A DNA stretch of 64,000 nt from Ectorhizobium quercum (GTDB taxonomy: Bacteria > Pseudomonadota > Alphaproteobacteria > Rhizobiales > Rhizobiaceae), in assembly GCF_026552795.1 (NCBI RefSeq), contig NZ_JANFPI010000001.1, positions 186,001-250,000 of the forward strand. The letters run 5' to 3'. Each line of letters begins with the position of its first letter. Within the stretch, counting starts at the first letter, position 1. Shown piece after piece: positions 1 to 64,000 of this stretch. Under the pieces are notes generated by a model. The model did no database searches and had not been told where the DNA came from. It saw nothing but the letters and a program-made list of their open reading frames with translations. The position numbers were made by a program, and so were the translations under genes.

Positions 1-204
1 GATCTGGCCGCCGTCGACGCCGTAATTGCCGTAGAGCATCTTGAGGATCGAGCTTTTGCCGATGCCGGAGGGGCCGGAGAGCACGGCGCATTCGCCGCTC
101 GCCACCGAGAAGCCGACATTGGAGACGACCGGCAGCACGAGGCCGCCGCGCAGGTGCATGACGAAGTTCTTGCGGACTTCGGAAACGACGAGAGGGGTGG
201 GCAT
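1..204 (-). CDS. phnL: Phosphonate C-P lyase system protein PhnL (partial)
   Basis: N-terminal 68 residues of an ABC-ATPase-like protein; the gene continues beyond the left edge. A Walker A motif (GPSGIGKSS) follows an N-terminal beta-strand region. It starts two bases after the phnK stop codon, on the same strand, so the two are almost certainly co-translated. PhnL is an ABC-type ATPase required with PhnGHIJ for transfer of ribose-triphosphate onto phosphonates. Assignment rests on position behind phnK and on N-terminal similarity; the signature and Walker B motifs lie outside the window. Confidence 0.88.
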   Translation of the reverse strand, partial: MPTPLVVSEVRKNFVMHLRGGLVLPVVSNVGFSVASGECAVLSGPSGIGKSSILKMLYGNYGVDGGQI

Positions 205-206
205 GG

Positions 207-983
207 TCACACCTGAAGGATCGAGGAAACAAGCAATTGCGTATAGGGTTCGCGCGGATCGTCGAGCACCCGGTCCGTCAGGCCGGTCTCGATGACGCGG
301 CCCTCCTTCATCACCATCATCCGGTGCGAGAGCAGTCGGGCGACCGCGAGGTCGTGGGTGACGATGACGACCGCGAGGCCGAGATCGTTGACCAGCGAGC
401 GGACGAGGTCGAGCAGGCGCGCCTGCACGGACACGTCGAGGCCGCCGGTCGGCTCGTCCATGAAGACGAGGCGCGGGCCGGTGATCAGGTTGCGGGCGAT
501 CTGGAGGCGCTGGCGCATGCCGCCGGAAAAGGTGCGGGGCTGGTCGTCGATGCGGTCGGTGCCGATCTCGACGCGCTCCAGCCAGTCGGATGCCGTGGCG
601 CGGATGCGGCCGTAATGGCGCTCGCCGACCGCCATCAGCCGCTCGCCGGCATTCGCCCCGGCGGAGACCGTCATGCGCAATCCGTCGGCCGGGTTCTGGT
701 GGACGAAGCCCCAGTCGGTGCGCATCAGCATGCGCCGTTCCGCCTCGCCCATGCGGTAGAGGTCGCGGAAGGCGCCGTCGCGCATGCGGTATTCGACGCT
801 GCCGGCGGTCGGGGTCAGCCGCGTCGAGATGCAGTTGAGAAGGGTCGTCTTGCCCGAGCCGCTTTCGCCGACGATGGCAAGCACTTCGCCCGGGTAAAGC
901 TCGAAGGAGACGTCGCGGCAGCCGGTGCGGGTGCCGTAGAACTTCGAGATGCCGTTGACCTTGAAGAGGGGAGTGTCGGTCAT
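207..983 (-). CDS. phnK: Phosphonate C-P lyase system ATP-binding protein PhnK
   Basis: 258-residue ABC ATPase, usual length for PhnK. Walker A GESGSGKT at residues 39-46, signature FSGGMRQRL at 152-160, Walker B LVFMDEP at 172-178 and a switch histidine in VTHD near 210. PhnK docks on the PhnGHIJ core complex in the cytoplasm and is needed for C-P bond cleavage; it is not a transporter despite the ABC fold. It sits between phnJ and phnL. A 178-bp gap holding a palindromic repeat separates it from phnJ, the only sizeable gap in this operon. Confidence 0.95.
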   Translation of the reverse strand: MTDTPLFKVNGISKFYGTRTGCRDVSFELYPGEVLAIVGESGSGKTTLLNCISTRLTPTAGSVEYRMRDGAFRDLYRMGEAERRMLMRTDWGFVHQNPADGLRMTVSAGANAGERLMAVGERHYGRIRATASDWLERVEIGTDRIDDQPRTFSGGMRQRLQIARNLITGPRLVFMDEPTGGLDVSVQARLLDLVRSLVNDLGLAVVIVTHDLAVARLLSHRMMVMKEGRVIETGLTDRVLDDPREPYTQLLVSSILQV

Positions 984-1017
984 CGGTTATTCTCCACGAA
1001 ACGGTTGGATGAAATGC

Positions 1018-1150
1018 AGGCGGCCCTCTCATCCCCGTGCCGGGACCTTCTCTCCCCCGGGGAGAAGGGAATCGGGGCAAGGCCGGCGCTTCTTTCGCCT
1101 TCTCCCCGCCGGGGAGAAGGTGGCGGCAGCCGGATGAGGGGGACTTTCCG
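1018..1150. repeat. Rhizobial palindromic intergenic repeat (RIME-like)
   Basis: The phnJ-phnK gap is almost filled by nested inverted repeats. Two GGGGAGAAGG/CCTTCTCCCC hairpins lie at about 1048-1069 and 1098-1123. The outer ends (CCCTCTCATCCCC near 1022; GGATGAGGGGG near 1132) are imperfect inverted copies of each other. The layout of two large palindromes in a little over 100 bp matches the rhizobial intergenic mosaic elements as I remember them. Subfamily is not assigned. Confidence 0.7.
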
Positions 1151-1161
1151 GAAAACCGCGC

Positions 1162-2052
1162 TCATTCCGCCGCCTCCCTGACACCCAGCTCGCCGACGCA
1201 GCCGCAGGCGCGGCGTTCCTCGCAATGGTCGGTGTCTGAGCAGACGAACATGCGTCCGCCGCGGTCGTCGAGGATCACCTCGTCGAGATAGACGTCTTCC
1301 GCGCCGCACAGCGCGCAGGGGCGGTCGAACGTCTGCACCTCGAAGGGATGGTCCTCGAAATCGAGGCTGACGACTTCGGTGTGCGGCGGCACGGCGTAGA
1401 TGCGCTTCTCGCGGCCCGCGCCGAACAGCTGGAGCGCATCCGACATGTGCATCTTCGGATTGTCGAACTTCGGAATGGGCGACGGGTCCATGACGTAGCG
1501 CCCGGCGACCTTCACCGGATAGGCGTAGGTCGTGGCGATGTGGCCGTTCATCGCGATGTCCTCGTAGAGCTTGACGTGGATGAGGCCGTATTCCGAAAGC
1601 GCATGCATGGTGCGCGTCTCGGTCTCGCGCGGTTCGAGAAAGCGCAGCGGTTCGGGGATCGGCACCTGATAGACCAGCACCTGGCCTTCCTTCAGTGTCT
1701 TTTCCGGAATGCGGTGGCGCGTCTGGATGATCGTTGCCTCGTCCGTGTGGGTGGTGACGGCGACGTTGGCGACCTTGGCGAAGAATGCGCGGATGGAGAC
1801 GGCATTGGTCGTGTCGTCGGCGCCCTGGTCGATGACCTTCAGCCTGTCGTCGGGACCGATGATCGCGGCCGTCACCTGCACGCCGCCGGTGCCCCAGCCG
1901 TAGGGCATCGGCATTTCGCGCGAGGCGAACGGCACCTGATAGCCGGGAATGGCGATGGCCTTCAGGATGGCGCGGCGGATCATCCGCTTGGTCTGCTCGT
2001 CCAGATAGGCGAAATTGTAGGCCGCAAGGCCTGTCGCGGCGGCGTCGCTCAT
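1162..2052 (-). CDS. phnJ: Carbon-phosphorus lyase PhnJ (radical SAM)
   Basis: 296-residue PhnJ, the enzyme that cleaves the C-P bond of 5-phosphoribose-1-phosphonate using a [4Fe-4S] cluster and S-adenosylmethionine. The unusual radical-SAM motif CX2CX21C is intact: Cys246, Cys249 and Cys271, followed by Cys277, which corresponds to the fourth conserved cysteine. The start MSDAAATGL was chosen because its ATG overlaps the phnI stop (ATGA), as usual for this operon; a longer upstream in-frame extension is just phnI sequence in another frame. Confidence 0.96.
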   Translation of the reverse strand: MSDAAATGLAAYNFAYLDEQTKRMIRRAILKAIAIPGYQVPFASREMPMPYGWGTGGVQVTAAIIGPDDRLKVIDQGADDTTNAVSIRAFFAKVANVAVTTHTDEATIIQTRHRIPEKTLKEGQVLVYQVPIPEPLRFLEPRETETRTMHALSEYGLIHVKLYEDIAMNGHIATTYAYPVKVAGRYVMDPSPIPKFDNPKMHMSDALQLFGAGREKRIYAVPPHTEVVSLDFEDHPFEVQTFDRPCALCGAEDVYLDEVILDDRGGRMFVCSDTDHCEERRACGCVGELGVREAAE

Positions 2053-3161
2053 TCGGCAGCCTCCTTTTTCTCGGATGATTCGGGAGTGGCGTTGGCCGCC
2101 TCGTATTCGGCGCGCATCCGCCTGACGAGGCCGAGTTCGGCCTGGAAGTCGACATAGTGCGGCAGTTTCAGATGTTCGACGAAGCCGGTCGCCTGAACGT
2201 TGTCGCAATGGGACAGCACGAATTCCTCGTCCTGTGCCGGGGCGACGATGTCCTCGCCAAATTCCTTCGCCCGCAGGGCCCGGTCGACCAGCGACATGGA
2301 CATGGCCTTGCGTTCGCTCTGGCCGAAGACGAGGCCATAGCCGCGCGTGAACTGCGGCGGCACCTTGGCGGAACCCTTGAACTGGTTGACCATCTGGCAT
2401 TCGGTAACGCGGATTTCACCCAGCGAGACGGCATGGCCCAGTTCCGGAACCTCGATCTCGATCTCCACCTCGCCGATGCGGATCTCGCCGGTGAAGGGAT
2501 GGGTGCGGCCGTAGCCGCGCTGTGTCGAATAGCCGAGCGCCAGCAGGAAGCCCTCGTCGCCGCGCGCCAGCGCCTGAAGGCGCAGGTCGCGGCTCATGGG
2601 AAATTCCATCGGCTCGCGGGTCAGGTCGCCGCCGCCCTCGTCGTCCAAAAGCGTGCCGTCGCCTTCGATCAGCCCTTCCTGTGCCAGAATGTCGGACACG
2701 CGCATGACGTCGTCGCCGCCCTCCTCGCGCCGTTCGCCTTCCTCCACGGCGCCGTCGTCGAGCAGCGAGGGGTCGAGCAGCCGGTGGGTGTAGTCGAAGG
2801 TGGGCCCGAGAAGCTGGCCACCCGGCAGGTCCTTGTAGGTGGCGGACACGCGCCGCTCGACCAGCATGGCGGCGGTGTCGATGGGGCGCGACGTGCCGAA
2901 GCGCGGCAGCGTGGTGCGATAGGCGCGCAGCAGGAAGATCGCCTCGATCATGTCGCCGCGCGCCTGCCGGAAGGCGAGCGCGGCCAGCGTCCGGTCGTAG
3001 AGCGAGGCTTCGGCCATGACGCGATCGACGGCAAGCGCCAGCTGCTCGATCACCTGTTCGTTGGAAATCGCCGGCAGCGAGCGGTCTCCCCGCCGCCGGT
3101 CGGCCAGCAGGCGGTGGGCGTTGGCGATGGCGGTTTCCCCGCCTTTCACGGCTACATACAT
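2049..3161 (-). CDS. phnI: Phosphonate C-P lyase core protein PhnI
   Basis: 370-residue PhnI, typical family length, beginning MYVAVKGGE. With PhnG, PhnH and PhnL it catalyses displacement of adenine from ATP by a phosphonate to give ribose-1-phosphonate-5-triphosphate; PhnI is the nucleosidase component of the cytoplasmic core complex. The ATG lies two bases before the phnH stop and its own stop overlaps the phnJ start, so translation is probably coupled along phnG-H-I-J. Confidence 0.96.
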   Translation of the reverse strand: MYVAVKGGETAIANAHRLLADRRRGDRSLPAISNEQVIEQLALAVDRVMAEASLYDRTLAALAFRQARGDMIEAIFLLRAYRTTLPRFGTSRPIDTAAMLVERRVSATYKDLPGGQLLGPTFDYTHRLLDPSLLDDGAVEEGERREEGGDDVMRVSDILAQEGLIEGDGTLLDDEGGGDLTREPMEFPMSRDLRLQALARGDEGFLLALGYSTQRGYGRTHPFTGEIRIGEVEIEIEVPELGHAVSLGEIRVTECQMVNQFKGSAKVPPQFTRGYGLVFGQSERKAMSMSLVDRALRAKEFGEDIVAPAQDEEFVLSHCDNVQATGFVEHLKLPHYVDFQAELGLVRRMRAEYEAANATPESSEKKEAAE

Positions 3162-3162
3162 C

Positions 3163-3771
3163 TTACAGTTCTCCGGCGGAAATCCGCGTGGTCCGGGGCA
3201 GGCAGAGGAAGCGGTCGCCCGCCGTCAGCACGATGTCCATGCCGCGCGGGAAAAGGGCGTGGTTCTGCGCCCATTGCCGCAGGAAGCCTTCCGGCAGGCT
3301 TTCCGGGTGGACGAGGCGGCCGCCGGCAATGCCGGGACCCGACAGCTTCAAGGCGTCGGCGCCGTCGAAGCCGCCGATCTCGATGATGAGGGTCGCCGAG
3401 CGGTCCGGATAGTCCTGCGTTCCGGCCGAGAACAGGCCGAAAGCGGGAAGGGGGGCGTCGGCTTCGAGGAATGCGAAACGGGCCTCGGTCTTTTCCGTCG
3501 CCGGCGGTGCGCCGGTGTGGAAGGCGAGCCAGCCCGGCACGGAGGATTTCTGCAAACCGGCGGAAAGCCAGACCGGCGTGTCGTGGTCGAGCAGCGTCAG
3601 CGCGATGGCGCCCGCCGCCGCGCCGAGCGGGGCCGGGGCGCCGGCCTCGTCCGTCACGGTCTGGAGGGTGCCGGGCCGCGCCATGCCATCCATGACGAGG
3701 CGGAACACGGCCTGCCCCTGAAACACCGGGTCGTGAAAGCCGCCGGCCAGCGTATCTGCTGCTGCTCCCAT
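3163..3771 (-). CDS. phnH: Phosphonate C-P lyase core protein PhnH
   Basis: 202-residue PhnH starting MGAAADTLAGGF, matching the usual size. PhnH is a pyridoxal-transferase-fold protein that forms part of the symmetric PhnGHIJ complex. The start is fixed by an ATGA overlap with the phnG stop at 3769-3773. A longer reading frame exists upstream but runs inside phnG and is not used. No frameshift or missing segment was seen. Confidence 0.94.
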   Translation of the reverse strand: MGAAADTLAGGFHDPVFQGQAVFRLVMDGMARPGTLQTVTDEAGAPAPLGAAAGAIALTLLDHDTPVWLSAGLQKSSVPGWLAFHTGAPPATEKTEARFAFLEADAPLPAFGLFSAGTQDYPDRSATLIIEIGGFDGADALKLSGPGIAGGRLVHPESLPEGFLRQWAQNHALFPRGMDIVLTAGDRFLCLPRTTRISAGEL

Positions 3772-4238
3772 CAGTCCTCTCCTCTGACCATCGTGAAGAA
3801 ATCGACGCGCGTGGCGGCGGTTTCGGCCCGCTTGCGGGCATTCTCTTCGGTGATTCGCCGTTCGACGGGCGCAAGCAGGCCGCTCTCGACGCGGTCCCGC
3901 GTGGCCTCTTCCTGCCACAGCGCATGGACGATGGCGCCGAGCCGCGCCTTTTCGCGGTCGGTGCCGAGCGCATGGGCGTGGCCGACCGTGCCGGAGGCAA
4001 GCCGCATCGTGGCACGGCTGACCGTCACCTCGCCGAGATTGAAGGGAGAGCCGCCGCCGCCCATGCGGCCGCGCACCATCACAAGGCCGGTTTCCGGCCC
4101 TCTGAGCGGCGTCGCCTCCGCCGTGACGCCGAGCGCATCGATCAGCGTCTTGAGTTCGGCCCGCGTCGCGCGGGCAATCAGGTCGGACGCGCGCTTGGCC
4201 CGCGCCGTTCCCGGATCTGGAATTGCCGTCTCGGCCAT
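3771..4238 (-). CDS. phnG: Phosphonate C-P lyase core protein PhnG
   Basis: 155-residue PhnG, first gene of the minus-strand C-P lyase operon. The start MAETAIPDP was preferred over an ATG 33 bases upstream because a strong Shine-Dalgarno (AGGAGGTG) lies 6 nt before it. Contains the conserved-looking segment GLVMVRGRMGGGGSPFNLGE and the downstream RATMRL region. About 145 bp separate it from divergent phnF; that gap carries the putative PhnF operator and Pho box. Confidence 0.94.
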   Translation of the reverse strand: MAETAIPDPGTARAKRASDLIARATRAELKTLIDALGVTAEATPLRGPETGLVMVRGRMGGGGSPFNLGEVTVSRATMRLASGTVGHAHALGTDREKARLGAIVHALWQEEATRDRVESGLLAPVERRITEENARKRAETAATRVDFFTMVRGED

Positions 4239-4330
4239 GTCTTGCACCTCCTGGGTCGGTTCGGGGCGCATCTTCGAAAAATTCGTCGGCTGTCTCGAAG
4301 ATGGCTCGCAAATATCTATTTATGTAGACA

Positions 4331-4345
4331 ACCATACAATATGGT
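4331..4345. promoter_or_regulatory. Putative PhnF operator (inverted repeat)
   Basis: ACCATACAATATGGT is a perfect 6-3-6 inverted repeat in the phnG-phnF divergent gap. It lies in an AT-rich stretch unlike the surrounding GC-rich DNA. GntR/HutC regulators bind short dyads of this kind, so autogenous control by PhnF is the obvious reading. Binding is inferred from position and symmetry only. Confidence 0.55.
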
Positions 4346-4364
4346 GTATATCTATTCCGAACTC

Positions 4365-4382
4365 ATGACAAGCGTGTGACGG
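4365..4382 (-). promoter_or_regulatory. Pho-box-like direct repeat
   Basis: On the minus strand this reads CCGTCACACGCTTGTCAT, two 7-mers (CCGTCAC and TTGTCAT) with 4-nt spacing. This resembles the PhoB consensus CTGTCAT-N4-CTGTCAT at 5 of 7 and 6 of 7 positions. Orientation is toward phnG, about 127 bp upstream of its start, and it abuts the phnF start codon. Phosphate-starvation control of phn genes is well known; this particular site is inferred. Confidence 0.45.
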
Positions 4383-5120
4383 ATGAACGACAGCGGATTG
4401 GTAAGACGGCAGAGCGGCGTGGCATTGTGGCGGCAGATCGCCGACCGGATTCGGGCGGCGATCGCGGACGGAAGCTACGACGAGACGGGCATGGTGCCGC
4501 CGGAAACGGTTCTCGCCGCCGATTTCGGCGTCAACCGCCACACGGTGCGCGCAGCGCTTTCGGCCTTGACGCAGGAGGGCATGCTGCGGCCCGTGCAGGG
4601 CGTGGGGACGCTCATCCTGCGCCGCGAGCGGCTGAATTTTCCGATCTCCCGTCGCACCCGCTTCACCGAGGGGATCGGGACGCAGGCGCGCGAACTGTCG
4701 GGTCATGTGCTCGACCATGCCGAGGAGCCGGCCAGCGCCGTCGTCGCGGCGGCGTTGGACGTGGCGCCGGGAACGCCGGTGCTGCGGATCGAATCGCTGC
4801 GCATGGCCGACGCGCGGGCCGTGTCGCGCTCGACCGCCTGGTATCCGTTGCCCCGCTTTCGCGGGATCGCCGATGTCTACGCGCGGACCGGATCGGTGAC
4901 GGCGGCGCTGAAGGATTTCGCGGTGGAGGACTATGTGCGCGTGAAAACGGAAATCAGCGCGGTGCATGCCGAGCCGGGCGATCTTTCCGATCTCGGCCTC
5001 GCGCCCGGCGCCATCGTTCTGGTCACGGCGGCGTTGAACGCCGATCCGCACGGCCTGCCGATCCAGTATGCCGTCAGCCGCTTCCCGGCGGACCGGGTGC
5101 AGTTCACCGTCGAGGGCTGA
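4383..5120 (+). CDS. phnF: Phosphonate metabolism transcriptional regulator PhnF (GntR family)
   Basis: 245-residue GntR/HutC-family repressor. Residues about 10-80 form the winged helix-turn-helix (WRQIADRIRAAIADG; VNRHTVRAALSAL), and the rest matches the UTRA ligand-binding domain (SRRTRFTEGIGTQARELSG). Divergent from phnGHIJKL, the classical PhnF position. Starts ATGAACGACAGC just after the Pho-box-like repeat. Expected to repress the phn operon and itself; the ligand is unknown. Confidence 0.93.
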   Translation: MNDSGLVRRQSGVALWRQIADRIRAAIADGSYDETGMVPPETVLAADFGVNRHTVRAALSALTQEGMLRPVQGVGTLILRRERLNFPISRRTRFTEGIGTQARELSGHVLDHAEEPASAVVAAALDVAPGTPVLRIESLRMADARAVSRSTAWYPLPRFRGIADVYARTGSVTAALKDFAVEDYVRVKTEISAVHAEPGDLSDLGLAPGAIVLVTAALNADPHGLPIQYAVSRFPADRVQFTVEG

Positions 5121-5127
5121 AACGGAA

Positions 5128-5149
5128 AAACCCGCCATGCGGCGGGTTT
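5128..5149 (+). terminator. Rho-independent terminator after phnF
   Basis: AAACCCGCC-ATGC-GGCGGGTTT hairpin eight bases after the phnF stop, with A residues before and T residues after the stem, so it could act on both strands. Positioned between convergent phnF and gpmA. Confidence 0.75.
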
Positions 5150-5177
5150 GGAAGGTTGGCGAAACGCGCCGCCCCCT

Positions 5178-5263
5178 CCTCCGTCATGGTCGGGCTGGAC
5201 CCGACCATCCACCGCGCTGCTTGCGGCGTGGAGCCTTGGGGCTCGAGCCCGAGGGTGACAAAA
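5178..5263. repeat. Palindromic intergenic repeat, second type
   Basis: Contains GTCGGGCTGGACCCGAC and a second dyad GGGCTCGAGCCC, flanked by imperfect inverted ends (TCATGGTCGG... and ...CGAGGGTGACA). It lies in the gap between the convergent phnF and gpmA genes. Similar modules with 'GGGCTTGACCC'-type palindromes are dispersed in rhizobial genomes; family assignment is from memory. Confidence 0.5.
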
Positions 5264-5282
5264 GAAAAACTGAAGGCGGCGC

Positions 5283-5918
5283 TCAGTGCGCGTTCGACAT
5301 GTCGCCCAGGACGTCCTTCGATGCGACGGTCGAATCGGCGTTCAGCTTGTAGACCATCGGCACGCCGGTCGCGAGGTTGAGCTTGAGGATTTCCTCCTTG
5401 CTCAGCCGGTCGAGCACCATGACGAGGGCGCGCAGCGAATTGCCGTGGGCGGCGACCAGAACCTTCTGGCCGGCCAGCACGCGCGGCAGGATTTCCGTCA
5501 GGTAATAGGGCCACACGCGGGCGCCGGTGTCGCGCAGGCTCTCGCCGCCGGGCGGCGGAACGTCGTAGGAGCGGCGCCAGATGTGAACCTGATCCTCGCC
5601 CCACTTGGCGCGGGCATCGTCCTTGTTCAGGCCGGACAGGTCGCCGTAGTCGCGTTCGTTGAGCGCCTCGTTCCTGATCGTCTCGAGGCCGGCCTGGCCG
5701 ACATTCTCGAGAATGATGTCGCAGGTCTTCTGGGCGCGGGTCAGGGCGGAGGTGAAGGCGATGTCGAAGGTGATGCCGTAATCCGCCAGCGCCTTGCCGC
5801 CGGCATTGGCTTCCTCGACGCCGAGCGCGGTCAGATCCGGGTCGCGCCAGCCGGTGAAAAGGTTCTTCAGGTTCCATTCGCTCTGGCCGTGGCGAACGAG
5901 GACAAGGGTACCGCTCAT
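5283..5918 (-). CDS. gpmA: 2,3-bisphosphoglycerate-dependent phosphoglycerate mutase
   Basis: 211 residues, the shorter form common in rhizobia compared with about 250 in E. coli. The phosphohistidine motif [10 protein letters not shown] is at residues 6-15, the second catalytic segment is [11 protein letters not shown] near 160, and SALTRAQKT and [11 protein letters not shown] match conserved substrate-binding regions. Interconverts 3- and 2-phosphoglycerate in glycolysis/gluconeogenesis. Starts 35 bp downstream of the dapB stop on the same strand. Confidence 0.96.
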
Positions 5919-5952
5919 GACATGATCCTCTGCTTGGGTGATGGAAAGGCGT

Positions 5953-6762
5953 TCAGGTTTTCGACAGCCCGAGAACGTCGGACATGGTGTAGAAGCCGGG
6001 CTTCTGCCCGAAGGCCCAGAGCGCGGCCTTCACCGCGCCGCGGGCGAAGATGCTGCGGTCGAGGGCGGTGTGCGACAGCGTCACCAGCTCGCCCTCGCTG
6101 GCGAAATAGACCGAATGGTCGCCGATCACCGAGCCGCCGCGCAAGGTGGCGAAGCCGATATCGCCCTCCCGGCGCGGTCCCGTATGGCCGTCGCGCACCC
6201 GCACCGATTTCTGCGCAAGGTCGATGCCCCGGCCTTCCGCCGCGGCCTCGCCGAGCAGCAGTGCCGTGCCGGAGGGGGCGTCGACCTTGTGCTTGTGGTG
6301 CATTTCCAGAACCTCGATGTCCCAGTCGGCGGCTTCGAGCGCGCGGGCCGCCTGCCGCACCAGTTCGGCCAGCAGATTGACGCCGAGGCTCATATTGCCG
6401 GACTTGACGATGCGGGCGTGCCGGGAGGCGGCGCGGATCTGCTCGTCCTCGGCGGCGGAGCAGCCCGTGGTGCCGATGACGTGGACGATACGCGCCTGCG
6501 CCGCCAGCCCCGCATATTCGACGCTGGCCGCCGGGGAGGTGAAGTCGACGACGCCTTCGGCATTGAGGAAGGCGGTCAGCGGATCGGCGGTGATCGGCAC
6601 GCCGAGCGTGCCGACGCCGGATATCTCGCCGGCATCGCGGCCGATCAGCGGCGAGCCTTCGCGGTCGATGGCGGCGTGCAGCGTCGCGCCCTGCGTTGCC
6701 GCGATGATGCGGATGAGCGCTTGGCCCATGCGTCCGCCCGCGCCCGTCACCACCAGTTTCAT
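5953..6762 (-). CDS. dapB: 4-hydroxy-tetrahydrodipicolinate reductase
   Basis: 269-residue DapB of standard length. Nucleotide-binding [10 protein letters not shown] at residues 5-14, catalytic region [15 protein letters not shown] near 155-169, and DFTSPAAS around 80. Carries out the NAD(P)H-dependent reduction step of the diaminopimelate/lysine pathway, feeding peptidoglycan and lysine synthesis. The start MKLVVTGAG is unambiguous; the upstream exporter gene stops 27 bp before it. Confidence 0.97.
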
Positions 6763-6789
6763 GCCGTCCCTCGTCCTGTTTTCGTTCCG

Positions 6790-8574
6790 TCAGATATCCG
6801 CACGCACTGTTTGCAGGTTGTTGAGGCGCGCGTAAAGCCCGTTTTCGCGGCCCATCAGCGATTCGTGCGTTCCTTCCTCCGCAATCCTGCCGTCCTGCAT
6901 CACGACTATCTTGTCTGCATTGACGACCGTGGACAGGCGATGGGCGATGACGATCACCGTACGGCCCGTCATGGCGGTGTCCAGCGCCTTCTGCACGAAG
7001 GCCTCCGATTCCGTGTCGAGCGCCGAGGTCGCCTCGTCGAGAAGCAGGATCGGCGCGTTGCGCACCAGGGCGCGGGCAATGGACAGGCGCTGGCGCTGGC
7101 CGCCGGAGAGCGTCACGCCGTTCTCGCCGACGGCGGTGTCGTAGCCCTGCGGCTGGGCGACGATGAAATCGTGCGCATAGGCCATCTTCGCGGCTTCTTC
7201 CACCTCGGCGTCCGTCGCATCCGGGCGTCCGTAGCGGATATTGTCGCGGATCGTGCCCTCGAACAGGTGCGGCTGCTGCGACACATAGGCGATGTGGCGG
7301 CGCAGGGACGATTTCGTCACCTTGGCGATGTCCTGCCCGTCGATCAGGATCGCACCCTGCTCGGGATCGTAGAAGCGCGGGATGAGATTGAGGATCGTCG
7401 ATTTGCCGGCGCCGGACGGGCCGACCAGCGCGGTGGTCATGCCGCCTTCGGCGACGAAGGACACGGCATCGAGCACGCGCCTGCCGTTGCCGTAGGCAAA
7501 CACCAGATCGCGGAACTCGATGCGCGCCTGCGTGACCTCGAGCGCCTTCGCACCGTCCGTGTCGCGCTGCAACGGTTCGATGTCGAGGATTTCGTAGAGC
7601 ATGCGGGCGTTGGTCGCGGCAGCCTCGACCCTCACCTGGAGGCGGGCGAGCCGGCGGGCCGGGTCGTAGGCCATGAGCAGGGCGGTGACGAAGGCGACGA
7701 AGGCGCCGGGCAGCGCGCCCGCATAGAGCGACTGGTAGGCGGTGTAGGCAATGACGCTGGAAATCGCCAGGCCGGCGAAGGTTTCCGTCATCGGCGCCGT
7801 GCGCTCGGCAAGCCGGGCGATGCGGTTGGCCCGCCTCTCGGCGTCGGAGATCAGGTGGCTGACCTTGCGGCTGAGTTCTTCCTCCATCGTGAAGGCCTTC
7901 ACGACGGCAATGCCCTGAACCGTTTCCTGCATGGCGCCGATGACGTAGCTGTTGACTTCCACCGACAGGCGCGTAGCGGAACGAAGCCGCTTGGAAACGT
8001 AGCGCAGGCCGAGCATCAGCGGCGGCGCGACGATGAAGACGATCAGCGTCAGCACCCAGTCCTTCGAGATCATCACGCCGATCAGCGCGATCAGCGTCAG
8101 GAGATCGCGGGCGATCGAGGTGACGGTCATGTTCAGGATGTCGCGGATGCCCGAGATGTTCTGGCCGATCTGGGCGGCGAGCTGCGCCGAGCGCGCGTCG
8201 CTGTAAAAGCCGACGGAAAGCTTCATCAGATGTTCGTAGATGCGGCGCTGGTATTTCGCGACGATATTGTTGCCGATCTTGATCAGCAGCACAGCCTGCC
8301 AGTAGGTCGCCAGGCCGCGCAGGACGAAGGCCAGGAAGATCACGACGCAGACGATCCAGATTAAGCCGGAATCGCTGCGGCCGAACGCCTCGTTGATGAC
8401 GGTTTCCATGATCCACGCCGTGAACGCCGTCGTTCCGGCGATGAGGCCGAGGCAGATGATGGCGAGGATGTAGGACTTGATGTGTTCGCGGCCGTTCTCG
8501 GCGATGACGCGCTTCAGAACCGCCCCGACGTTCTGCGTGTCGATGGCGCGCTTGGGCTTATCCGTATCGGTCAA
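6790..8574 (-). CDS. ABC transporter, fused permease/ATPase (MsbA-like exporter)
   Basis: 594 residues: a membrane domain in the N-terminal half (six predicted segments, about residues 35-310) and an ATPase domain with Walker A GPSGAGKST, signature LSGGQRQR and Walker B ILLLDEATSALD. This is the half-transporter arrangement of lipid/peptide exporters, working as a homodimer in the inner membrane. The best start is TTG (Met-Thr-Asp-Thr), since the next in-frame ATG would delete the first transmembrane segment; AGGAAGG lies upstream. Substrate not deducible. Confidence 0.85.
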   Translation of the reverse strand: MTDTDKPKRAIDTQNVGAVLKRVIAENGREHIKSYILAIICLGLIAGTTAFTAWIMETVINEAFGRSDSGLIWIVCVVIFLAFVLRGLATYWQAVLLIKIGNNIVAKYQRRIYEHLMKLSVGFYSDARSAQLAAQIGQNISGIRDILNMTVTSIARDLLTLIALIGVMISKDWVLTLIVFIVAPPLMLGLRYVSKRLRSATRLSVEVNSYVIGAMQETVQGIAVVKAFTMEEELSRKVSHLISDAERRANRIARLAERTAPMTETFAGLAISSVIAYTAYQSLYAGALPGAFVAFVTALLMAYDPARRLARLQVRVEAAATNARMLYEILDIEPLQRDTDGAKALEVTQARIEFRDLVFAYGNGRRVLDAVSFVAEGGMTTALVGPSGAGKSTILNLIPRFYDPEQGAILIDGQDIAKVTKSSLRRHIAYVSQQPHLFEGTIRDNIRYGRPDATDAEVEEAAKMAYAHDFIVAQPQGYDTAVGENGVTLSGGQRQRLSIARALVRNAPILLLDEATSALDTESEAFVQKALDTAMTGRTVIVIAHRLSTVVNADKIVVMQDGRIAEEGTHESLMGRENGLYARLNNLQTVRADI

Positions 8575-8676
8575 GGCGCGAGACCTTCCTGTCGATTCAA
8601 ATGCTTTCCAGCCGCGCTCTATAGAGGCTGGAAAGCCGTTTGACCATAGGTTTTCGCCGGGGCCGGAGGCGCGGTC

Positions 8677-9699
8677 TCAGCCGCGCCAGCGGCGGCCTTC
8701 GGTGGCGACGCCGAAATTCGTCGGCGTGCGGGCATAGGCGGCAAGGCCCGCCAGCGCCGCCTGCGGATGGGTGACGGCAAAGGTGGGGATCGTCCGCATC
8801 AGCGCCGAATGCGGTGCCTTGTCCTCGAACGCCGCGCGGAATTCCGGCTGCTTCAGGACGGGCAGGATCTTCTGCGTGATGCCGCCTGCCAGATAGACGC
8901 CGCCGCGCGCCATGAAGGCGAGTGCCATGTCGCCGGCGACGCGGCCGAGATAGGTCGCGAAAAGCGACAGCGTCTCGACGGCGACGGCATCGTTCCCGCC
9001 GAGACCGGCGGCGGTGACGTCGGCCGGATCGGACAGGGCCGGCTTCACGCCGTCCGCCTTGCAGACGGCGCGGTAGAGGTTCACGATGCCGCGGCCGCAC
9101 AGCACCTGCTCGGCGGAAACGCGCCCTTCGATGCGCTCGATATGGGGGAAGACCGAAAAGTCGCGTTCGCTGCGCGGCCCGAGATCGACATGGCCGCCCT
9201 CGCCGGAAACGGGAATCCAGCGCCGCTGGACATGGACCAGCCCGGCGACGCCGAGCCCGGTGCCGGGGCCGAGCACGACCCGCGACGCGACCGGCACCTT
9301 GCCGACGCTGCCGATCTCCTCGCGGTTTTCGTCCGACATCGATGCCACGGCCAGCGCCTGCGCCTCGAAATCGTTGATGACGACGATGTCTTCCAGTCCG
9401 AGGCTGGCGCACATGTCGGCCGGGCGCAGCACCCAGTGACAGTTGGTCAGCGGAATTTCCTTGCTGTGGATCGGCCCGGCAACGGCGAGAATGGCCGAAC
9501 GCGGCTGGATCGAGGTCTTGTCGAGCACGCCCTGCTGGATCGCGTCCTCGATGCCGGCGAAATCCGCCGTGCGCAGGATCGGAAATTCCTTCGGTTCCGC
9601 ATAGGTATCGATGAGAATCGAAAAGCGGGCGTTCGTTCCGCCGATGTCCCCGATCAGGATGGGAAAGGGCTGATGGTCGGTGTCCGGGTATTTGAGCAT
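8677..9699 (-). CDS. glk: Glucokinase
   Basis: 340-residue bacterial-type glucokinase. Phosphate-binding [14 protein letters not shown] near residue 14, [12 protein letters not shown] around 150, substrate-region EGGHVDLGP near 173 and LAGGITQKI in the C-terminal third. Phosphorylates glucose with ATP in the cytoplasm. The start [10 protein letters not shown] was chosen over an ATG 75 nt upstream whose extension has no family resemblance. Transcribed in the same direction as the ABC exporter gene 100 bp downstream. Confidence 0.94.
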
Positions 9700-9921
9700 C
9701 GTCGATCCGTTTTCGCGCCGCAGGGCGCCGTGTGCGAGAGGCTGGCAGGGGCCGCGACCGCCTGACGATCGCAAGGCCGGCCGTCAGGCGGATATGACCT
9801 TATACCCGCTTCGTTACGATCCGGCTATGTTTCCGGATGCGTTCCGCATCGCCGCAGCCCTGTCATTTCAACCGATTGAATAGCGCCGGGACCACGCAGA
9901 GGCAAGCCCCTTCGATCGGTT

Positions 9922-10950
9922 TCAGCGCCCGGCGGGCCGGGCCCGCGGCACGGGAATCGTCTGGCCGGGCAGAAGTGCTCCGGCTGCGGCCGGCGCGGCA
10001 GGGGAGGGCGCGTAGGCGCTGGCGGCCACCGCGCCGGAGGGGGCGGCGGCCAGCACGGCGGAGCAGGCCCTCGGCAGGTCGGCCAGCGTTACGGCGCGCG
10101 GCGGCTTGGGCGGCGGCGCGTTCGGGTCCTTCTTCGGTGCCGCCCAGGGCTCCTTGGTGAACCACCAGGCGAGGTTCTTGCCGCAATCGTCGCCGCTCGG
10201 CGGCGCGGCCTGTTCCTGGCAGCCGGAAGCCCCGGCGGGGCAGGAGATGCGGATGTGGAAATGCGCGTCGTGGCCGTAGATCGGGCGCACCTTGCCGAGC
10301 AGGTTGCGGTTGCCGGTCCAGGTCTCGCAAAGCCGCTTCTTGATCGCCGGGTTGACGAAGATGCGCGCCACTTCCGGATAGCTTGCCGCCTTCATGATCA
10401 GGCGGGCATGGGCGGGCGTCCACTTGCTGTCGTCGATGGTCAGGAACTTGTTGGGCGCCAGCATGGAGGTGAAGGGCATCTGGTCCCGTTCGCTCGCTGA
10501 AAGGCGGCGGTTCGGCATCGGCGTCAGCCAGATGTCGGTGTCGAGGCCGATCTGATGCGAGGCGTGGCCGCTCGTCATCGGTCCGCCGCGCGGCTGGGAG
10601 ATGTCGCCGACGAGAAGCCCCGGCCAGCCTTCCCGCACGCCGTCGCGCGAAAGCCGCTGGATGACGGACAGAAGCTCCGGATGGCCCCAGTTGCGGTTAC
10701 GCGAGAGGCGCATCACCTGCCAGTTCGGACCGTCGACCGGCAGGGCCTGCGCCCCCTCGATGCAGCCCTTGGCATAGGAACCGTAGGGCACCGGCGAACC
10801 GGCGCTCGGAACCGCGGCCGCGCCGAAAAGCGCCTTGGCGGGGGTGGCGTTGTCCGCCGCTGCCGGCGATGCGCCGGCGGCGACCGCCAGAGCCAGGAGC
10901 GCGCCGGCAACCCGCCGGGTGCCGGAAGAACGTGTGAGGAAGGATGTCAT
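9922..10950 (-). CDS. mepA: Penicillin-insensitive murein endopeptidase MepA
   Basis: 342 residues with a signal peptide (hydrophobic stretch, cleavage near ASPAAAD at about 32) and the M74 zinc-peptidase motifs SGHASHQIGLDTDIWL and DAHFHIRISCP. Cleaves D-Ala-meso-DAP cross-links in periplasmic peptidoglycan. The C-terminal 60 residues are Ala/Pro-rich, beyond the catalytic domain. Divergent from the Yej-type peptide importer, which could take up its soluble products. Confidence 0.94.
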   Translation of the reverse strand: MTSFLTRSSGTRRVAGALLALAVAAGASPAAADNATPAKALFGAAAVPSAGSPVPYGSYAKGCIEGAQALPVDGPNWQVMRLSRNRNWGHPELLSVIQRLSRDGVREGWPGLLVGDISQPRGGPMTSGHASHQIGLDTDIWLTPMPNRRLSASERDQMPFTSMLAPNKFLTIDDSKWTPAHARLIMKAASYPEVARIFVNPAIKKRLCETWTGNRNLLGKVRPIYGHDAHFHIRISCPAGASGCQEQAAPPSGDDCGKNLAWWFTKEPWAAPKKDPNAPPPKPPRAVTLADLPRACSAVLAAAPSGAVAASAYAPSPAAPAAAGALLPGQTIPVPRARPAGR

Positions 10951-11181
10951 GCCGCTGCCGCTCGTCTTTCGTTTCCACGCGGTCGGTGCGGAGCCGCCGC
11001 CTGCCGGGCAGGATCCGCCTCGTTCCCGCGTGCCCCTGGGAATACGTTTCTTGTAAACTGATTTGCGATTGGGGTGAAAGCGTGGCCTTTGCGCCGCTCG
11101 GCTTATTGTGATCGACGGCCCCTGTTTTTCGCCTTACTTTGGCCTATGCTTGGGTTGCGATGCAAAAACGAAAGGGTTGGC

Positions 11182-13023
11182 ATGGCTGCAATGCGGATGA
11201 TGGTGACGGGGCTTGCGGTTCTGGCGGCGAGTTTGATCGCGCTGGCGCCTGCGGGCCGGGCGGACGACAGGGTGTGGCGTCACGGCGTGACGCTCGGCGA
11301 CGAGATGAAGTATCCGGAAGGCTTCGCCCGCTTCGACTATGTCAATCCGGATGCGCCGAAGGGCGGCACGCTCAGGCTGTCCTCGGACGGCACGTTCGAC
11401 AGTTTCAACGCCACCCTCGCCAGGGGCGAGGTCGCAGTCGGCGTCGGCATGGTGTTCGACACGCTGCTGAAAGCCTCCGGCGACGAGGTTTCGACCGCCT
11501 ACGGGCTGCTGGCGGAATCGCTCTCCTATCCCGATGACGTGTCCGAAGTGACCTTCCGCCTGCGCCCGGAAGCGAAATGGGCCGACGGTGAGCCCGTGAC
11601 GCCCGCCGACGTGATCTTTTCCTTCGAGACGCTGAAGGAACACAATCCGCTTTACGGCAACTATTACCGCCACGTCACCGAAGCGGTCGAGACCGGCGAG
11701 CGCGAGGTGACGTTCCGCTTCGACGAGAAGAACAATCGCGAATTGCCGCAGATCCTCGGCCAGTTCCCCATCGTGCCGAAGCACTGGTGGGAGGGCACGG
11801 GGCCGGACGGCAGGCCGCGCGACATTTCCCGCACGACGCTGGAGCCGGTGATGGGCTCCGGCCCCTACCGGATCGCTTCCTTTTCCGCCGGCTCGACCAT
11901 CCGCTACGAGCTGCGCGACGACTATTGGGGCAAGGACCTTCCGGTCAATGTCGGCCAGAACAATTTCGGCGTCGTCACCTATACCTATTTCGGAGACCGC
12001 GACGTCGAGTTCGAAGCCTTCCGTGCCGGCAATATCGACTACTGGTACGAGAACATGGCCGCCCGCTGGGCCACGGGCTACGATTTTCCCGCGATGAAGG
12101 ACGGCCGCGTGCTGCGCGAGGAGATCGAGAACCCCTTCCGCGCGACCGGGGTGATGCAGGCGCTGGTTCCCAACATGCGCCGTGGGAAGTTCAAGGACGA
12201 GCGGGTCCGCGAGGCTTTGAACTACGGCTTCGATTTCGAGGAACTGAACCGCACCATCGCCTTTTCCGCCTACAAGCGGGTGGACAGTTTCTTCTGGGGC
12301 ACGGAACTGGCCTCCTCCGGCCTGCCGGAAGGCCGGGAGAAGGAAATCCTCGAAGGGCTGAAGGACAAGGTGCCGGAACGGGTCTTCACCACGCCCTACG
12401 CCAATCCGGTCGGTGGCGATCCGCAGAAATCGCGCGAGAACCTGCGCACGGCGCTGACGCTCTTCCGGGAAGCCGGCTACGAATTGCGCGGAAACCGCCT
12501 CGTCAACGCGGCGACCGGCGAGCCCTTCGTCTTCGAGATCCTGCTGTCGAGCCCGACGCTGGAGCGCTGGGCCGTGCCCTATGCCCAGAACCTGCGCAAG
12601 ATCGGCGTGGAGGCGCGCGTGCGCACGGTCGATCCGGCGCAATACACCAACCGGGTGCGCGCCTTCGACTACGACGTGACCTGGACGGTCTGGGCGCAGA
12701 CGCTGCATCCCGGCAACGAGCAGTCGGACTACTGGGGGTCGGTCTCGGTCGACCGGCAGGGATCGAAGAACTATGCCGGCATCTCCGATCCGGCCATCGA
12801 CGAGCTGATCCGCATGGTGACGTTCGCGCAGACCCGCGCCGAACTGGTGCCCGCGGTCCATGCGCTCGACCGCGTTCTGCTCGCCCACCATTACGTGATG
12901 CCGCTCTTCTACGGCAATACGGCGCGCATCGCCTATTCGAACGCGCTCTCCCATCCGGCGGAACTGCCCTATTACGGCACCGGGTTTCCGGATGTGTGGT
13001 GGTCGAAGGCCGCGGCGAACTGA
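11182..13023 (+). CDS. ABC importer, periplasmic peptide/muropeptide-binding protein (SBP family 5)
   Basis: 613 residues with a signal peptide (MVTGLAVLAASLIALAPAGRA then DD) and the family-5 solute-binding fold. Recognisable stretches are YVNPDAPKGGTLR, KWADGEPVTPADVIFSF and VMGSGPYRI. The start MAAMRMMV was chosen because the longer upstream extension is not signal-like; AAAGGG lies 8-9 nt before it. First gene of an operon with yejB, yejE and yejF homologues. The equivalent binding protein in Agrobacterium has, as I recall, been called YepA and linked to muropeptide uptake; YejA-like function is the alternative. Confidence 0.88.
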   Translation: MAAMRMMVTGLAVLAASLIALAPAGRADDRVWRHGVTLGDEMKYPEGFARFDYVNPDAPKGGTLRLSSDGTFDSFNATLARGEVAVGVGMVFDTLLKASGDEVSTAYGLLAESLSYPDDVSEVTFRLRPEAKWADGEPVTPADVIFSFETLKEHNPLYGNYYRHVTEAVETGEREVTFRFDEKNNRELPQILGQFPIVPKHWWEGTGPDGRPRDISRTTLEPVMGSGPYRIASFSAGSTIRYELRDDYWGKDLPVNVGQNNFGVVTYTYFGDRDVEFEAFRAGNIDYWYENMAARWATGYDFPAMKDGRVLREEIENPFRATGVMQALVPNMRRGKFKDERVREALNYGFDFEELNRTIAFSAYKRVDSFFWGTELASSGLPEGREKEILEGLKDKVPERVFTTPYANPVGGDPQKSRENLRTALTLFREAGYELRGNRLVNAATGEPFVFEILLSSPTLERWAVPYAQNLRKIGVEARVRTVDPAQYTNRVRAFDYDVTWTVWAQTLHPGNEQSDYWGSVSVDRQGSKNYAGISDPAIDELIRMVTFAQTRAELVPAVHALDRVLLAHHYVMPLFYGNTARIAYSNALSHPAELPYYGTGFPDVWWSKAAAN

Positions 13024-13131
13024 GCCGGGGTTGCGTTGGCGGCTGGAGCCGTTACCAAATGAAACGGAACGAATCACGCCGCCCGCCGCAGGGCGGTGCC
13101 TGCTTGGAAACGACCGGAAGGGCCTGATCGT

Positions 13132-14229
13132 ATGGGCGCCTATATTCTCAGACGCCTTCTCCTGATGATCCCGACGATGATCGGCATCATGGGCATTTCG
13201 TTTCTCGTCGTGCAGTTCGCGCCGGGCGGTCCCGTCGAACAGGTCATCGCCCAGCTCACGGGGCAGGCCGACGGCGTTTCCGACCGCCTGAGCGGTGGCG
13301 GCGGCGACATGCTGGGCGGGCAGGACTTCTCCTCCCAGGACAGTTCGAGATATCGCGGCGCGCAGGGCCTCGACCCGGAACTGATCGAGAAGCTCGAAAG
13401 GCAGTTCGGCTTCGACAAGCCGCCGCTGACCCGCTTTCTCGACATGATGTGGAACTACATCCGCTTCGATTTCGGCGAGAGCTTCTTCCGCAACACGCCG
13501 GTGATCGACCTCATCATCGACAAGCTGCCGGTCTCGATCTCGCTCGGCGTCTGGATCCTGATCATTTCCTACACGATCTCGGTTCCGCTCGGCATCCGCA
13601 AGGCGGTTAAGGACGGTTCGGCCTTCGACGTGTGGACCTCGGGCGTCATCATCGTCGGCTATGCAGTGCCCAGCTTCCTGTTCGGCATCCTGCTGATCGT
13701 GCTTTTCGCCGGCGGCTCGTTCTTCGACTGGTTCCCGCTGCGCGGCCTCGTCTCCGACAATTTCAGCCAGCTGTCGTGGTGGGAGAAGATCATCGACTAT
13801 TTCTGGCACCTGACGCTGCCGCTGATCTCGCTGGCGCTCTCGGCCTTCGCCACGACGACGCTCCTGACCAAGAACTCGTTCCTCGACGAGATCCGCAAGC
13901 AATATGTCGTCACGGCCCGCGCCAAGGGGCTGAGCGAGCGCAAGGTTCTCTACGGCCACGTCTTCCGCAATGCCATGCTGATCGTCATCGCCGGTTTTCC
14001 GGGGGCCTTCATCTCGGCTTTCTTCACCGGATCGCTGCTCATCGAGAACATCTTCTCGCTCGACGGGCTCGGGCGGCTCGGCTATCTCGCCATCGTCAAC
14101 CGCGACTACCCGATCGTCTTCGGCACGCTCTACATCTTCTCGCTGCTCGGCCTCGTCGTCGGTCTGGTGTCCGACCTGATCTACACCTGGATCGACCCGC
14201 GCATCGATTTCGACAAGAGGGAGGTCTGA
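13132..14229 (+). CDS. yejB: Peptide ABC transporter permease YejB
   Basis: 365-residue inner-membrane permease starting [18 protein letters not shown], with six predicted transmembrane segments. A large periplasmic loop follows the first, containing a Gly/Ser-rich stretch (GGGGDMLGG) typical of YejB. The inner-membrane-component motif lies around [13 protein letters not shown]. Pairs with YejE to form the channel. Lies 108 bp behind the binding-protein gene and one base ahead of yejE. Confidence 0.94.
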
Positions 14230-14230
14230 C

Positions 14231-15379
14231 ATGGATGCGACCTCGCCCGCATCGGCGGCGCAAACCGCGAAGAAGCCGCGCCGTCCCTGGCTTTCGCCGG
14301 TCAACCGGCGCCGGCTGGAGAACTTCAAGGCGAACCGCCGCGGCTACTGGTCCTTCTGGATCTTCATGATACTGTTCGTCCTGAGCCTTTTCGCCGAGTT
14401 CATCGCCAACGACAGGCCGCTCCTCGTCTCCTACAAGGGCGAGATCCTGTTTCCCGTGGTGGTGAACTATCCGGAGGAGAAGTTCGGCGGCTTCCTGGCC
14501 GAAACCGACTACCGCTCCTCCTTCATCGCCGACGAGATCGACGCGAACGGCTGGGCGGTCTGGCCGCCGATCCGCTATTCCTACAACACCGTCAATTCGA
14601 ACATCCCGCATTCCGCTCCGACCCCGCCTTTCTGGCTGATGAGCGAGGAGGAGCGCTGCTCGGCCTATCCGGGGGGGACTGCCGATCCGGATTGCAATTT
14701 CGGCAACCTCAACTGGTTCGGCACCGACGACCAGGCCCGCGACGTCACCGCCCGCATGATCTACGGTTTCCGCATCTCCGTCCTGTTCGGGCTGGCGCTG
14801 ACGATCTGCTCGGCGGTGGTCGGGGTCTCGGCGGGCGCGGTGCAGGGCTATTTCGGCGGCTGGACCGACCTGCTTCTCCAGCGCTTCATCGAGATCTGGT
14901 CGTCGATGCCGGTGCTCTACATCCTGCTGATCATTGCGGCGATCCTTCCGCCCGGCTTCTTCATATTGCTCGGCATCATGCTGCTGTTCTCCTGGGTGGG
15001 GTTCGTCGGCATCGTGCGTGCGGAATTTCTGCGCGCCCGCAATTTCGAATATGTGCGGGCGGCCCGCGCGCTCGGCGTCGGCAATGCGACAATCATGCTG
15101 CGACACCTTTTGCCGAACGCGATGGTGGCGACGCTGACCTTCCTGCCGTTCATCCTGTCCGGCTCGATCACCACGCTGACCTCGCTCGATTTCCTCGGCT
15201 TCGGCATGCCGCCCGGCTCGCCGTCCCTCGGCGAGATGATCGCGCAGGGCAAGAAGAACCTTCAGGCGCCCTGGCTGGGGCTGGCGGCCTTCTTCACCAT
15301 GTCGATCATGCTGTCGCTGCTGATCTTCGTCGGCGAGGCGGTGCGCGATGCCTTCGATCCGCGCAAGACGTTCCGGTGA
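14231..15379 (+). CDS. yejE: Peptide ABC transporter permease YejE
   Basis: 382 residues with a first transmembrane segment near 40-60, a long periplasmic region (about 65-165) and a C-terminal permease domain with the EAA-like loop (RAARALGVGNATIMLRH) near 280. Second channel subunit of the Yej-type importer. Shine-Dalgarno GGGAGG lies just before the ATG. The yejF start follows 7 bp after the stop. Confidence 0.94.
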   Translation: MDATSPASAAQTAKKPRRPWLSPVNRRRLENFKANRRGYWSFWIFMILFVLSLFAEFIANDRPLLVSYKGEILFPVVVNYPEEKFGGFLAETDYRSSFIADEIDANGWAVWPPIRYSYNTVNSNIPHSAPTPPFWLMSEEERCSAYPGGTADPDCNFGNLNWFGTDDQARDVTARMIYGFRISVLFGLALTICSAVVGVSAGAVQGYFGGWTDLLLQRFIEIWSSMPVLYILLIIAAILPPGFFILLGIMLLFSWVGFVGIVRAEFLRARNFEYVRAARALGVGNATIMLRHLLPNAMVATLTFLPFILSGSITTLTSLDFLGFGMPPGSPSLGEMIAQGKKNLQAPWLGLAAFFTMSIMLSLLIFVGEAVRDAFDPRKTFR

Positions 15380-15386
15380 GGCGGTA

Positions 15387-17021
15387 ATGACAGAGCAACA
15401 CAAGAACCCGCTTCTTTCGGTGAGGAACCTCTCCGTCGCCTTCCACCAGGCGGGGGAGACCGCGCTTGCGGTCGACGACGTGTCCTTCGACATCATGCCG
15501 GGAGAGGTGGTGGCGCTGGTGGGCGAATCCGGCTCCGGCAAGTCCGTGTCCGCCAATTCGATCCTGAAACTGCTTCCCTATCCGGCGGCCAGCCATCCCA
15601 CGGGCGAGATCCTCTTTCAGGGCACGGATCTGCTGAAGGCCGACGAGCGCACGCTGAGAAGGGTGCGCGGCAACGACATCACCATGATCTTCCAGGAGCC
15701 GATGACCTCGCTCAATCCGCTCCACACGATCGAGAAGCAGATCGGCGAAATCCTCGAACTGCATCAGGCCATCACCGGCGACAAGGCCCGCACCCGTACG
15801 CTGGAACTGCTCAACCAGGTCGGCATCCGCGAGCCCGAGAAACGGCTGAAGGCCTATCCGCACGAGCTTTCGGGTGGCCAGCGTCAGCGCGTGATGATCG
15901 CGATGGCGCTGGCCAACCGCCCGGCGCTGCTCATTGCCGACGAGCCGACCACCGCGCTCGACGTGACCGTGCAGGCGCAGATCCTCGAACTGCTGCGCGA
16001 CCTCAAGGTCACGCACGGCATGTCCATGCTGTTCATCACCCACGATCTCGGCATCGTGCGCAAGTTCGCCGACCGGGTCTGCGTGATGACCGGGGGCAGG
16101 ATCGTCGAGACCGGCGCGGTGGAGGACGTCTTCACGGCGCCGCAGCACGCTTACACAAGGCACCTGCTCGCCTCCGAGCCGCGCGGCGAGCCGCCGCCCG
16201 CCGACCCCACCCGGCCGGTGGTGATCGAGGGCCACGACGTCCGCGTCTGGTTTCCCGTCAAGGCCGGCTTCCTGCGCCGCGTGGTGGACCATGTGAAGGC
16301 GGTGGATGGCATCGACGTGACGCTGCGGGCTGGCCAGACGCTCGGCATCGTCGGCGAAAGCGGCTCCGGCAAGACGACGCTCGGCCTGGCGCTCACGCGT
16401 CTCGTCTCGTCTAAGGGGCGCATCGCCTTTCTCGGCCAGGGCATAGACGGCTACTCCTTCAAGGCGATGCGGCCCCTGCGCGACCGGTTGCAGGTGGTGT
16501 TCCAGGACCCCTACGGCTCGCTATCGCCGCGCATGACCGTGGGCGACATCATCGCCGAGGGACTGAAGGTTCACGAGGCCGCGCTCGATGCCGATGCCCG
16601 CGACGCCCGCGTGGTGGAGGGGCTGACGGAAGTGGGCCTCGACCCGGCCACCCGCTGGCGCTATCCGCACGAGTTTTCCGGCGGCCAGCGCCAGCGCATC
16701 GCCATTGCCCGCGCGATGGTGCTGAAGCCCCGCTTCGTCATGCTGGACGAACCGACCTCGGCGCTGGACATGAGCGTGCAGGCGCAGGTGGTCGATCTGC
16801 TGCGCGATCTCCAGAAACGGCACGATCTCGCCTATCTCTTCATCAGCCACGACCTGAAGGTGGTGAAGGCGCTCGCCAACGATATCGTCGTCATGCGCGC
16901 CGGCAAGGTGGTCGAGCAGGGACCGGCGGCGGACATCTTCTCCGCGCCGAAGGAACCCTATACGCAGGCGCTGCTGGCGGCCGCCTTCGATCTCGAGGCC
17001 CGGCCGGCCGTCGGCCAGTAA
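15387..17021 (+). CDS. yejF: Peptide ABC transporter, duplicated ATP-binding protein YejF
   Basis: 544 residues with two complete ABC ATPase domains. The N-terminal half has Walker A GESGSGKS, signature LSGGQRQR and [12 protein letters not shown]. The C-terminal half has Walker [10 protein letters not shown], signature FSGGQRQR and [11 protein letters not shown]. Fused dual ATPases are typical of YejF. Energises the YejB/YejE channel from the cytoplasm. The start at MTEQHKNP follows GGTGAGG; the longer in-frame extension overlaps yejE. Confidence 0.95.
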
Positions 17022-17050
17022 GACGCAGCAAAACCGGAAGGACCGTTTTC

Positions 17051-18010
17051 ATGAATGCCAGAAGCGCCATCATTCTCGACCTGAAATTCGCGCGCGGCGA
17101 ACTCCGGGAGACGATCCAGGGCTTTTTTCCGGACCGCGAAATCGTCGATCTGGCCGATCCGGCCAATGCCGGGCGTGACCTTTCCGGTATCGCCTATGCG
17201 GTGGTCTGGAAGCCCGACGCCGATCTCTTCCGCCGCGCGCCTGATCTCGAGCTTCTGTTTTCCGGCGGCGCCGGCGTCGATCACATCATGGCGGTCGAGG
17301 GCATTCCCGACATCCCGATCGTCCGTTTCGTCGATCGCAACCTGACGACGCGCATGAGCGAGTGGGTGGTGCTGCAATGCCTGATCCACCTGCGCCGCGT
17401 CCTGCCTTATCTGGAGCAGCAGCAGAAGCGTATCTGGAGCGAGTTCCTCCAGCCGGAGGCGGCGGAGGTGACGGTCGGCCTGATGGGGCTCGGCGTCCTC
17501 GGCCTCGATGCTGCGGCAAAGCTGAAGGCGCTCGGCTTCGACGTCATCGGCTGGTCGCGCACGAAGAAGCAGATCGAGGGCATGGAGACCTTCGATGCCG
17601 CCGGCATGGACGATTTCCTGTCGCGCACCGATTTTCTCGTCGGCCTGCTGCCCCTGACGCCGGAAACGACAGGGCTTTACGACCGCGCGCTTTTCAGCCG
17701 GCTGCGGCAGGGCGGCGCGCTCAAAAAACCGGTCTTCATCAATGCCGGGCGCGGCGGCAGCCAGAACGAGGCCGATCTTTATGCGGCGCTGGCCGACGGC
17801 ACGCTGGGCGGTGCCTCGGTCGATGTGTTCCAGGTGGAGCCGCTGCCGGAAACGAGCCCGCTCTGGGGCCTCGGCAATCTCGTCATCACGCCGCATGCGG
17901 CCGCCCCTTCCGAGCCGGCGGCGCTTTTCCAGCTCATGCAGGACCAGATCGGCCGCTACGAGCGCGGTGAAACGTTGCAGTTCACGATCGATCGCGCCGC
18001 CGGCTATTGA
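17051..18010 (+). CDS. ghrA: Glyoxylate/hydroxypyruvate reductase A (D-2-hydroxyacid dehydrogenase)
   Basis: 319 residues. The NAD(P)-binding fold has GLMGLGVLG near residues 141-149, and the catalytic elements of the D-2-hydroxyacid dehydrogenase family are present (NAGRGGSQ with Arg, VDVFQVEPLP with Glu, TPHAAA with His). This short form lacking the N-terminal extension fits GhrA-type enzymes reducing glyoxylate and hydroxypyruvate. It follows yejF by 29 bp with its own SD (GGAAGGA), so it may be co-transcribed; no functional link is evident. Confidence 0.85.
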   Translation: MNARSAIILDLKFARGELRETIQGFFPDREIVDLADPANAGRDLSGIAYAVVWKPDADLFRRAPDLELLFSGGAGVDHIMAVEGIPDIPIVRFVDRNLTTRMSEWVVLQCLIHLRRVLPYLEQQQKRIWSEFLQPEAAEVTVGLMGLGVLGLDAAAKLKALGFDVIGWSRTKKQIEGMETFDAAGMDDFLSRTDFLVGLLPLTPETTGLYDRALFSRLRQGGALKKPVFINAGRGGSQNEADLYAALADGTLGGASVDVFQVEPLPETSPLWGLGNLVITPHAAAPSEPAALFQLMQDQIGRYERGETLQFTIDRAAGY

Positions 18011-18123
18011 TGGACCGCCGTCCTCAAGGGTGGACAGGGCTGCGGATTTGGTCATAACTTTCGCCCGGGATGAGCGGCGGAAAAGCCGCCGGAAACATCG
18101 AAGGACGAGGGGATTCAGGGCGC

Positions 18124-19431
18124 ATGACCAACAAGATCGATATAGCGGCGCGCGTGTATAACCACACGTTCAAGCTCGACCCGATCATCCGCAGCCTGAT
18201 CGACACGGATTTCTACAAGCTCCTGATGCTCCAGATGATCTGGAAGCTCTATCCGGATGTGGACGCCACCTTTTCGGTCATCAACCGCACGCGGACGGTC
18301 CGCCTTGCCGACGAGATCGACGAGGGCGAGCTGCGCGCCCAGCTCGATTTCGCCCGCACCCTCCGGCTGACCAAGAAGGAGATGATCTGGCTCGCCGGCA
18401 ATACCTTTTACGGGCGGGCGCAGATATTCGAGCCGGAATTCCTGACCTGGCTTTCCACCTATCAGTTGCCCGAATACGAGCTGACGAAGCGCGACGGCCA
18501 GTACGAACTGACCTTCCGGGGCCGCTGGAAGGACACCACCATGTGGGAGATTCCGGCGCTCGCCATCATCAACGAGCTGCGTTCGCGCGCCGCCATGCGC
18601 AATCGCGGCTTCTTCACGCTGGACGTGCTTTACGCCCGCGCCAAGGCCAAGATGTGGGAAAAGGTGGAGCGGCTGCGCGAATTGCCGCGCCTGAAGATTT
18701 CCGATTTCGGCACCCGCCGCCGGCATTCCTTCCTGTGGCAGCGCTGGTGTGTCGAGGCCCTGAAGGAAGGGATCGGCCCCGCCTTCACCGGAACCAGCAA
18801 CGTATTGCTCGCTATGGATTCCGACCTCGAAGCCGTCGGCACCAATGCCCACGAACTGCCGATGGTGGCTGCCGCCCTTGCGGAAACCGGTGCGGACCTG
18901 AAGGCTGCACCCTACAAGGTTCTGCGCGACTGGAACACGCTCTACGGCGGCAATCTGCTGATCGTGCTGCCGGACGCCTTCGGAACGGCCGCCTTCCTGC
19001 GCAATGCGCCGGACTGGGTGGCCGACTGGACGGGATTCCGCCCGGACAGCGCTCCGCCCGTCGAAGGCGGCGAGAAGATCATCGACTGGTGGAAATCGCG
19101 GGGCCGCGATCCGAAGAAGAAGATGCTGATCTTCTCCGATGGTCTCGACGTCGATGCGATCATCGACACCTATCGCCATTTCGAGGGGCGCGTGCGGATG
19201 AGCTTCGGCTGGGGCACGAACCTGACTAACGATTTCGCCGGCTGCGCGCCGAGCGAGATTGCCGGGCTGAAGCCGATCTCCATCGTCTGCAAGGTGACGG
19301 AGGCCAACGGCCGCCCGGCGGTCAAACTGTCGGACAATCCCGAAAAGGCCACCGGTGATCCGGCCGAGGTCGAACGGTATCTGAAATTCTTCGGCGGCGA
19401 GGATCGCGTTCCCCAGCCCGTGCGCGTATAG
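18124..19431 (+). CDS. pncB: Nicotinate phosphoribosyltransferase
   Basis: 435 residues. Begins [20 protein letters not shown], with the [11 protein letters not shown] segment near residue 28 and [10 protein letters not shown] holding the histidine that is phosphorylated in this family. Converts nicotinate plus PRPP to nicotinate mononucleotide in NAD salvage. The ATG at 18124 was chosen over an upstream in-frame ATG at 18070 because family proteins begin near this point. Ends at a strong terminator shared with the convergent small gene. Confidence 0.95.
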
Positions 19432-19445
19432 GGCAGGCTGACAAA

Positions 19446-19469
19446 AAAGGCGCCGTCTCCGGCGCCTTT
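19446..19469. terminator. Bidirectional terminator between pncB and the ElaB-like gene
   Basis: GGCGCCG-TCTC-CGGCGCC stem flanked by A6 on the left and TTT on the right, 15 bp after the pncB stop and 14 bp from the stop of the convergent gene. Suitable for terminating both transcripts. Confidence 0.8.
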
Positions 19470-19482
19470 CGGGAAGCAGCGC

Positions 19483-19815
19483 TTAGCGCCAATGTTTCGT
19501 CCAGTTCGAGGACGGCGTGCTCCGGCCCGAATTGCCGAGCAGGTAGCCGAGCGCGAAACCGGCCAGCGCCGCCACGGTGGCGAGCGAAGTCGCCGTGCCC
19601 GGGTTCTCCTTGACGGCCTCCAGCGCCTGATGGCTGTTGTCGCGAACCGTCAGGGCCGCGCGGCGAATGCCGCCCTTGGCGTCTTCCAGACGGTCTTCCG
19701 CCTTCTCCTTGAGCGAGCCCGCCTGCGCGGAAACCGTTTCCGTCAAGCTGGAAAGCTGCTCACGCAAGGCCGCGATCTGTTCTTCAATGTTCGCTTCGGT
19801 CGATTTCGTAGCCAC
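19483..19815 (-). CDS. Small ElaB/YqjD/DUF883-like membrane protein
   Basis: 110 residues: a coiled-coil-rich hydrophilic N-terminal two-thirds (EEQIAALREQLSSLTETV and SLKEKAEDRLEDAK) and a single C-terminal transmembrane segment (SLATVAALAGFALGYLLG) followed by a short tail. This matches the DUF883/ElaB type, tail-anchored inner-membrane proteins proposed to bind ribosomes in stationary phase. The GTG start (VATKSTEAN) is preferred because GAGG lies 6 nt upstream; an ATG 39 nt further upstream is possible. Confidence 0.75.
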   Translation of the reverse strand: MATKSTEANIEEQIAALREQLSSLTETVSAQAGSLKEKAEDRLEDAKGGIRRAALTVRDNSHQALEAVKENPGTATSLATVAALAGFALGYLLGNSGRSTPSSNWTKHWR

Positions 19816-20039
19816 GTTGCACCTCATTTCTTTGTTGTCGCTATTATAATGCACGGCGAGGGGGAAAGTTCCGAAAATGGGCGCTGGCCCACCTCCATCA
19901 CCGAAACCGTGCCGATGAACGTTCCCGTTTCATATTCCGGCCAAGCGGACGTCGACGACCCACGCGCCGCAAGCAAGCGTTACGGAAGGCAGGATACGAT
20001 TTTTGAACTATTGCGGCAGCTATAGCGAAAATCTGCCAT

Positions 20040-20645
20040 TTACTCTGAACCGAGCAATTCTATCCAGGCATGGCCGGGATGCAGCATCTCCAGCCACCGG
20101 CGAAGATCGGCCCTTTCCTGGCGTTTAAGCCGAGGGAGGGCGATGTGGAAGTCATGATGGTCTTTTTCGCGAGCATGTTTGGCTTTGAAGAGCAGGACTA
20201 TTGAGGGGGCCAGATAGGGAATACCATATTCGGTTGTACGAATCGCAGTCGTTCGCGGCATTCTCAGCGCCGGGTCACGCTTATAGACCCAGTGGTCATG
20301 CGTTCCCCGATCAACCATCATGTCGACGCGCCAGCATCCGGCAGCCACATCCGCTCCCCATTGCTGCCAAACATTGGACGGAACCACCGCAGCCGATGGG
20401 AGATGACTTAGTTTTCCATCGGCTACTGAGAAGAATTCGAGGCCGGACAGTGCCCGGCGATAATGTTGGCTTCGTATAGACAGGACCGAGAACTCCAAGT
20501 CCTCGTGTTCACGGGTCTGGCGTCCATGCCACAGATCCAGAGCCCAGCCTCCGACAATATACCAGTCTTCACCCATGCCTTCCAGGCGCACTTGAAGTTC
20601 AGAAGGAGACCACGGGCTCCAATTGTCTTCGGGAAGCGGATTCAT
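20040..20645 (-). CDS. Nucleotidyltransferase, aminoglycoside 2''-adenylyltransferase-like
   Basis: 201 residues. WYIVGGWALDLWHGRQTREHEDLE (about residues 28-51) matches the GG...HxDxE nucleotidyltransferase motif of the AadB/LinB-like family (GGWAxD then R.H.DxE/D), and WRVDMMVD supplies a later acidic pair. A C-terminal segment (PEVVLLFKAK-like: PSIVLLFKAK) fits the same family. Base composition is lower in GC than the neighbours and it sits beside tRNA-Ser, suggesting acquisition. Aminoglycoside modification is not established; many homologues have unknown substrates. Confidence 0.75.
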   Translation of the reverse strand: MNPLPEDNWSPWSPSELQVRLEGMGEDWYIVGGWALDLWHGRQTREHEDLEFSVLSIRSQHYRRALSGLEFFSVADGKLSHLPSAAVVPSNVWQQWGADVAAGCWRVDMMVDRGTHDHWVYKRDPALRMPRTTAIRTTEYGIPYLAPSIVLLFKAKHAREKDHHDFHIALPRLKRQERADLRRWLEMLHPGHAWIELLGSE

Positions 20646-20894
20646 TGAGCCTCGTTTTGATAAACCGGATGGATTGGCTTCTATTCGGTCTGAGCTAACA
20701 GGTGCAATCTCGCTTCGACGCTAAAGAGGACATGCATGGATCCCAGCCCTATATCCGCAATTGGGTCGGAGGTTGCCGTTGCAGCACTCAAGACATATCG
20801 GGCTGTCGAGCGTAGGTTCGGCGGCTTGCTATCTCACCCGGCGGATGCGGTGATCGGCGGCAATATCGCGACATGGAGGGCAATCGGGGGGTTA

Positions 20895-20984
20895 TGGCGG
20901 ACAGAGAGGGATTCGAACCCTCGATACGCTTTCACGTATACACGCGTTCCAGGCGTGCGCCTTCAACCACTCGGCCACCTGTCC
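20895..20984 (-). tRNA. tRNA-Ser (anticodon GGA)
   Basis: On the minus strand the sequence begins GGACAGGTGGCCGAGTGG and ends TCTGTCCGCCA, giving a 7-bp acceptor stem with encoded CCA. The anticodon loop centres on GGA, and a long variable arm (with paired TATACG/CGTATC) marks a class II serine tRNA. TTCGAATC is the T-loop. Roughly 250 bp on its 3' side (20646-20894) hold no gene I can support. Confidence 0.97.
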
Positions 20985-21173
20985 TTATCGGGGCGTGAGA
21001 TGCGTGAGGTGCAAATCAGCCGGTCGGGCGCGATATATACCGATGATTTCCGAAGGATCAACCGGAATCTGACGTTTTCTTGACGGTGGCTGTGAAAAGA
21101 GGAAGAGGTGCGCCATTGTTCCCCGGAGGTTTCCGCCCTATTTCTAACAGGCCTGCGGCTGGAAGAGGTGGAG

Positions 21174-21467
21174 ATGTCGGCTTTCATCAGGTTTTGCGCC
21201 CGCTTTCTCAGTTTCGTTGCGCTGGTTGCAGCCGTCGTGGCGGCGGCGGTGGATGCGGTCCGGTTCGCCGCGACGTCGGTCGTCAGTCTGCTGCCGCTGA
21301 GGTCCGTGCTGGTGGCGGTGGGAGGCGATGTGGCCGGGGCGCATGTCCCCGATGCCCTGCTGGCGCAGCCGGCCGTGCCGGTGCTGCTGGTGTTTTCGCT
21401 GGTTTTCTGGATGGCGGGCTATCGCCGCCCGAAACCGTTCGCGCCGTTCAGGGCGGCGGATATCTGA
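21174..21467 (+). CDS. Small membrane protein of unknown function
   Basis: 97 residues with two hydrophobic segments: about 10-50 (Ala/Val-rich) and 72-90 (PVLLVFSLVFWMAGY), followed by a basic tail YRRPKP. The start MSAFIRF is preceded by GAGGTGGAG; longer upstream frames lack a better ribosome site. Ends 18 bp before msrA on the same strand, so probably co-transcribed with it. I do not recognise the family. Confidence 0.6.
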   Translation: MSAFIRFCARFLSFVALVAAVVAAAVDAVRFAATSVVSLLPLRSVLVAVGGDVAGAHVPDALLAQPAVPVLLVFSLVFWMAGYRRPKPFAPFRAADI

Positions 21468-21485
21468 CGATCTGGAGGTAAGACC

Positions 21486-22136
21486 ATGTTCGGATTTCAT
21501 GAGAAGAAGGTGGTGATGCCGACGCCGGACGCGGCGCTGCCCGGGCGTCCGGAGCCCATCCCCACGGCGACGCGTCACTTCGTGAACGGCAATCCGCTCA
21601 AAGGCCCCTATCCGGACGGCTTCGAGACCGCCGTTTTCGGCATGGGCTGCTTCTGGGGCGCCGAGCGCCTGTTCTGGAACCTGCCGGGCGTCTGGGTGAC
21701 GGCCGTCGGCTATTCGGGCGGCCTCACCCCGAACCCGACCTATCGCGAGACGACGACCGGCCTGACCGGCCATGCCGAAGTCGTGCTCGTGGTGTTCGAT
21801 CCCGCCGTGATCTCCTACGAGCGCCTGCTGGCGACCTTTTTCGAGGAGCACGATCCGACGCAGGGCATGCGCCAGGGCAACGATATCGGCACGACCTATC
21901 GCTCGGCGATCTACACGACCTCGCCGGAACAGCAGCGCCAGGCCGTCGCGGCGCGGGATGCCTTTGCCGAGGCGCTGAAGAAGGCGGGCCACAGGGCGGA
22001 GATCACGACCGAGATCGCCCCGCTTGGCCTCTTCTATTTCGCTGAAGCCGACCATCAGCAATATCTCGCGAAAGTGCCGGACGGCTATTGCGGATTGCGG
22101 GGCACCGGCGTTTCCTGCCCGGCGCCGGCTGCCTGA
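21486..22136 (+). CDS. msrA: Peptide methionine sulfoxide reductase MsrA
   Basis: 216 residues, with the active-site motif [12 protein letters not shown] (catalytic Cys near residue 55) and a C-terminal GTGVSCP cysteine suited to act as resolving residue. Reduces methionine-S-sulfoxide in proteins. The SD GGAGGTAAGACC precedes the ATG. The N-terminal roughly 45-residue extension before the catalytic core is typical of the long MsrA form. Confidence 0.96.
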
Positions 22137-22313
22137 AAAATCCTGTTTTTTCCGCTGGGGCAAAAGTTTACCGTTTGAAAAAATCGGGTGAATTTTTGTT
22201 CGGCCCGTGCAAGACTGGTCGGAGCCGTGCCTGAAAAAGGCCGGTACCGCGGCCGTGCCGTCCAGACGGCTGCGGGGGGAACCGAAGTTCAACAGCGATG
22301 ACAGGGCTGAACA

Positions 22314-23309
22314 ATGAAAAAAAGCTTTTTGACCATGCTGGCGCTTGCCGCGATGTCCACAACCGCGCTGGCCGCCGACATCAGGCCCGCACTGGTCTAC
22401 GGCACCGGTGGCAAATTCGACAAGTCCTTCAATGAGGCGGCCTTCGCCGGCGCCGAGAAGTTCAAGGCCGAAACCGGCATCGATTTTCGCGATTTCGAGC
22501 CGACCGGCGACACGCAGGGCGAGCAGGCCATCCGCAATTTCGCCAGCCGCGGCTTCAATCCGGTCGTCGCCGTCTCCTTCGCCTGGACCTCGGCCATCGA
22601 GAAGGTCGCCGCCGAGTTCCCCGACACCCAGTTCGTCATCGTCGATTCGGTCGTGGACCAGCCGAATGTGCGTTCGGTCGTCTATGCCGAGCATGAAGGC
22701 TCCTATCTCGTCGGCGTTCTCGCCGGCATGGCATCGAAGACCGGCAAGGTCGGTTTCGTCGGCGGCATGGACATTCCGCTGATCCGCAAGTTCGCCTGTG
22801 GCTACGAGCAGGGCGCGCGTGCCGCCAATGCCGATATCCAGGTCTTCCAGAACATGACGGGCACGACGGGCGCTGCCTGGAACGACCCGGTTCGCGGTGG
22901 CGAACTGACCAAGAGCCAGATCGACCAGGGCGCGGACGTGATCTACGCGGCGGCCGGCGCGACCGGTCTCGGCGTTCTCCAGACCGCCGCCGACAACGGG
23001 AAGCTGTCGATCGGCGTCGATTCCAACCAGAACCACCTGCATCCGGGCTCGGTGCTGACCTCGATGGTCAAACGCGTCGATCTGGCCGTCTACAACGCCT
23101 ATCTGGACGCCCGGGACGACAAGTTCACGGGCGGCACGGTGGCGATGGGCGTCAAGGACGACGGCGTCGCCTATTCGGTCGATGACGACAACAGGGCGCT
23201 GATCACCGACGAGATGACGGCCGCCGTCGAAAAGGCCAAGGCGGATATCATCTCGGGCGCCATCCAGGTGCATGATTACATGACGGATAATTCCTGCCCG
23301 AAACCCTGA
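22314..23309 (+). CDS. BMP-family nucleoside ABC importer, periplasmic binding protein
   Basis: 331 residues: signal peptide (MKKSFLTMLALAAMSTTALA then AD) and a basic-membrane-protein/PnrA-like fold. Diagnostic segments are GTGGKFDKSFNEAAF, VVAVSFAWTSAIEKVA and DVIYAAAGATGLGVLQ. Heads an operon with a duplicated ATPase and two permeases followed by cdd, punA, deoC and deoA, so purine/pyrimidine nucleosides are the likely ligands. The 177-bp upstream gap has no structure I could identify as a riboswitch. Confidence 0.9.
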   Translation: MKKSFLTMLALAAMSTTALAADIRPALVYGTGGKFDKSFNEAAFAGAEKFKAETGIDFRDFEPTGDTQGEQAIRNFASRGFNPVVAVSFAWTSAIEKVAAEFPDTQFVIVDSVVDQPNVRSVVYAEHEGSYLVGVLAGMASKTGKVGFVGGMDIPLIRKFACGYEQGARAANADIQVFQNMTGTTGAAWNDPVRGGELTKSQIDQGADVIYAAAGATGLGVLQTAADNGKLSIGVDSNQNHLHPGSVLTSMVKRVDLAVYNAYLDARDDKFTGGTVAMGVKDDGVAYSVDDDNRALITDEMTAAVEKAKADIISGAIQVHDYMTDNSCPKP

Positions 23310-23383
23310 CGGAATGGCATTGATGCAGCGCGCGGGCGGAACATGCTTTCCGTCCGCGTCCGTTCGTTTCGGGAGTTTGCGGT

Positions 23384-24895
23384 TTGAGTGACGTCGCAGC
23401 GATTGAACTTTTCGGGATCGATAAGCGGTTCGGTTCCGTCCACGCCAACAGGAACATCGACCTGAAGGTCGCCAAGGGCTCGATTCACGGCATCATCGGT
23501 GAAAACGGTGCCGGAAAGTCGACGCTCATGTCGATTCTCTACGGCTTTTATCAGGCCGATGGCGGCGAGATCCGCGTCGATGGCCGGCCGGCTCACATCC
23601 GTGACAGCCAGGCGGCGATCGCGGCGGGAATCGGCATGGTCCACCAGCACTTCATGCTGGTCGAGAATTTCACCGTCCTTGAAAACATCATGCTCGGCGC
23701 CGAAGGCGGCGCGTTTCTGAAGAGCGGCACCGACAAGGTGCGCGGCGAACTGAAGCGGCTGGAAGAGGAGTACGGGCTGGATGTCGATCCCGACGCGGTG
23801 ATTGATGAGCTTCCGGTCGGCCTCCAGCAGCGCGTCGAGATCCTGAAGGCGCTTTATCGCGGCGCCGAGATCCTGATCCTCGACGAGCCGACCGGGGTTC
23901 TGACGCCGGCCGAGGCGGATCACCTGTTCAGGATTCTCGTGCAGCTTCGCGAGCAGGGCAAGACGGTGATCTTCATCACCCACAAGCTGCGCGAGATCAT
24001 GGCGGTCACGGATACCGTGTCCGTCATGCGCCGCGGTGAGATGGTGGCGACGGTGAAGACCGCCGAGACCTCGGTCGAGGAACTGGCCGAACTCATGGTC
24101 GGCCGCCGCGTGCTCCTGCGCGTGCGCAAGGGCGAGGCCGCCCCCGGCGCGGTGCTGCTTTCGGTTCGCAACCTCACGGTCAAGGACAATCGTGGCGTCG
24201 TCATGGTCGATAACGTGTCCTTCGACGTGCGTGCCGGAGAGATCGCCGGCATCGCCGGCGTGGCGGGCAACGGCCAGTCGGAGCTGCTGGAGGCGATCGC
24301 CGGCATCCGCAAGCCCGTTTCGGGCGAGATCGTCGTGGACGGCAAGCCGCTGGCGGCCGCCGATCCCGCCTATATGAGGGAAATCGGCCTCGCCCATATT
24401 CCGGAAGACCGCCACCATATGGGGCTCGTCCTTCCCTTCGAGGAATACGAGAACGCCATGCTCGGCTATCACCGTGACCCGGCCTTCGGCCGAGGCCCTT
24501 TCCTCGATCTGGAGGCCATCCGCGCGGATGCGCGCGAAAAGATCGAGAAATACGATATCCGTCCGCCGGATTGTCGGCTGAAGACCGCCAATTTCTCCGG
24601 CGGCAACCAGCAGAAGATCGTCTGCGCCCGCGAAATCGAGCGCGACCCGAAAATCCTGATCATCGGCCAGCCGACGCGGGGCGTCGATATCGGCGCCATC
24701 GAGTTCATCCACAAGCGCATCATCGACATGCGCGATGCCGGGAAGGCCGTGCTGCTGGTCTCGGTGGAGCTGGATGAAATCCGCGCGCTGGCGGATCGCG
24801 TCCTGGTCATGTTCGCCGGTCATGTCGTCGGCGAAACCGTGCCCGACGCCGATGAAAAGACGCTCGGCCTGATGATGGCCGGCATCGCCGCATGA
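23384..24895 (+). CDS. Nucleoside ABC importer, duplicated ATP-binding protein
   Basis: 503 residues, two ABC domains. The first has GENGAGKST, a degenerate signature LPVGLQQRVEI and ILDEPTGVLTP. The second has GVAGNGQSEL in place of Walker A, signature FSGGNQQK and IIGQPTRGVDIG. This asymmetric arrangement is typical of simple-sugar/nucleoside importers (RbsA/MglA-like, BMP systems), in which one site is degenerate. The start codon is TTG (SDVAAIELFG), preceded by GGGAG at 8-9 nt; the first in-frame ATG would remove Walker A. Confidence 0.93.
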   Translation: MSDVAAIELFGIDKRFGSVHANRNIDLKVAKGSIHGIIGENGAGKSTLMSILYGFYQADGGEIRVDGRPAHIRDSQAAIAAGIGMVHQHFMLVENFTVLENIMLGAEGGAFLKSGTDKVRGELKRLEEEYGLDVDPDAVIDELPVGLQQRVEILKALYRGAEILILDEPTGVLTPAEADHLFRILVQLREQGKTVIFITHKLREIMAVTDTVSVMRRGEMVATVKTAETSVEELAELMVGRRVLLRVRKGEAAPGAVLLSVRNLTVKDNRGVVMVDNVSFDVRAGEIAGIAGVAGNGQSELLEAIAGIRKPVSGEIVVDGKPLAAADPAYMREIGLAHIPEDRHHMGLVLPFEEYENAMLGYHRDPAFGRGPFLDLEAIRADAREKIEKYDIRPPDCRLKTANFSGGNQQKIVCAREIERDPKILIIGQPTRGVDIGAIEFIHKRIIDMRDAGKAVLLVSVELDEIRALADRVLVMFAGHVVGETVPDADEKTLGLMMAGIAA

Positions 24896-24902
24896 GGTCC
24901 GA

Positions 24903-26006
24903 ATGAGTACCGCTTCCGTCAAGCTGCCCAACTGGATCAATTACGGCCTGATGCCGTTCCTGAACCTCAGCGTGGCCTTCTTCATTTCCGGCCTCGTGGT
25001 CTGGTCGATCGGCGAGAATCCGTTCGAGGCCGTTTCGCTGATGCTCGAAGGGGCGCTCGGCAGCGGCGAGGGCATCGGCTTCACGCTCTATTATGCCACG
25101 AGCTTCATCTTCACCGGCCTGTCCGTCGCCGTCGCCTTCCATGCCGGTCTCTTCAACATCGGCTCGGAAGGGCAGGCCTATGTCGGCGGGCTCGGCGCGG
25201 CGCTCGTTGCGCTGGCGCTCGATCATTACGTGCCGTGGTACGTGACCATGCCCTTCGCCGTCATCGGCGCCGCCCTGTTCGGCGCCGGCTGGGCCCTCAT
25301 CCCGGCGTGGATGCAGGCGACGCGCGGTAGCCATATCGTCATCACCACCATCATGTTCAACTTCATCGGCGCGGCGCTGATGGTCTATCTTCTAGTCAAC
25401 GTGCTGATCGTGCCCGGCAAGATGGCGCCGGAAACCCGTACCTTTCTCGAGGGCGGGCAATTGCCCAAGCTCGACTGGCTGATGGCGCTTTTCGGCATGA
25501 GGCTCGGTCCGGCGCCCTTCAACGTGTCGTTCCTGATCGCCCTGGTCATGGCATTTCTGGTCTGGGTGCTGATCTGGCGCACGAAGCTGGGCTTCGAGAT
25601 GCGCACGCTGGGCATCAGCCCCTCGGCCGCGGTCTATGCCGGCGTTCCCTATGTGCGCACGGTCATCGTCGCCATGCTGATTTCCGGCGGCCTGGCCGGC
25701 ATGATGGCCCTGAACCCGGTGATGGGCGCTTCGGCCCGCCTCCAGGTGGAATTCGTCGGCGGCGCCGGCTTCGTCGGCATCGCGGTGTCGCTGATGGGCC
25801 GGAGCCACCCGGTCGGCATCGTGCTGGCCGCCATTCTCTTCGGCATGCTCTATCAGGGCGGCAACTGGGTGTCCTTCGAGATGCCGAACATCACGCGCGA
25901 CATGATCGTGGTCATCCAGGGCCTCGTCATCCTGTTCGCAGGGGCGCTCGAATACATGTTCCGGCCGGCCATCGCGAAGGCCTATGGCCGGCTGGCGAAG
26001 GGGTGA
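24903..26006 (+). CDS. Nucleoside ABC importer permease 1
   Basis: 367 residues, about ten predicted transmembrane segments. The conserved BPD_transp_2 features include FHAGLFNIGSEGQAYVGG (about 82-99) and VEFVGGAGFVGIAVSLMGR near 285. First channel subunit of the nucleoside importer; starts 7 bp after the ATPase stop. C-terminal segment ends in the cytoplasm with basic residues. Confidence 0.92.
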   Translation: MSTASVKLPNWINYGLMPFLNLSVAFFISGLVVWSIGENPFEAVSLMLEGALGSGEGIGFTLYYATSFIFTGLSVAVAFHAGLFNIGSEGQAYVGGLGAALVALALDHYVPWYVTMPFAVIGAALFGAGWALIPAWMQATRGSHIVITTIMFNFIGAALMVYLLVNVLIVPGKMAPETRTFLEGGQLPKLDWLMALFGMRLGPAPFNVSFLIALVMAFLVWVLIWRTKLGFEMRTLGISPSAAVYAGVPYVRTVIVAMLISGGLAGMMALNPVMGASARLQVEFVGGAGFVGIAVSLMGRSHPVGIVLAAILFGMLYQGGNWVSFEMPNITRDMIVVIQGLVILFAGALEYMFRPAIAKAYGRLAKG

Positions 26007-26016
26007 GGAGGCAGAC

Positions 26017-26988
26017 ATGGACGGTTTCGATATCTTCGTCAGCATTCTCGGCTCCACCATCCGCCTGTCGATCCCGCTGATCTTCACGGCGCTGGCCGGC
26101 CTGTTTTCCGAGCGCGCCGGAGTGTTCGACATCGGGCTGGAAGGCAAGATGCTGGCGGCGGCCTTCGCCGCGGCCTGCTTCGCGCATGTCACCGGCTCGG
26201 CGCTGACCGGGCTCGGGGCGGGCATCGTCGTCTCGATCCTGCTGTCGCTGGTCCACGGCTTTGCCTCGATCACCAGCCGCGGCAACCAGATCGTTTCCGG
26301 CGTGGCGCTGAATTTCGTGGCGGCGGGGCTCACCATCGTGCTCGGGCAGGCCTGGTTCGGGCAGGGCGGGCGTACGCCGACCCTGCCGCTGACGGCGCGT
26401 TTCCAGCCGATCGCCCTTCCGGGCGTCGATCTGGTGCGTGACGTGCCGGTTCTCGGGCCGCTTTATGCCAATGTCGTCTCCGGCCACAATCTCCTGACCT
26501 ATCTCGCCTTCCTCGCCGTGCCGCTCAGCGCCTGGGTGCTTTACCGCACCCGCTTCGGCCTGCGCCTGCGCGCGGTCGGCGAAAATCCGGGCGCGGTCGA
26601 TACCGCCGGCATTTCGGTCTCCTGGCTGCGCTATCGCGCCGTCATCGTCGCGGGCTTCCTCTGCGGCTTCTCCGGCACCTACCTGGCCATTGCCCAGTCG
26701 GCGGCATTCATCAGCAACATGTCGGCCGGCAAGGGCTATATCGCGCTCGCGGCGCTGATCTTCGCCAAGTGGAGGCCGGTGCCGGTGCTGTTCGCCTGCC
26801 TGCTGTTCGGCTTCCTCGATGCCGTCGCCAATTTCATGCAGGGCAAGGCGGTGCCGGGCATCGGCGAGGTTCCGGTGCAGATCTTCCAGGCGCTGCCCTA
26901 TGTGCTGACCTGCATCCTGCTTGCCGGTTTCATCGGCGTTGCCCGTCCACCGAAGGCCGGCGGCGTCGCCTATACGAAGGAACGCTGA
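26017..26988 (+). CDS. Nucleoside ABC importer permease 2
   Basis: 323 residues with multiple transmembrane segments and the hallmark SERAGVFDIGLEGKMLAAAF near 28-47, plus GENPGAVDTAGI around 194. Second channel subunit. The start MDGFDIFVSI follows GAGGAGG; the longer in-frame extension belongs to the tail of the previous gene. Ends one base before the cdd start. Confidence 0.92.
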   Translation: MDGFDIFVSILGSTIRLSIPLIFTALAGLFSERAGVFDIGLEGKMLAAAFAAACFAHVTGSALTGLGAGIVVSILLSLVHGFASITSRGNQIVSGVALNFVAAGLTIVLGQAWFGQGGRTPTLPLTARFQPIALPGVDLVRDVPVLGPLYANVVSGHNLLTYLAFLAVPLSAWVLYRTRFGLRLRAVGENPGAVDTAGISVSWLRYRAVIVAGFLCGFSGTYLAIAQSAAFISNMSAGKGYIALAALIFAKWRPVPVLFACLLFGFLDAVANFMQGKAVPGIGEVPVQIFQALPYVLTCILLAGFIGVARPPKAGGVAYTKER

Positions 26989-26989
26989 T

Positions 26990-27382
26990 ATGTCCCACGA
27001 CCTGTTCGAGGCGGCGCGCGGCGCCATGAAATTCGCCCATGCGCCCTATTCGAAATTTCCGGTGGGCGCGGCCATCCGCGCCGACGACGGGCGGATCTAC
27101 ACCGGGGCCAATATCGAGAACCTGTCCTTTCCGCAGGGCTGGTGCGCAGAGCCGACCGCCATCGGCTGCATGATCATGGGCGGCGGAAAAAAGATCGTCG
27201 AAATGGCGGTGATCGCCGAAAAACGGGCGCTCTGTTCGCCCTGCGGCGGCTGCCGCCAGAAGATCGCCGAATTCGCGCAAGCCTCGACGCGCATCTATCT
27301 GTGCGATGAGGCCGGCGTGGCGAAGGCCCTGACGATGGACGAGCTTCTGCCCTTTTCCTTCGAGGCGGAGATCCTCGGGTGA
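26990..27382 (+). CDS. cdd: Cytidine deaminase
   Basis: 130-residue tetrameric-type cytidine deaminase. Zinc/catalytic motifs are NIENLSFPQGWCAEPTAI (Cys-Ala-Glu) and SPCGGCRQKI (CxxC). Converts cytidine and deoxycytidine to uridine and deoxyuridine. The start MSHDLFEAARG immediately follows the permease stop, so translation is likely coupled. Its stop overlaps the GTG start of the next gene. Confidence 0.95.
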   Translation: MSHDLFEAARGAMKFAHAPYSKFPVGAAIRADDGRIYTGANIENLSFPQGWCAEPTAIGCMIMGGGKKIVEMAVIAEKRALCSPCGGCRQKIAEFAQASTRIYLCDEAGVAKALTMDELLPFSFEAEILG

Positions 27383-28185
27383 GACGCGTGATCGACCTTC
27401 TCGTGGACCGCCTTGACGGGTTGATGCCGCGCGTCGCCGTCGTGCTCGGCTCCGGCCTCGGATCGCTTGCCGACGAGGTGGAGGTGACGCTGCGTGTGCC
27501 CTACGGCGAGATGGAAGGCTTTCCGGTCAGCCGCGTTTCCGGCCATGCGGGCGAGCTGATCGCCGGTCGTATCGGGCGTGAGCCCGTCATCATGCTGTCG
27601 GGCCGCGTGCATTTCTACGAGCGCGGGGATGCGCGCGTCATGCGCCGGCCCATCGAGGTCCTGGCAGGCCTGGGCGTCCAGTCGGTCATTCTCACCAATG
27701 CCGCCGGCTCGCTCAGGCAGGACATGCCGCCCGGTTCGGTGATGGCGATTACCGATCATATCAACTATTCCGGCATGAACCCGCTGATCGGCGAGGAAAG
27801 CGACGGTCGTTTCGTCGGCATGACGACGGCTTATGACGACAGGCTCGCCTATCGCATGCGGGCGTCGGCGGAAAAGCTCGGCATCCCGCTGCACCAGGGC
27901 GTTTACATGTGGTTTTCCGGCCCGAGTTTCGAAACGCCGGCGGAAATCCGCATGGCGCGCACGCTCGGCGCGGATGCCGTCGGCATGTCCACGGTGCCGG
28001 AAGTCATTCTGTCGCGTTTTTTCGGGCTGCGCGTTGCCGCCGCATCGGTTATTACCAATTTCGGGGCGGGAATGACCGGGGCCGAGCAAAGCCACGATGA
28101 AACCCGGGAATGGGCCCCCGCCGGCGGCAAGCGGCTCGCCGCGATCCTGAAGGATATGATTGCCGCTGGAGGATTCGAGGCATGA
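27379..28185 (+). CDS. punA: Purine-nucleoside phosphorylase (trimeric PNP/MTAP family)
   Basis: 268 residues. VVLGSGLGSLADEV (phosphate loop), GRVHFYE, LTNAAGSLRQDMPPG, the purine-binding FSGPSFETPAEIRM and DAVGMSTVPEVI are all present, as in trimeric PNP. Splits purine (deoxy)ribonucleosides to base plus (deoxy)ribose-1-phosphate. Starts at GTG overlapping the cdd stop (GTGA); its own stop overlaps the deoC ATG. Confidence 0.93.
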   Translation: MRRVIDLLVDRLDGLMPRVAVVLGSGLGSLADEVEVTLRVPYGEMEGFPVSRVSGHAGELIAGRIGREPVIMLSGRVHFYERGDARVMRRPIEVLAGLGVQSVILTNAAGSLRQDMPPGSVMAITDHINYSGMNPLIGEESDGRFVGMTTAYDDRLAYRMRASAEKLGIPLHQGVYMWFSGPSFETPAEIRMARTLGADAVGMSTVPEVILSRFFGLRVAAASVITNFGAGMTGAEQSHDETREWAPAGGKRLAAILKDMIAAGGFEA

Positions 28186-28952
28186 GCGAGCTCAACCTGC
28201 GGGAGGCTGCCGCCGTCGCGCTGACGCTTCTCGACCTGACCAATCTCAGGGACGATTGCACCGAGGCCGATGTCGTGGCGCTGGCGAAGCGCGCCCACAC
28301 CCCGTTCGGAGACGTGGCGGCGATCTGCATCTGGCCGCGTTTCGTCGCCGCCGCGCGCCGGGAACTGGGCGCGGACAGCCCGATCCGGATCGCCACGGTC
28401 GTGAATTTCCCCTCCGGGGATGAACCCGTTGCCGATGTCGTTGCCGAAACGCGCCGGGCGATCGCCGACGGCGCCGACGAGATCGATCTCGTCCTGCCCT
28501 ACAGGGCGCTGATGGCCGGCGATGCCGCCGCCGGCGAGGTCATGGTCAAGGCCGTGCGCGAGGCCTGCCCCGCCCCCGTCAAGCTCAAGGTCATCATCGA
28601 ATCGGGTGAGTTGAAGGAAAAGGCGCTCATCCGCCAGGCCTGCGACATCGCGATTGCCGGCGGCGCCGATTTCGTCAAGACCTCGACCGGCAAGGTCGCC
28701 GTCAACGCCACGCTGGAGGCCGCCGACACGATGCTGCTGGCGATCCGCGATTCGGGCCGCAATGTCGGCTTCAAGGCGGCGGGGGGCATTGCCACCGTCA
28801 ACGACGCGGTTTTCTATCTCGATCTTGCCGATACGATCCGCGGGCCGGACTGGGCGATTCCGTCCACCTTCCGCTTCGGCGCCTCCGGCCTGCTCGACAA
28901 CGTTCTCGCGGTGCTGGCCGGCAGTCATCAACCGGCGGCCAGAGGCTATTGA
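28182..28952 (+). CDS. deoC: Deoxyribose-phosphate aldolase
   Basis: 256 residues. DLTNLRDDCTEADV near the N terminus, KLKVIIESGELKE, the Schiff-base lysine in FVKTSTGK and GFKAAGGIAT are the DeoC motifs. Cleaves 2-deoxyribose-5-phosphate to glyceraldehyde-3-phosphate and acetaldehyde. ATGA overlap with the punA stop; deoA starts 7 bp after its stop. Confidence 0.95.
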   Translation: MSELNLREAAAVALTLLDLTNLRDDCTEADVVALAKRAHTPFGDVAAICIWPRFVAAARRELGADSPIRIATVVNFPSGDEPVADVVAETRRAIADGADEIDLVLPYRALMAGDAAAGEVMVKAVREACPAPVKLKVIIESGELKEKALIRQACDIAIAGGADFVKTSTGKVAVNATLEAADTMLLAIRDSGRNVGFKAAGGIATVNDAVFYLDLADTIRGPDWAIPSTFRFGASGLLDNVLAVLAGSHQPAARGY

Positions 28953-28959
28953 GGTCGGC

Positions 28960-30267
28960 ATGATCCCGCAGGAAATCATTCGCCGCAAGCGCGACGGGCA
29001 GGAACTGACGGGGGGCGAAATCGCGGCCTTCATCGAGGGCCTGACCCGGGAAACCGTGTCGGAAGGACAGATCGCAGCCTTTGCGATGGCGACGTTCTTT
29101 CGTGGCATGAGCCGTGACGAGGTGATCGCGCTGACGCTTGCCATGCGCGATTCCGGCGACGTCCTGACGTGGTTGGATGCGGGCAGGCCGGTGGTCGACA
29201 AGCATTCGACCGGCGGCGTCGGCGACAATGTCTCGCTGATGCTGGCGCCCGTGGTCGCCGCCTGCGGCCTTGTCGTGCCGATGATTTCGGGCCGGGGCCT
29301 CGGCCACACGGGCGGCACGCTGGACAAACTCCAGTCGATTCCGGGATATGACGTCATGCCCGGCGAGGCGGCTCTGCGCCGCGTGGTCGGGGATGTCGGC
29401 TGCGCCATCATCGGCCAGACCGGCGATCTCGCCCCCGCCGACAAGCGCCTCTATGCTATCCGCGACGTGACGGCGACGGTCGAATCCGTTCCGCTCATCA
29501 CCGCGTCCATCCTGTCGAAGAAGTTGGCGGCGGGGCTGGAAAGCCTCGTGCTCGACGTCAAGTGTGGCAACGGCGCCTTCATGGCGAGCCGGGAGGATGC
29601 CGAGGCTCTCGCCCGCTCGCTGGTCGACGTGGCGAATGGTGCGGGCGTGAAGACGGCGGCGCTACTCACCGACATGAACGAGCCGCTGGCGGATGCCGCC
29701 GGCAATGCCGTGGAAGTCGCCAATGCCGTTGCCTTCCTGCGCGGCGAAAAGGCCGGCACGCGGCTCGACGAGGTGACGTTCGCGCTGGCCGCCGAAATGC
29801 TGGTTCAGGCCGGCAAGGCTCCTGATCGTGCCGCTGCCGAGGCGCAGGCGCGCCGAGCTCTGGAAAGCGGTGCGGCGGCGGACATCTTCGCCCGCATGGT
29901 CCATGCGCTCGGCGGTCCGGCCGATTTCATCGAAAGGCCGACGGCCTATCTGGCGCAGGCACCGGTGATCAGGCCCGTTCCGGCCGTGGCGAGCGGTTTC
30001 CTCGCCGCCTGCGAAACCCGGGATGTCGGCATCGCCGTTCTGGAACTCGGCGGCGGCCGCAAGCGCCCGCAGGACGATATCGACCACCGGGTCGGCTTTT
30101 CGGATATTCTGCCGTTGGGCGAGCGCGTCGAGAAGGGCGTGCCCTTCGCCTTCGTGCATGCCGCCGACGAGGCGGCGGCGGAAAGGGCGCTCGTTCGCCT
30201 CCAGTCGGCCTACACGATCGCGGCCGACGCGCCGGCGTCGCGTCCCGTGATCCTCACGCGGTTCTAG
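28960..30267 (+). CDS. deoA: Thymidine phosphorylase
   Basis: 435 residues. The KHSTGGVGDNVSLMLAPVVAACG segment near residues 84-106 is the family signature, followed by GRGLGHTGGTLDKL and KLAAGLESLVLDVKCGNGAFM. Phosphorolyses thymidine to thymine and deoxyribose-1-phosphate. The start MIPQEIIRRKRDG fits the family; an upstream extension in this frame lies over deoC. Last gene of the plus-strand nucleoside operon; an IS remnant follows about 100 bp downstream. Confidence 0.95.
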   Translation: MIPQEIIRRKRDGQELTGGEIAAFIEGLTRETVSEGQIAAFAMATFFRGMSRDEVIALTLAMRDSGDVLTWLDAGRPVVDKHSTGGVGDNVSLMLAPVVAACGLVVPMISGRGLGHTGGTLDKLQSIPGYDVMPGEAALRRVVGDVGCAIIGQTGDLAPADKRLYAIRDVTATVESVPLITASILSKKLAAGLESLVLDVKCGNGAFMASREDAEALARSLVDVANGAGVKTAALLTDMNEPLADAAGNAVEVANAVAFLRGEKAGTRLDEVTFALAAEMLVQAGKAPDRAAAEAQARRALESGAAADIFARMVHALGGPADFIERPTAYLAQAPVIRPVPAVASGFLAACETRDVGIAVLELGGGRKRPQDDIDHRVGFSDILPLGERVEKGVPFAFVHAADEAAAERALVRLQSAYTIAADAPASRPVILTRF

Positions 30268-30371
30268 AGTGCCGTGCGTCCAAATAGACGCAGTAGGTCA
30301 AAACCCAATCAACCTTTTAAGAAATTTTGTCTTTCCTGATTCACTACCGGGTGCTGATCGGGAGAAGCTAG

Positions 30372-30690
30372 ATGGCTTTGTTTTGGCTGCCGGATGATGC
30401 ATGGTGGACGACAGTCTGGTGATTTCAGGTATTATCCACGTTTTGAAGATTGACAGCCGTTGGTGTGATTGTCCTGTCGATTATGGCCCCTCGACGAAGG
30501 TCATTTCTGGTCGGCGCAACCGAAAGAGAGCCGTTCGCCATGACCCGCAGCGATACCGGGGGCGGCACGTGATCGAAAACGCCTCTTGTCGTCTCAAGGA
30601 TTTTCGACACATTGTTAACCGTTGCGACAAATTGGCCACCACTTCCTGTTGGAGGTGTCATTGGCTACCATAATATCATTCTGGCTTTGA
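30372..30690 (+). pseudogene. Degenerate, internally deleted IS5-type transposase
   Basis: Three pieces in shifting frames read as one IS5-family (IS427-like) transposase. MALFWLPDDAW (30372) is the usual N terminus. VDDSLVISGIIHVLK and RWCDCPVDYGPST (30404 on) are the N-terminal domain. RRNRKRAVRHDPQRYRGRH, VIENASCRLKDFRHIVNR and finally LATIISFWL (ending at a TGA at 30688-30690) are the C-terminal end. The central catalytic portion is missing, so it cannot be active. No terminal inverted repeats were identified. Confidence 0.75.
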
Positions 30691-30701
30691 GAGGTGACGT
30701 C

Positions 30702-31016
30702 ATGCTCAACCCGGTGATGAACAACACAAAATGGGACGAACTCAGGCTGGAGATGCATGCGCTAACGCCGCCCCCGGCATGGAGTACAGTTTCCACGGCT
30801 GGCTACGACCACGGGCCTGATCGGGAATGGTTCTACCACTTTAAAGAAGGCGGTTACGATGACATTGTCCACGTCGATATCCAGGTCGAAACGCCTGGCC
30901 AGCGTGAACTTGTCAGATCAGTACTCAGAAAAGTGCATGTGCCGGGCGAGGAAATCTCTGAGGGCTTTCGCGTGTTCGGCTATCTTCAGGATGGCCAAGG
31001 GGCTGAGTACATTTGA
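30702..31016 (+). CDS. Small hypothetical protein
   Basis: 104 residues, soluble and acidic, no signal peptide or membrane segment. The start MLNPVMNNTKWDELRLEM is supported by GAGAGGTGACGTC just upstream; an alternative 30-residue longer frame runs through the transposase remnant. Features WFYHFKEGGYDDIVHVDIQV and LRKVHVPGEEISEGFRVFGY. It may belong to the DUF6678-type family, but I am not certain. Base usage is less GC-biased than neighbouring genes and it directly abuts the IS remnant. Confidence 0.55.
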   Translation: MLNPVMNNTKWDELRLEMHALTPPPAWSTVSTAGYDHGPDREWFYHFKEGGYDDIVHVDIQVETPGQRELVRSVLRKVHVPGEEISEGFRVFGYLQDGQGAEYI

Positions 31017-31138
31017 AACCTTCGTACTCGGCTGATTGAGTCTGAGTCCTAATGACGCTCTATCTGTTTGAATTTAAAGAATTTTAAGAAAAGTGAAGCG
31101 GTTTTCCGTCAGGAAATGCGTAAAATAAGATAAGCCGG

Positions 31139-31666
31139 TCAGTCGACCAGTCGCATTTGCCCGCCTTCCACCTTGTAGGCGGAGAGCTGCCTCAGGAAGG
31201 TGTTTCCGATCAGCGTCGCCGACAGCGCGTCGTCCTTCAGGACCAGCGCCGCGACGTTGCGGACGCGCACCGGGCCGATCTCGACGCGGTCGAGCGTCAC
31301 CAGCGCGCCCGTGATGCTGCCGTTGGCGGTGGCGACCGGATAGTCGAACCTGAGCGCCGCGGCGCCGAAGCCCAGCCGCCGGGCGACGCTTTCGGGCAGC
31401 GTCACGAAGGATGCGCCGGTGTCGACCAGGGCGTCCACGGATTTGCCGTTCATGCGGAACGTACCGAGGTAATGGCCACGACTGTCGGAGGCGAGCGTCG
31501 CCGCACCACGGCTGGCGGCGGACTGCGTTTCGACTTTTTGCGGAACGGTGGCCATCGCCCGGGCCTCGGCCTGTGGCCGCAGCGCGAAGCGCTCCAGGTA
31601 GGCCGGCACCTGCGTGGCGGCGGCGGCGATCACGCCGGCGATGAGGATGAGGCTGCGCATCGACAT
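31139..31666 (-). CDS. TIGR02281-type clan AA aspartic protease, exported
   Basis: 175 residues. N-terminal hydrophobic segment (about 3-20) acts as signal or anchor, then a retropepsin-like domain with ALVDTGASFVTLPESVARRLG near 90 (catalytic DTGA) and GNTFLRQL toward the C terminus. Such single-domain aspartic proteases are widespread in rhizobia, with unknown substrates. Minus strand, between the IS remnant region and upp; not obviously in an operon. Confidence 0.85.
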   Translation of the reverse strand: MSMRSLILIAGVIAAAATQVPAYLERFALRPQAEARAMATVPQKVETQSAASRGAATLASDSRGHYLGTFRMNGKSVDALVDTGASFVTLPESVARRLGFGAAALRFDYPVATANGSITGALVTLDRVEIGPVRVRNVAALVLKDDALSATLIGNTFLRQLSAYKVEGGQMRLVD

Positions 31667-31732
31667 GAAACGGTTCCGAGGGCGATTGCATTCGCAGCGA
31701 ACGTCGCAGGCCGGCGCTGATATGCCGTTAAA

Positions 31733-31767
31733 CCCGTCCCGGCAATTTTAACGAATGCCGGAACGGG
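31733..31767 (-). terminator. Terminator after upp
   Basis: On the minus strand CCCGTTCCGGCA pairs with TGCCGGGACGGG (one G-T wobble) around an 11-nt loop, followed by TTT. Begins 14 bp beyond the upp stop. Confidence 0.65.
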
Positions 31768-31780
31768 ACGATCCACGGGA

Positions 31781-32410
31781 TCATTTCGTGCCGTACATGC
31801 GGTCGCCGGCGTCGCCGAGACCGGGCACGATATAGCCCTTCTCGTTGAGATGGCTGTCGATGGAGGCGGTATAGACCGGCACGTCCGGGTGCGCGGCGCG
31901 GAAGTTCTCGATGCCTTCCGGCGCGGCCAGCAGGCAGAGGAAGCGCAGGTTCTTCGCGCCCCGCTCCTTCAGCTTGTCGACGGCGGCGATCGAGGAATTG
32001 CCGGTCGCGAGCATCGGGTCGACGACGATGACCAGGCGCTCGGCGATGTCTTCCGGGGCCTTGAAGTAATATTCGACCGGCTTGAGCGTTTCGTGGTCGC
32101 GATAGACGCCGACATGCGAGACGCGGGCCGAGGGAACGAGGTCGAGCATGCCTTCCAGCAGGCCGTTGCCGGCGCGCAGGATCGAGGCGAAGACCAGTTT
32201 CTTGCCTTCGAGAACGGGCGATTCAATCGTCTCGAGCGGCGTTTCGATGGTCTTCATCGTCAGTTCGAGGTCGCGCGTCACCTCGTAGCAGAGCAGCGTC
32301 GAAATTTCGCGCAGCAATCGCCGGAAGCTTCCGGTCGAGGTTTCCTTGCAGCGCATGATGGTCAGCTTGTGCTGGACAAGCGGGTGTTTGATAACGGTCA
32401 CGCCATTCAT
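31781..32410 (-). CDS. upp: Uracil phosphoribosyltransferase
   Basis: 209 residues, standard size. [11 protein letters not shown] near the N terminus and the PRPP-binding [14 protein letters not shown] at about 125-138 are diagnostic, with the C-terminal [13 protein letters not shown] typical of Upp. Converts uracil plus PRPP to UMP. The start [10 protein letters not shown] follows GGGGAGC; an in-frame ATG six codons upstream is less likely. Last gene of deoB-add-upp; add ends 39 bp upstream. Confidence 0.96.
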
Positions 32411-32449
32411 TGGAAGCTCCCCGGCCACTGGTTCTTTATCTTTTGTTTT

Positions 32450-33496
32450 TCACGGAAGCCGCGGCGCCGCAAGGGGTTCGTCCGCGCAACGGCGCACCGT
32501 CCCCAGAAGGCGTGCCCGTGTTTCCTCGTCGACGAATGCGGCTTCGATGGCGGTGCGCGTCGTGGCGAGAAGCCGTTCGCGGGAGAGGCCGAAGACTGTT
32601 TCCGCCCGCTCGTATTCCATCGCCAGCGTCGTGTGGAAGAAGGGCGGATCGTCGGCGTTCAGCGTCACGCGCACGCCGGCCTCGATGAAATCCGTCAGCG
32701 GGTGGCTTTCATAGTCGGGGAAGACCTGGAGTGCGATGTTCGAGCCCGGGCAGACCTCCAGCACCGTGCCGAGATCGGCAAGCCGCCTGACGAGATCGGC
32801 ATCCTCTGCCGCCCGCACGCCGTGGCCGATGCGCGACGGGCGCACCAGATCGAGCGCGTCGGCCACGCTTTGCGGGCCGGTCAGTTCGCCGGCATGGATG
32901 GTCAGCCCCAGGTCGGCATCGCGGGCGATGTCGAAGGCGGGGACATAATCGGCGACGCGGTTCATCCGCTCGTCTCCGGCCATGTTGAAGCCGGTGACGA
33001 GCGGGTGCCTGTGCAGGTGCCGCGCCGTTTCGCGCGCACGGCGCAGCACGTTTTCCGGGCCGAGATGCCGCTCGCCGATGATCGTCATGCGGGATTCGAT
33101 GCCGGTCTTTTCCCTTGCCGCGAGCATGCCGGCGGCAAGCCCTTCCAGATAGGCGTCCGCCGGCAGCCCGACCGCCTCGCCATGATCGGGCGAGACGAAA
33201 AGCTCGCTGTAGATCGTGCCGAAGGAGGCAAGCTCCAGCAGGTAGGTTTCCGCCAGGCGGGCATAGTCTTCCGGCGTCCGGAAAAGGCCGGCGACGAGAT
33301 CGTAGGCGGCGATGAAGCTGGTGAAGTCCTCCCACATATAGGCGTTGCCGCGGATGAAGCGGGAGGTGTCGACGCCGTATTTGCGGGCCTGTTCCAGCGC
33401 CAGCGCGGGCGTTGCCGCGCCTTCGATGTGGCAATGCAGTTCGGCTTTGGGCAGTTCGGCTTTGGGCAGCTCGGCCTTGGGGACAGTGCCGGTCAC
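32450..33496 (-). CDS. add: Adenosine deaminase
   Basis: 348 residues, starting at a GTG that overlaps the deoB stop. Metal-binding ELHCHIEG follows the start, then LTIHAGE, GHG and the LNADDPPFF aspartate motif, all as in adenosine deaminases. Converts adenosine to inosine (or a related purine deamination). The N terminus carries three consecutive PKAEL units before the metal site, encoded by a 15-bp tandem repeat. Probably co-transcribed with deoB and upp. Confidence 0.93.
33437..33481. repeat. 15-bp tandem repeat, three copies, inside add
   Basis: CAGTTCGGCTTTGGG occurs at 33437-33451 and 33452-33466 identically, and with two changes at 33467-33481. It encodes PKAEL three times just before the catalytic HCH motif of adenosine deaminase. 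Length change would be in frame. Confidence 0.9.
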
Positions 33497-34713
33497 AGGA
33501 AGCTCTTTCCGTGCGGGCCGGGTTCGAGGCCGAGATGGGCGGCGACGGTCTCGCCGATATCGGCATAGGTGTCGCGCACGCCGATGGAGCGTGAGCGCAG
33601 GCCGGGGCCGAAAACCAGCACCGGCACGCGCTCGCGGGTATGGTCGGTGCCGCGCCAGGTCGGATCGCAGCCGTGATCGGCGGTGACAACGACGATATCG
33701 CCGTTTTTCAGGCGGCGGTGGATGTCCGGAACGACGTAGTCGAAGGCTTCCAGCGCGGCGGCATAGCCGGGCACGTCGCGGCGGTGGCCGTAGGCCTGGT
33801 CGAAATCGACCAGATTGGTGAAGACCAGATCGCCGTCGCCGGCCTCCTCCATGACCTGAAGGGACGCCTCGACGAGCGCCGCATTGCCGTTGGCCTTGAT
33901 GACGCGGCTGACACCCTGATGGGCATAGATGTCGCCCACCTTGCCGATGGCGTGGACCTGCCCCCCGGCGAACGTCACCCGGGCGAGCAGGGTCGGCTCC
34001 GGTGGCGGCACGGCGAAGTCGCGGCGGTTGCCGGTGCGGGTGAATGTGGCGGCGGTTTCGCCGACGAAGGGTCGGGCGATGACGCGGCCGATGTTCAGCG
34101 GATCGAGCAGGCGGCGCACCACCTGGCACAGCGCGATCAGCCGCTCGAGGCCGAAATGCTCCTCGTGCGCGGCGATCTGGAAAACGGAATCCGTCGAGGT
34201 GTAGCAGATCGGCATGCCGGTGCGGATATGCTCTTCGCCGAACCGGGTGAGCACGTCGGTGCCCGAGGCATGGCAATTGCCGAGAATGCCGGGAACGTCG
34301 CCGTCGCGGCAGATATCCTCGATCAGGTCCTGCGGGAAGGCGGTTTCGCCCGGCGGGAAATAGCCCCAGTCGAACGTCACCGGCACGCCGGCGATCTCCC
34401 AGTGGCCGGAAGGCGTGTCCTTGCCACGCGAGACCTCGCTCGCGGCGCCGGAAAGGCCGAAGATGCGCTCCGGCACCGGCATGCCGGCGGGAAAGTCGCC
34501 GCAGGCGAGCTTCGCCGCATGCAGAAGGCCGAGCGCGCTCAGATTGGGAAGCTGGAGCGGCCCCTGCCGCAGTCCGGCGCGATCGCCGGCGCCGGCCGCG
34601 CAGAATTCGGCGATGTGGCCGAGCGTGTTGGAACCGGCATCGCCATAGAGGGCTGCGTCGGGCGCCCCGCCTATGCCGAAGGAATCGAGAACGTAGATGA
34701 AGGCACGTGCCAT
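33493..34713 (-). CDS. deoB: Phosphopentomutase
   Basis: 406 residues of standard length. [19 protein letters not shown] holds the first metal-binding aspartate; [13 protein letters not shown] and the phosphoacceptor region [14 protein letters not shown] follow; [20 protein letters not shown] is the C-terminal metal site. Interconverts (deoxy)ribose-1- and -5-phosphate, linking PNP/DeoA to DeoC. The start MARAFIY is clear; the longer frame upstream extends into an intergenic hairpin. Confidence 0.96.
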
Positions 34714-34735
34714 GATCGACCTATTCTGGAGACGC

Positions 34736-34772
34736 CCCGCGCCGCCCGTCGGACAGGGACGGGCGGCGCGGG
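34736..34772. other. Perfect 15-bp inverted repeat between tadE-like gene and deoB
   Basis: CCCGCGCCGCCCGTC (34736-34750) and its exact complement GACGGGCGGCGCGGG (34758-34772) flank a 7-nt loop. No T-run follows on either strand, so it is not a classical intrinsic terminator. It may slow or process transcripts between the minus-strand pilus gene and deoB. Confidence 0.8.
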
Positions 34773-34814
34773 TCAACCGTCAGATAGGGTGCCGGAGGCG
34801 GATTGGCAAGAAAC

Positions 34815-35411
34815 TCAGCTGGTAGGGCAGTCGCTGCACGCCACCGAACTGTCGACGCGCTGGCGGAAGAAATATTCGCGGCTGATGGTGATGTTCTTGA
34901 CGCTGGCCGGCACCAGGCTCGGCATGAACATCAGGATCTGGTGCGGTATCGAGACCCGCACATGCACGAGGAAAGAGTCCGGCACGGCGATGTCGGAGGG
35001 AAGGTCGTATTCCGTGCCCGTCGTGTGGGCGGCGTGGCCATCCTGCGCCCAGGACCAGTCCACGAGTGCCTTGCGGGTGCTGTCGATCTTGAGGGCGGTG
35101 ATCTCGATGGCGAGATTTTCGGTCGAATAGGGGGCGAAGATCGCGCTCGCCACATCCCCCATCGTTTCCAGCGTCGCCTTGTCGACCGCGTTGACCTGCG
35201 TGGTCAGGTCGGCGATGGCGCTGGCCGCCCGCGCCGTCCGCTTCGTGACGGAAAGGCCGACCGTCACCTCGAAGGCGGTGAGATAGAGCATCAGCAGAAG
35301 CGGCGCGATCATCGCGAATTCGACCGCGCCCATACCCGAGCGGTCCTTGCGGAGCCTCGAACAAAGGCGCTTGAATCTCGAAACGTCCGGCCGGCGGCCT
35401 GTCATGCGCAT
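34815..35411 (-). CDS. TadE-family pilus assembly pseudopilin
   Basis: 198 residues: basic N terminus, then DRSGMGAVEFAMIAPLLLMLYLTAFEVTVGL (about 23-53), the TadE-like leader with conserved Glu in a hydrophobic helix, followed by a periplasmic domain ending ACSDCPTS (CxxC). Minor pseudopilin of the Flp/Tad system, processed by the CpaA peptidase. Lies 4 bp downstream of a second TadE-like gene, so they form a pair. Confidence 0.85.
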   Translation of the reverse strand: MRMTGRRPDVSRFKRLCSRLRKDRSGMGAVEFAMIAPLLLMLYLTAFEVTVGLSVTKRTARAASAIADLTTQVNAVDKATLETMGDVASAIFAPYSTENLAIEITALKIDSTRKALVDWSWAQDGHAAHTTGTEYDLPSDIAVPDSFLVHVRVSIPHQILMFMPSLVPASVKNITISREYFFRQRVDSSVACSDCPTS

Positions 35412-35415
35412 GGTC

Positions 35416-36048
35416 CTATTGCGGGAAGGCTTCGTTCTTGTAGGCGGCGGTCGCCATGATGAGGAAATAGGAATTCGACCCGTCGGTGCCGAGCTTGATA
35501 TTGCTGATATAGGGGCGGACGAGATCGGTGATCACCTGCCACTTGTAATAGGCGCGGAGCATGTTGATCGTGCTCGGCCCGCCCGGATTGTACTGGAAGG
35601 TGCTGGTGTCCAGGTCGGAGCCCTCTCCCTCCTCCTCTTCCTCCAGCAGGGTGAAGTTCTTCGGTATGCTGGCGAAATCGGGAAAGCTGCGGATGTCGAG
35701 GTAGAGTTTGGACGGGACGTTGATCTCGGATTCGCTACAGGAAATGAGGATCGATACCTCCGCGCAGAACGCCCGCCGGAATTCCGGCTCCGTGCTGCTC
35801 GCGGCGGTGATCTGGCCGGTGCGCAGCTTGCGCGCCATCGTATCCACCGCGTTCGAGACGAGCTGCTCGCCGGTGAAGGCGATGAAGGTTTCGAAGATGG
35901 CGAAGACGATGACGAAGTAGGGAATGGCGAGAAGGGCGAACTCGATGGCCGCGGCGCCGTCGCGCGATCTTGCCAGGCGGGGCAGGAGACGCCGCAGGCG
36001 TCCTCGGCGGGAGACGTGCCGTTTCTTCTTGTTCTGTGCGTCGCTCAT
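35416..36048 (-). CDS. TadE/TadG-like pilus assembly protein
   Basis: 210 residues. Strongly basic N terminus (KKKRHVSRRGRLRRLL), then DGAAAIEFALLAIPYFVIVFAIFETF (about 30-55), the TadE-type transmembrane segment. The periplasmic domain has an unusual acidic run (EEEEEGEG) near 135. Tad pseudopilins help pilus biogenesis at the inner membrane. First of two co-oriented TadE-like genes. Confidence 0.83.
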   Translation of the reverse strand: MSDAQNKKKRHVSRRGRLRRLLPRLARSRDGAAAIEFALLAIPYFVIVFAIFETFIAFTGEQLVSNAVDTMARKLRTGQITAASSTEPEFRRAFCAEVSILISCSESEINVPSKLYLDIRSFPDFASIPKNFTLLEEEEEGEGSDLDTSTFQYNPGGPSTINMLRAYYKWQVITDLVRPYISNIKLGTDGSNSYFLIMATAAYKNEAFPQ

Positions 36049-36128
36049 GCCGGTATCCGCATCCAGTCAGGACTACGAGAGTAGGGCGAGAGGGGTTTAT
36101 TTTCCGTTTCCGTCCATTCCACCGGGTT

Positions 36129-36542
36129 TTATGGACCAGTGGCGCCCGCCTGCTGCACATGCTTCTCGCAGTTCGGGGCGCAGGAGAAGACGTTCCGTTC
36201 CGTCTGCTTGTAGACGCGCACCGTGTTTCCCTCGTCGATCGACACCAGAATCCGCTCGTCGACGATCGGATTGCCGTCGATATCCAGGAGAAGCAGGTTG
36301 GTGGTGCCGAAATTCTTGCCGGTCAGGACGATCGTGCGGGCATCCGCGACGGTGGCATCCGCAACCGCGGCGTTGCCGATGATGACCTTGGCCACCGGCC
36401 GGTCCAGCCGCAGCACGCGCGCATGGTTCATGTAGACGAGCAGCATGTCGCCTTCCGGGGCGGCGTTCGCCGGGCCGGCACTCAGCGGAAGAAAGACGCT
36501 TGCAGCCATCGCCAGACAGGAAAGCAGGTTCTTGAGGGTCAT
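36129..36542 (-). CDS. Secreted protein with CpaC N-terminal-like domain
   Basis: 137 residues from MTLKNLLSC (start uncertain; MTAAMTLK 12 nt upstream is possible, and the frame stays open to 36650). Signal peptide ends near SAGPANAA. The rest resembles the N-terminal domain of the secretin CpaC: VLRLDRPVAKVIIGNAAVAD, then GKNFGTTNLLLLDIDG. It lacks the secretin channel. The C terminus carries a cysteine pair (SCAPNCEKH). Divergent from pilA, so it may support the pilus secretin. Confidence 0.75.
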   Translation of the reverse strand: MTLKNLLSCLAMAASVFLPLSAGPANAAPEGDMLLVYMNHARVLRLDRPVAKVIIGNAAVADATVADARTIVLTGKNFGTTNLLLLDIDGNPIVDERILVSIDEGNTVRVYKQTERNVFSCAPNCEKHVQQAGATGP

Positions 36543-36711
36543 GGCCGCGGTCATCCCGAAAATGGACGTGAAAAGCTCCGTGCCGAAAATGAACCGGATG
36601 GGTGAACGAAGCGTTAAGCCCGCCTTCGCGGCGGCCGTATATAGAGGCAAACGCGTTGCCGGTCCGGGAAACGGCTCCGGGAAATACCGGGTTCGAATTC
36701 GCGTGGGCGCC

Positions 36712-36728
36712 TTAGCCTTTTGTTTACC
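36712..36728 (+). promoter_or_regulatory. CtrA-like box upstream of pilA (distal)
   Basis: TTAG-CCTTTTG-TTTACC has the exact 7-nt spacing of the CtrA consensus TTAA-N7-TTAAC with two mismatches. Lies 147 bp before the pilin start codon. The weaker of the two pilA sites. Confidence 0.35.
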
Positions 36729-36750
36729 AACGCCTCCTTTCGGCCCGCCT

Positions 36751-36767
36751 TTAGCGCCCTCTTAACC
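36751..36767 (+). promoter_or_regulatory. CtrA-like box upstream of pilA (proximal)
   Basis: TTAG-CGCCCTC-TTAACC matches TTAA-N7-TTAACC with one change and the correct spacing, 108 bp before the pilA start. In Caulobacter pilA is a direct CtrA target, and Rhizobiaceae encode CtrA. Function here is inferred. Confidence 0.5.
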
Positions 36768-36874
36768 CTGTTCCTTAAATCGCTGGAAATGAGCCTGCGC
36801 TAATTTGTGGCCAACCGAACAACGGAAACAGTTGTCGGACGTGCTGAAAAAACGAGTGGAGTTAGGAGAGAGTA

Positions 36875-37084
36875 ATGACCAAGCTTTTCGCAAAGTTCCT
36901 GAAAGACGAATCCGGCGCGACCGCCATCGAATACGGCCTGATCGCAGCCCTCATTTCCGTCGCCCTGATCACCGGCGCGACGACGCTCGGCAACACGCTG
37001 AACGAAACGTTCGGCGCGATCTCTGACCGGATGGGTGAAGCCCGGGATAACATCCCCGCTGGTGCCGGCGAGGGTGGTGGCTGA
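36875..37084 (+). CDS. pilA: Flp/Fap-type major pilin
   Basis: 69 residues. The prepilin leader MTKLFAKFLKDESGA precedes TAIEYGLIAALISVALITG, with the Gly-Ala processing region and conserved Glu-Tyr typical of Flp pilins. The C-terminal tail ends in a Gly-rich GAGEGGG. Forms the filament of the tight-adherence pilus after cleavage by CpaA. The SD GGAGAGAG precedes the ATG. Alone between its upstream control region and a terminator, consistent with high expression. Confidence 0.94.
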   Translation: MTKLFAKFLKDESGATAIEYGLIAALISVALITGATTLGNTLNETFGAISDRMGEARDNIPAGAGEGGG

Positions 37085-37112
37085 TCGCTTGCATCGGCTT
37101 ATGCTGATCGGA

Positions 37113-37140
37113 GCGCCCTGCGGTTTTCGCGGGGCGTTTT
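37113..37140 (+). terminator. Terminator after pilA
   Basis: GCGCCCTGCG-GTTTT-CGCGGGGCG stem (one G-T pair) followed by TTTT, about 29 bp after the pilin stop. It would isolate the abundant pilA transcript from cpaA. Confidence 0.75.
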
Positions 37141-37239
37141 CGTTTCGGCGCGATGCTGCCGCCCGTTCGCCCTTTCTTAAGGGCGCGGGCCTATCCTGAC
37201 AGCAATGATTGCCGATCTTTCGAAAGGAGCGCGCCGGAA

Positions 37240-37752
37240 ATGACGACCGCAGCGATCTTCGTCGTATTGCCGCTTTGCCTCGCCTTCGCGGCGCTTTCCG
37301 ATCTGTTCACCATGACGATCCCGAACCGGGTTTCGGCAATCGTCCTGGCGGCGTTCCTCATCGTCGCCCCGTTCAGCGGGCTCGCCTGGAGCGAGATCGG
37401 CATGAGCCTCGTCGCTGGCGCGGCGGTCTTTGCCGCCTGCTTCGCCCTGTTCGCGTTCAACGTCATGGGCGGCGGCGACGCCAAGCTTTTGACCGCCGCA
37501 TCCGTGTGGTACGGCTTCGGCATGCCGCTGGTCGAGTTTCTCGTCTGCGTCGCCTATGTCGGCGGCCTGCTGACCCTGTTGATCCTGATCCTGCGGGCCA
37601 AGTCGGCCTCGGTGCTGGCAATGGGGCTGCCCATTCCCTCCTCCCTGCTTCTGGCCAAGAAGGTGCCCTATGGCATCGCGATCGCCATCGGCGGTTTCAT
37701 GGCCTTTCCGGAAGCGCCGATGGTGGCGATGCGCCTCGCCGGCACGGGCTGA
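37240..37752 (+). CDS. cpaA: Prepilin peptidase CpaA (A24 family)
   Basis: 170-residue membrane aspartic peptidase with about five transmembrane segments. The two catalytic aspartates are in SDLFTMTIPN (about residue 20) and MGGGDAKLL (about 76). Cleaves the PilA and TadE leaders. The start MTTAAIFVV follows AAAGGAGC at good spacing; an 87-nt longer frame reaches back over the pilA terminator region. Confidence 0.92.
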   Translation: MTTAAIFVVLPLCLAFAALSDLFTMTIPNRVSAIVLAAFLIVAPFSGLAWSEIGMSLVAGAAVFAACFALFAFNVMGGGDAKLLTAASVWYGFGMPLVEFLVCVAYVGGLLTLLILILRAKSASVLAMGLPIPSSLLLAKKVPYGIAIAIGGFMAFPEAPMVAMRLAGTG

Positions 37753-37785
37753 AGGCAGTCCTTGCTGCCACGACAGGTTATGAGC

Positions 37786-37810
37786 AGCCGGTCCTCTGGG
37801 CCGGCTTTTT
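37786..37810 (+). terminator. Terminator after cpaA
   Basis: AGCCGG...CCGGCT hairpin with a 9-nt loop followed by five T residues, 33 bp after the cpaA stop. Separates cpaA from the cpaB promoter. Confidence 0.7.
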
Positions 37811-37829
37811 GCGTCGGGGCGCCATTGGC

Positions 37830-37846
37830 GTAACCTGTTGTTAACC
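37830..37846 (+). promoter_or_regulatory. CtrA-like box upstream of cpaB
   Basis: GTAA-CCTGTTG-TTAACC has correct 7-nt spacing and one mismatch to TTAA-N7-TTAACC. A further TTAACCAT half-site follows at 37864. Located 95-111 bp before the cpaB start, between the cpaA terminator and the operon. Confidence 0.45.
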
Positions 37847-37940
37847 GAACACTTAAGGAAGTTGTTAACCATAATTACACCATTGCGGCCCATGCTTGTG
37901 TGACGAAGCAGCAGCTTGCGCACATTTGCAGGAAACGCCC

Positions 37941-38813
37941 ATGAAGCCCGCTCGCATTATCATTCTCGCCGTCGCGGTCGGCGCAGCCGGTCTTGCCGGC
38001 CTCATCGCGATGCGGATGACCGGCACGAAACAGGTCGTCATGCAGCAGGCGGAAACCATCGTCCAGAAGGAGCCGACCGTCAGGGTTCTCGTCTCCGCCG
38101 AGAACCTGCCCGTGGGCTCCCGCCTGAACGACAAGGCCGTCCGCTGGGCGGACTGGCCGGAAACGGCGCTTGTCGACGGCTTCATCACCGACCGTGCCAT
38201 GCCCGACGCTGTCAGGGACGTGACGGGCTCGGTGGTGCGCATGCCGCTCTTCGCGGGTGAGCCGGTCCGCCGCGAGAAGATCGCCGATGCGAAGACCAAC
38301 ATCATGTCGGCCCTGCTGCCGGCCGGAAAGCGGGCGGTTGCCACCGAAATTTCCGTTTCGACCGGTGCCGGCGGCTTCATCCTGCCGAACGACCGCGTCG
38401 ATATCATCATGGTGCGCCAGGCGGCGGGCCGCGGCTACACGACCGAGGTCGTTCTCGAGAATATCCGGGTCCTCGCCATCGACCAGCAGATTCAGGAGCG
38501 CGACGACGGCGTGAAGGCGGTGGTCGGCACGACGGCGACGCTCGAACTCACGCCCGACCAGGCCAAGGTCATGTCGGTCGCCCAGCAGATGGCCGACAGG
38601 CTGACGCTTTCGCTGCGGTCCATCGCGGACGCGCAGGAAGAGGACACGCGCTCGGCGGATTATCTCCTGAGCGGCGGCACGAATGCACCGGCCATCCAGC
38701 TCATCAAGTCGGGCGAGATCGTGACCAGCACGACGAGCGCCGGCGGTTCGCCCGCCACGCAGGCGGCGGGCGCCTCCGCCGGAGGGGTTCAGGACGGGAC
38801 GGAAATGCGATGA
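37941..38813 (+). CDS. cpaB: Flp pilus assembly protein CpaB
   Basis: 290 residues: N-terminal transmembrane anchor (IIILAVAVGAAGLAGLIAM), then an SAF-type domain (VLVSAENLPVGSRLNDKAVRW) and the RcpC/CpaB domain (STGAGGFILPNDRVDIIMVRQ). Periplasmic scaffold linking the inner-membrane machine to the CpaC secretin. The start MKPARIIIL follows GGAAACG. Stop overlaps the cpaC start, and all genes to tadC run in the same direction. Confidence 0.93.
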   Translation: MKPARIIILAVAVGAAGLAGLIAMRMTGTKQVVMQQAETIVQKEPTVRVLVSAENLPVGSRLNDKAVRWADWPETALVDGFITDRAMPDAVRDVTGSVVRMPLFAGEPVRREKIADAKTNIMSALLPAGKRAVATEISVSTGAGGFILPNDRVDIIMVRQAAGRGYTTEVVLENIRVLAIDQQIQERDDGVKAVVGTTATLELTPDQAKVMSVAQQMADRLTLSLRSIADAQEEDTRSADYLLSGGTNAPAIQLIKSGEIVTSTTSAGGSPATQAAGASAGGVQDGTEMR

Positions 38814-40297
38814 GCGAGGTCGGGGCAGTGAAAAACAACCGCAAAACATTCTCCGCCGTCCGGGCTGTCCTCGCGCTCGGCATCGGTTTCTCCATGCTGC
38901 CTCCGCCGCTCTGGCACGCTCCGCAGGCGCTTGCGGCGGCAAACGGTTCGGCCAGCATCCTGCGTGTGGCCGACAGCGGTCCCGGCACCCGCAAGCGCGT
39001 GAAGCTCGGCCTCAACAAGGCGCTGGTCGTCGACCTGCCGGCCGATGCGCACGACATTCTGGTCGCCGATCCGTCGATGGCCGATGCCGTGACGCGCACC
39101 GCGCGGCGCATCTATCTGTTCGGCAAGACGGTCGGCCAGACGAACATCTTCATTTTCGGTGCCAACGGCCAGGAGATCGTCAGCCTCGATGTCGAGATCG
39201 AACGTGACATTTCCGGGCTCGAGGCCAATCTCCGCCGTTTCGTGCCCGATTCCGATGTCAGGATCGAGATCGTTTCGGACAATATCGTCCTGACCGGTAC
39301 GGTGCGCACGCCACAGGATTCCGACCAGGTGGTCAAACTGGCCAGGGCCTTCCTCAAGGGTGGCGAGGCGACGACGCGCAATATCTCGCTGACGGGCGGC
39401 GACAATGGCGGCGATGCCGCGATCTATGCGGAAGGACGTCAGACCTCGCAGGTGGTCAACCTGTTGACGGTCGAGGGTGAGGACCAGGTGACGCTGAAGG
39501 TCACGGTGGCGGAGGTGCGCCGCGAAGTGCTGAAGCAGCTCGGCTTCACCAATAGCGTCCAGCAGGGATCGGGCTCCGGCTTCGACCTTCTGACCCTTTC
39601 CAGCAGCGCCGCCGGCCTGTCCGGAACGGTCACGGGCCAGATCGGCAAATATGCGCTGCAATCGACCCTCGATGCGCTCGAACAGGCCAAGGTGCTGAAG
39701 ACGCTGGCCGAGCCGACGCTGACGGCGATTTCCGGCCAGTCGGCCACCTTCAATTCGGGCGGCGACCGGCTTTACTATGTTCCCGACGGCAACGGCAGCT
39801 ACACGCTGACGTCATACAGTTACGGCATCTCCCTCGGGTTCACGCCGACCGTCCTCTCCTCGGGCCGCATCAGCCTGCGCATCCAGACGAAGGTTTCCGA
39901 ACCGATCAGCTCCACGACCGGGGTGGAGTACCGCAAGCGCGACATGGAGACCTCGGTCGAATTGCCGTCCGGCGGATCGCTGGCGCTGGCCGGCCTCATC
40001 CAGGACGACCAGAGGCATACGACCAACGGGACCCCTGTCGCCAACAAGTTGCCGATCTTCGGCGCGTTGTTCCGCGACAAGACCGTCGAGCGGTCCGAAA
40101 CCGAACTCGTGATCATTGCCACGCCCTATCTCGTGCGTCCGGTGGCGCGCAATCAACTCGCCCGGCCTGACGACAACTTCTCGGCTGCCAACGATGCGGG
40201 CACGTTCCTGCTCGACCGGGTGAACAAGATCTACGGTCGCAAGGAACAGGTTCAGCCGGGTTCCTATCACGGCAATGTCGGCTTTATCTACAAGTGA
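38810..40297 (+). CDS. cpaC: Flp pilus secretin CpaC
   Basis: 495 residues. Signal peptide to about residue 45, pilus N-terminal domain (LVVDLPADAHDILVADPSMADAV), a BON-like middle region (VVKLARAFLKGG) and the C-terminal secretin domain (LAEPTLTAISGQSATFNSGG; ETELVIIATPYLVRPV). Forms the outer-membrane pore for the pilus. ATGA overlap with cpaB. Confidence 0.95.
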   Translation: MSEVGAVKNNRKTFSAVRAVLALGIGFSMLPPPLWHAPQALAAANGSASILRVADSGPGTRKRVKLGLNKALVVDLPADAHDILVADPSMADAVTRTARRIYLFGKTVGQTNIFIFGANGQEIVSLDVEIERDISGLEANLRRFVPDSDVRIEIVSDNIVLTGTVRTPQDSDQVVKLARAFLKGGEATTRNISLTGGDNGGDAAIYAEGRQTSQVVNLLTVEGEDQVTLKVTVAEVRREVLKQLGFTNSVQQGSGSGFDLLTLSSSAAGLSGTVTGQIGKYALQSTLDALEQAKVLKTLAEPTLTAISGQSATFNSGGDRLYYVPDGNGSYTLTSYSYGISLGFTPTVLSSGRISLRIQTKVSEPISSTTGVEYRKRDMETSVELPSGGSLALAGLIQDDQRHTTNGTPVANKLPIFGALFRDKTVERSETELVIIATPYLVRPVARNQLARPDDNFSAANDAGTFLLDRVNKIYGRKEQVQPGSYHGNVGFIYK

Positions 40298-40308
40298 GGA
40301 ACGGCGTC

Positions 40309-41031
40309 ATGAAGATGAGTGAAACCATCAGGCCGTTCGACGGAAGGGACGGGAAAATGTCCGGTGGAATCAAGGTTGGCCCGCTCCGCATCCTCGGCGG
40401 TCTGTCGCTGGTTCTCCTGCTTTCGGCCTGCGGGAGCGCCCGCGACGGCACGACCACCGGCTCCATCGACGACTATCGCGAGCGCCATCCGATCGTCGTC
40501 ACCGAGGCAGAACATTCGATGGACGTCCCGATCGCCGCCGGCGACCACGGTCTGAACATGGCCTCGCGCGAAGTGATTCGCGGGTTCGCCAGGTCGCGTG
40601 TGGAGCGCTCGCAGGGCACGGTGCAGGTTCTTTACCCGCAGGGCGCGCCGAATTCTGCCGCGGCGCAGGCGGCCCGCAGCCAGATTGTCGCCGAACTGAA
40701 GCGCGGCGGCGTCGATTCGCGCTACATCGTGGAGGGCAGCTACGCGGTTCCCGGCGGCGAATCCGCTCCGATCCGCCTGAGCTATGTCGCGACCACCGCG
40801 ATGGTCGCCAGCACCTGCGGCGAATGGCCGAAGAACATCGCCCCCGACATGGCGAATCGCCAGTACCACAATTTCGGTTGCGCCTATCAGAACAATCTCG
40901 CAGCGCAGATCGCCAATCCCTCCGATCTGATCGGCCCGCGGGCCATGACCCCGGCGGATGCGGAATCCCGCGCAAACGCGCTTGAACGCTACCGCACGAC
41001 ATATACCGAGCTGAAGGACATGAGCAATTGA
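40309..41031 (+). CDS. cpaD: Flp pilus assembly lipoprotein CpaD
   Basis: 240 residues. The lipobox LLSACGS at about residues 37-43 sits after an unusually long N-terminal region (MKMSETIRPFDGRDGK before the hydrophobic stretch). CpaD-type features are ASREVIRGFARSRVERSQG, STCGEWPKNIAPDM and FGCAYQNNLAAQI. Outer-membrane lipoprotein stabilising the CpaC secretin. The ATG follows GAGGAACGG; an internal start at MSGGIKVG would give a shorter, more ordinary signal. Confidence 0.9.
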   Translation: MKMSETIRPFDGRDGKMSGGIKVGPLRILGGLSLVLLLSACGSARDGTTTGSIDDYRERHPIVVTEAEHSMDVPIAAGDHGLNMASREVIRGFARSRVERSQGTVQVLYPQGAPNSAAAQAARSQIVAELKRGGVDSRYIVEGSYAVPGGESAPIRLSYVATTAMVASTCGEWPKNIAPDMANRQYHNFGCAYQNNLAAQIANPSDLIGPRAMTPADAESRANALERYRTTYTELKDMSN

Positions 41032-41062
41032 CCGGACGTCGTCAGGGAATGGAACGCACGAG

Positions 41063-42358
41063 ATGAGCGCAGTCGATTACGAAATCCGCAGGCCCGACGA
41101 CCTTGCCGGTTCGGCGATGGACGAGGGCGCCCATCCCTCCGATCTGGAAACGCTGCGGCCGCTGCCGCGCATCTCCGTGCATGCGTTTTGCGAAAGCCCG
41201 GAGGTGCAGCGGGTCATGGAGCGGCTTGCGGCCGACCGACGCATGGCCAAGGTCGGCATGCGGGTGACGGGCGGTTCGGTCTCCGCGGCCGCCAACATGT
41301 TCTCGGCCGCGCCGACGCCGAACCTCATCATCATCGAAACCCACGCCGGGCCGGAGGACATCCTGCCGGAGCTCGGGCCGCTGGCGGAGGTCTGCGACCC
41401 CAACACCCGCGTCATCGTCATCGGCCTCTACAACGACATCGCGCTCTACCGCGAACTGATCCGCAACGGCGTTTCGGAGTACCTGGTGAGCCCGGTGGGC
41501 ATGCCCGAACTGCTGACGTCGATCGCGGCGATCTTCGTCGATCCCGATGCGGAACCGCTCGGTCGCTCGATCGCCTTCATCGGCGCGAAGGGCGGCGTCG
41601 GTTCCTCGACCATCGCCCACAATTGCGCCTTCGGCATCTCGACGCTGTTTTCCTCGGAGACCATCCTCGCCGATCTCGACCTGCCCTACGGCACGGCGAA
41701 CATCGATTTCGACCAGGACCCGGCCCAGGGCATCGCGGAGGCCGTGTTCGCGCCCGACCGTCTCGACGAGGTGTTTCTGGACCGCCTGCTGACGAAATGC
41801 TCGCAACACCTGTCGCTGCTTGCCGCGCCGTCGCTGCTCGACCGGGCCTACGATTTCGAAAGCGGGGCCTTCCTGCCGGTCATGGAGGTGCTGCAGCGCA
41901 GCGCTCCCGTGTCCGTGCTCGACGTGCCGCATCTATGGTCGGACTGGACGCGCTCCATCCTCGCCGATGTCGACGAGGTGGTGATCACGGCCGTTCCCGA
42001 TCTCGCCAACCTGCGCAACACCAAGAACATGCTGGACGCGCTGAAGAAGCTGCGGCCGAACGACAGGCCGCCGCATCTCGTGCTGAACCAGGTGGGGATG
42101 CCGAAGCGCCCGGAAATCGCGCCTGACGATTTCTTCGAGCCGCTGGAGATCGAGCCGCTCGCCGTCATTCCCTTCGACGTGCAGATGTTCGGCAATGCCG
42201 CCAACAGCGGCCGCATGATCTTCGAGGTCGATCCGAAATCCTCGATCGCCGAGACCTTCTCGCAGATATCCCATGTCGTGACCGGCCGCGTTGCGGCTAA
42301 GAAGCAGAAGAAGGGCGGCCTGGAATCGGTGCTCTCGATATTGCGCAAGCGCAAGTAG
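41063..42358 (+). CDS. cpaE: Pilus assembly ATPase/receiver-like protein CpaE (TadZ)
   Basis: 431 residues: an N-terminal receiver-like domain (about 40-140; LIIIETHAGPEDILPEL) and a ParA/MinD-type domain with deviant Walker A AKGGVGSSTIAHN near 178 and DLDLPYGTANIDFD. CpaE/TadZ localises the Tad machine at the pole. C terminus is basic (KKQKKGGLE...RKRK). Position between cpaD and cpaF is canonical. Confidence 0.93.
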   Translation: MSAVDYEIRRPDDLAGSAMDEGAHPSDLETLRPLPRISVHAFCESPEVQRVMERLAADRRMAKVGMRVTGGSVSAAANMFSAAPTPNLIIIETHAGPEDILPELGPLAEVCDPNTRVIVIGLYNDIALYRELIRNGVSEYLVSPVGMPELLTSIAAIFVDPDAEPLGRSIAFIGAKGGVGSSTIAHNCAFGISTLFSSETILADLDLPYGTANIDFDQDPAQGIAEAVFAPDRLDEVFLDRLLTKCSQHLSLLAAPSLLDRAYDFESGAFLPVMEVLQRSAPVSVLDVPHLWSDWTRSILADVDEVVITAVPDLANLRNTKNMLDALKKLRPNDRPPHLVLNQVGMPKRPEIAPDDFFEPLEIEPLAVIPFDVQMFGNAANSGRMIFEVDPKSSIAETFSQISHVVTGRVAAKKQKKGGLESVLSILRKRK

Positions 42359-42415
42359 TGACGTGAATGCCGGAGCTTTCGCAGTTCCGGACCCGGGTGA
42401 AGATGGAAACAGGGC

Positions 42416-43921
42416 ATGTTTGGAAAACGCGGTAACGATGGCTTCGGCAGGAAACCCGCTGCGCCGGTTCAGACGGCGCCGCCGGCTGCGCCCGCGGCTT
42501 TGCCGGCATCCGCGCCCGTTTCGGCGGGGCCGGAGATCCTGGCGGAGCCCCGGCTCGATCATGGCCAGCCGCGCCAGCAGATGACGCCGCCGGCCATGCA
42601 GGCGCCGGCCGCACCGGCGCGCCGCCGTCCCGCCCGCGACGAGGACTATTACGATACCAAGACGCAGGTCTTTTCCGCGCTCATCGACACGATCGACCTG
42701 TCGCAGCTCGCCAAGCTCGACACGGAAAGCGCGCGCGAGGAAATCCGCGACATCGTCAACGACATCATCACCATCAAGAACATCGCCATGCCGATCGCCG
42801 AGCAGGAAGACCTGCTCGAGGACATCTGCAACGATGTTCTGGGCTATGGTCCGCTGGAACCGCTGCTGGCCCGCGACGACATCGCCGACATCATGGTCAA
42901 CGGCTCGGGCCAGACCTTCATCGAAGTGGGCGGCAAGACCGTCGAGTCGGAAATCCGCTTCCGCGACAATACCCAGCTCCTGTCCATCTGCCAGCGCATC
43001 GTCAGCCAGGTCGGCCGCCGCGTCGACGAATCGAGCCCCATCTGCGACGCCCGCCTGCCCGACGGCTCGCGCGTCAACGTCATCGCCCCGCCGCTGGCCA
43101 TCGACGGGCCGGCGCTCACCATCCGCAAGTTCAAGAAGGACAAGCTGACGCTCGACCAGCTCGTCCGCTTCGGCGCGATCACGCCGGAAGGGGCGGTCCT
43201 GCTCCAGATCATCGGCCGCACCCGCTGCAACGTCGTCATTTCCGGCGGCACCGGCTCGGGCAAGACGACGCTGCTGAACTGCCTGACGCGCTACATCGAG
43301 ACGGACGAGCGCGTCATCACCTGCGAGGACACCGCGGAACTGCAATTGCAGCAGCCGCATGTGGTGCGTCTGGAAACCCGCCCGCCGAACATTGAGGGCG
43401 AGGGCGAAGTCACCATGCGCGACCTCATCAAGAACTGCCTGCGCATGCGTCCAGAGCGCATCATCGTCGGTGAAGTGCGTGGACCGGAGGTGTTCGATCT
43501 CCTTCAGGCGATGAACACCGGCCACGACGGCTCGATGGGCACCATCCATGCCAACACGCCGCGCGAATGCCTGAGCCGTATGGAATCGATGATCGCGATG
43601 GGCGGCTACACGCTGCCGGCCAAGACGGTCCGCGAGATCATCTCCGGTTCGGTCGACATCATCATTCAGGCGGCGCGCCTGCGCGACGGTTCGCGCCGCA
43701 TCACCCATGTGACCGAAGTGGTCGGCATGGAAGGCGATGTGATCGTGACGCAGGATCTGGTCCGCTACGAGATCGAGGGCGAGGACATCAACGGCAGGAT
43801 CATCGGCCGCCACGTCTCCGCCGGCATCGGCAAGCCGCATTTCTGGGATCGCGCCCGCTATTACAACGAAGAGAAGCGCCTCGCCGAAACGCTCGACGCT
43901 ATGGAAAAGCAGGTCGGTTGA
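42416..43921 (+). CDS. cpaF: Pilus assembly motor ATPase CpaF (TadA)
   Basis: 501 residues. The N-terminal about 75 residues are Ala/Pro-rich and probably disordered. The type II/IV secretion ATPase core has Walker A GGTGSGKT at 277-284, the Asp-box region [22 protein letters not shown] and the His-box [11 protein letters not shown]. Powers pilus assembly at the cytoplasmic face with TadB and TadC. Confidence 0.96.
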
Positions 43922-43965
43922 CGCGCATCCGGCGCGCCCCGCACGGTTAACGGAGGAATGGAGCG

Positions 43966-44970
43966 ATGGACCTGACCGTAGCGGCGATTGTCGTCCTTGC
44001 CGCCATTTCCGCCGGCGCGATCACCTGGGGCCTGCTTTACAACCGCCTCGAGGTGGAAAAGAAGACGGAAAACCGCGTCCGGCGCGTCAAGTCCGCCGAA
44101 ACGGACCGGGCCAAGATCAAGGCGTCGCGCGACCGCATCGCGGAAATTTCCAAGCGCCGCAAGTCGGTGCAGGATTCGCTGCGGGACCTCGAGCGCAAGC
44201 AGGTGGAAAAGAACCGCAAGGCCGGCAGCGGCAGCGTCAAGACCCGGCTGATCCAGGCCGGGCTGTCGATCTCGCCGCGCCAGTTCTTCCTGATGGGCGG
44301 CGGTTTCGGCCTGTTCATAATGCTGGTGGTGCTGCTGGCGGGCTTCAATCCGCTGCTTTGCCTCGGCGTCGGCTTCATCGCCGGCGTCGGTCTTCCCCAT
44401 TTCGGGCTGAACTATCTGCTGAACCGGCGCAAGAAGAAGTTCCTCGAAGAGTTTCCGAACGCGCTCGACGTCATGGTGCGCTCGATCAAGTCCGGCCTGC
44501 CGCTCAACGACGCCCTGCGCCTGATCGCCGCCGACGGCCAGGAGCCCGTCAGGAGCGAGTTCCGCCGCGCCGTCGAATCCCAGCAGATGGGGCTGTCGGT
44601 GGCCGATGCCTGCGCCCGCATCATCCACACCATGCCGCTTCAGGAGGTGAACTTCTTCTCGATCGTCATCGCCATCCAGTCGCAGGCCGGCGGCAATCTG
44701 TCCGAGGCGCTGGCAAACCTGTCGCGGGTGCTGCGCGAGCGCCGCAAGATGCGGGCCAAGGTCAATGCGCTGTCGATGGAGGCGAAGGCCTCCGCCGTCA
44801 TCATCGGTGCGCTGCCCTTCATCGTCGCCCTGCTCGTCTACCTGACGTCGCCCGATTACATCTCGGTGCTGTTCAACGACGTGCGCGGCCACATCATTCT
44901 CGGCGTATCGGGGGTCTGGATGTCGATCGGCATTCTGGTGATGCGCAACATGATCAACTTCGACATCTGA
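43966..44970 (+). CDS. tadB: Type II secretion F-domain protein TadB
   Basis: 334 residues: N-terminal transmembrane segment, a highly charged coiled-coil-like stretch (about 25-85), two central membrane segments (about 105-145), then the GspF domain (ALDVMVRSIKSGLPLNDAL) and C-terminal membrane segments. Inner-membrane platform for the CpaF ATPase. SD GGAGG is 8-9 nt before the ATG. Confidence 0.94.
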   Translation: MDLTVAAIVVLAAISAGAITWGLLYNRLEVEKKTENRVRRVKSAETDRAKIKASRDRIAEISKRRKSVQDSLRDLERKQVEKNRKAGSGSVKTRLIQAGLSISPRQFFLMGGGFGLFIMLVVLLAGFNPLLCLGVGFIAGVGLPHFGLNYLLNRRKKKFLEEFPNALDVMVRSIKSGLPLNDALRLIAADGQEPVRSEFRRAVESQQMGLSVADACARIIHTMPLQEVNFFSIVIAIQSQAGGNLSEALANLSRVLRERRKMRAKVNALSMEAKASAVIIGALPFIVALLVYLTSPDYISVLFNDVRGHIILGVSGVWMSIGILVMRNMINFDI

Positions 44971-44983
44971 CGGGGAGGGAACG

Positions 44984-45943
44984 ATGGACACGTCGATGAT
45001 CATTGCCGTTCTGGTCGCCGTCGCGGTGTTCGGCACGCTCTACGCGCTGGTACAGCCCTATCTGGAGCGCGAGGGGCTGGAAAAGCGCATGCGCGCCGTC
45101 TCCTCCGAGCGCGAGCAGATCCGCGCCCGCGAGCGGGCGCGGCTCGCCTCGGAGACGGCGATCGGGCGCGCCTCGCTGCGCGGCACCAACAACACCTCGG
45201 TCAAGCAGATCGTCGAGCGCTTCAATCTGCGCGAGGCGCTGGTCGACGCCAACACCGTGAACAAGCTGAAGGCGGCCGGCTATCGCTCGCAGAACGCGTT
45301 GAACGTCTTTCTCGTTGCGCGCTTCCTCCTGCCGTTTGTCTTCATCGTCCTGGCGCTGATCTGGCTGTTCGTGCTCGGCAATCTGGCCGACAAGCCGCTG
45401 CCCATGCGCCTGTTCGGGGTGATCGTCTTCGGTTACGTCGGCTTCTACGCGCCGAACATGTTCGTTTCCAACAAGATGGCCAAGCGCCAGCTTTCGATCA
45501 AGCGCGCCTGGCCGGATGCGCTCGACCTGATGCTGATCTGCGTCGAATCGGGAATTTCTATGGAAGCCTCGATGCGGCGCGTCGCCGAGGAAATGGCCGA
45601 GGCCTCGCCTGAACTGGCCGAGGAAATGGTGCTGACGACAGCCGAGCTTTCCTTCCTTCAGGATCGCCGCACGGCGCTCGAAAACCTCGGAACCCGTACG
45701 CAGCTCGATATCGTGAAAAGCGTCGTGCAGGCGCTCATCCAGGCGGAGCGCTACGGCACGCCGATTGCCGCGGCGCTGCGCGTGCTGGCCCAGGAGAGCC
45801 GCGACGAACGCATGAACGAGGCCGAAAAGAAGGCCGCGGCGCTGCCACCGAAGCTCACCGTGCCGATGATCCTGTTCTTCCTTCCGGTGCTGATCGCCGT
45901 GATCCTCGGCCCGGCCGGCATCCAGGTCGCCGACACCTTCTGA
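44984..45943 (+). CDS. tadC: Type II secretion F-domain protein TadC
   Basis: 319 residues. N-terminal membrane segment, charged stretch rich in Arg/Glu, two central segments (about 100-150), a GspF domain (ALDLMLICVESGISMEASMRRVAEE) and a C-terminal membrane segment ending PAGIQVADTF. Second platform protein, starting 13 bp after tadB. Convergent with the TPR lipoprotein gene. Confidence 0.94.
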   Translation: MDTSMIIAVLVAVAVFGTLYALVQPYLEREGLEKRMRAVSSEREQIRARERARLASETAIGRASLRGTNNTSVKQIVERFNLREALVDANTVNKLKAAGYRSQNALNVFLVARFLLPFVFIVLALIWLFVLGNLADKPLPMRLFGVIVFGYVGFYAPNMFVSNKMAKRQLSIKRAWPDALDLMLICVESGISMEASMRRVAEEMAEASPELAEEMVLTTAELSFLQDRRTALENLGTRTQLDIVKSVVQALIQAERYGTPIAAALRVLAQESRDERMNEAEKKAAALPPKLTVPMILFFLPVLIAVILGPAGIQVADTF

Positions 45944-45991
45944 TCGCGCCGCGCCAGGCGTGCGGCGGTCCTGCGAAAACGGGGAGGGGAT

Positions 45992-46822
45992 TCAGCCGCC
46001 GGCCTGCGGCTTGTCTTTCTGGGCAAGGGCCTGCCAGGCATTCTGCTGGGAGAGCATGCTGCGCAGATAGGCGAGGTTGGCGTCCGCCTGCTGCGGCGAA
46101 AGTTCCTGCCGCGCGATCTTTTCGGCTTCGGCGAAGCGGCCCTGAAGGCCGATGACCAGCGAATAGTTCTGCCGCACGCGGCTGTCGGCCGCCGGTTGGG
46201 CCATTGCCGAGCGCAGATAGCTTTCCGCCGATTTCAGGTCGCCGGTCAGGAGATAGGACATGCCGAGGTTCGAAAGGATGCTCGGCTCGTTCGGCTGGAT
46301 CTGCAATGCGTCGTTGTAGCGGCGGCGGGCCTCGTTGGCACGCCCGAGCTGGTCGAGGACGGCGCCCTCGGCGGATACGAGACGCCAGTCGGGCATGTCG
46401 GGGGTCTGGGCGCGGCGGATCGTCGCCAGCGCCTCGTCGAGCTGGCCGGCCCCGGCCTGCGCCTTGCCGTAGGCGGCCAGAACCTCGCGGTCGTTCGGAT
46501 AGGAGATCGCTATCTGCTGCATCACGGCCAGCGACTGCGCGTTGCGGCCCGTCATGCGCAGGACGTTGGCGTAGTTCAGGCCGATAGCGCGGTCCTTCGG
46601 GTTCTTTTCATAGGCCGCGCCGTATCGGCGGGTGGCGTCGGCCAGTTCGCTCGCCGTCATGTTCTCGATCGGCTTGCCCGAGTCGGAAAGCGGTGCCGAG
46701 GCGCTTCGTGTAGAGCCGGTGATTTCGCGACCCGACGCGCAGGCGACCAGCGGCAGGGCGATCATGATCGCCGCGACGCTGCGCAAGAGGCGGCTGTTCG
46801 ACTCGGACGATATCTGCGGCAT
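45992..46822 (-). CDS. Tad-associated TPR lipoprotein (TadD-like)
   Basis: 276 residues. The lipobox LPLVACAS (Cys near 28) follows a hydrophobic segment. Several TPR units follow, including RAIGLNYANVLRMTGRNAQSLAVMQQ, AAYGKAQAGAGQLDEALATI and PSILSNLGMSYLLTGDLKSAESYL. TadD-type lipoproteins are pilotins or stabilisers in the Tad pathway. Convergent with tadC; the upstream gap carries TTAAC-type motifs shared with the divergent aminopeptidase. Confidence 0.85.
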   Translation of the reverse strand: MPQISSESNSRLLRSVAAIMIALPLVACASGREITGSTRSASAPLSDSGKPIENMTASELADATRRYGAAYEKNPKDRAIGLNYANVLRMTGRNAQSLAVMQQIAISYPNDREVLAAYGKAQAGAGQLDEALATIRRAQTPDMPDWRLVSAEGAVLDQLGRANEARRRYNDALQIQPNEPSILSNLGMSYLLTGDLKSAESYLRSAMAQPAADSRVRQNYSLVIGLQGRFAEAEKIARQELSPQQADANLAYLRSMLSQQNAWQALAQKDKPQAGG

Positions 46823-46909
46823 GGGTTGGCTCCCGATTCAGGCCCTTTTTCGCCGCTTTGCAGGCATTGGACGCGGCGCAATCCTCAAGTCAGCAATAAT
46901 CTGTTAACC

Positions 46910-46926
46910 CTAACAGATCGTTAACG
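46910..46926 (+). promoter_or_regulatory. CtrA-like box between tadD-like and M17 genes
   Basis: CTAA-CAGATCG-TTAACG fits TTAA-N7-TTAAC with one mismatch. It overlaps a dyad CTGTTA-ACCC-TAACAG at 46901-46916. Lies 88 bp upstream of the TPR lipoprotein and 30 bp upstream of the aminopeptidase. Confidence 0.4.
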
Positions 46927-46955
46927 CATCGATTCTGCCCTATCCGAAGGTCGCC

Positions 46956-48347
46956 ATGCAGCCCTATCAGTTCATCGAAAGAGCCACTCCCTTCTGCCAG
47001 AAGGGGGCCAGAACCCTTCCCGTTTTCGCGGTCACGCCCGCCCATATCGAAACGGGAACCATCGAACCGGCGGCGCTCGACTGGGCGCGAAAGGCCGGCT
47101 TCAAGGCCACCAACGGCTCGCTTCTTCTCATCCCCACGCCGGACGGCCATCTGGGCGGCGCGCTGTTCGGCCTGGGAAGCAACCCGCGCGAAACGCCCTT
47201 TCTCACCGGAAAGCTGGCACGACTGCTGCCGCCGGGCGACTGGCACGTCGAGACCGCGCCGCTGACCGCCAACCGCCTGGCACTGGGCTTCGGCTTCGGC
47301 GCCTACGGTTACGACCGCTACAAACCGGAGCCCTCCGCCCAGCCGAAGCTGCTCGTTCCGGCGGATGCGGACGCAGTCCTGGTGCGCCGCGAGCTGGCGG
47401 CGGTCTACCTCGCCCGCGATCTCATCAACACGCCGGCCAACGACATGGGGCCGGTGAAGCTGGAGGAGGTCTTCCGCGCGCTGGCCGCCCATTACAAGGC
47501 GGAGGTTAGCGTCATCACCGGCGATGCGCTGCTGGGCGCGAATTTCCCTCTGGTGCATGCCGTCGGCCGCGCCGGACCCCAGGCGCCGCGCCTGATGGAA
47601 ATGCGCTGGGGCAAGCGCGGCCATCCCCGGCTGACGCTGGTCGGCAAGGGCGTGTGTTTCGACACCGGCGGCCTCGACATCAAGACGGCGGCGGGCATGG
47701 CGCTGATGAAGAAGGACATGGGTGGCGCGGCCAATGTGCTTGCCCTTGCCCTGATGATCATGGATGCCCGGCTGAAGGTCGATCTGCGGGTCATCGTGCC
47801 CGCGGTCGAGAATTCGATCTCCGCCGACGCCTTCCGCCCCGGCGACGTCTATCGCAGCCGCAAGGGGCTGACGGTGCAGATCGACAACACCGATGCGGAA
47901 GGCCGCCTGATCCTCGCCGATGCCCTTGCCTATGCCGACGAGGAGGCCCCCGACCTGCTGATCGACATGGCGACCCTGACCGGAGCCGCCCGCGTCGCGC
48001 TCGGGCCTGACGTGCCGCCCTTCTTCACCGATGACGAGGACCTGGCCGCCGGCATCGCCGATTCGTCCATCGAAACCGACGATCCGGTGTGGAGGCTGCC
48101 GCTCTACCGCGGATACGAGAAGGATCTGTCCGCGCGAATCGCCGACCTCACCAATGCGCCCTCCGGCGGCATGGCCGGCTCCGTCACCGCCGCGCTTTTC
48201 CTGAACCGCTTCGTCAAGGCCGCGAAACAATGGGTGCATTTCGACGTCTATGGCTGGGCGCCGTCGCAGCGTGCGCACGGCCCGGCGGGCGGAGAGGCGC
48301 AGGCGATCCGCGCGCTCTACCATCACATATCGACGCGGTTCGTCTGA
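46956..48347 (+). CDS. Leucyl aminopeptidase family protein (M17)
   Basis: 463 residues. C-terminal catalytic domain with LVGKGVCFDTGGLDIK, MKKDMGGAAN and NTDAEGRLILADAL, which contain the two-metal ligands and catalytic Lys/Arg of M17 aminopeptidases. The N-terminal domain (about 1-150) is divergent from E. coli PepA. Cytoplasmic removal of N-terminal residues from peptides. Followed on the same strand by a MarR-like regulator and an NlpC/P60 hydrolase. Confidence 0.92.
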   Translation: MQPYQFIERATPFCQKGARTLPVFAVTPAHIETGTIEPAALDWARKAGFKATNGSLLLIPTPDGHLGGALFGLGSNPRETPFLTGKLARLLPPGDWHVETAPLTANRLALGFGFGAYGYDRYKPEPSAQPKLLVPADADAVLVRRELAAVYLARDLINTPANDMGPVKLEEVFRALAAHYKAEVSVITGDALLGANFPLVHAVGRAGPQAPRLMEMRWGKRGHPRLTLVGKGVCFDTGGLDIKTAAGMALMKKDMGGAANVLALALMIMDARLKVDLRVIVPAVENSISADAFRPGDVYRSRKGLTVQIDNTDAEGRLILADALAYADEEAPDLLIDMATLTGAARVALGPDVPPFFTDDEDLAAGIADSSIETDDPVWRLPLYRGYEKDLSARIADLTNAPSGGMAGSVTAALFLNRFVKAAKQWVHFDVYGWAPSQRAHGPAGGEAQAIRALYHHISTRFV

Positions 48348-48416
48348 TTCGCTTGTCAACCGGCCCGCATTGACGGAAAATGAAACGGAAGCGAAACGAC
48401 AACGCGGAGCCTTCCG

Positions 48417-48767
48417 TTGCCCGTCGAAATGAACCCGTCGCAGGCGCTCCTGCTCTGGCATGCGGTGACGCTCGCGCAGGTCCGGCAGGAGCGGTCCGAT
48501 CTGACATTGCGCCAGATGGCCATCCTGCTGCATATTTACCTGAAGCCGCCGCCGCACACGGTGCGCGGGCTGGCGGCGGCACTCGGCGTCACGAAACCTG
48601 TGATCACGCGGGCTCTGGACACGATGGGCGAAATGGGTTTGGTAGAGCGCATGCGCGACGAGCGCGACCGGCGCAACGTCGTCATCCGCCGCACCGTTTC
48701 GGGCGCGCTTTATCTCGAGCGCCTCGGCGACCTGATCATCGCCGAAGGCCATCGGCTGGACGTCTGA
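48417..48767 (+). CDS. MarR-family winged-helix regulator
   Basis: 116 residues if the TTG at 48417 is used (GGAG 7 nt upstream); an ATG at 48429 would give 112. Winged helix-turn-helix with LTLRQMAILLHIY, TVRGLAAALGVTKPVITRALDTMGEMGLVERM and the wing RDERDRRNVVIRRT. Shorter than usual MarR proteins, with a reduced N-terminal dimerisation helix. Positioned between the aminopeptidase and the NlpC/P60 gene, which it may control. Confidence 0.8.
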   Translation: MPVEMNPSQALLLWHAVTLAQVRQERSDLTLRQMAILLHIYLKPPPHTVRGLAAALGVTKPVITRALDTMGEMGLVERMRDERDRRNVVIRRTVSGALYLERLGDLIIAEGHRLDV

Positions 48768-48806
48768 GGACGTGCCGCCGCATCTGTCATCCAGGGGAAT
48801 GCCCGC

Positions 48807-49655
48807 ATGCTCGACCGCCGTCTCAACGCCTTTCGTTCCGATCTCGCGGATATCCGCCTGAAGGGCCGGGTCGAGGCCGAACGTTTCGTCGAGGGCGAGC
48901 CCGCGTCGGTCGCCGTTCCGGTGGCGGCGCTGCGCCCGCATCCGGATTTCCGCGCGTCCATCGACACGCAGCTTCTGTTCGGCGAAACGCTGACCGTTTT
49001 CGACCGCCGGGACGAATGGGCCTTCGTGCAGTCCGATATCGACGGCTATGTCGGCTATCTGCCGGAGGAGGAGATTTCCGACGCGATGGAGGATGCGACC
49101 CATTGGGTGGCCGTGCCGCGCACCTTCGTCTATCCCGGCCCGGACCTACGCTTTCCCCATGCCGGCGAGCTTTCGATGGGAAGCCGCGTCGCCATCGTCG
49201 GCGAGGAGGAAACCCGCGGCACGCGCTATGCGCTGATGGAGGGCGGAGGTGCGGTGGCCGCTGCCCATCTCCTGCCGGTCGGGACGGCGGCGGGCGACGA
49301 TTACGTGGCGATTGCCGCCCGCTTTCTCGAAACGCCCTATCTCTGGGGTGGCCGCTCCGGCTTCGGCATCGATTGCTCGGGTCTCGTGCAGCTCGCCATG
49401 ATGATGGCCGGCGCTTCCGCTCCCCGCGATTCCGACATGCAGGCCGCCGGTCTCGGCCAGCCTGTCGGGCGCGAGGCGCTGCGCCGCGGCGATCTGGTCT
49501 TCTGGAAGGGGCATGTCGGCATCATGGAGGACGGGGAGACCCTCCTCCATGCCAACGGGCTGACGATGACGGTCGCGCGCGAAAACCTCGATGCGGCTGT
49601 CGAACGGATCGGCCGGCTCTACGATGCGCCGACCGGCTACAGGAGGCCCCGATGA
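48807..49655 (+). CDS. NlpC/P60 (C40) peptidoglycan hydrolase
   Basis: 282 residues. C-terminal NlpC/P60 domain with LETPYLWGGRSGFGIDCSGLVQLAM (catalytic Cys near 191), then RRGDLVFWKGHVGIM supplying the catalytic His. The N-terminal 150 residues look like two SH3b modules (RFVEGEPASVAVPVAALRPHPD; WAFVQSDIDGYVGYLPEEE). No clear signal peptide, so a cytoplasmic role in cleaving imported muropeptides is plausible. Stop overlaps the next ATG. Confidence 0.9.
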   Translation: MLDRRLNAFRSDLADIRLKGRVEAERFVEGEPASVAVPVAALRPHPDFRASIDTQLLFGETLTVFDRRDEWAFVQSDIDGYVGYLPEEEISDAMEDATHWVAVPRTFVYPGPDLRFPHAGELSMGSRVAIVGEEETRGTRYALMEGGGAVAAAHLLPVGTAAGDDYVAIAARFLETPYLWGGRSGFGIDCSGLVQLAMMMAGASAPRDSDMQAAGLGQPVGREALRRGDLVFWKGHVGIMEDGETLLHANGLTMTVARENLDAAVERIGRLYDAPTGYRRPR

Positions 49656-50017
49656 ACCTGCGCCCGCTCATGATCGTTCTGGCCGCCTGCATCGCCCTGC
49701 CTGCGGGTGCGGCGGAGAAGAACCCGCCAAAGCTGAAATTCGATACCATCCTGCCCGAGGTGAGGCTTCCCGCCTACAAGGACCTGCCCGGTGTCAAGAC
49801 GCCCGAGGAACTGGAGGCGAGCCGTGCGGACGGCTTCACCTGCACCACGGCCCTGCGCAGCTATCGCAACGACGACCCCAGGGCGGGCTTCCGCCGCACC
49901 TTGCCGCGCCAGGTCTACCGCTGCGAGAAGAACGGCATCGTCGTCGAGAGCCGCGAACTGCCGGCCCGGGGTGCATGGATGCCCGGCATCAACCCCTCCG
50001 ACGCGCGGATGGACTGA
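49652..50017 (+). CDS. Small secreted protein with a cysteine pair
   Basis: 121 residues: signal peptide MNLRPLMIVLAACIALPAGAA, then a mature domain with two cysteines (FTCTTALRSYR and VYRCEKNGIV) that could form a disulfide. Translation-coupled to the hydrolase by an ATGA overlap, with a strong SD (AGGAGG). I do not recognise the family. Confidence 0.75.
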   Translation: MNLRPLMIVLAACIALPAGAAEKNPPKLKFDTILPEVRLPAYKDLPGVKTPEELEASRADGFTCTTALRSYRNDDPRAGFRRTLPRQVYRCEKNGIVVESRELPARGAWMPGINPSDARMD

Positions 50018-50023
50018 TCCCGG

Positions 50024-51793
50024 TCACGGCCCGGTGTGGCGGGCTTGCGATCGGGCGGCGCGGGGTTTGGCGATGCCGACCGGCGGGAGACCCGGCATCG
50101 ACGCCACTACCTGTTGCAGAAGCTCCGGCGCGGTGGCCTTGGCGAAATACCATCCCTGGAGATGGTCGCAGCCGAGTCGCAACAGCAGTTTGGCCTGATC
50201 GAGCGTTTCCACGCCCTCTGCCGTCACCGTCTTGCCGAGATTGTGGGCGATGCCGACCATGCCGCGCACGATCGCCAGATCCTCAGGGCTTTTCATGATG
50301 TTGGTAATGAAGCTGCGGTCGATCTTGAGCCGGTCGAAGGGAAGCTGGCGCAGATGCGTCAGCGAGGCATATCCCGTGCCGAAATCGTCGAGGGCGATCT
50401 CGACGCCGGCATCGTGCAGGCATTTCAGGCGATTGCGCACCTGGGTCAGGTTGCGCCCGAGAAACATGCCTTCGGTGACTTCCACGCAAAGATGGGACGG
50501 ATCAAGCTCCAGCGTCTTGCAGAGCTCGAAGAAGCGGTCGATGAACGTCTCGGAGCGGAGGTCGGCATTGGTCAGGTTGATGGCGACGCGCCCGATCGCC
50601 ATGCCCTGCCGGTTCATCGCGGCATAGTCGGTCAGCGCGCGCTTGAGCACGTAAAAGCCGATTTCGGCCTGGATGGCGGGATCGCGCATGCCTTCCGCGA
50701 AGCGTTCGGGCGAAATCAGGCCGAGGTGCGGATGCTGCCAGCGCAGCAGGGCTTCGAGCGATACGGGTCTGCCGGGGCGGGCATCGACGATCGGCTGGTA
50801 GGAAAGCGAGAACTGGCCCTCTCCCAGCCCGGTCTCGATCTCGCCCAGCAGTTCGCCGCGGCGGTCTATGGCGTCCTTGAATGCGCTGTGGAAGCGTTCG
50901 CAGCGGTCGCGGCCCATGCCCTTGGCGTAATAGAGCGCGATATCGGCCATCTTGAAGAGGCTTTCGGTGTCGCTTGCATGTTCGGGGCACAGGGCGATGC
51001 CGATGCTGGTGGTGCTGTGCCTTTGCCGGTCATTGATGGAAAACGGCGCGCGCAGGGCCTCCTGTGCTGCATGGACCAGCTTGCCGGCCTCTTCCGCCGG
51101 CATTCCGTCGATGACGATGGCGAATTCGTCGCCGCCCAGCCGGGCGATGAAGACCGTGTCGCCGGCCAGTGTCCGCAGGCGGCTGGCAACGGTCTTCAGG
51201 AGCTGGTCGCCGGTATCGTGGCCGAACGTGTCGTTGATTTCCTTGAAGGCGTCGATGTCCAGCAGGGCCAGGCAGAGCGACGAACCGGACGACGACGCCA
51301 GACGCAGCCTGCCTTCCAGATGCTCCTGGAAGCAGCGGCGGTTGGGAAGACCGGTCAACCCGTCGATGTTGACGGCCTTTTCCAGTTCGGTGCGATTGGC
51401 GAGCAGCTCGCTTTCGGCCTGCTTGCGGCCGGTGATGTCGAAACGAACGGCGGTGTAGCTCGCCAGGCGGCCGGCATCGTCGAAATGGGGAACGATGGTC
51501 GTATCGACCCAGTAGAAATTGCCGTTCTTGCGTCGGTTGCAGATTTCCCCGTGCCAGATACCTCCTTGCGTGATGACGCGGTACATGTCGCGGAAGAAGG
51601 CCTTGTCATGCACGCCCGAGCGGAGAATGCGGTGGTTCGCCCCGATCAGCTCCTCTTCGGAGTAGCCGCTGATCTCGCAGAATTTGGAGTTCGCGAAGGT
51701 GATGGTGCCGCGGACGTCTGTGCGGGCGACGATTGCCGCGTTGTTCAGCGCGTCGCTGATCAGATGCAGGGTGTTGGGGTGGTTCTTGGTCAT
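50024..51793 (-). CDS. PAS-GGDEF-EAL cyclic-di-GMP turnover protein
   Basis: 589 residues, cytoplasmic (no membrane segment). PAS domain about 10-125 with a PAC-like WVDTTIVPHFDDAGR; diguanylate cyclase domain with an intact GGDEF at 220-224; EAL domain with intact EAL at 347-349, plus DDFGTGYASL and AEGVET further on. No RxxD inhibitory site is seen at the usual place before GGDEF. Could make or degrade c-di-GMP. The start MTKNHPNTLH follows GGGGTA; the gene is convergent with the hydrolase operon. Confidence 0.93.
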   Translation of the reverse strand: MTKNHPNTLHLISDALNNAAIVARTDVRGTITFANSKFCEISGYSEEELIGANHRILRSGVHDKAFFRDMYRVITQGGIWHGEICNRRKNGNFYWVDTTIVPHFDDAGRLASYTAVRFDITGRKQAESELLANRTELEKAVNIDGLTGLPNRRCFQEHLEGRLRLASSSGSSLCLALLDIDAFKEINDTFGHDTGDQLLKTVASRLRTLAGDTVFIARLGGDEFAIVIDGMPAEEAGKLVHAAQEALRAPFSINDRQRHSTTSIGIALCPEHASDTESLFKMADIALYYAKGMGRDRCERFHSAFKDAIDRRGELLGEIETGLGEGQFSLSYQPIVDARPGRPVSLEALLRWQHPHLGLISPERFAEGMRDPAIQAEIGFYVLKRALTDYAAMNRQGMAIGRVAINLTNADLRSETFIDRFFELCKTLELDPSHLCVEVTEGMFLGRNLTQVRNRLKCLHDAGVEIALDDFGTGYASLTHLRQLPFDRLKIDRSFITNIMKSPEDLAIVRGMVGIAHNLGKTVTAEGVETLDQAKLLLRLGCDHLQGWYFAKATAPELLQQVVASMPGLPPVGIAKPRAARSQARHTGP

Positions 51794-52361
51794 CGGCAAT
51801 ACCCCCGCGGTGTGGGGCGGACGTGCAGTGCCATTTCGCCGCTGCCGGTCGGCGACGGCGCCCGAAAGCATGCGGGGAACTGAACGGCGGGCAAAGGAGT
51901 TCCTTTCGTCGAATGCATGGATGGTCCTTCATCGTGTATGACGAAGTGCTTAATTTTCTTCTGTGGGGAGGCGTCTTTTCCGTGAGTATAAAATCCGCCG
52001 GGTTTCCGGAGCAAAGAGAAGATCGTACCTCTATTCCACTAAATGGAGGAAAAATCAGCAAAATTTTGCCATTGTGGGGCCATATTAGTTGACTTATTTT
52101 GTGGGAAATCATATTCATGTCTCATCAAATACATTCAATGAGACCGGATTTGTCCGCAGGAATGAAGCCTGCCAACCAGAGGAGAGTATGCGATGATTCA
52201 TGTATCCGCGCGTCATACGCTGCCCTGGCCGGTTGCGTGCTGCCGCCTGAAACGCACCTGTCGCCGCTCGCTTGAACGAATGTGACGCTCGCCCGTCATC
52301 TTTCCCTTACAAAGCGAAATTAAGAGACAGCCCGGCAGCTCGCTGCTGGCAGGAGTTTTTC
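51794..52361. other. 568-bp intergenic region
   Basis: Separates the divergent PAS-GGDEF-EAL gene and the 62-residue gene. Bases about 51940-52130 are markedly AT-rich compared with surroundings and presumably hold the promoters. Open frames here are short and without a convincing ribosome site. No hairpin, repeat or RNA gene was identified. Confidence 0.5.
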
Positions 52362-52550
52362 ATGCAGAAGCAAGTCGTAGAATATCAGGGTGTTCCCGTC
52401 GGGATCGTCATTCCCGATCAGAACCGGCTGCGGTTCATCGCGGTGAAGTACCATGTGATCGGCCTCGACAACCAGCACTTCCACTCCGTGCAGGACGTGC
52501 AGCGCGCCATTCGCGCCCATCTCAACCACGCACCGCGCTTCGCCGCCTGA
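52362..52550 (+). CDS. 62-residue conserved-looking hypothetical protein
   Basis: Starts MQKQVVEYQGVPVGIVIPDQNRL with AGGAG 8 nt upstream; soluble, no membrane segment. Mature-looking compact sequence with KYHVIGLDNQHFHSVQDVQRAI. A longer frame upstream has no ribosome site. Function unknown; it lies alone between the c-di-GMP gene and the M14-type hydrolase. Confidence 0.7.
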   Translation: MQKQVVEYQGVPVGIVIPDQNRLRFIAVKYHVIGLDNQHFHSVQDVQRAIRAHLNHAPRFAA

Positions 52551-52689
52551 GCGGCCGCGCTGCGCCTTGACAGGCGCTTGCCCGCAAAGGCTAATACCTG
52601 TGCGGCGAGGCGGAACGATCCGCTTCGCTGCACAGGCATTTCCTTTGAAAGCGTCGCGAAATCGCGCGCGCAGGACTACGGGCAGGCGC

Positions 52690-53745
52690 ATGGATGTTTC
52701 CGACCTCGTGATCGATGGCGACACGCCGGGCGTGGCGTGGCGCCTCCCGGTTTTCCGCTTCAGCGGCACGGTGCCGGCCGCACCTTCCGTCTATATTCAG
52801 GCCGCCCTCCATGCCGGCGAACTGCCCGGCACGGCGCTGGCGCACTTCCTGCTCGGGGCACTGGCCGAAGCCGAGGCGAGGGGCGCCATTCGCGGCGATA
52901 TCACCGTCGTGCCGCATGCCAATCCGATAGGCCTCGCCCAGAGCCATTTCGGCGAGATGCAGGGCCGTTTCGATCTCGGCTCGCGCACCAATTTCAACCG
53001 TGATTTTCCCCTGGTTCCGCTATCCGGCCGCGATGGCCTGCTGGAAAACCTCGGAACGTTCAGCGCAGTCGAGCGCCTGAAGCGGCATGTGCTGCACACG
53101 GCGCTGGGGGCGGACCTGGTGCTCGATCTGCATTGCGACGACGAATCCCTGCAATATGCCTATCTGCATTCCGTTTTCTGGCCCGGGGCGGCCGATCTGG
53201 CGGAGGCTCTCGACATGGATGCGGTCTTTCTGTCCGATGGGGCGAGCACGGCGTTCGAGGAGGCCGTGGCCCACGCCTTCAGGATGGACGCACCCCATGA
53301 CGGGCTGCCGGCCGGCCGGCTTGCCGTCACCGTCGAGTTGCGCGGTCTCGCCGATGTGGATAGGGATACGGCGAAACGGGACGCGGCCGGTCTCCTGCGC
53401 TTTCTCGCGATGCGGGGCGTCGTCGCGGCCGAAGCCGGTTCGCCGCATAGCTTCGACGGGCCGGTGCTGCCGCTCGACTGGGTGGAAATGATCCGCGCCC
53501 CGGAGGCCGGCACGGTGCTGTTCCATCGCCGGGTCGGAGACAGGGTCAAGGCTGGCGACGGGCTGGCGACGATCATCGCCCGTCCGGGCTTCGCCGATGG
53601 CGAGGTGACGCTTCACGCACCGCAGGACGGCCTGGTCGTGACGCGCGTTTCCCGCCGCTACGTGCGCCGCAACGGCGACCTGATGAAGATTGCCTGCGCC
53701 GGGCCGAGCGCCCGGCAGCGCCCGCCGGGAACGCTCGAGGACTGA
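52690..53745 (+). CDS. Succinylglutamate desuccinylase/aspartoacylase-family hydrolase
   Basis: 351 residues. Zinc-peptidase-like (M14) motifs: ALHAGELPGTALA (His, Glu ligands) near 40, NFNRDFPL, and DLHCDDES with the third ligand. The C-terminal 80 residues (AGTVLFHRRVGDRVKAGDGLATI...) form a barrel-sandwich-like domain common in AstE/AspA relatives. Likely removes an acyl group from a small amide; substrate unknown. The start MDVSDLVIDG was chosen by family fit. Confidence 0.85.
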   Translation: MDVSDLVIDGDTPGVAWRLPVFRFSGTVPAAPSVYIQAALHAGELPGTALAHFLLGALAEAEARGAIRGDITVVPHANPIGLAQSHFGEMQGRFDLGSRTNFNRDFPLVPLSGRDGLLENLGTFSAVERLKRHVLHTALGADLVLDLHCDDESLQYAYLHSVFWPGAADLAEALDMDAVFLSDGASTAFEEAVAHAFRMDAPHDGLPAGRLAVTVELRGLADVDRDTAKRDAAGLLRFLAMRGVVAAEAGSPHSFDGPVLPLDWVEMIRAPEAGTVLFHRRVGDRVKAGDGLATIIARPGFADGEVTLHAPQDGLVVTRVSRRYVRRNGDLMKIACAGPSARQRPPGTLED

Positions 53746-53903
53746 CCGCGGTGCCAGCTGTCTCGGCGACGAGATTGCAATTGCCACGGTTTCGGCGTTC
53801 CATTATCACCCGGTCCGGAACGCCGCTTCGGTTGCGTGCCCTTCTCTTCGGCGGGGAGGGCGACGAATCCGCCGCCTGTCCCCTTGCATGAGGTTTGCAT
53901 TCC

Positions 53904-54254
53904 ATGACGATCATCATCTACGGTATCCGCAACTGCGATACGATGAAGAAGGCCCGCACCTGGCTCGACCAGCATGGTGTCGATTATCGGTTCCACGACT
54001 ACAAGGTGGAGGGCATCGGCCGCGACGTTCTGGAAAGCTGGAGCGGCAAGACGGGGTGGGAAACCCTGCTCAATCGTCAGGGCACGACCTTCCGCAAGCT
54101 TTCCGAAGAGGAGAAGCAGGATATCGACCGCAACAAGGCGATCGAACTGATGCTGGCGCAGCCCTCGCTGATCAAGCGCCCGGTGCTCGAAAAGGACGGA
54201 ACGATTCTCGTCGGCTTTCGCCCGCAGGCCTATGAGGACGCCTTCGGAGCCTGA
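53904..54254 (+). CDS. ArsC/Spx-fold protein, YffB-like
   Basis: 116 residues. IIYGIRNCDTMKKARTWLDQHGVDYRFHDYK is the thioredoxin-like N terminus with a single active-region cysteine (CDTMKKA). RPVLEKDGTILVGF near the C terminus matches the ArsC-like YffB/Spx group. Glutathione- or thiol-linked reductase activity is possible but unproven for this branch. The start MTIIIYG was chosen over a TTG three codons upstream. Confidence 0.88.
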   Translation: MTIIIYGIRNCDTMKKARTWLDQHGVDYRFHDYKVEGIGRDVLESWSGKTGWETLLNRQGTTFRKLSEEEKQDIDRNKAIELMLAQPSLIKRPVLEKDGTILVGFRPQAYEDAFGA

Positions 54255-54437
54255 CACCGGCGTCACCGCCGGGCACGAAAGAAGTTTTCGAGCATCTTTC
54301 GTATTTAATATCAATCTCTTGAGAGGTTAATGCGGGGTTGGGAAGACGGATTTACGACAGGTTTTCGGGTAAAGAAGCATAAAACTTCAAAATGCCTGTT
54401 GACAGGAAAGCCCCCTCCTTTTACATGCCTCCTCGTC

Positions 54438-54524
54438 GCCCAGATGGCGGAATTGGTAGACGCGCCAGCTTCAGGTGCTGGTACTCGCAAGGGTGTGGAG
54501 GTTCGAGTCCTCTTCTGGGCACCA
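54438..54524 (+). tRNA. tRNA-Leu (anticodon CAG)
   Basis: Acceptor stem GCCCAGA/TCTGGGC with discriminator A and encoded CCA at 54522-54524; D-arm GGCGGAATTGGTAGACG; anticodon stem CCAGC/GCTGG around TTCAGGT, giving anticodon CAG; long variable arm; T-loop GTTCGAGTCC. Its 3' end lies 165 bp before an integrase pseudogene, the usual arrangement for tRNA-targeted integration. Confidence 0.97.
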
Positions 54525-54688
54525 TTTCCTAGTTTTTCAACGTCCAAGGACGTCTGAGAAATACCGAAATTCTCAAGGAATTTCACCAGTCTACGTCTGA
54601 TGACGTTTTCTGGCGCCCGTTGGCATCCGCAAAATTTGTTGGTATGATTGCTGGTATCGGCATAACGGTACCAAACAGGCACCAGCAT

Positions 54689-55948
54689 ATGACGACGGAC
54701 AGACTCGGTGATGCGGCGCTCCGATCCATCAAGCCGTGCGACAAGCCATTCAAGCTGACGGACGGCGGGGGCCTGTTCCTGCTCGTAAACCCGAACGGCA
54801 GTCGATTGTGGCGGCTTGCTTATGGTTTCGCAGGTCGCCAAAAGCTGCTCGCTCTCGGTTCATATCCGGCAACCCTGCTTGCCGACGCGCGGGAAGCACG
54901 CGGAAGGCAAAAGGGCTACTTGAGGCAGGCATCGATCCGGGCGAGGAAAAGAAAGAGCGCAAGGTCGCTGTGAAGGCTGCCAAAGAGGCCGCAGAAAACA
55001 CCTTTGCCGCAGTCGCGGAAAAATATCTGACCAAGGCGGAGAAGGAAGGGCGGGCAGCTGTCACGATGGGCAAGGCGCGCTGGTTGCTTGTCGATCTGGC
55101 CGCGGGCTTGGCGGACAAGCCTGTGCATGAGATCGCGCCGAAGGATGTTCTCGCCGTGCTTCGCCCTATCGAGGCCAAGGGGAACTACGAAACGGCGCGG
55201 CGCTTGCGCTCGACCATCGGCCGCGTCCTGCGGTTTGCCGTTGCCAACGGCTGGGCGGAACGGGATGCGACTGCCGATCTCAGAGGCGCGCTGACGGCCC
55301 CCAACGTTCGACATCGAGCCGCTATCGTGAAGCCAGAGCCGCTCGGTGTGCTGATGCGCGCGGTCTATTCCTGGGAAGGCGGTCAACCGACCACGATCGC
55401 CGCGTTGAAGCTGATGGCGCTGCTTGCCCTTCGGCCCGGCGAGGTCCGGGCCGCACGGTGGGACGAAATCGATTTCGAAAAGCGGACGTGGACCGTTCCA
55501 TCGGGACGCATGAAGGATGCGGCGTGTCCATGCCACACCCCTGCCTGATCAGGCGATTGCGATCCTCAAGGCATTGCACCCGCTGACAGATCGAGGCGAA
55601 TCTTCATTCATTTCCCCGTCCACAACTTCGTCCAAAATTCCGATTTCGGAGAACACCACGACAATTGCCCTGCGCCGGTTGGGCTTCGGCCAGGACCAGA
55701 TGACAAGCCACGGTTTCCGCGCAGCGTTTGCCACGCTTGCAAACGAAAGCGGCAAATGGTCCGTGGATGCTATCGAGCGCCAGCTTGCACATATGGAGGG
55801 AAGCGCTGTCCGCCGCGCGTATGCGCGTGGACAATATTGGGATGAGCGCGTTGCGATGATGCAATGGTGGGCGGACTACCTAGACCAGCTTCGAGAAGGT
55901 GCGAAAATCATCTCTTTTCAGGACAAGCGAAAGACAAAGCGGCGATAA
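54689..55948 (+). pseudogene. P4-type tyrosine integrase, two frameshifts
   Basis: Three frames together give a full P4-like integrase. LGDAALRSIKPCDKPFKLTDGGGLFLLV is the N-terminal arm-binding domain (54689 to about 54900). KAKGLLEAGIDPGEE to ALLALRPGEVRAARWDEIDF is the core-binding region and first catalytic Arg (to about 55516). HATPLPDQAIAIL, SHGFRAAF (His-x-x-Arg), ERQLAHMEG and AYARGQY (nucleophile Tyr) complete the catalytic domain. Each junction is explained by a single-base indel (near 54900, and an extra G near 55516). Sequencing error is possible but two hits favour decay. Confidence 0.85.
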
Positions 55949-56097
55949 CTCGATTGCTCCTCCCCTACATATGGAAATGCTTCGGAAGGGAAGCCCTTTT
56001 GCCTTTTCCTCGCCTCTTCTGGATAGAGCCATTTCCCCTAATTCCCTTCCCCTGAATTCTTGCCTTCAAGCCCTTTCCCTTGGCTTTTCAGCATGGC

Positions 56098-56322
56098 TTA
56101 ACCCGGCAGCATCATGTGTCGGCTGCAGCAGATATGAGCGCTGCGGTTTGGGGTTTGTGAATGTTGTAATGGTCTGGCACCTTGCGCGGACCGCAACCAC
56201 TTCAGAGCTTCGAGGTCCTCGTCCTGAAACCGCATGAATATGGCCTTGCGGAGTTGGCCGTTGCGCAAATCGTGGAGCGCTTGCGCGATCACCGCCTGGT
56301 TGAGAGGATGCGGACCGGACAT
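56098..56322 (-). pseudogene. Truncated DUF2857-like protein of an integrative element
   Basis: 74 residues from MSGPHPLNQAVIAQALHDLRNGQLRK, resembling the N terminus of DUF2857 proteins found in conjugative elements. After DEDLEALKWLRS the sequence no longer looks like the family, and the protein is far shorter than the usual size. GAGG lies 9 nt before the ATG. The frame is open 129 nt further upstream. Together with the broken integrase it suggests a mostly deleted element. Family assignment is from memory. Confidence 0.4.
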
Positions 56323-56834
56323 GGTGGCTACCTCATGATCGGGCCGCTGCGAGCAGCCAATCCCCGCCGACTTGGAAAGTAAAACGAGGACCTGGCGAGT
56401 GTGGGCGGCGGCGGCGCGATCGTTGTTCATCGGATTCGGCTCTAACCTCACGCCGAATTATAGGCTTTTAGGGCCAAAATTGAATTTTGTTTTGTTGCGG
56501 TTTGTTTCTATTGCCAAATCGACTCACCTGATCCTGCCACGTTTGCCCCGAGAAATTGTGGCCGTCACCTCTGTATGAGCGCCCTCAGACCTGAAGGATT
56601 GGGCGCACTCCTCGTATCTATGAGGCCAATTTTCACAGAGGCGTCGAAGTGCTGGAATGTCATTCCCACGTGATCAGTCGACACTCAGGGGAAACGTCTC
56701 GCCATCCTGTGTTGCAATAAACCGAAACAAAAAAACACACATGCCTGGATACCCCCGTGGGAAGGAGTGAAGGGGCCACGAATACCGCCAACCGCTGCAT
56801 ACCAGCATGGCCGGTCAACTTATCTGGAGCAAAT
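56323..56834. other. 512-bp region without a supported gene
   Basis: Lower in GC than the rest of the window, with an AT-rich core at 56450-56530. It contains short open frames only, none with both a ribosome site and recognisable protein. I saw no direct copy of the tRNA-Leu 3' end, no inverted terminal repeats and no IS. Likely promoter plus remnant of the decayed element. Confidence 0.4.
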
Positions 56835-57683
56835 ATGCTGCGCGTTAAAAAAAATCATCCGCTTCTCAAGCCATTGTCGATAAGCGCAAGTTTAACCGTG
56901 CTGGCAGTGACGACAGGGGCTCGTGCCGCTGATTTTGCCATCGCCGACCAGACGCCCGGGCCCGTCTTTGACGAAAGGCGATTCGAGCCGGAACGGGCCG
57001 AACCGAAGTGGGGCCTGATTATCGGCGCCGGCGCGAGCTATAAGCCGGAATATGAGGGCAGCGGCGACTTCAAGGTCAGTCCGATACCCATGATAGCGAT
57101 CACCTATGGTGGTTGGGTGGAGGTCGATCCTCGCGGTCTTTCCGTGACGGTCCTTGAGCACAGCGGCTTTTCGTTTGCGGGCAGGGTCGGTTATGAAACG
57201 GGCCGTGACGAGGACGATCACGACATGCTGCGTGGCCTCGGCGATATCGACTTCGCGGCGACGGTCGGCGCAAGGGTGGGATACAATTGGGGTCCGCTCG
57301 AACTCTATGCCGAAGTCGACAAAACGATCAGCGGAAGCGAAAGCCTCATCGGAACCTTCGGGATGGAGTATAGCGCTCCGGTGACGGAAAGGCTTATCCT
57401 CGGCGCCGGCGTTTCGGCGACCGTGGCGGACGACAACCACATGGAATCCTATTTTGGCATCAATGCCGTCCAGTCCGCAGCCTCCGGCTTGTCCGAATAC
57501 AAGGCCGAAGCCGGCCTGAAGCGAGTCGATTTCACAGCCACGGCCACCTACATGGTCAACGAGAACTGGCTTGTTCGCGGGCAGGCAGGGCTCGGCGTTC
57601 TGACGGGGGATGCAGCCGATAGCCCGATCGTCGAGGAAAAGATACAGCCATCGATCATGCTGGGCGTGGGCTACAAGTTTTAG
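56835..57683 (+). CDS. MipA/OmpV-family outer membrane protein
   Basis: 282 residues: signal peptide (LSISASLTVLAVTTGARAAD) and an outer-membrane barrel of the MipA/OmpV family. WGLIIGAGASYKPEYEGSGDFKVSPIPMIAITYGG is the diagnostic first-strand region; the protein ends in Tyr-Lys-Phe, a barrel C terminus. The start MLRVKKNHP follows CTGGAGC. Convergent with the sensor kinase of the downstream two-component system, suggesting possible regulation by it. Confidence 0.88.
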   Translation: MLRVKKNHPLLKPLSISASLTVLAVTTGARAADFAIADQTPGPVFDERRFEPERAEPKWGLIIGAGASYKPEYEGSGDFKVSPIPMIAITYGGWVEVDPRGLSVTVLEHSGFSFAGRVGYETGRDEDDHDMLRGLGDIDFAATVGARVGYNWGPLELYAEVDKTISGSESLIGTFGMEYSAPVTERLILGAGVSATVADDNHMESYFGINAVQSAASGLSEYKAEAGLKRVDFTATATYMVNENWLVRGQAGLGVLTGDAADSPIVEEKIQPSIMLGVGYKF

Positions 57684-57766
57684 TTCGCCCCACCCACCCC
57701 AAGCCGAAACCGGGCGGCGGGCTGCTTGCGGCCTGTCGCAGGCCGGCGCCGGAGGAATCGGACTTC

Positions 57767-59107
57767 CTAAGGCTGTGCTTCATGGCGCGGTAAAACGATC
57801 GAGACACGCAGTCCATGGGGGACATTGTCGTCGAAGACAATAACGCCCCCATGGTCGCGAACGATCTCGTCGACGATGGAAAGACCAAGGCCGAAGCCGG
57901 TCTGATCGGTCCCGCGCGTTCGCGCCGCGTCCATCTTGAAGAACGGCTCCAGCACCTCGTGCCGGAACGGCTTCGGGATTCCAGGTCCGTCGTCGAGGAT
58001 TTCGATCCTCAAGGATGCGCCATCCTCCCGCAGAACCATTTGGACCTGCGTGGCGAACTTCAGTCCGTTCTCGCAAAGGTTGGTGATCGCACGGGTGAGC
58101 GCGCCGGGCTTGCAGGGCCAGACCAGCCTGGCCGGTCCTTCATAGGTGATGGCGCCGCCCATATCGGAAAAATCGAAACAGATCGTCTGCATGACGCTGG
58201 CGATATCGGTCCGTTCCCGTTTTTCCGTCTTGCGGTCGTCCCGGAGAAAATCCAGCGTTGCGTTGATAAGCGCGTTGACCTGCGCGATATCAGACAGGAT
58301 CTGATCGCGAACAGCAGAATCCCCGATGCGCTCCGCGCGCATCCGCGCCCGGGTAAGCGGGGTCCTGAGATCATGGCTGACGCTGCGCAGCATCCGCGTG
58401 CGGCTTTCGATCATGTCCCGGATGCGGGAGCGCATTTCATTCAAGGCCCGCGTCAATTCGATGATTTCGACACTGCCGTTCTCTTCGAGAGGCTGCGGTT
58501 GGGCAATGAATGCCTCCGTATCCTGCAATTTGCCGGCTATCGATTTCAGGGGGGCGGTAATGGCGCGAACCGCGAAAACGGAGAAAAGGCCGACCAGCGT
58601 CACGAATGAAAGGAAAGAATACAACACCCGGCCGGTCAGATCCGTCGTCAGCATCGTATCCGGAACAGACTTGTAGATCAGAGCATCATCGTCGTCGATC
58701 GGCATGGCGAAGGCCCGACGCGTTTCATAGACGATCATGCTCGCTCCGGCAGGCAGGTCCATGTCCGGCGGAAAGAGGTAGGTCACAAGTCGGCCGATCC
58801 GGGACTGGAAATCTTCCGGCTTGGGGAGAGCGTCGATCTGTCGGCGGCTGACGATGTCGAGATCGATCCCCGCCTCGGCCGCGCGCGTTACGATGCGTTG
58901 CCGATCCTCTGGACCTGCACCCTGAAGCAGCAGCGACAGAGTGTGCGCACGTTGGCCGATCAGGTCGACATCGGCTGCCGTCACGTATTCGAACGTGTCC
59001 ACCCTGTCGAGAAGCCGGCCCGTCATGAGGACGAAGACGATGGCAAACACGACGATAAGCATGATCTGGCCGCGAATTGTCCGCAGGCCAAATGTCGGGA
59101 TACCCAT
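57767..59107 (-). CDS. Sensor histidine kinase
   Basis: 446 residues. Two transmembrane segments (about 13-28 and 165-185) enclose a periplasmic sensor domain; HAMP (SIAGKLQDTEAF region) follows. H-box SVSHDLRTPLTRARMRAE with phospho-accepting His near 252, N-box NLCENGLKFA, G1 DDGPGIP and G2 TGFGLGLSIV are all intact. The ATG overlaps the response regulator stop (ATGA), so it is its partner. EnvZ/QseC-like architecture; stimulus unknown. Confidence 0.92.
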   Translation of the reverse strand: MGIPTFGLRTIRGQIMLIVVFAIVFVLMTGRLLDRVDTFEYVTAADVDLIGQRAHTLSLLLQGAGPEDRQRIVTRAAEAGIDLDIVSRRQIDALPKPEDFQSRIGRLVTYLFPPDMDLPAGASMIVYETRRAFAMPIDDDDALIYKSVPDTMLTTDLTGRVLYSFLSFVTLVGLFSVFAVRAITAPLKSIAGKLQDTEAFIAQPQPLEENGSVEIIELTRALNEMRSRIRDMIESRTRMLRSVSHDLRTPLTRARMRAERIGDSAVRDQILSDIAQVNALINATLDFLRDDRKTEKRERTDIASVMQTICFDFSDMGGAITYEGPARLVWPCKPGALTRAITNLCENGLKFATQVQMVLREDGASLRIEILDDGPGIPKPFRHEVLEPFFKMDAARTRGTDQTGFGLGLSIVDEIVRDHGGVIVFDDNVPHGLRVSIVLPRHEAQP

Positions 59108-59832
59108 CAGGCTTCCTCGACAGCGGCCGTGAACAGATAGCCGCCAAGCCTCACAGTCTTCAAAAGCATGGGCTCCTTGGGGTCGCTTTCGATCTTTTGC
59201 CGCAGGCGGCTGATCTGGACATCGACGCTGCGTTCGATCGGTCCGGCAAGGCCCGAATGCGTCAGCGTCAGAAGCTCCTCGCGCGTGATGATCCGCCCAG
59301 GATTGCGGCAGAAGGCGAGCAGGAGATCGAACTCCGTCGTGGTAAGCGCGACGCGCGCATTGCTGGGGTCATGAAGTTGACGGCGCAAAGGATCGATCCG
59401 CCATCCCTCGAACCGCATCGGCCGCTGCCCGTTGACGCGCGCAAAGCCGTATGAAGCGCGCCTAAGGATGCTGCGGATGCGCGCCACCACCTCGCGGGGA
59501 CTGAACGGCTTGGTGATGTAATCGTCGGCCCCGACCTCCAGTCCGACGATCCGGTCGACTTCTTCTCCAAGCGCGGTCAGAAGAATGATCGGGGTTGTCT
59601 TTTCCGCGCGGATGCGGCGGCAAAGGCTGATGCCGTCCTCGCCGGGCAGCATCACGTCGAGAATGATCAGGTCGAATGCCTGCTTCCTCATCAGCGCGTA
59701 CATCGCATGACCGTCTTCCACGATGCTCGCCGTCATGCCGCTATCGTTGACGGTTTCAGCCAGAAGCCGGCCGATTTCCGGATCATCCTCGACGATCAGT
59801 ATCTGGGGGCCTTTTGTGCCATTCGCCTGCAT
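59107..59832 (-). CDS. OmpR-family response regulator
   Basis: 241 residues from MQANGTKGPQ (GGGAA 8 nt upstream; longer starts are possible). Receiver domain with acidic VEDDPE near 16 and phospho-acceptor Asp in LIILDVMLPGEDG near 57. C-terminal winged helix with LTTTEFDLLLAFCRNPGRIITREELL and RSVDVQISRLRQKIE. Paired with the downstream kinase; the RND efflux permease lies 176 bp upstream on the same strand. Confidence 0.93.
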   Translation of the reverse strand: MQANGTKGPQILIVEDDPEIGRLLAETVNDSGMTASIVEDGHAMYALMRKQAFDLIILDVMLPGEDGISLCRRIRAEKTTPIILLTALGEEVDRIVGLEVGADDYITKPFSPREVVARIRSILRRASYGFARVNGQRPMRFEGWRIDPLRRQLHDPSNARVALTTTEFDLLLAFCRNPGRIITREELLTLTHSGLAGPIERSVDVQISRLRQKIESDPKEPMLLKTVRLGGYLFTAAVEEA

Positions 59833-60008
59833 GTGCATTTCCCGTTGCGTCGATCCGCGCAAGATGAGCGCGGGGAACCTCCGCGTTTATTTCACTTTGT
59901 TAAGTTTTATTACGGTTTGCAAATGCGCGAACGGAAATCGGCCTGCCATGAAAGAGCCGGACGGCCTCGGGGACGGGCTGCCCCTGCTCTTGCCAAAGCG
60001 CCATCAGC

Positions 60009-63000
60009 TCAGCCGGCGCTTCTTCCGGCGGCCTCGGTCTCGTAAGCATGCATCTCGCTCGACTGGAGAACAGGCCTGAAGATCCGTGCCACGCGGTCGC
60101 TGAAATTCGAAACGATGAGATGAAGGGCGGGGATGACGATCAGCGACAGCACCGTCGAGACCAGAAGCCCGCCGATCACGGCGATCGCCATGGGAGCCCG
60201 GAACTCGCCGCCGTCGCCGATGCCGAGCGCCGAAGGCACCATGCCGGCGGTCATGGCAAGCGTCGTCATGACGATCGGGCGGGCACGCTCCGAGCAGGCT
60301 TCGACGATGGCGTCGAAGCGCGAAAGGTCATGGGCTTCGCGCTCGACCGCGAAATCCACCAGCATGATCGAATTCTTGGTGACGATGCCCATCAGCATCA
60401 GGATGCCGATGACGACGGGAAGCGAGATGGCGCTGCCCGTCAGCACGAGCGCGGCGGCGACACCCCCGATGGAAAGCGGCAGGGCGGCAAGGATGGTCCA
60501 AGGTGTCAGCAAGCTGCCGAAAAGCAGGATCAGGACGACGAGGACGAGCATGATCCCCGAGCCCATGGCGACAGCGAAGCTCTCGAACACGTTGCCCTGC
60601 GTATCGGAATCGCCGGTTTCCAGAATCCGCACGCCGTCCGGCAGGTTTCGAACGCTTTCGAGCTGGCGCAGACGATCCAGCCCCTGCCCCGACGTCATTT
60701 CACCGGCCATGTCGGCGCTGATCTCGATGCGCCGTTCGCGGTCGAGGCGCTCGATGGCGGAAACCGTCTGGTCGAAGGAGAAATCGACGAGGCTTGAGAG
60801 CGGCACCTGCTGGCCGTTCGCCGTGGGCACGCCGAGCAGTTCGAGCGTCGGCATGTCGTCCCGGGCTTCGCGGCCCAACAGCAGGCGGATCGGAATCTGC
60901 CGTGACCCGTCGATGAAGGTCGGCAGGCGGCTGTCCACATCGCCGACCGTCGAGACCCGGATGGTCTGGGCGATCGACGCAGTCGAGACGCCGAGAACAG
61001 CGGCCTTGTCGGCCTGGACATCCATGCGCAGTTCGGGACGCATGGCGGCGGTATCCGAGCTCGGATTGACGTAGGCTCCGTCGAGCGCCATCTCTGCCAG
61101 GATCGCATCCGCCGCCTGCTGCGCGGCCTCGCCGTCGGTGTTGAGGACCGCGAAGGAGATATCGCGTCCGCCCCGGCCGTTTAGAAACTGGAGACGAACA
61201 TCCGGAATGGCCGACAGGATTTTCTCGATGTCCGCCTGGATGGCAAAGGACGACCGGGCGCGTTCCGATTTATGGACGAGATCGATCGAGACGGCGGCGC
61301 GGCGAACATCCTGCTGGCCGGTCGGGCTCGCCCCACCGCGGACGAACACGCCTTCGACTTCATCCAGCGTGCCGATGCGGCGGGCGATCTCGTCGGACGC
61401 CAGCCGCGTCTCCTCCAGCGTCGAGCCGGAGGGCAGTTCGACGGACATCGTCAGCCGGCCCGTGTCCTCCTCCGGCAGGAAGGCTGTCGGAAGCGACATC
61501 AGCGACATCATCGAAAGAACGAAAAGGCCGATGGCGAGGGCCACCGTCATCCTGCGCCAATGCAAGGTGAGCCGCAGGAAACGCTCGTAAGTTCGTCCGG
61601 GCAGGCCTTTCTGCTGTTTCTTCGGCGGCCTGGTCGTCATGATATAGGCAGCCATGATCGGCGTGATCATGCGCGCCACCAGAAGCGAGAAGAACACGGC
61701 AATGGCGACGGTGAGACCGAACTCCCTGAAATAGAGGCCGACGATGCCGCTCATCATTCCGACCGGCGCGAAGACGGCGATGATGGTCGCCGAGATGGCG
61801 ATGACGGCAAGGCCGATTTCGCCGGACGCATCCAGCGCGGCGCGCCAGGCGGACTTGCCCATGTTGCGGTGGCGTACGACGTTCTCGATCTCGACGATCG
61901 CGTCGTCGACCAGAATGCCGGTGACAAGCGTGATGGCGAGCAGGCTGATGATGTTGAGCGAAAAGCCCAGCATATCGATGACGAAGAAGGTCGGGATGAT
62001 CGAAAGCGGCAGGGCGACGGCCGCGACGAGCGTCGCGCGCCAGTCGCGCAGGAACAGGAAGACGACCACCACCGCCAGCGCGGCGCCTTCAAGCAGCGTG
62101 TTCATCGCCGAGTGGTAGTTTCCTGCCGTGTAGGAGACGCTTTCGTCGACGAGACTGAAATCCACATCGGGATACCGGGCGCCGAGATCGCTAACGGCGG
62201 CGGCGACGGCTGCCGCGACGCTCACGTCGCTCGCACCCTGCGAGCGGAAGATGGAAAAGCCGGCCACCTCGGCGCCATCGAGGGCGGCGAAGACACGCGG
62301 TTCCGCAAACGTGTCGTCAATCGTGCCGAGCTCGCCAAGCCTGATGTGATTGTCGCCCGTGAGCGCGATCCTGAGATCGGCAAGGTCCGAAATGCTTTTT
62401 GCGGCGGCGTTGGTCGACACCGACCGCTCGCGGCCGTTGATCTCGCTGCGGCCCCCCGAGAGGTCGAGCTGCGTCGTCATGAGGCCTTCGTTCACGGCGC
62501 TCGCGGTCAGCGAAAACGCATGAAGCCTGTCGGCATCCAGCTCCAGATGGATTTCCCGGTCGACCCCGCCCACGCGGTCGATGCGGCCGACCCCGGCAAG
62601 CCCCTGAAGGTCGCGGATCAGCACGTCGTCGATGAACCAGGAAATTTCTTCCGCCGTCATGTTCCGGCTTGAAACCGCATAGGTCGCGACGGCCTGGGCC
62701 TCCTCCTCGATCCGCTCGATCACGGGTTCGTCGATATCGTCCGGCAGATCGGATCGGATCTTCGCGATTGCATCGCGCACGTCCGCAATGGCGCGGTCGG
62801 TGGAGACGACGCCGAGCTCGAACTCGACGGTGGTGGTCGAGCGTCCCTCGCTGAGGGTCGAGGTCATCTCCTTGATGCCGGTCAAGGAAGCGATCGAATT
62901 CTCGACAAGTCTTGTAACTTCCGTCTCCAGCTCCGCCGGCGTCACGCCCGGCTGCTCGATCGTCACGCTGACCTGCGGCACGTCGATTGTCGGGAAGTAG

Positions 63001-63110
63001 GTGACGGGGAGCCGGCTGAAGCTGTAAAGACCGACGATCGTCAGAACGGCGAACAACAGGATGGAGGGAAGCGGATTGCGGATCGCCCAGGCCGAGATGT
63101 TGCTGTTCAT
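60009..63110 (-). CDS. RND efflux transporter permease (HAE-1-like)
   Basis: 1033 residues, normal for RND pumps. N-terminal membrane segment (PLPSILLFAVLTIVGLYSFSRLPVTYFPTIDVPQVSV), a twice-repeated large periplasmic region and twelve membrane segments. TM4 has ILVDDAIVEIENVV with the paired proton-relay aspartates. Pumps substrates outward with a periplasmic adaptor and an outer-membrane channel; no TolC-like gene is in the window. ATGA overlap with the adaptor gene. Confidence 0.94.
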   Translation of the reverse strand: MNSNISAWAIRNPLPSILLFAVLTIVGLYSFSRLPVTYFPTIDVPQVSVTIEQPGVTPAELETEVTRLVENSIASLTGIKEMTSTLSEGRSTTTVEFELGVVSTDRAIADVRDAIAKIRSDLPDDIDEPVIERIEEEAQAVATYAVSSRNMTAEEISWFIDDVLIRDLQGLAGVGRIDRVGGVDREIHLELDADRLHAFSLTASAVNEGLMTTQLDLSGGRSEINGRERSVSTNAAAKSISDLADLRIALTGDNHIRLGELGTIDDTFAEPRVFAALDGAEVAGFSIFRSQGASDVSVAAAVAAAVSDLGARYPDVDFSLVDESVSYTAGNYHSAMNTLLEGAALAVVVVFLFLRDWRATLVAAVALPLSIIPTFFVIDMLGFSLNIISLLAITLVTGILVDDAIVEIENVVRHRNMGKSAWRAALDASGEIGLAVIAISATIIAVFAPVGMMSGIVGLYFREFGLTVAIAVFFSLLVARMITPIMAAYIMTTRPPKKQQKGLPGRTYERFLRLTLHWRRMTVALAIGLFVLSMMSLMSLPTAFLPEEDTGRLTMSVELPSGSTLEETRLASDEIARRIGTLDEVEGVFVRGGASPTGQQDVRRAAVSIDLVHKSERARSSFAIQADIEKILSAIPDVRLQFLNGRGGRDISFAVLNTDGEAAQQAADAILAEMALDGAYVNPSSDTAAMRPELRMDVQADKAAVLGVSTASIAQTIRVSTVGDVDSRLPTFIDGSRQIPIRLLLGREARDDMPTLELLGVPTANGQQVPLSSLVDFSFDQTVSAIERLDRERRIEISADMAGEMTSGQGLDRLRQLESVRNLPDGVRILETGDSDTQGNVFESFAVAMGSGIMLVLVVLILLFGSLLTPWTILAALPLSIGGVAAALVLTGSAISLPVVIGILMLMGIVTKNSIMLVDFAVEREAHDLSRFDAIVEACSERARPIVMTTLAMTAGMVPSALGIGDGGEFRAPMAIAVIGGLLVSTVLSLIVIPALHLIVSNFSDRVARIFRPVLQSSEMHAYETEAAGRSAG

Positions 63111-64000
63111 CGCACCGTCGCTCCCGTGATGTCGGCGAGCGAGGATCGAAATGTCGAAAGTTCCGGCCCGGAAGGCCCCGGATAATCGGCGACGACAGGC
63201 TCGATCCGTTCTTCGGCTTTCAGGAAGCTGCCGGCTTTCAGCACCACCAGCTCGCCTTCGGTCAATCCCTCGATAACCTCACGGAGATTTCCCTGCTGGA
63301 GGCCGACCGTCACGATGCGCGGGCTCACGATACCGTCGTCCACCACATAGACGCTGTGTACGCCGCGGCGGCTTTCGACCGCTGTCCCCGGCAGCAGGAT
63401 GTTCCTGCGTTGCAGCGCGTTGATCGTACCCCGGCCGAAAGCGCCGGCGACCAGGCCTTCGTCCCCGGCAAGGGCGATCCGCACCGTCCCCATCCGTGTC
63501 GCCGGATCGAGCTGCGCGGCGCTGAGCCTGACCCGGCCGATGAGCGGCCGGGCTTTGCCGGCGACGTGGATCTCGGCCGGCATGCCTTCCCCGAGGCGGA
63601 CGAAGCCGGTTTCGCTCACGCGGGCTTCCATCTCGATGTCGCCGTCCTCGGCGATGACGAACATCGGATCGCCCGACGACGATGTCATCGCGCCGACCCG
63701 CGCATTGCGGGCAAGCACGAGGCCGGACGCGGGAGCGCGCACCGTGCTGCGTTCGATCGTCAGCCGGATTTCGAGGCGTTCGCGCTCGATCAGCGCACGA
63801 TCGGCTTCGGCCAGCGCCAGCGACTGACGGGCAAGCTCCAGCTGCGACAAGGCGCGTGCGTGGGCGTTCTCGTGTTCGTCGAGGATCTGTTGCGAAACGA
63901 CGCCCTTCACCTGCAGCGACCGGCTCCGCTCCAGAAGCTTGTGCGCCTCGCGTTCGGTGATCATCGCCGCCTCGACCCTGCTGCGCTCCTGCGCGATTGC
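63107..64000 (-). CDS. RND efflux periplasmic adaptor subunit (partial)
   Basis: C-terminal 297 residues of a membrane-fusion protein; the N terminus lies beyond the right edge (frame open to base 64000). Coiled-coil hairpin (HARALSQLELARQSLALAEADRALIERERLEI), then the lipoyl half RSTVRAPASGLVLARNARVG, a beta-barrel domain and the C-terminal segment. Stop overlaps the RND permease ATG. Links the inner-membrane pump to the outer-membrane channel. Confidence 0.92.
   Translation of the reverse strand, partial: AIAQERSRVEAAMITEREAHKLLERSRSLQVKGVVSQQILDEHENAHARALSQLELARQSLALAEADRALIERERLEIRLTIERSTVRAPASGLVLARNARVGAMTSSSGDPMFVIAEDGDIEMEARVSETGFVRLGEGMPAEIHVAGKARPLIGRVRLSAAQLDPATRMGTVRIALAGDEGLVAGAFGRGTINALQRRNILLPGTAVESRRGVHSVYVVDDGIVSPRIVTVGLQQGNLREVIEGLTEGELVVLKAGSFLKAEERIEPVVADYPGPSGPELSTFRSSLADITGATVR

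Follow-up and report, generated by a model that had tools for sequence, protein, structure and literature searches.

The tad locus and its annotated elements

The window, i.e. the whole 64,000-nucleotide stretch that was analysed, contains a tad cluster headed by a Flp/Fap pilin gene (PF04964, from profile matches in the window) with two CtrA-like boxes in front of it (Table 1). The plus strand of the cluster carries cpaA, cpaB, cpaC, cpaD, a gene in the cpaE position whose ParA match is weak and below the cut-off, cpaF and two TadB/C-type genes. TadE-like genes and a secretin-domain gene are found on the minus strand, the latter being called cpaI-like by analogy with smc04115, the neighbour of pilA1 in S. 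meliloti (available text of PMC10934763). At about 37110-37142 on the plus strand, 3' of pilA, there is a GC-rich inverted repeat with a T run, partly conserved upstream of cpaA, which is possibly a terminator or attenuator keeping pilin mRNA in excess. A scan with a terminator consensus was uninformative, with 3 terminator-like sites against 2.3 expected.

Table 1. Genes, predicted binding sites and leader elements around pilA, with positions in the window.
Feature	Position	Strand	Evidence or remark
Divergent cpaI-like gene, secretin N-terminal domain	36129..36542	-	PF13629, 2.7e-21
CtrA-like box of the cpaI-like gene	36601..36617	-	rank 5 in both scans
Distal CtrA-like box of pilA (second box of the original prediction)	36712..36728	+	TTAGCCTTTTGTTTACC, N7 spacing
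Proximal CtrA-like box of pilA (first box of the original prediction)	36751..36767	+	TTAGCGCCCTCTTAACC, N7 spacing
Third CtrA-like element, reversed	36773..36789	-	overlaps the putative -35; most conserved promoter element
Putative -10, TAATTT (conserved TAnnTT)	36801..36806	+	T 89, A 92, T 81, T 80% of 85 rows
Hairpin, putative 5' leader of pilA mRNA	36815..36838	+	CCG(A)ACAAC-GGAAACA-GTTGTCGG; 8 pairs
Rest of leader, conserved GTGCTGA and AGGAG ribosome site	36839..36868	+	GTGCTGA 86-94% per column at 36841-36846
pilA, Flp/Fap pilin	36875..37084	+	PF04964 (Flp_Fap), 1.3e-21; ATG at 36875
Possible CtrA box before cpaA	37166..37182	+	rank 2 with spacer, rank 19 masked
cpaA, prepilin peptidase	37240..37752	+	PF01478, 3.3e-16
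CtrA-like box before cpaB	37830..37846	+	rank 3 with spacer, rank 6 masked
Second CtrA-like box before cpaB	37854..37870	+	rank 4 with spacer, rank 15 masked
cpaB, heads the secretin and motor genes	37896..38813	+	PF16976, 4.2e-27; start codon uncertain

CtrA-like boxes upstream of the pilin gene

The scoring matrix was trained only on the promoters of ctrA, sciP, ccrM and rcdA, with the 30 best loci per gene from a search of 41 genomes of the same family, and pilA was kept out of the training to avoid circularity. As the training promoters are orthologs, the independent sites are fewer than 120. In S. meliloti, ctrA, rcdA and ccrM are bound by CtrA and the regulation of sciP is conserved, according to the available text of PMC4433202. 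Unseeded word counts found TTAG-N7-TTAA in 28 of 30 sciP promoters and GTTAACCA in all 30 ctrA promoters. Expectation-maximisation was run from five seeds of differing spacing; both seeds of the 7-base-spacing/neighbouring-register kind gave a TTAA-N7-TTAAC-like matrix, and the remaining seeds recovered the same half-site. The ccrM promoters alone led to TTcA-N7-TTTACC, which has the same form as the weaker box of the original prediction.

The original prediction held that two boxes with the N7 spacing of the CtrA consensus lie upstream of the pilin gene, and both can be read directly on the plus strand at the positions given in Table 1, spacing included. Their 3' ends are 146 nt (distal) and 107 nt (proximal) from the pilin ATG. 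When the simple consensus TTAA-N7-TTAAC was searched with at most one mismatch, five matches were found in the window against 0.76 expected, and none of 100 shuffles reached five or more. The proximal box is among the five, while the distal box, with two mismatches, is not. The matrix scan that had been proposed as a check placed both boxes far above background in either layout. Among 127,968 window positions, the proximal box ranks 2 and the distal box 7 with the spacer masked, and 14 and 1, respectively, with the spacer included; each box is equalled or beaten by 4.2e-6 of 239,808 background positions (spacer masked, 120 kb of the same genome). Thus, CtrA-type TTAA-N7-TTAA(C) sites are found upstream of the pilin gene, as expected of CtrA-regulated pilA promoters. 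Elsewhere in the window, the best spacer-masked site lies at 56087-56103 on the plus strand (TTCAGCATGGCTTAACC), and a CtrA-like site that ranks 8 in both scans is found at 46910-46926 on the plus strand, 30 nt before an M17 aminopeptidase ORF.

The conservation of the boxes was assessed in 80 Rhizobiales tad loci, those listed out of 580 confirmed by a CpaF scan of genome contigs; the pilin gene is ahead of cpaF in 75 of these 80. Together with the window, these loci provided 89 pilin copies, of which four without an ATG at the aligned start were left out, resulting in 85 aligned upstream regions. For the upstream-most copy with an ATG at the 73 listed relative loci and in the window, both boxes are present in register in 51 of 74 cases, one box in 21 (13 distal only, 8 proximal only) and neither in 2. 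At least one box is thus present in 72 of the 74, and some copy with at least one box exists at all 74 loci listed. Randomly placed windows give a chance rate of 1.9% per box and 0.08% for both. A first count of 74 copies had been obtained by removing 11 extra tandem copies after inspection of the alignment, and the upstream-most copy was used in a blind recount. Across all 85 ATG copies at the loci listed, both boxes are found in 53, one in 22 and neither in 10. All ten box-less copies are extra tandem pilin copies, and ten of the 11 extra copies have neither box. These extra copies (at L012, L019, L027, L028, L036, L039, L041, L045, L049, L058 and L066), some of which also have no leader, are perhaps cotranscribed or differently regulated.

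In the 85-row alignment the half-sites stand out and the N7 spacers are largely not conserved. The right half of the distal box, TTnACCA, shows T in 98%, A in 93% and C in 85% of the rows, and the right-half TAA of the proximal box reaches 88, 89 and 98%. The locus of S. meliloti 4H41 has the sites in the same register, with scores of 10.1 and 13.5. Missing conservation in related pilA promoters would have spoken against the original prediction; the sites were found to be conserved there in register. A chance origin from TTAA-rich promoter sequence would fit with single consensus matches being common and with 4 of 200 column-permuted control matrices matching the score over the 200 bp that precede the pilin ATG. 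It is nevertheless extremely improbable, given the background rate per position, the lack of shuffles with five consensus matches and the register conserved among relatives, and was rejected.

The genome encodes a CtrA ortholog with 83% identity to Caulobacter CtrA over 1-226, and an ortholog is present in 40 of the 41 family genomes. A search of this genome with CtrA gives 20 matches at E up to 1e-10, which are mostly other response regulators, so it could be imagined that the pilA boxes are bound by a different member of the OmpR family that recognises a similar half-site. This is very unlikely, as identity drops to 37% for the next best match, the matrix derives from four CtrA-linked genes and CtrA itself binds in S. 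meliloti (available text of PMC4433202). In that species, pilA1 is CtrA-bound in ChIP-seq, its expression falls on CtrA depletion and it responds in lacZ fusions (PMC4433202, available text). The interpretation of the pilin boxes as CtrA sites is hence supported by the matrix, the conserved register, the ortholog and this precedent.

A third element and the core promoter

The original prediction did not include TTnnTTAAGnCGATnGnAAA at 36772-36789, which is the promoter element with the highest conservation. On the minus strand it reads TTTCCAGCGATTTAAGG and is CtrA-like, with a score of 9.0 that 1.4e-4 of background positions reach; its TTAA is conserved in 92-95% of the 85 rows, and its left half (TTTC) departs from the matrix. 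The element is above threshold in 73 of the 74 upstream-most copies at the loci listed, against a null of 1.9%. Its reading as a plus-strand TTAA-N7-TTAAC box was dropped, with a score of 5.0 and rank 304 on that strand.

Taking the conserved TAnnTT as the -10 would put the third element over the -35. Of the 58 rows in which the TA of this motif could be placed (20 of 78 rows were unplaceable), 56 have it 14 or 15 nt 5' of the leader hairpin, and the pilA mRNA would start near 36812-36814. A sigma-70 consensus scan returned no promoter at the candidate -10 of pilA. By the precedent of Caulobacter, where the -35 CtrA site drives pilA and the upstream sites reduce and delay its expression (available text of PMC11264516), the third element is the probable driving site, in which case the two upstream boxes may serve the timing of expression more than its activation.

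Taken together, it is likely that the boxes at 36712-36728 and 36751-36767 are CtrA sites in a three-site pilA promoter, with the -35 site starting the mRNA and the upstream sites tuning and delaying it. The sequence, the matrix scores, the conservation and the CtrA ortholog are the observations on which this model is based, and from it we infer the start site, the role of each site and the timing. CtrA~P bound to the reversed site over the -35 would recruit RNA polymerase to the TAnnTT -10, transcription would begin near 36812-36814, and the two upstream sites would tune the level and the delay of pilA expression, as they do in Caulobacter. A possible but clearly less probable arrangement is one in which all sites are purely activating, so that the upstream boxes would increase both the occupancy by CtrA and the output but would not delay expression. 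That CtrA regulates S. meliloti pilA1 positively (available text of PMC4433202) agrees with such an arrangement; however, the removal of the upstream sites in Caulobacter raises pilA activity and advances its timing by about 20 min (available text of PMC11264516), which favours the tuning role of the three-site model.

Control by CcrM methylation was also considered and dropped: GANTC is not enriched, occurring within 120 nt of cpaB at 4 of 80 loci and of cpaI at 9 of 76, compared with 12.9% for background stretches. GANTC is found in the last 200 nt of 29 of 78 pilA promoters. A RAMA (CcrM-type) gene and one CtrA-like pattern each occur twice in this genome, with equal scores, on contigs C11 and C16; the assembly is given with 8.85% contamination, and these repeats are possibly duplicated sequence in the assembly.

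A probable conserved hairpin in the putative pilA leader

In the 85-row alignment, the conservation of the approximately 55 nt between the putative start and the ribosome site is above that of the boxes. The leader alignment comprises 78 rows, seven copies without a visible leader having been left out, and the consensus of the hairpin is CCG-A-nCRRC / GYYGn-CGG. In these leaders, 96.0% of 604 cells are paired versus 90.8% in shuffles, and changes on both sides of a pair occur in 24 cells versus 5.3. The covariation of the hairpin is 0.220 versus 0.119 in shuffles, with slid versions reaching at most 0.049. Four pairs show two-sided change, a number matched by 12 of 500 shuffles. RNAalifold alone predicts only the inner five pairs.

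A covariance model of the leader has a single significant place in this genome, which is pilA (3.3e-12; next 4.9), and also matches L068 and L085, both outside the model. The second Flp pilin of the genome (contig C4, L098) has no leader match, and no CtrA-like site was found in the 300 nt upstream of it (best score 3.0). Matches to the leader were obtained in 24 of the 41 family genomes, the window's own included; among the other 17, five have no Flp pilin and 12 have a pilin without a leader match. Out of the 25 matched places examined, 24 are just before a Flp pilin and the last precedes a truncated pilin match. A class-wide search found the leader in 1 of 289 genomes, which is weak evidence of absence since 19 candidates per genome were scored among the matches listed. 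Nine of the 24 held-out leaders were core-identical to training rows and were set aside. Of the remaining 15, 12 form all eight pairs and three form seven, with variants such as TCGAT/ATCGA, CTGGC/GCTGG and an outer TCG/CGA; these leaders were detected with a structure-aware model and their pairs assigned by best fit, a procedure that favours structure.

Alternatively, the palindrome might be a DNA operator for an unknown repressor rather than an RNA hairpin. The fold energy of the leader is ordinary (z -0.25, single sequence) and inverted repeats in DNA covary too, both of which would suit an operator. Nonetheless, at one position U-G is found more often than any other pair (27 of 76 rows), G-U pairs occur at others, the unpaired A is present in one arm only, and the hairpin has a fixed position relative to the -10 in the placeable rows, so that an operator seems unlikely. 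Protection from decay by a hairpin at the 5' end is established for other mRNAs. Located 1 to 3 nt from the putative 5' end, the pilA hairpin may protect the message from decay or bind a regulator. A search of Rfam release 15 over 36000-38000 with E up to 1 gave two matches, neither of which lies in the leader or reaches its gathering score, and no report of such a pilin leader was found in the literature searched, judged by titles.

CtrA-type boxes at the assembly genes

For the other tad genes, sites with a score of at least 11 were counted in the 250 nt upstream, or within 110 nt in the gene's own direction; the shorter limit was needed for cpaI because the 250-nt region overlaps the pilA boxes. 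Such a site in the own direction is present within 110 nt of the cpaI-like gene at 71 of the 76 loci listed, window included (background 0.28%), with the conserved form CTTAAc..TTCaTTCACCA. For cpaB, sites were found in the 250 nt upstream at 75 of the 80 loci listed, against 1.4% of 948 background stretches, and within 110 nt on the plus strand at 73 of 80, against 0.28%. The cpaA sites are poorly conserved, reaching the cut-off at only 19 of the 80 loci listed. The 250-nt counts for cpaC, cpaD, cpaE, cpaF and tadB are 1, 2, 1, 0 and 0 of the 80-81 loci listed, window included, and a TadE-like gene has a site at 18 of 71 loci listed.

The segment ahead of cpaB, 37828-37878 on the plus strand, has overlapping CtrA-like boxes together with a block, TTAACCATAATTA, into which the second box runs and whose columns are mostly at least 90% conserved in 80 rows (loci listed). 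Because this block runs into a -10-like TAATTA, CtrA may either activate or repress at cpaB. For S. meliloti, a single operon running from pilA1 through the cpa genes is described (available text of PMC10934763); this counts against cpaB as a separate unit, and the cpaB boxes would have to act in addition to such an operon.

CtrA control of the pilin is already known in relatives, S. meliloti pilA1 being a published direct target (PMC4433202, available text); what could be new here are the leader and the boxes at the assembly genes. Neither cpa nor Flp occurs as a term in the main text of PMC4433202. Sequence and conservation place the adhesion pilus of this Rhizobiaceae genome under the cell-cycle regulator CtrA, and the analysis points to the probable driving site of the pilA promoter. 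The leader adds a defined candidate RNA element at the putative pilin mRNA start, in a position analogous to that of leaders controlling mRNA life. As a tentative joint reading, somewhat short of an even chance, the Tad pilus of this family could be a two-layer cell-cycle module. CtrA would directly time the genes for pilin, secretin and motor as one set, in the position that GcrA occupies in Caulobacter, and a family-specific hairpin leader would stabilise the pilin mRNA or bind an RNA-binding regulator. If so, pilin output would be set by timing and mRNA lifetime. Such a module was not found described as such in the literature searched.

Comparison with known systems

The promoter resembles that of S. 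meliloti pilA1 in its orthologous pilin and cluster, and the sites of strain 4H41 share its register; pilA1 is bound and activated by CtrA (available text of PMC4433202). It is also similar to the pilA promoter of Caulobacter crescentus in combining one -35 site, putative here, with upstream CtrA sites (available text of PMC11264516). The two differ in number and distance, with three sites here and four there, separated by 22 and 5 bases here versus 31, 3 and 78 in Caulobacter. The ctp promoter of A. tumefaciens, described as having six CtrA half-sites, can be likened to the promoter here by that description (available text of PMC11264516). Furthermore, GcrA is credited with the basal bodies of Caulobacter and CtrA with CpaA and PilA (available text of PMC11264516), while in the present cluster boxes of the CtrA type lie ahead of both cpaB and the cpaI-like gene, which suggests that the tad assembly genes have been rewired to CtrA in the Rhizobiaceae and predicts that they are CtrA-wired in this genome.
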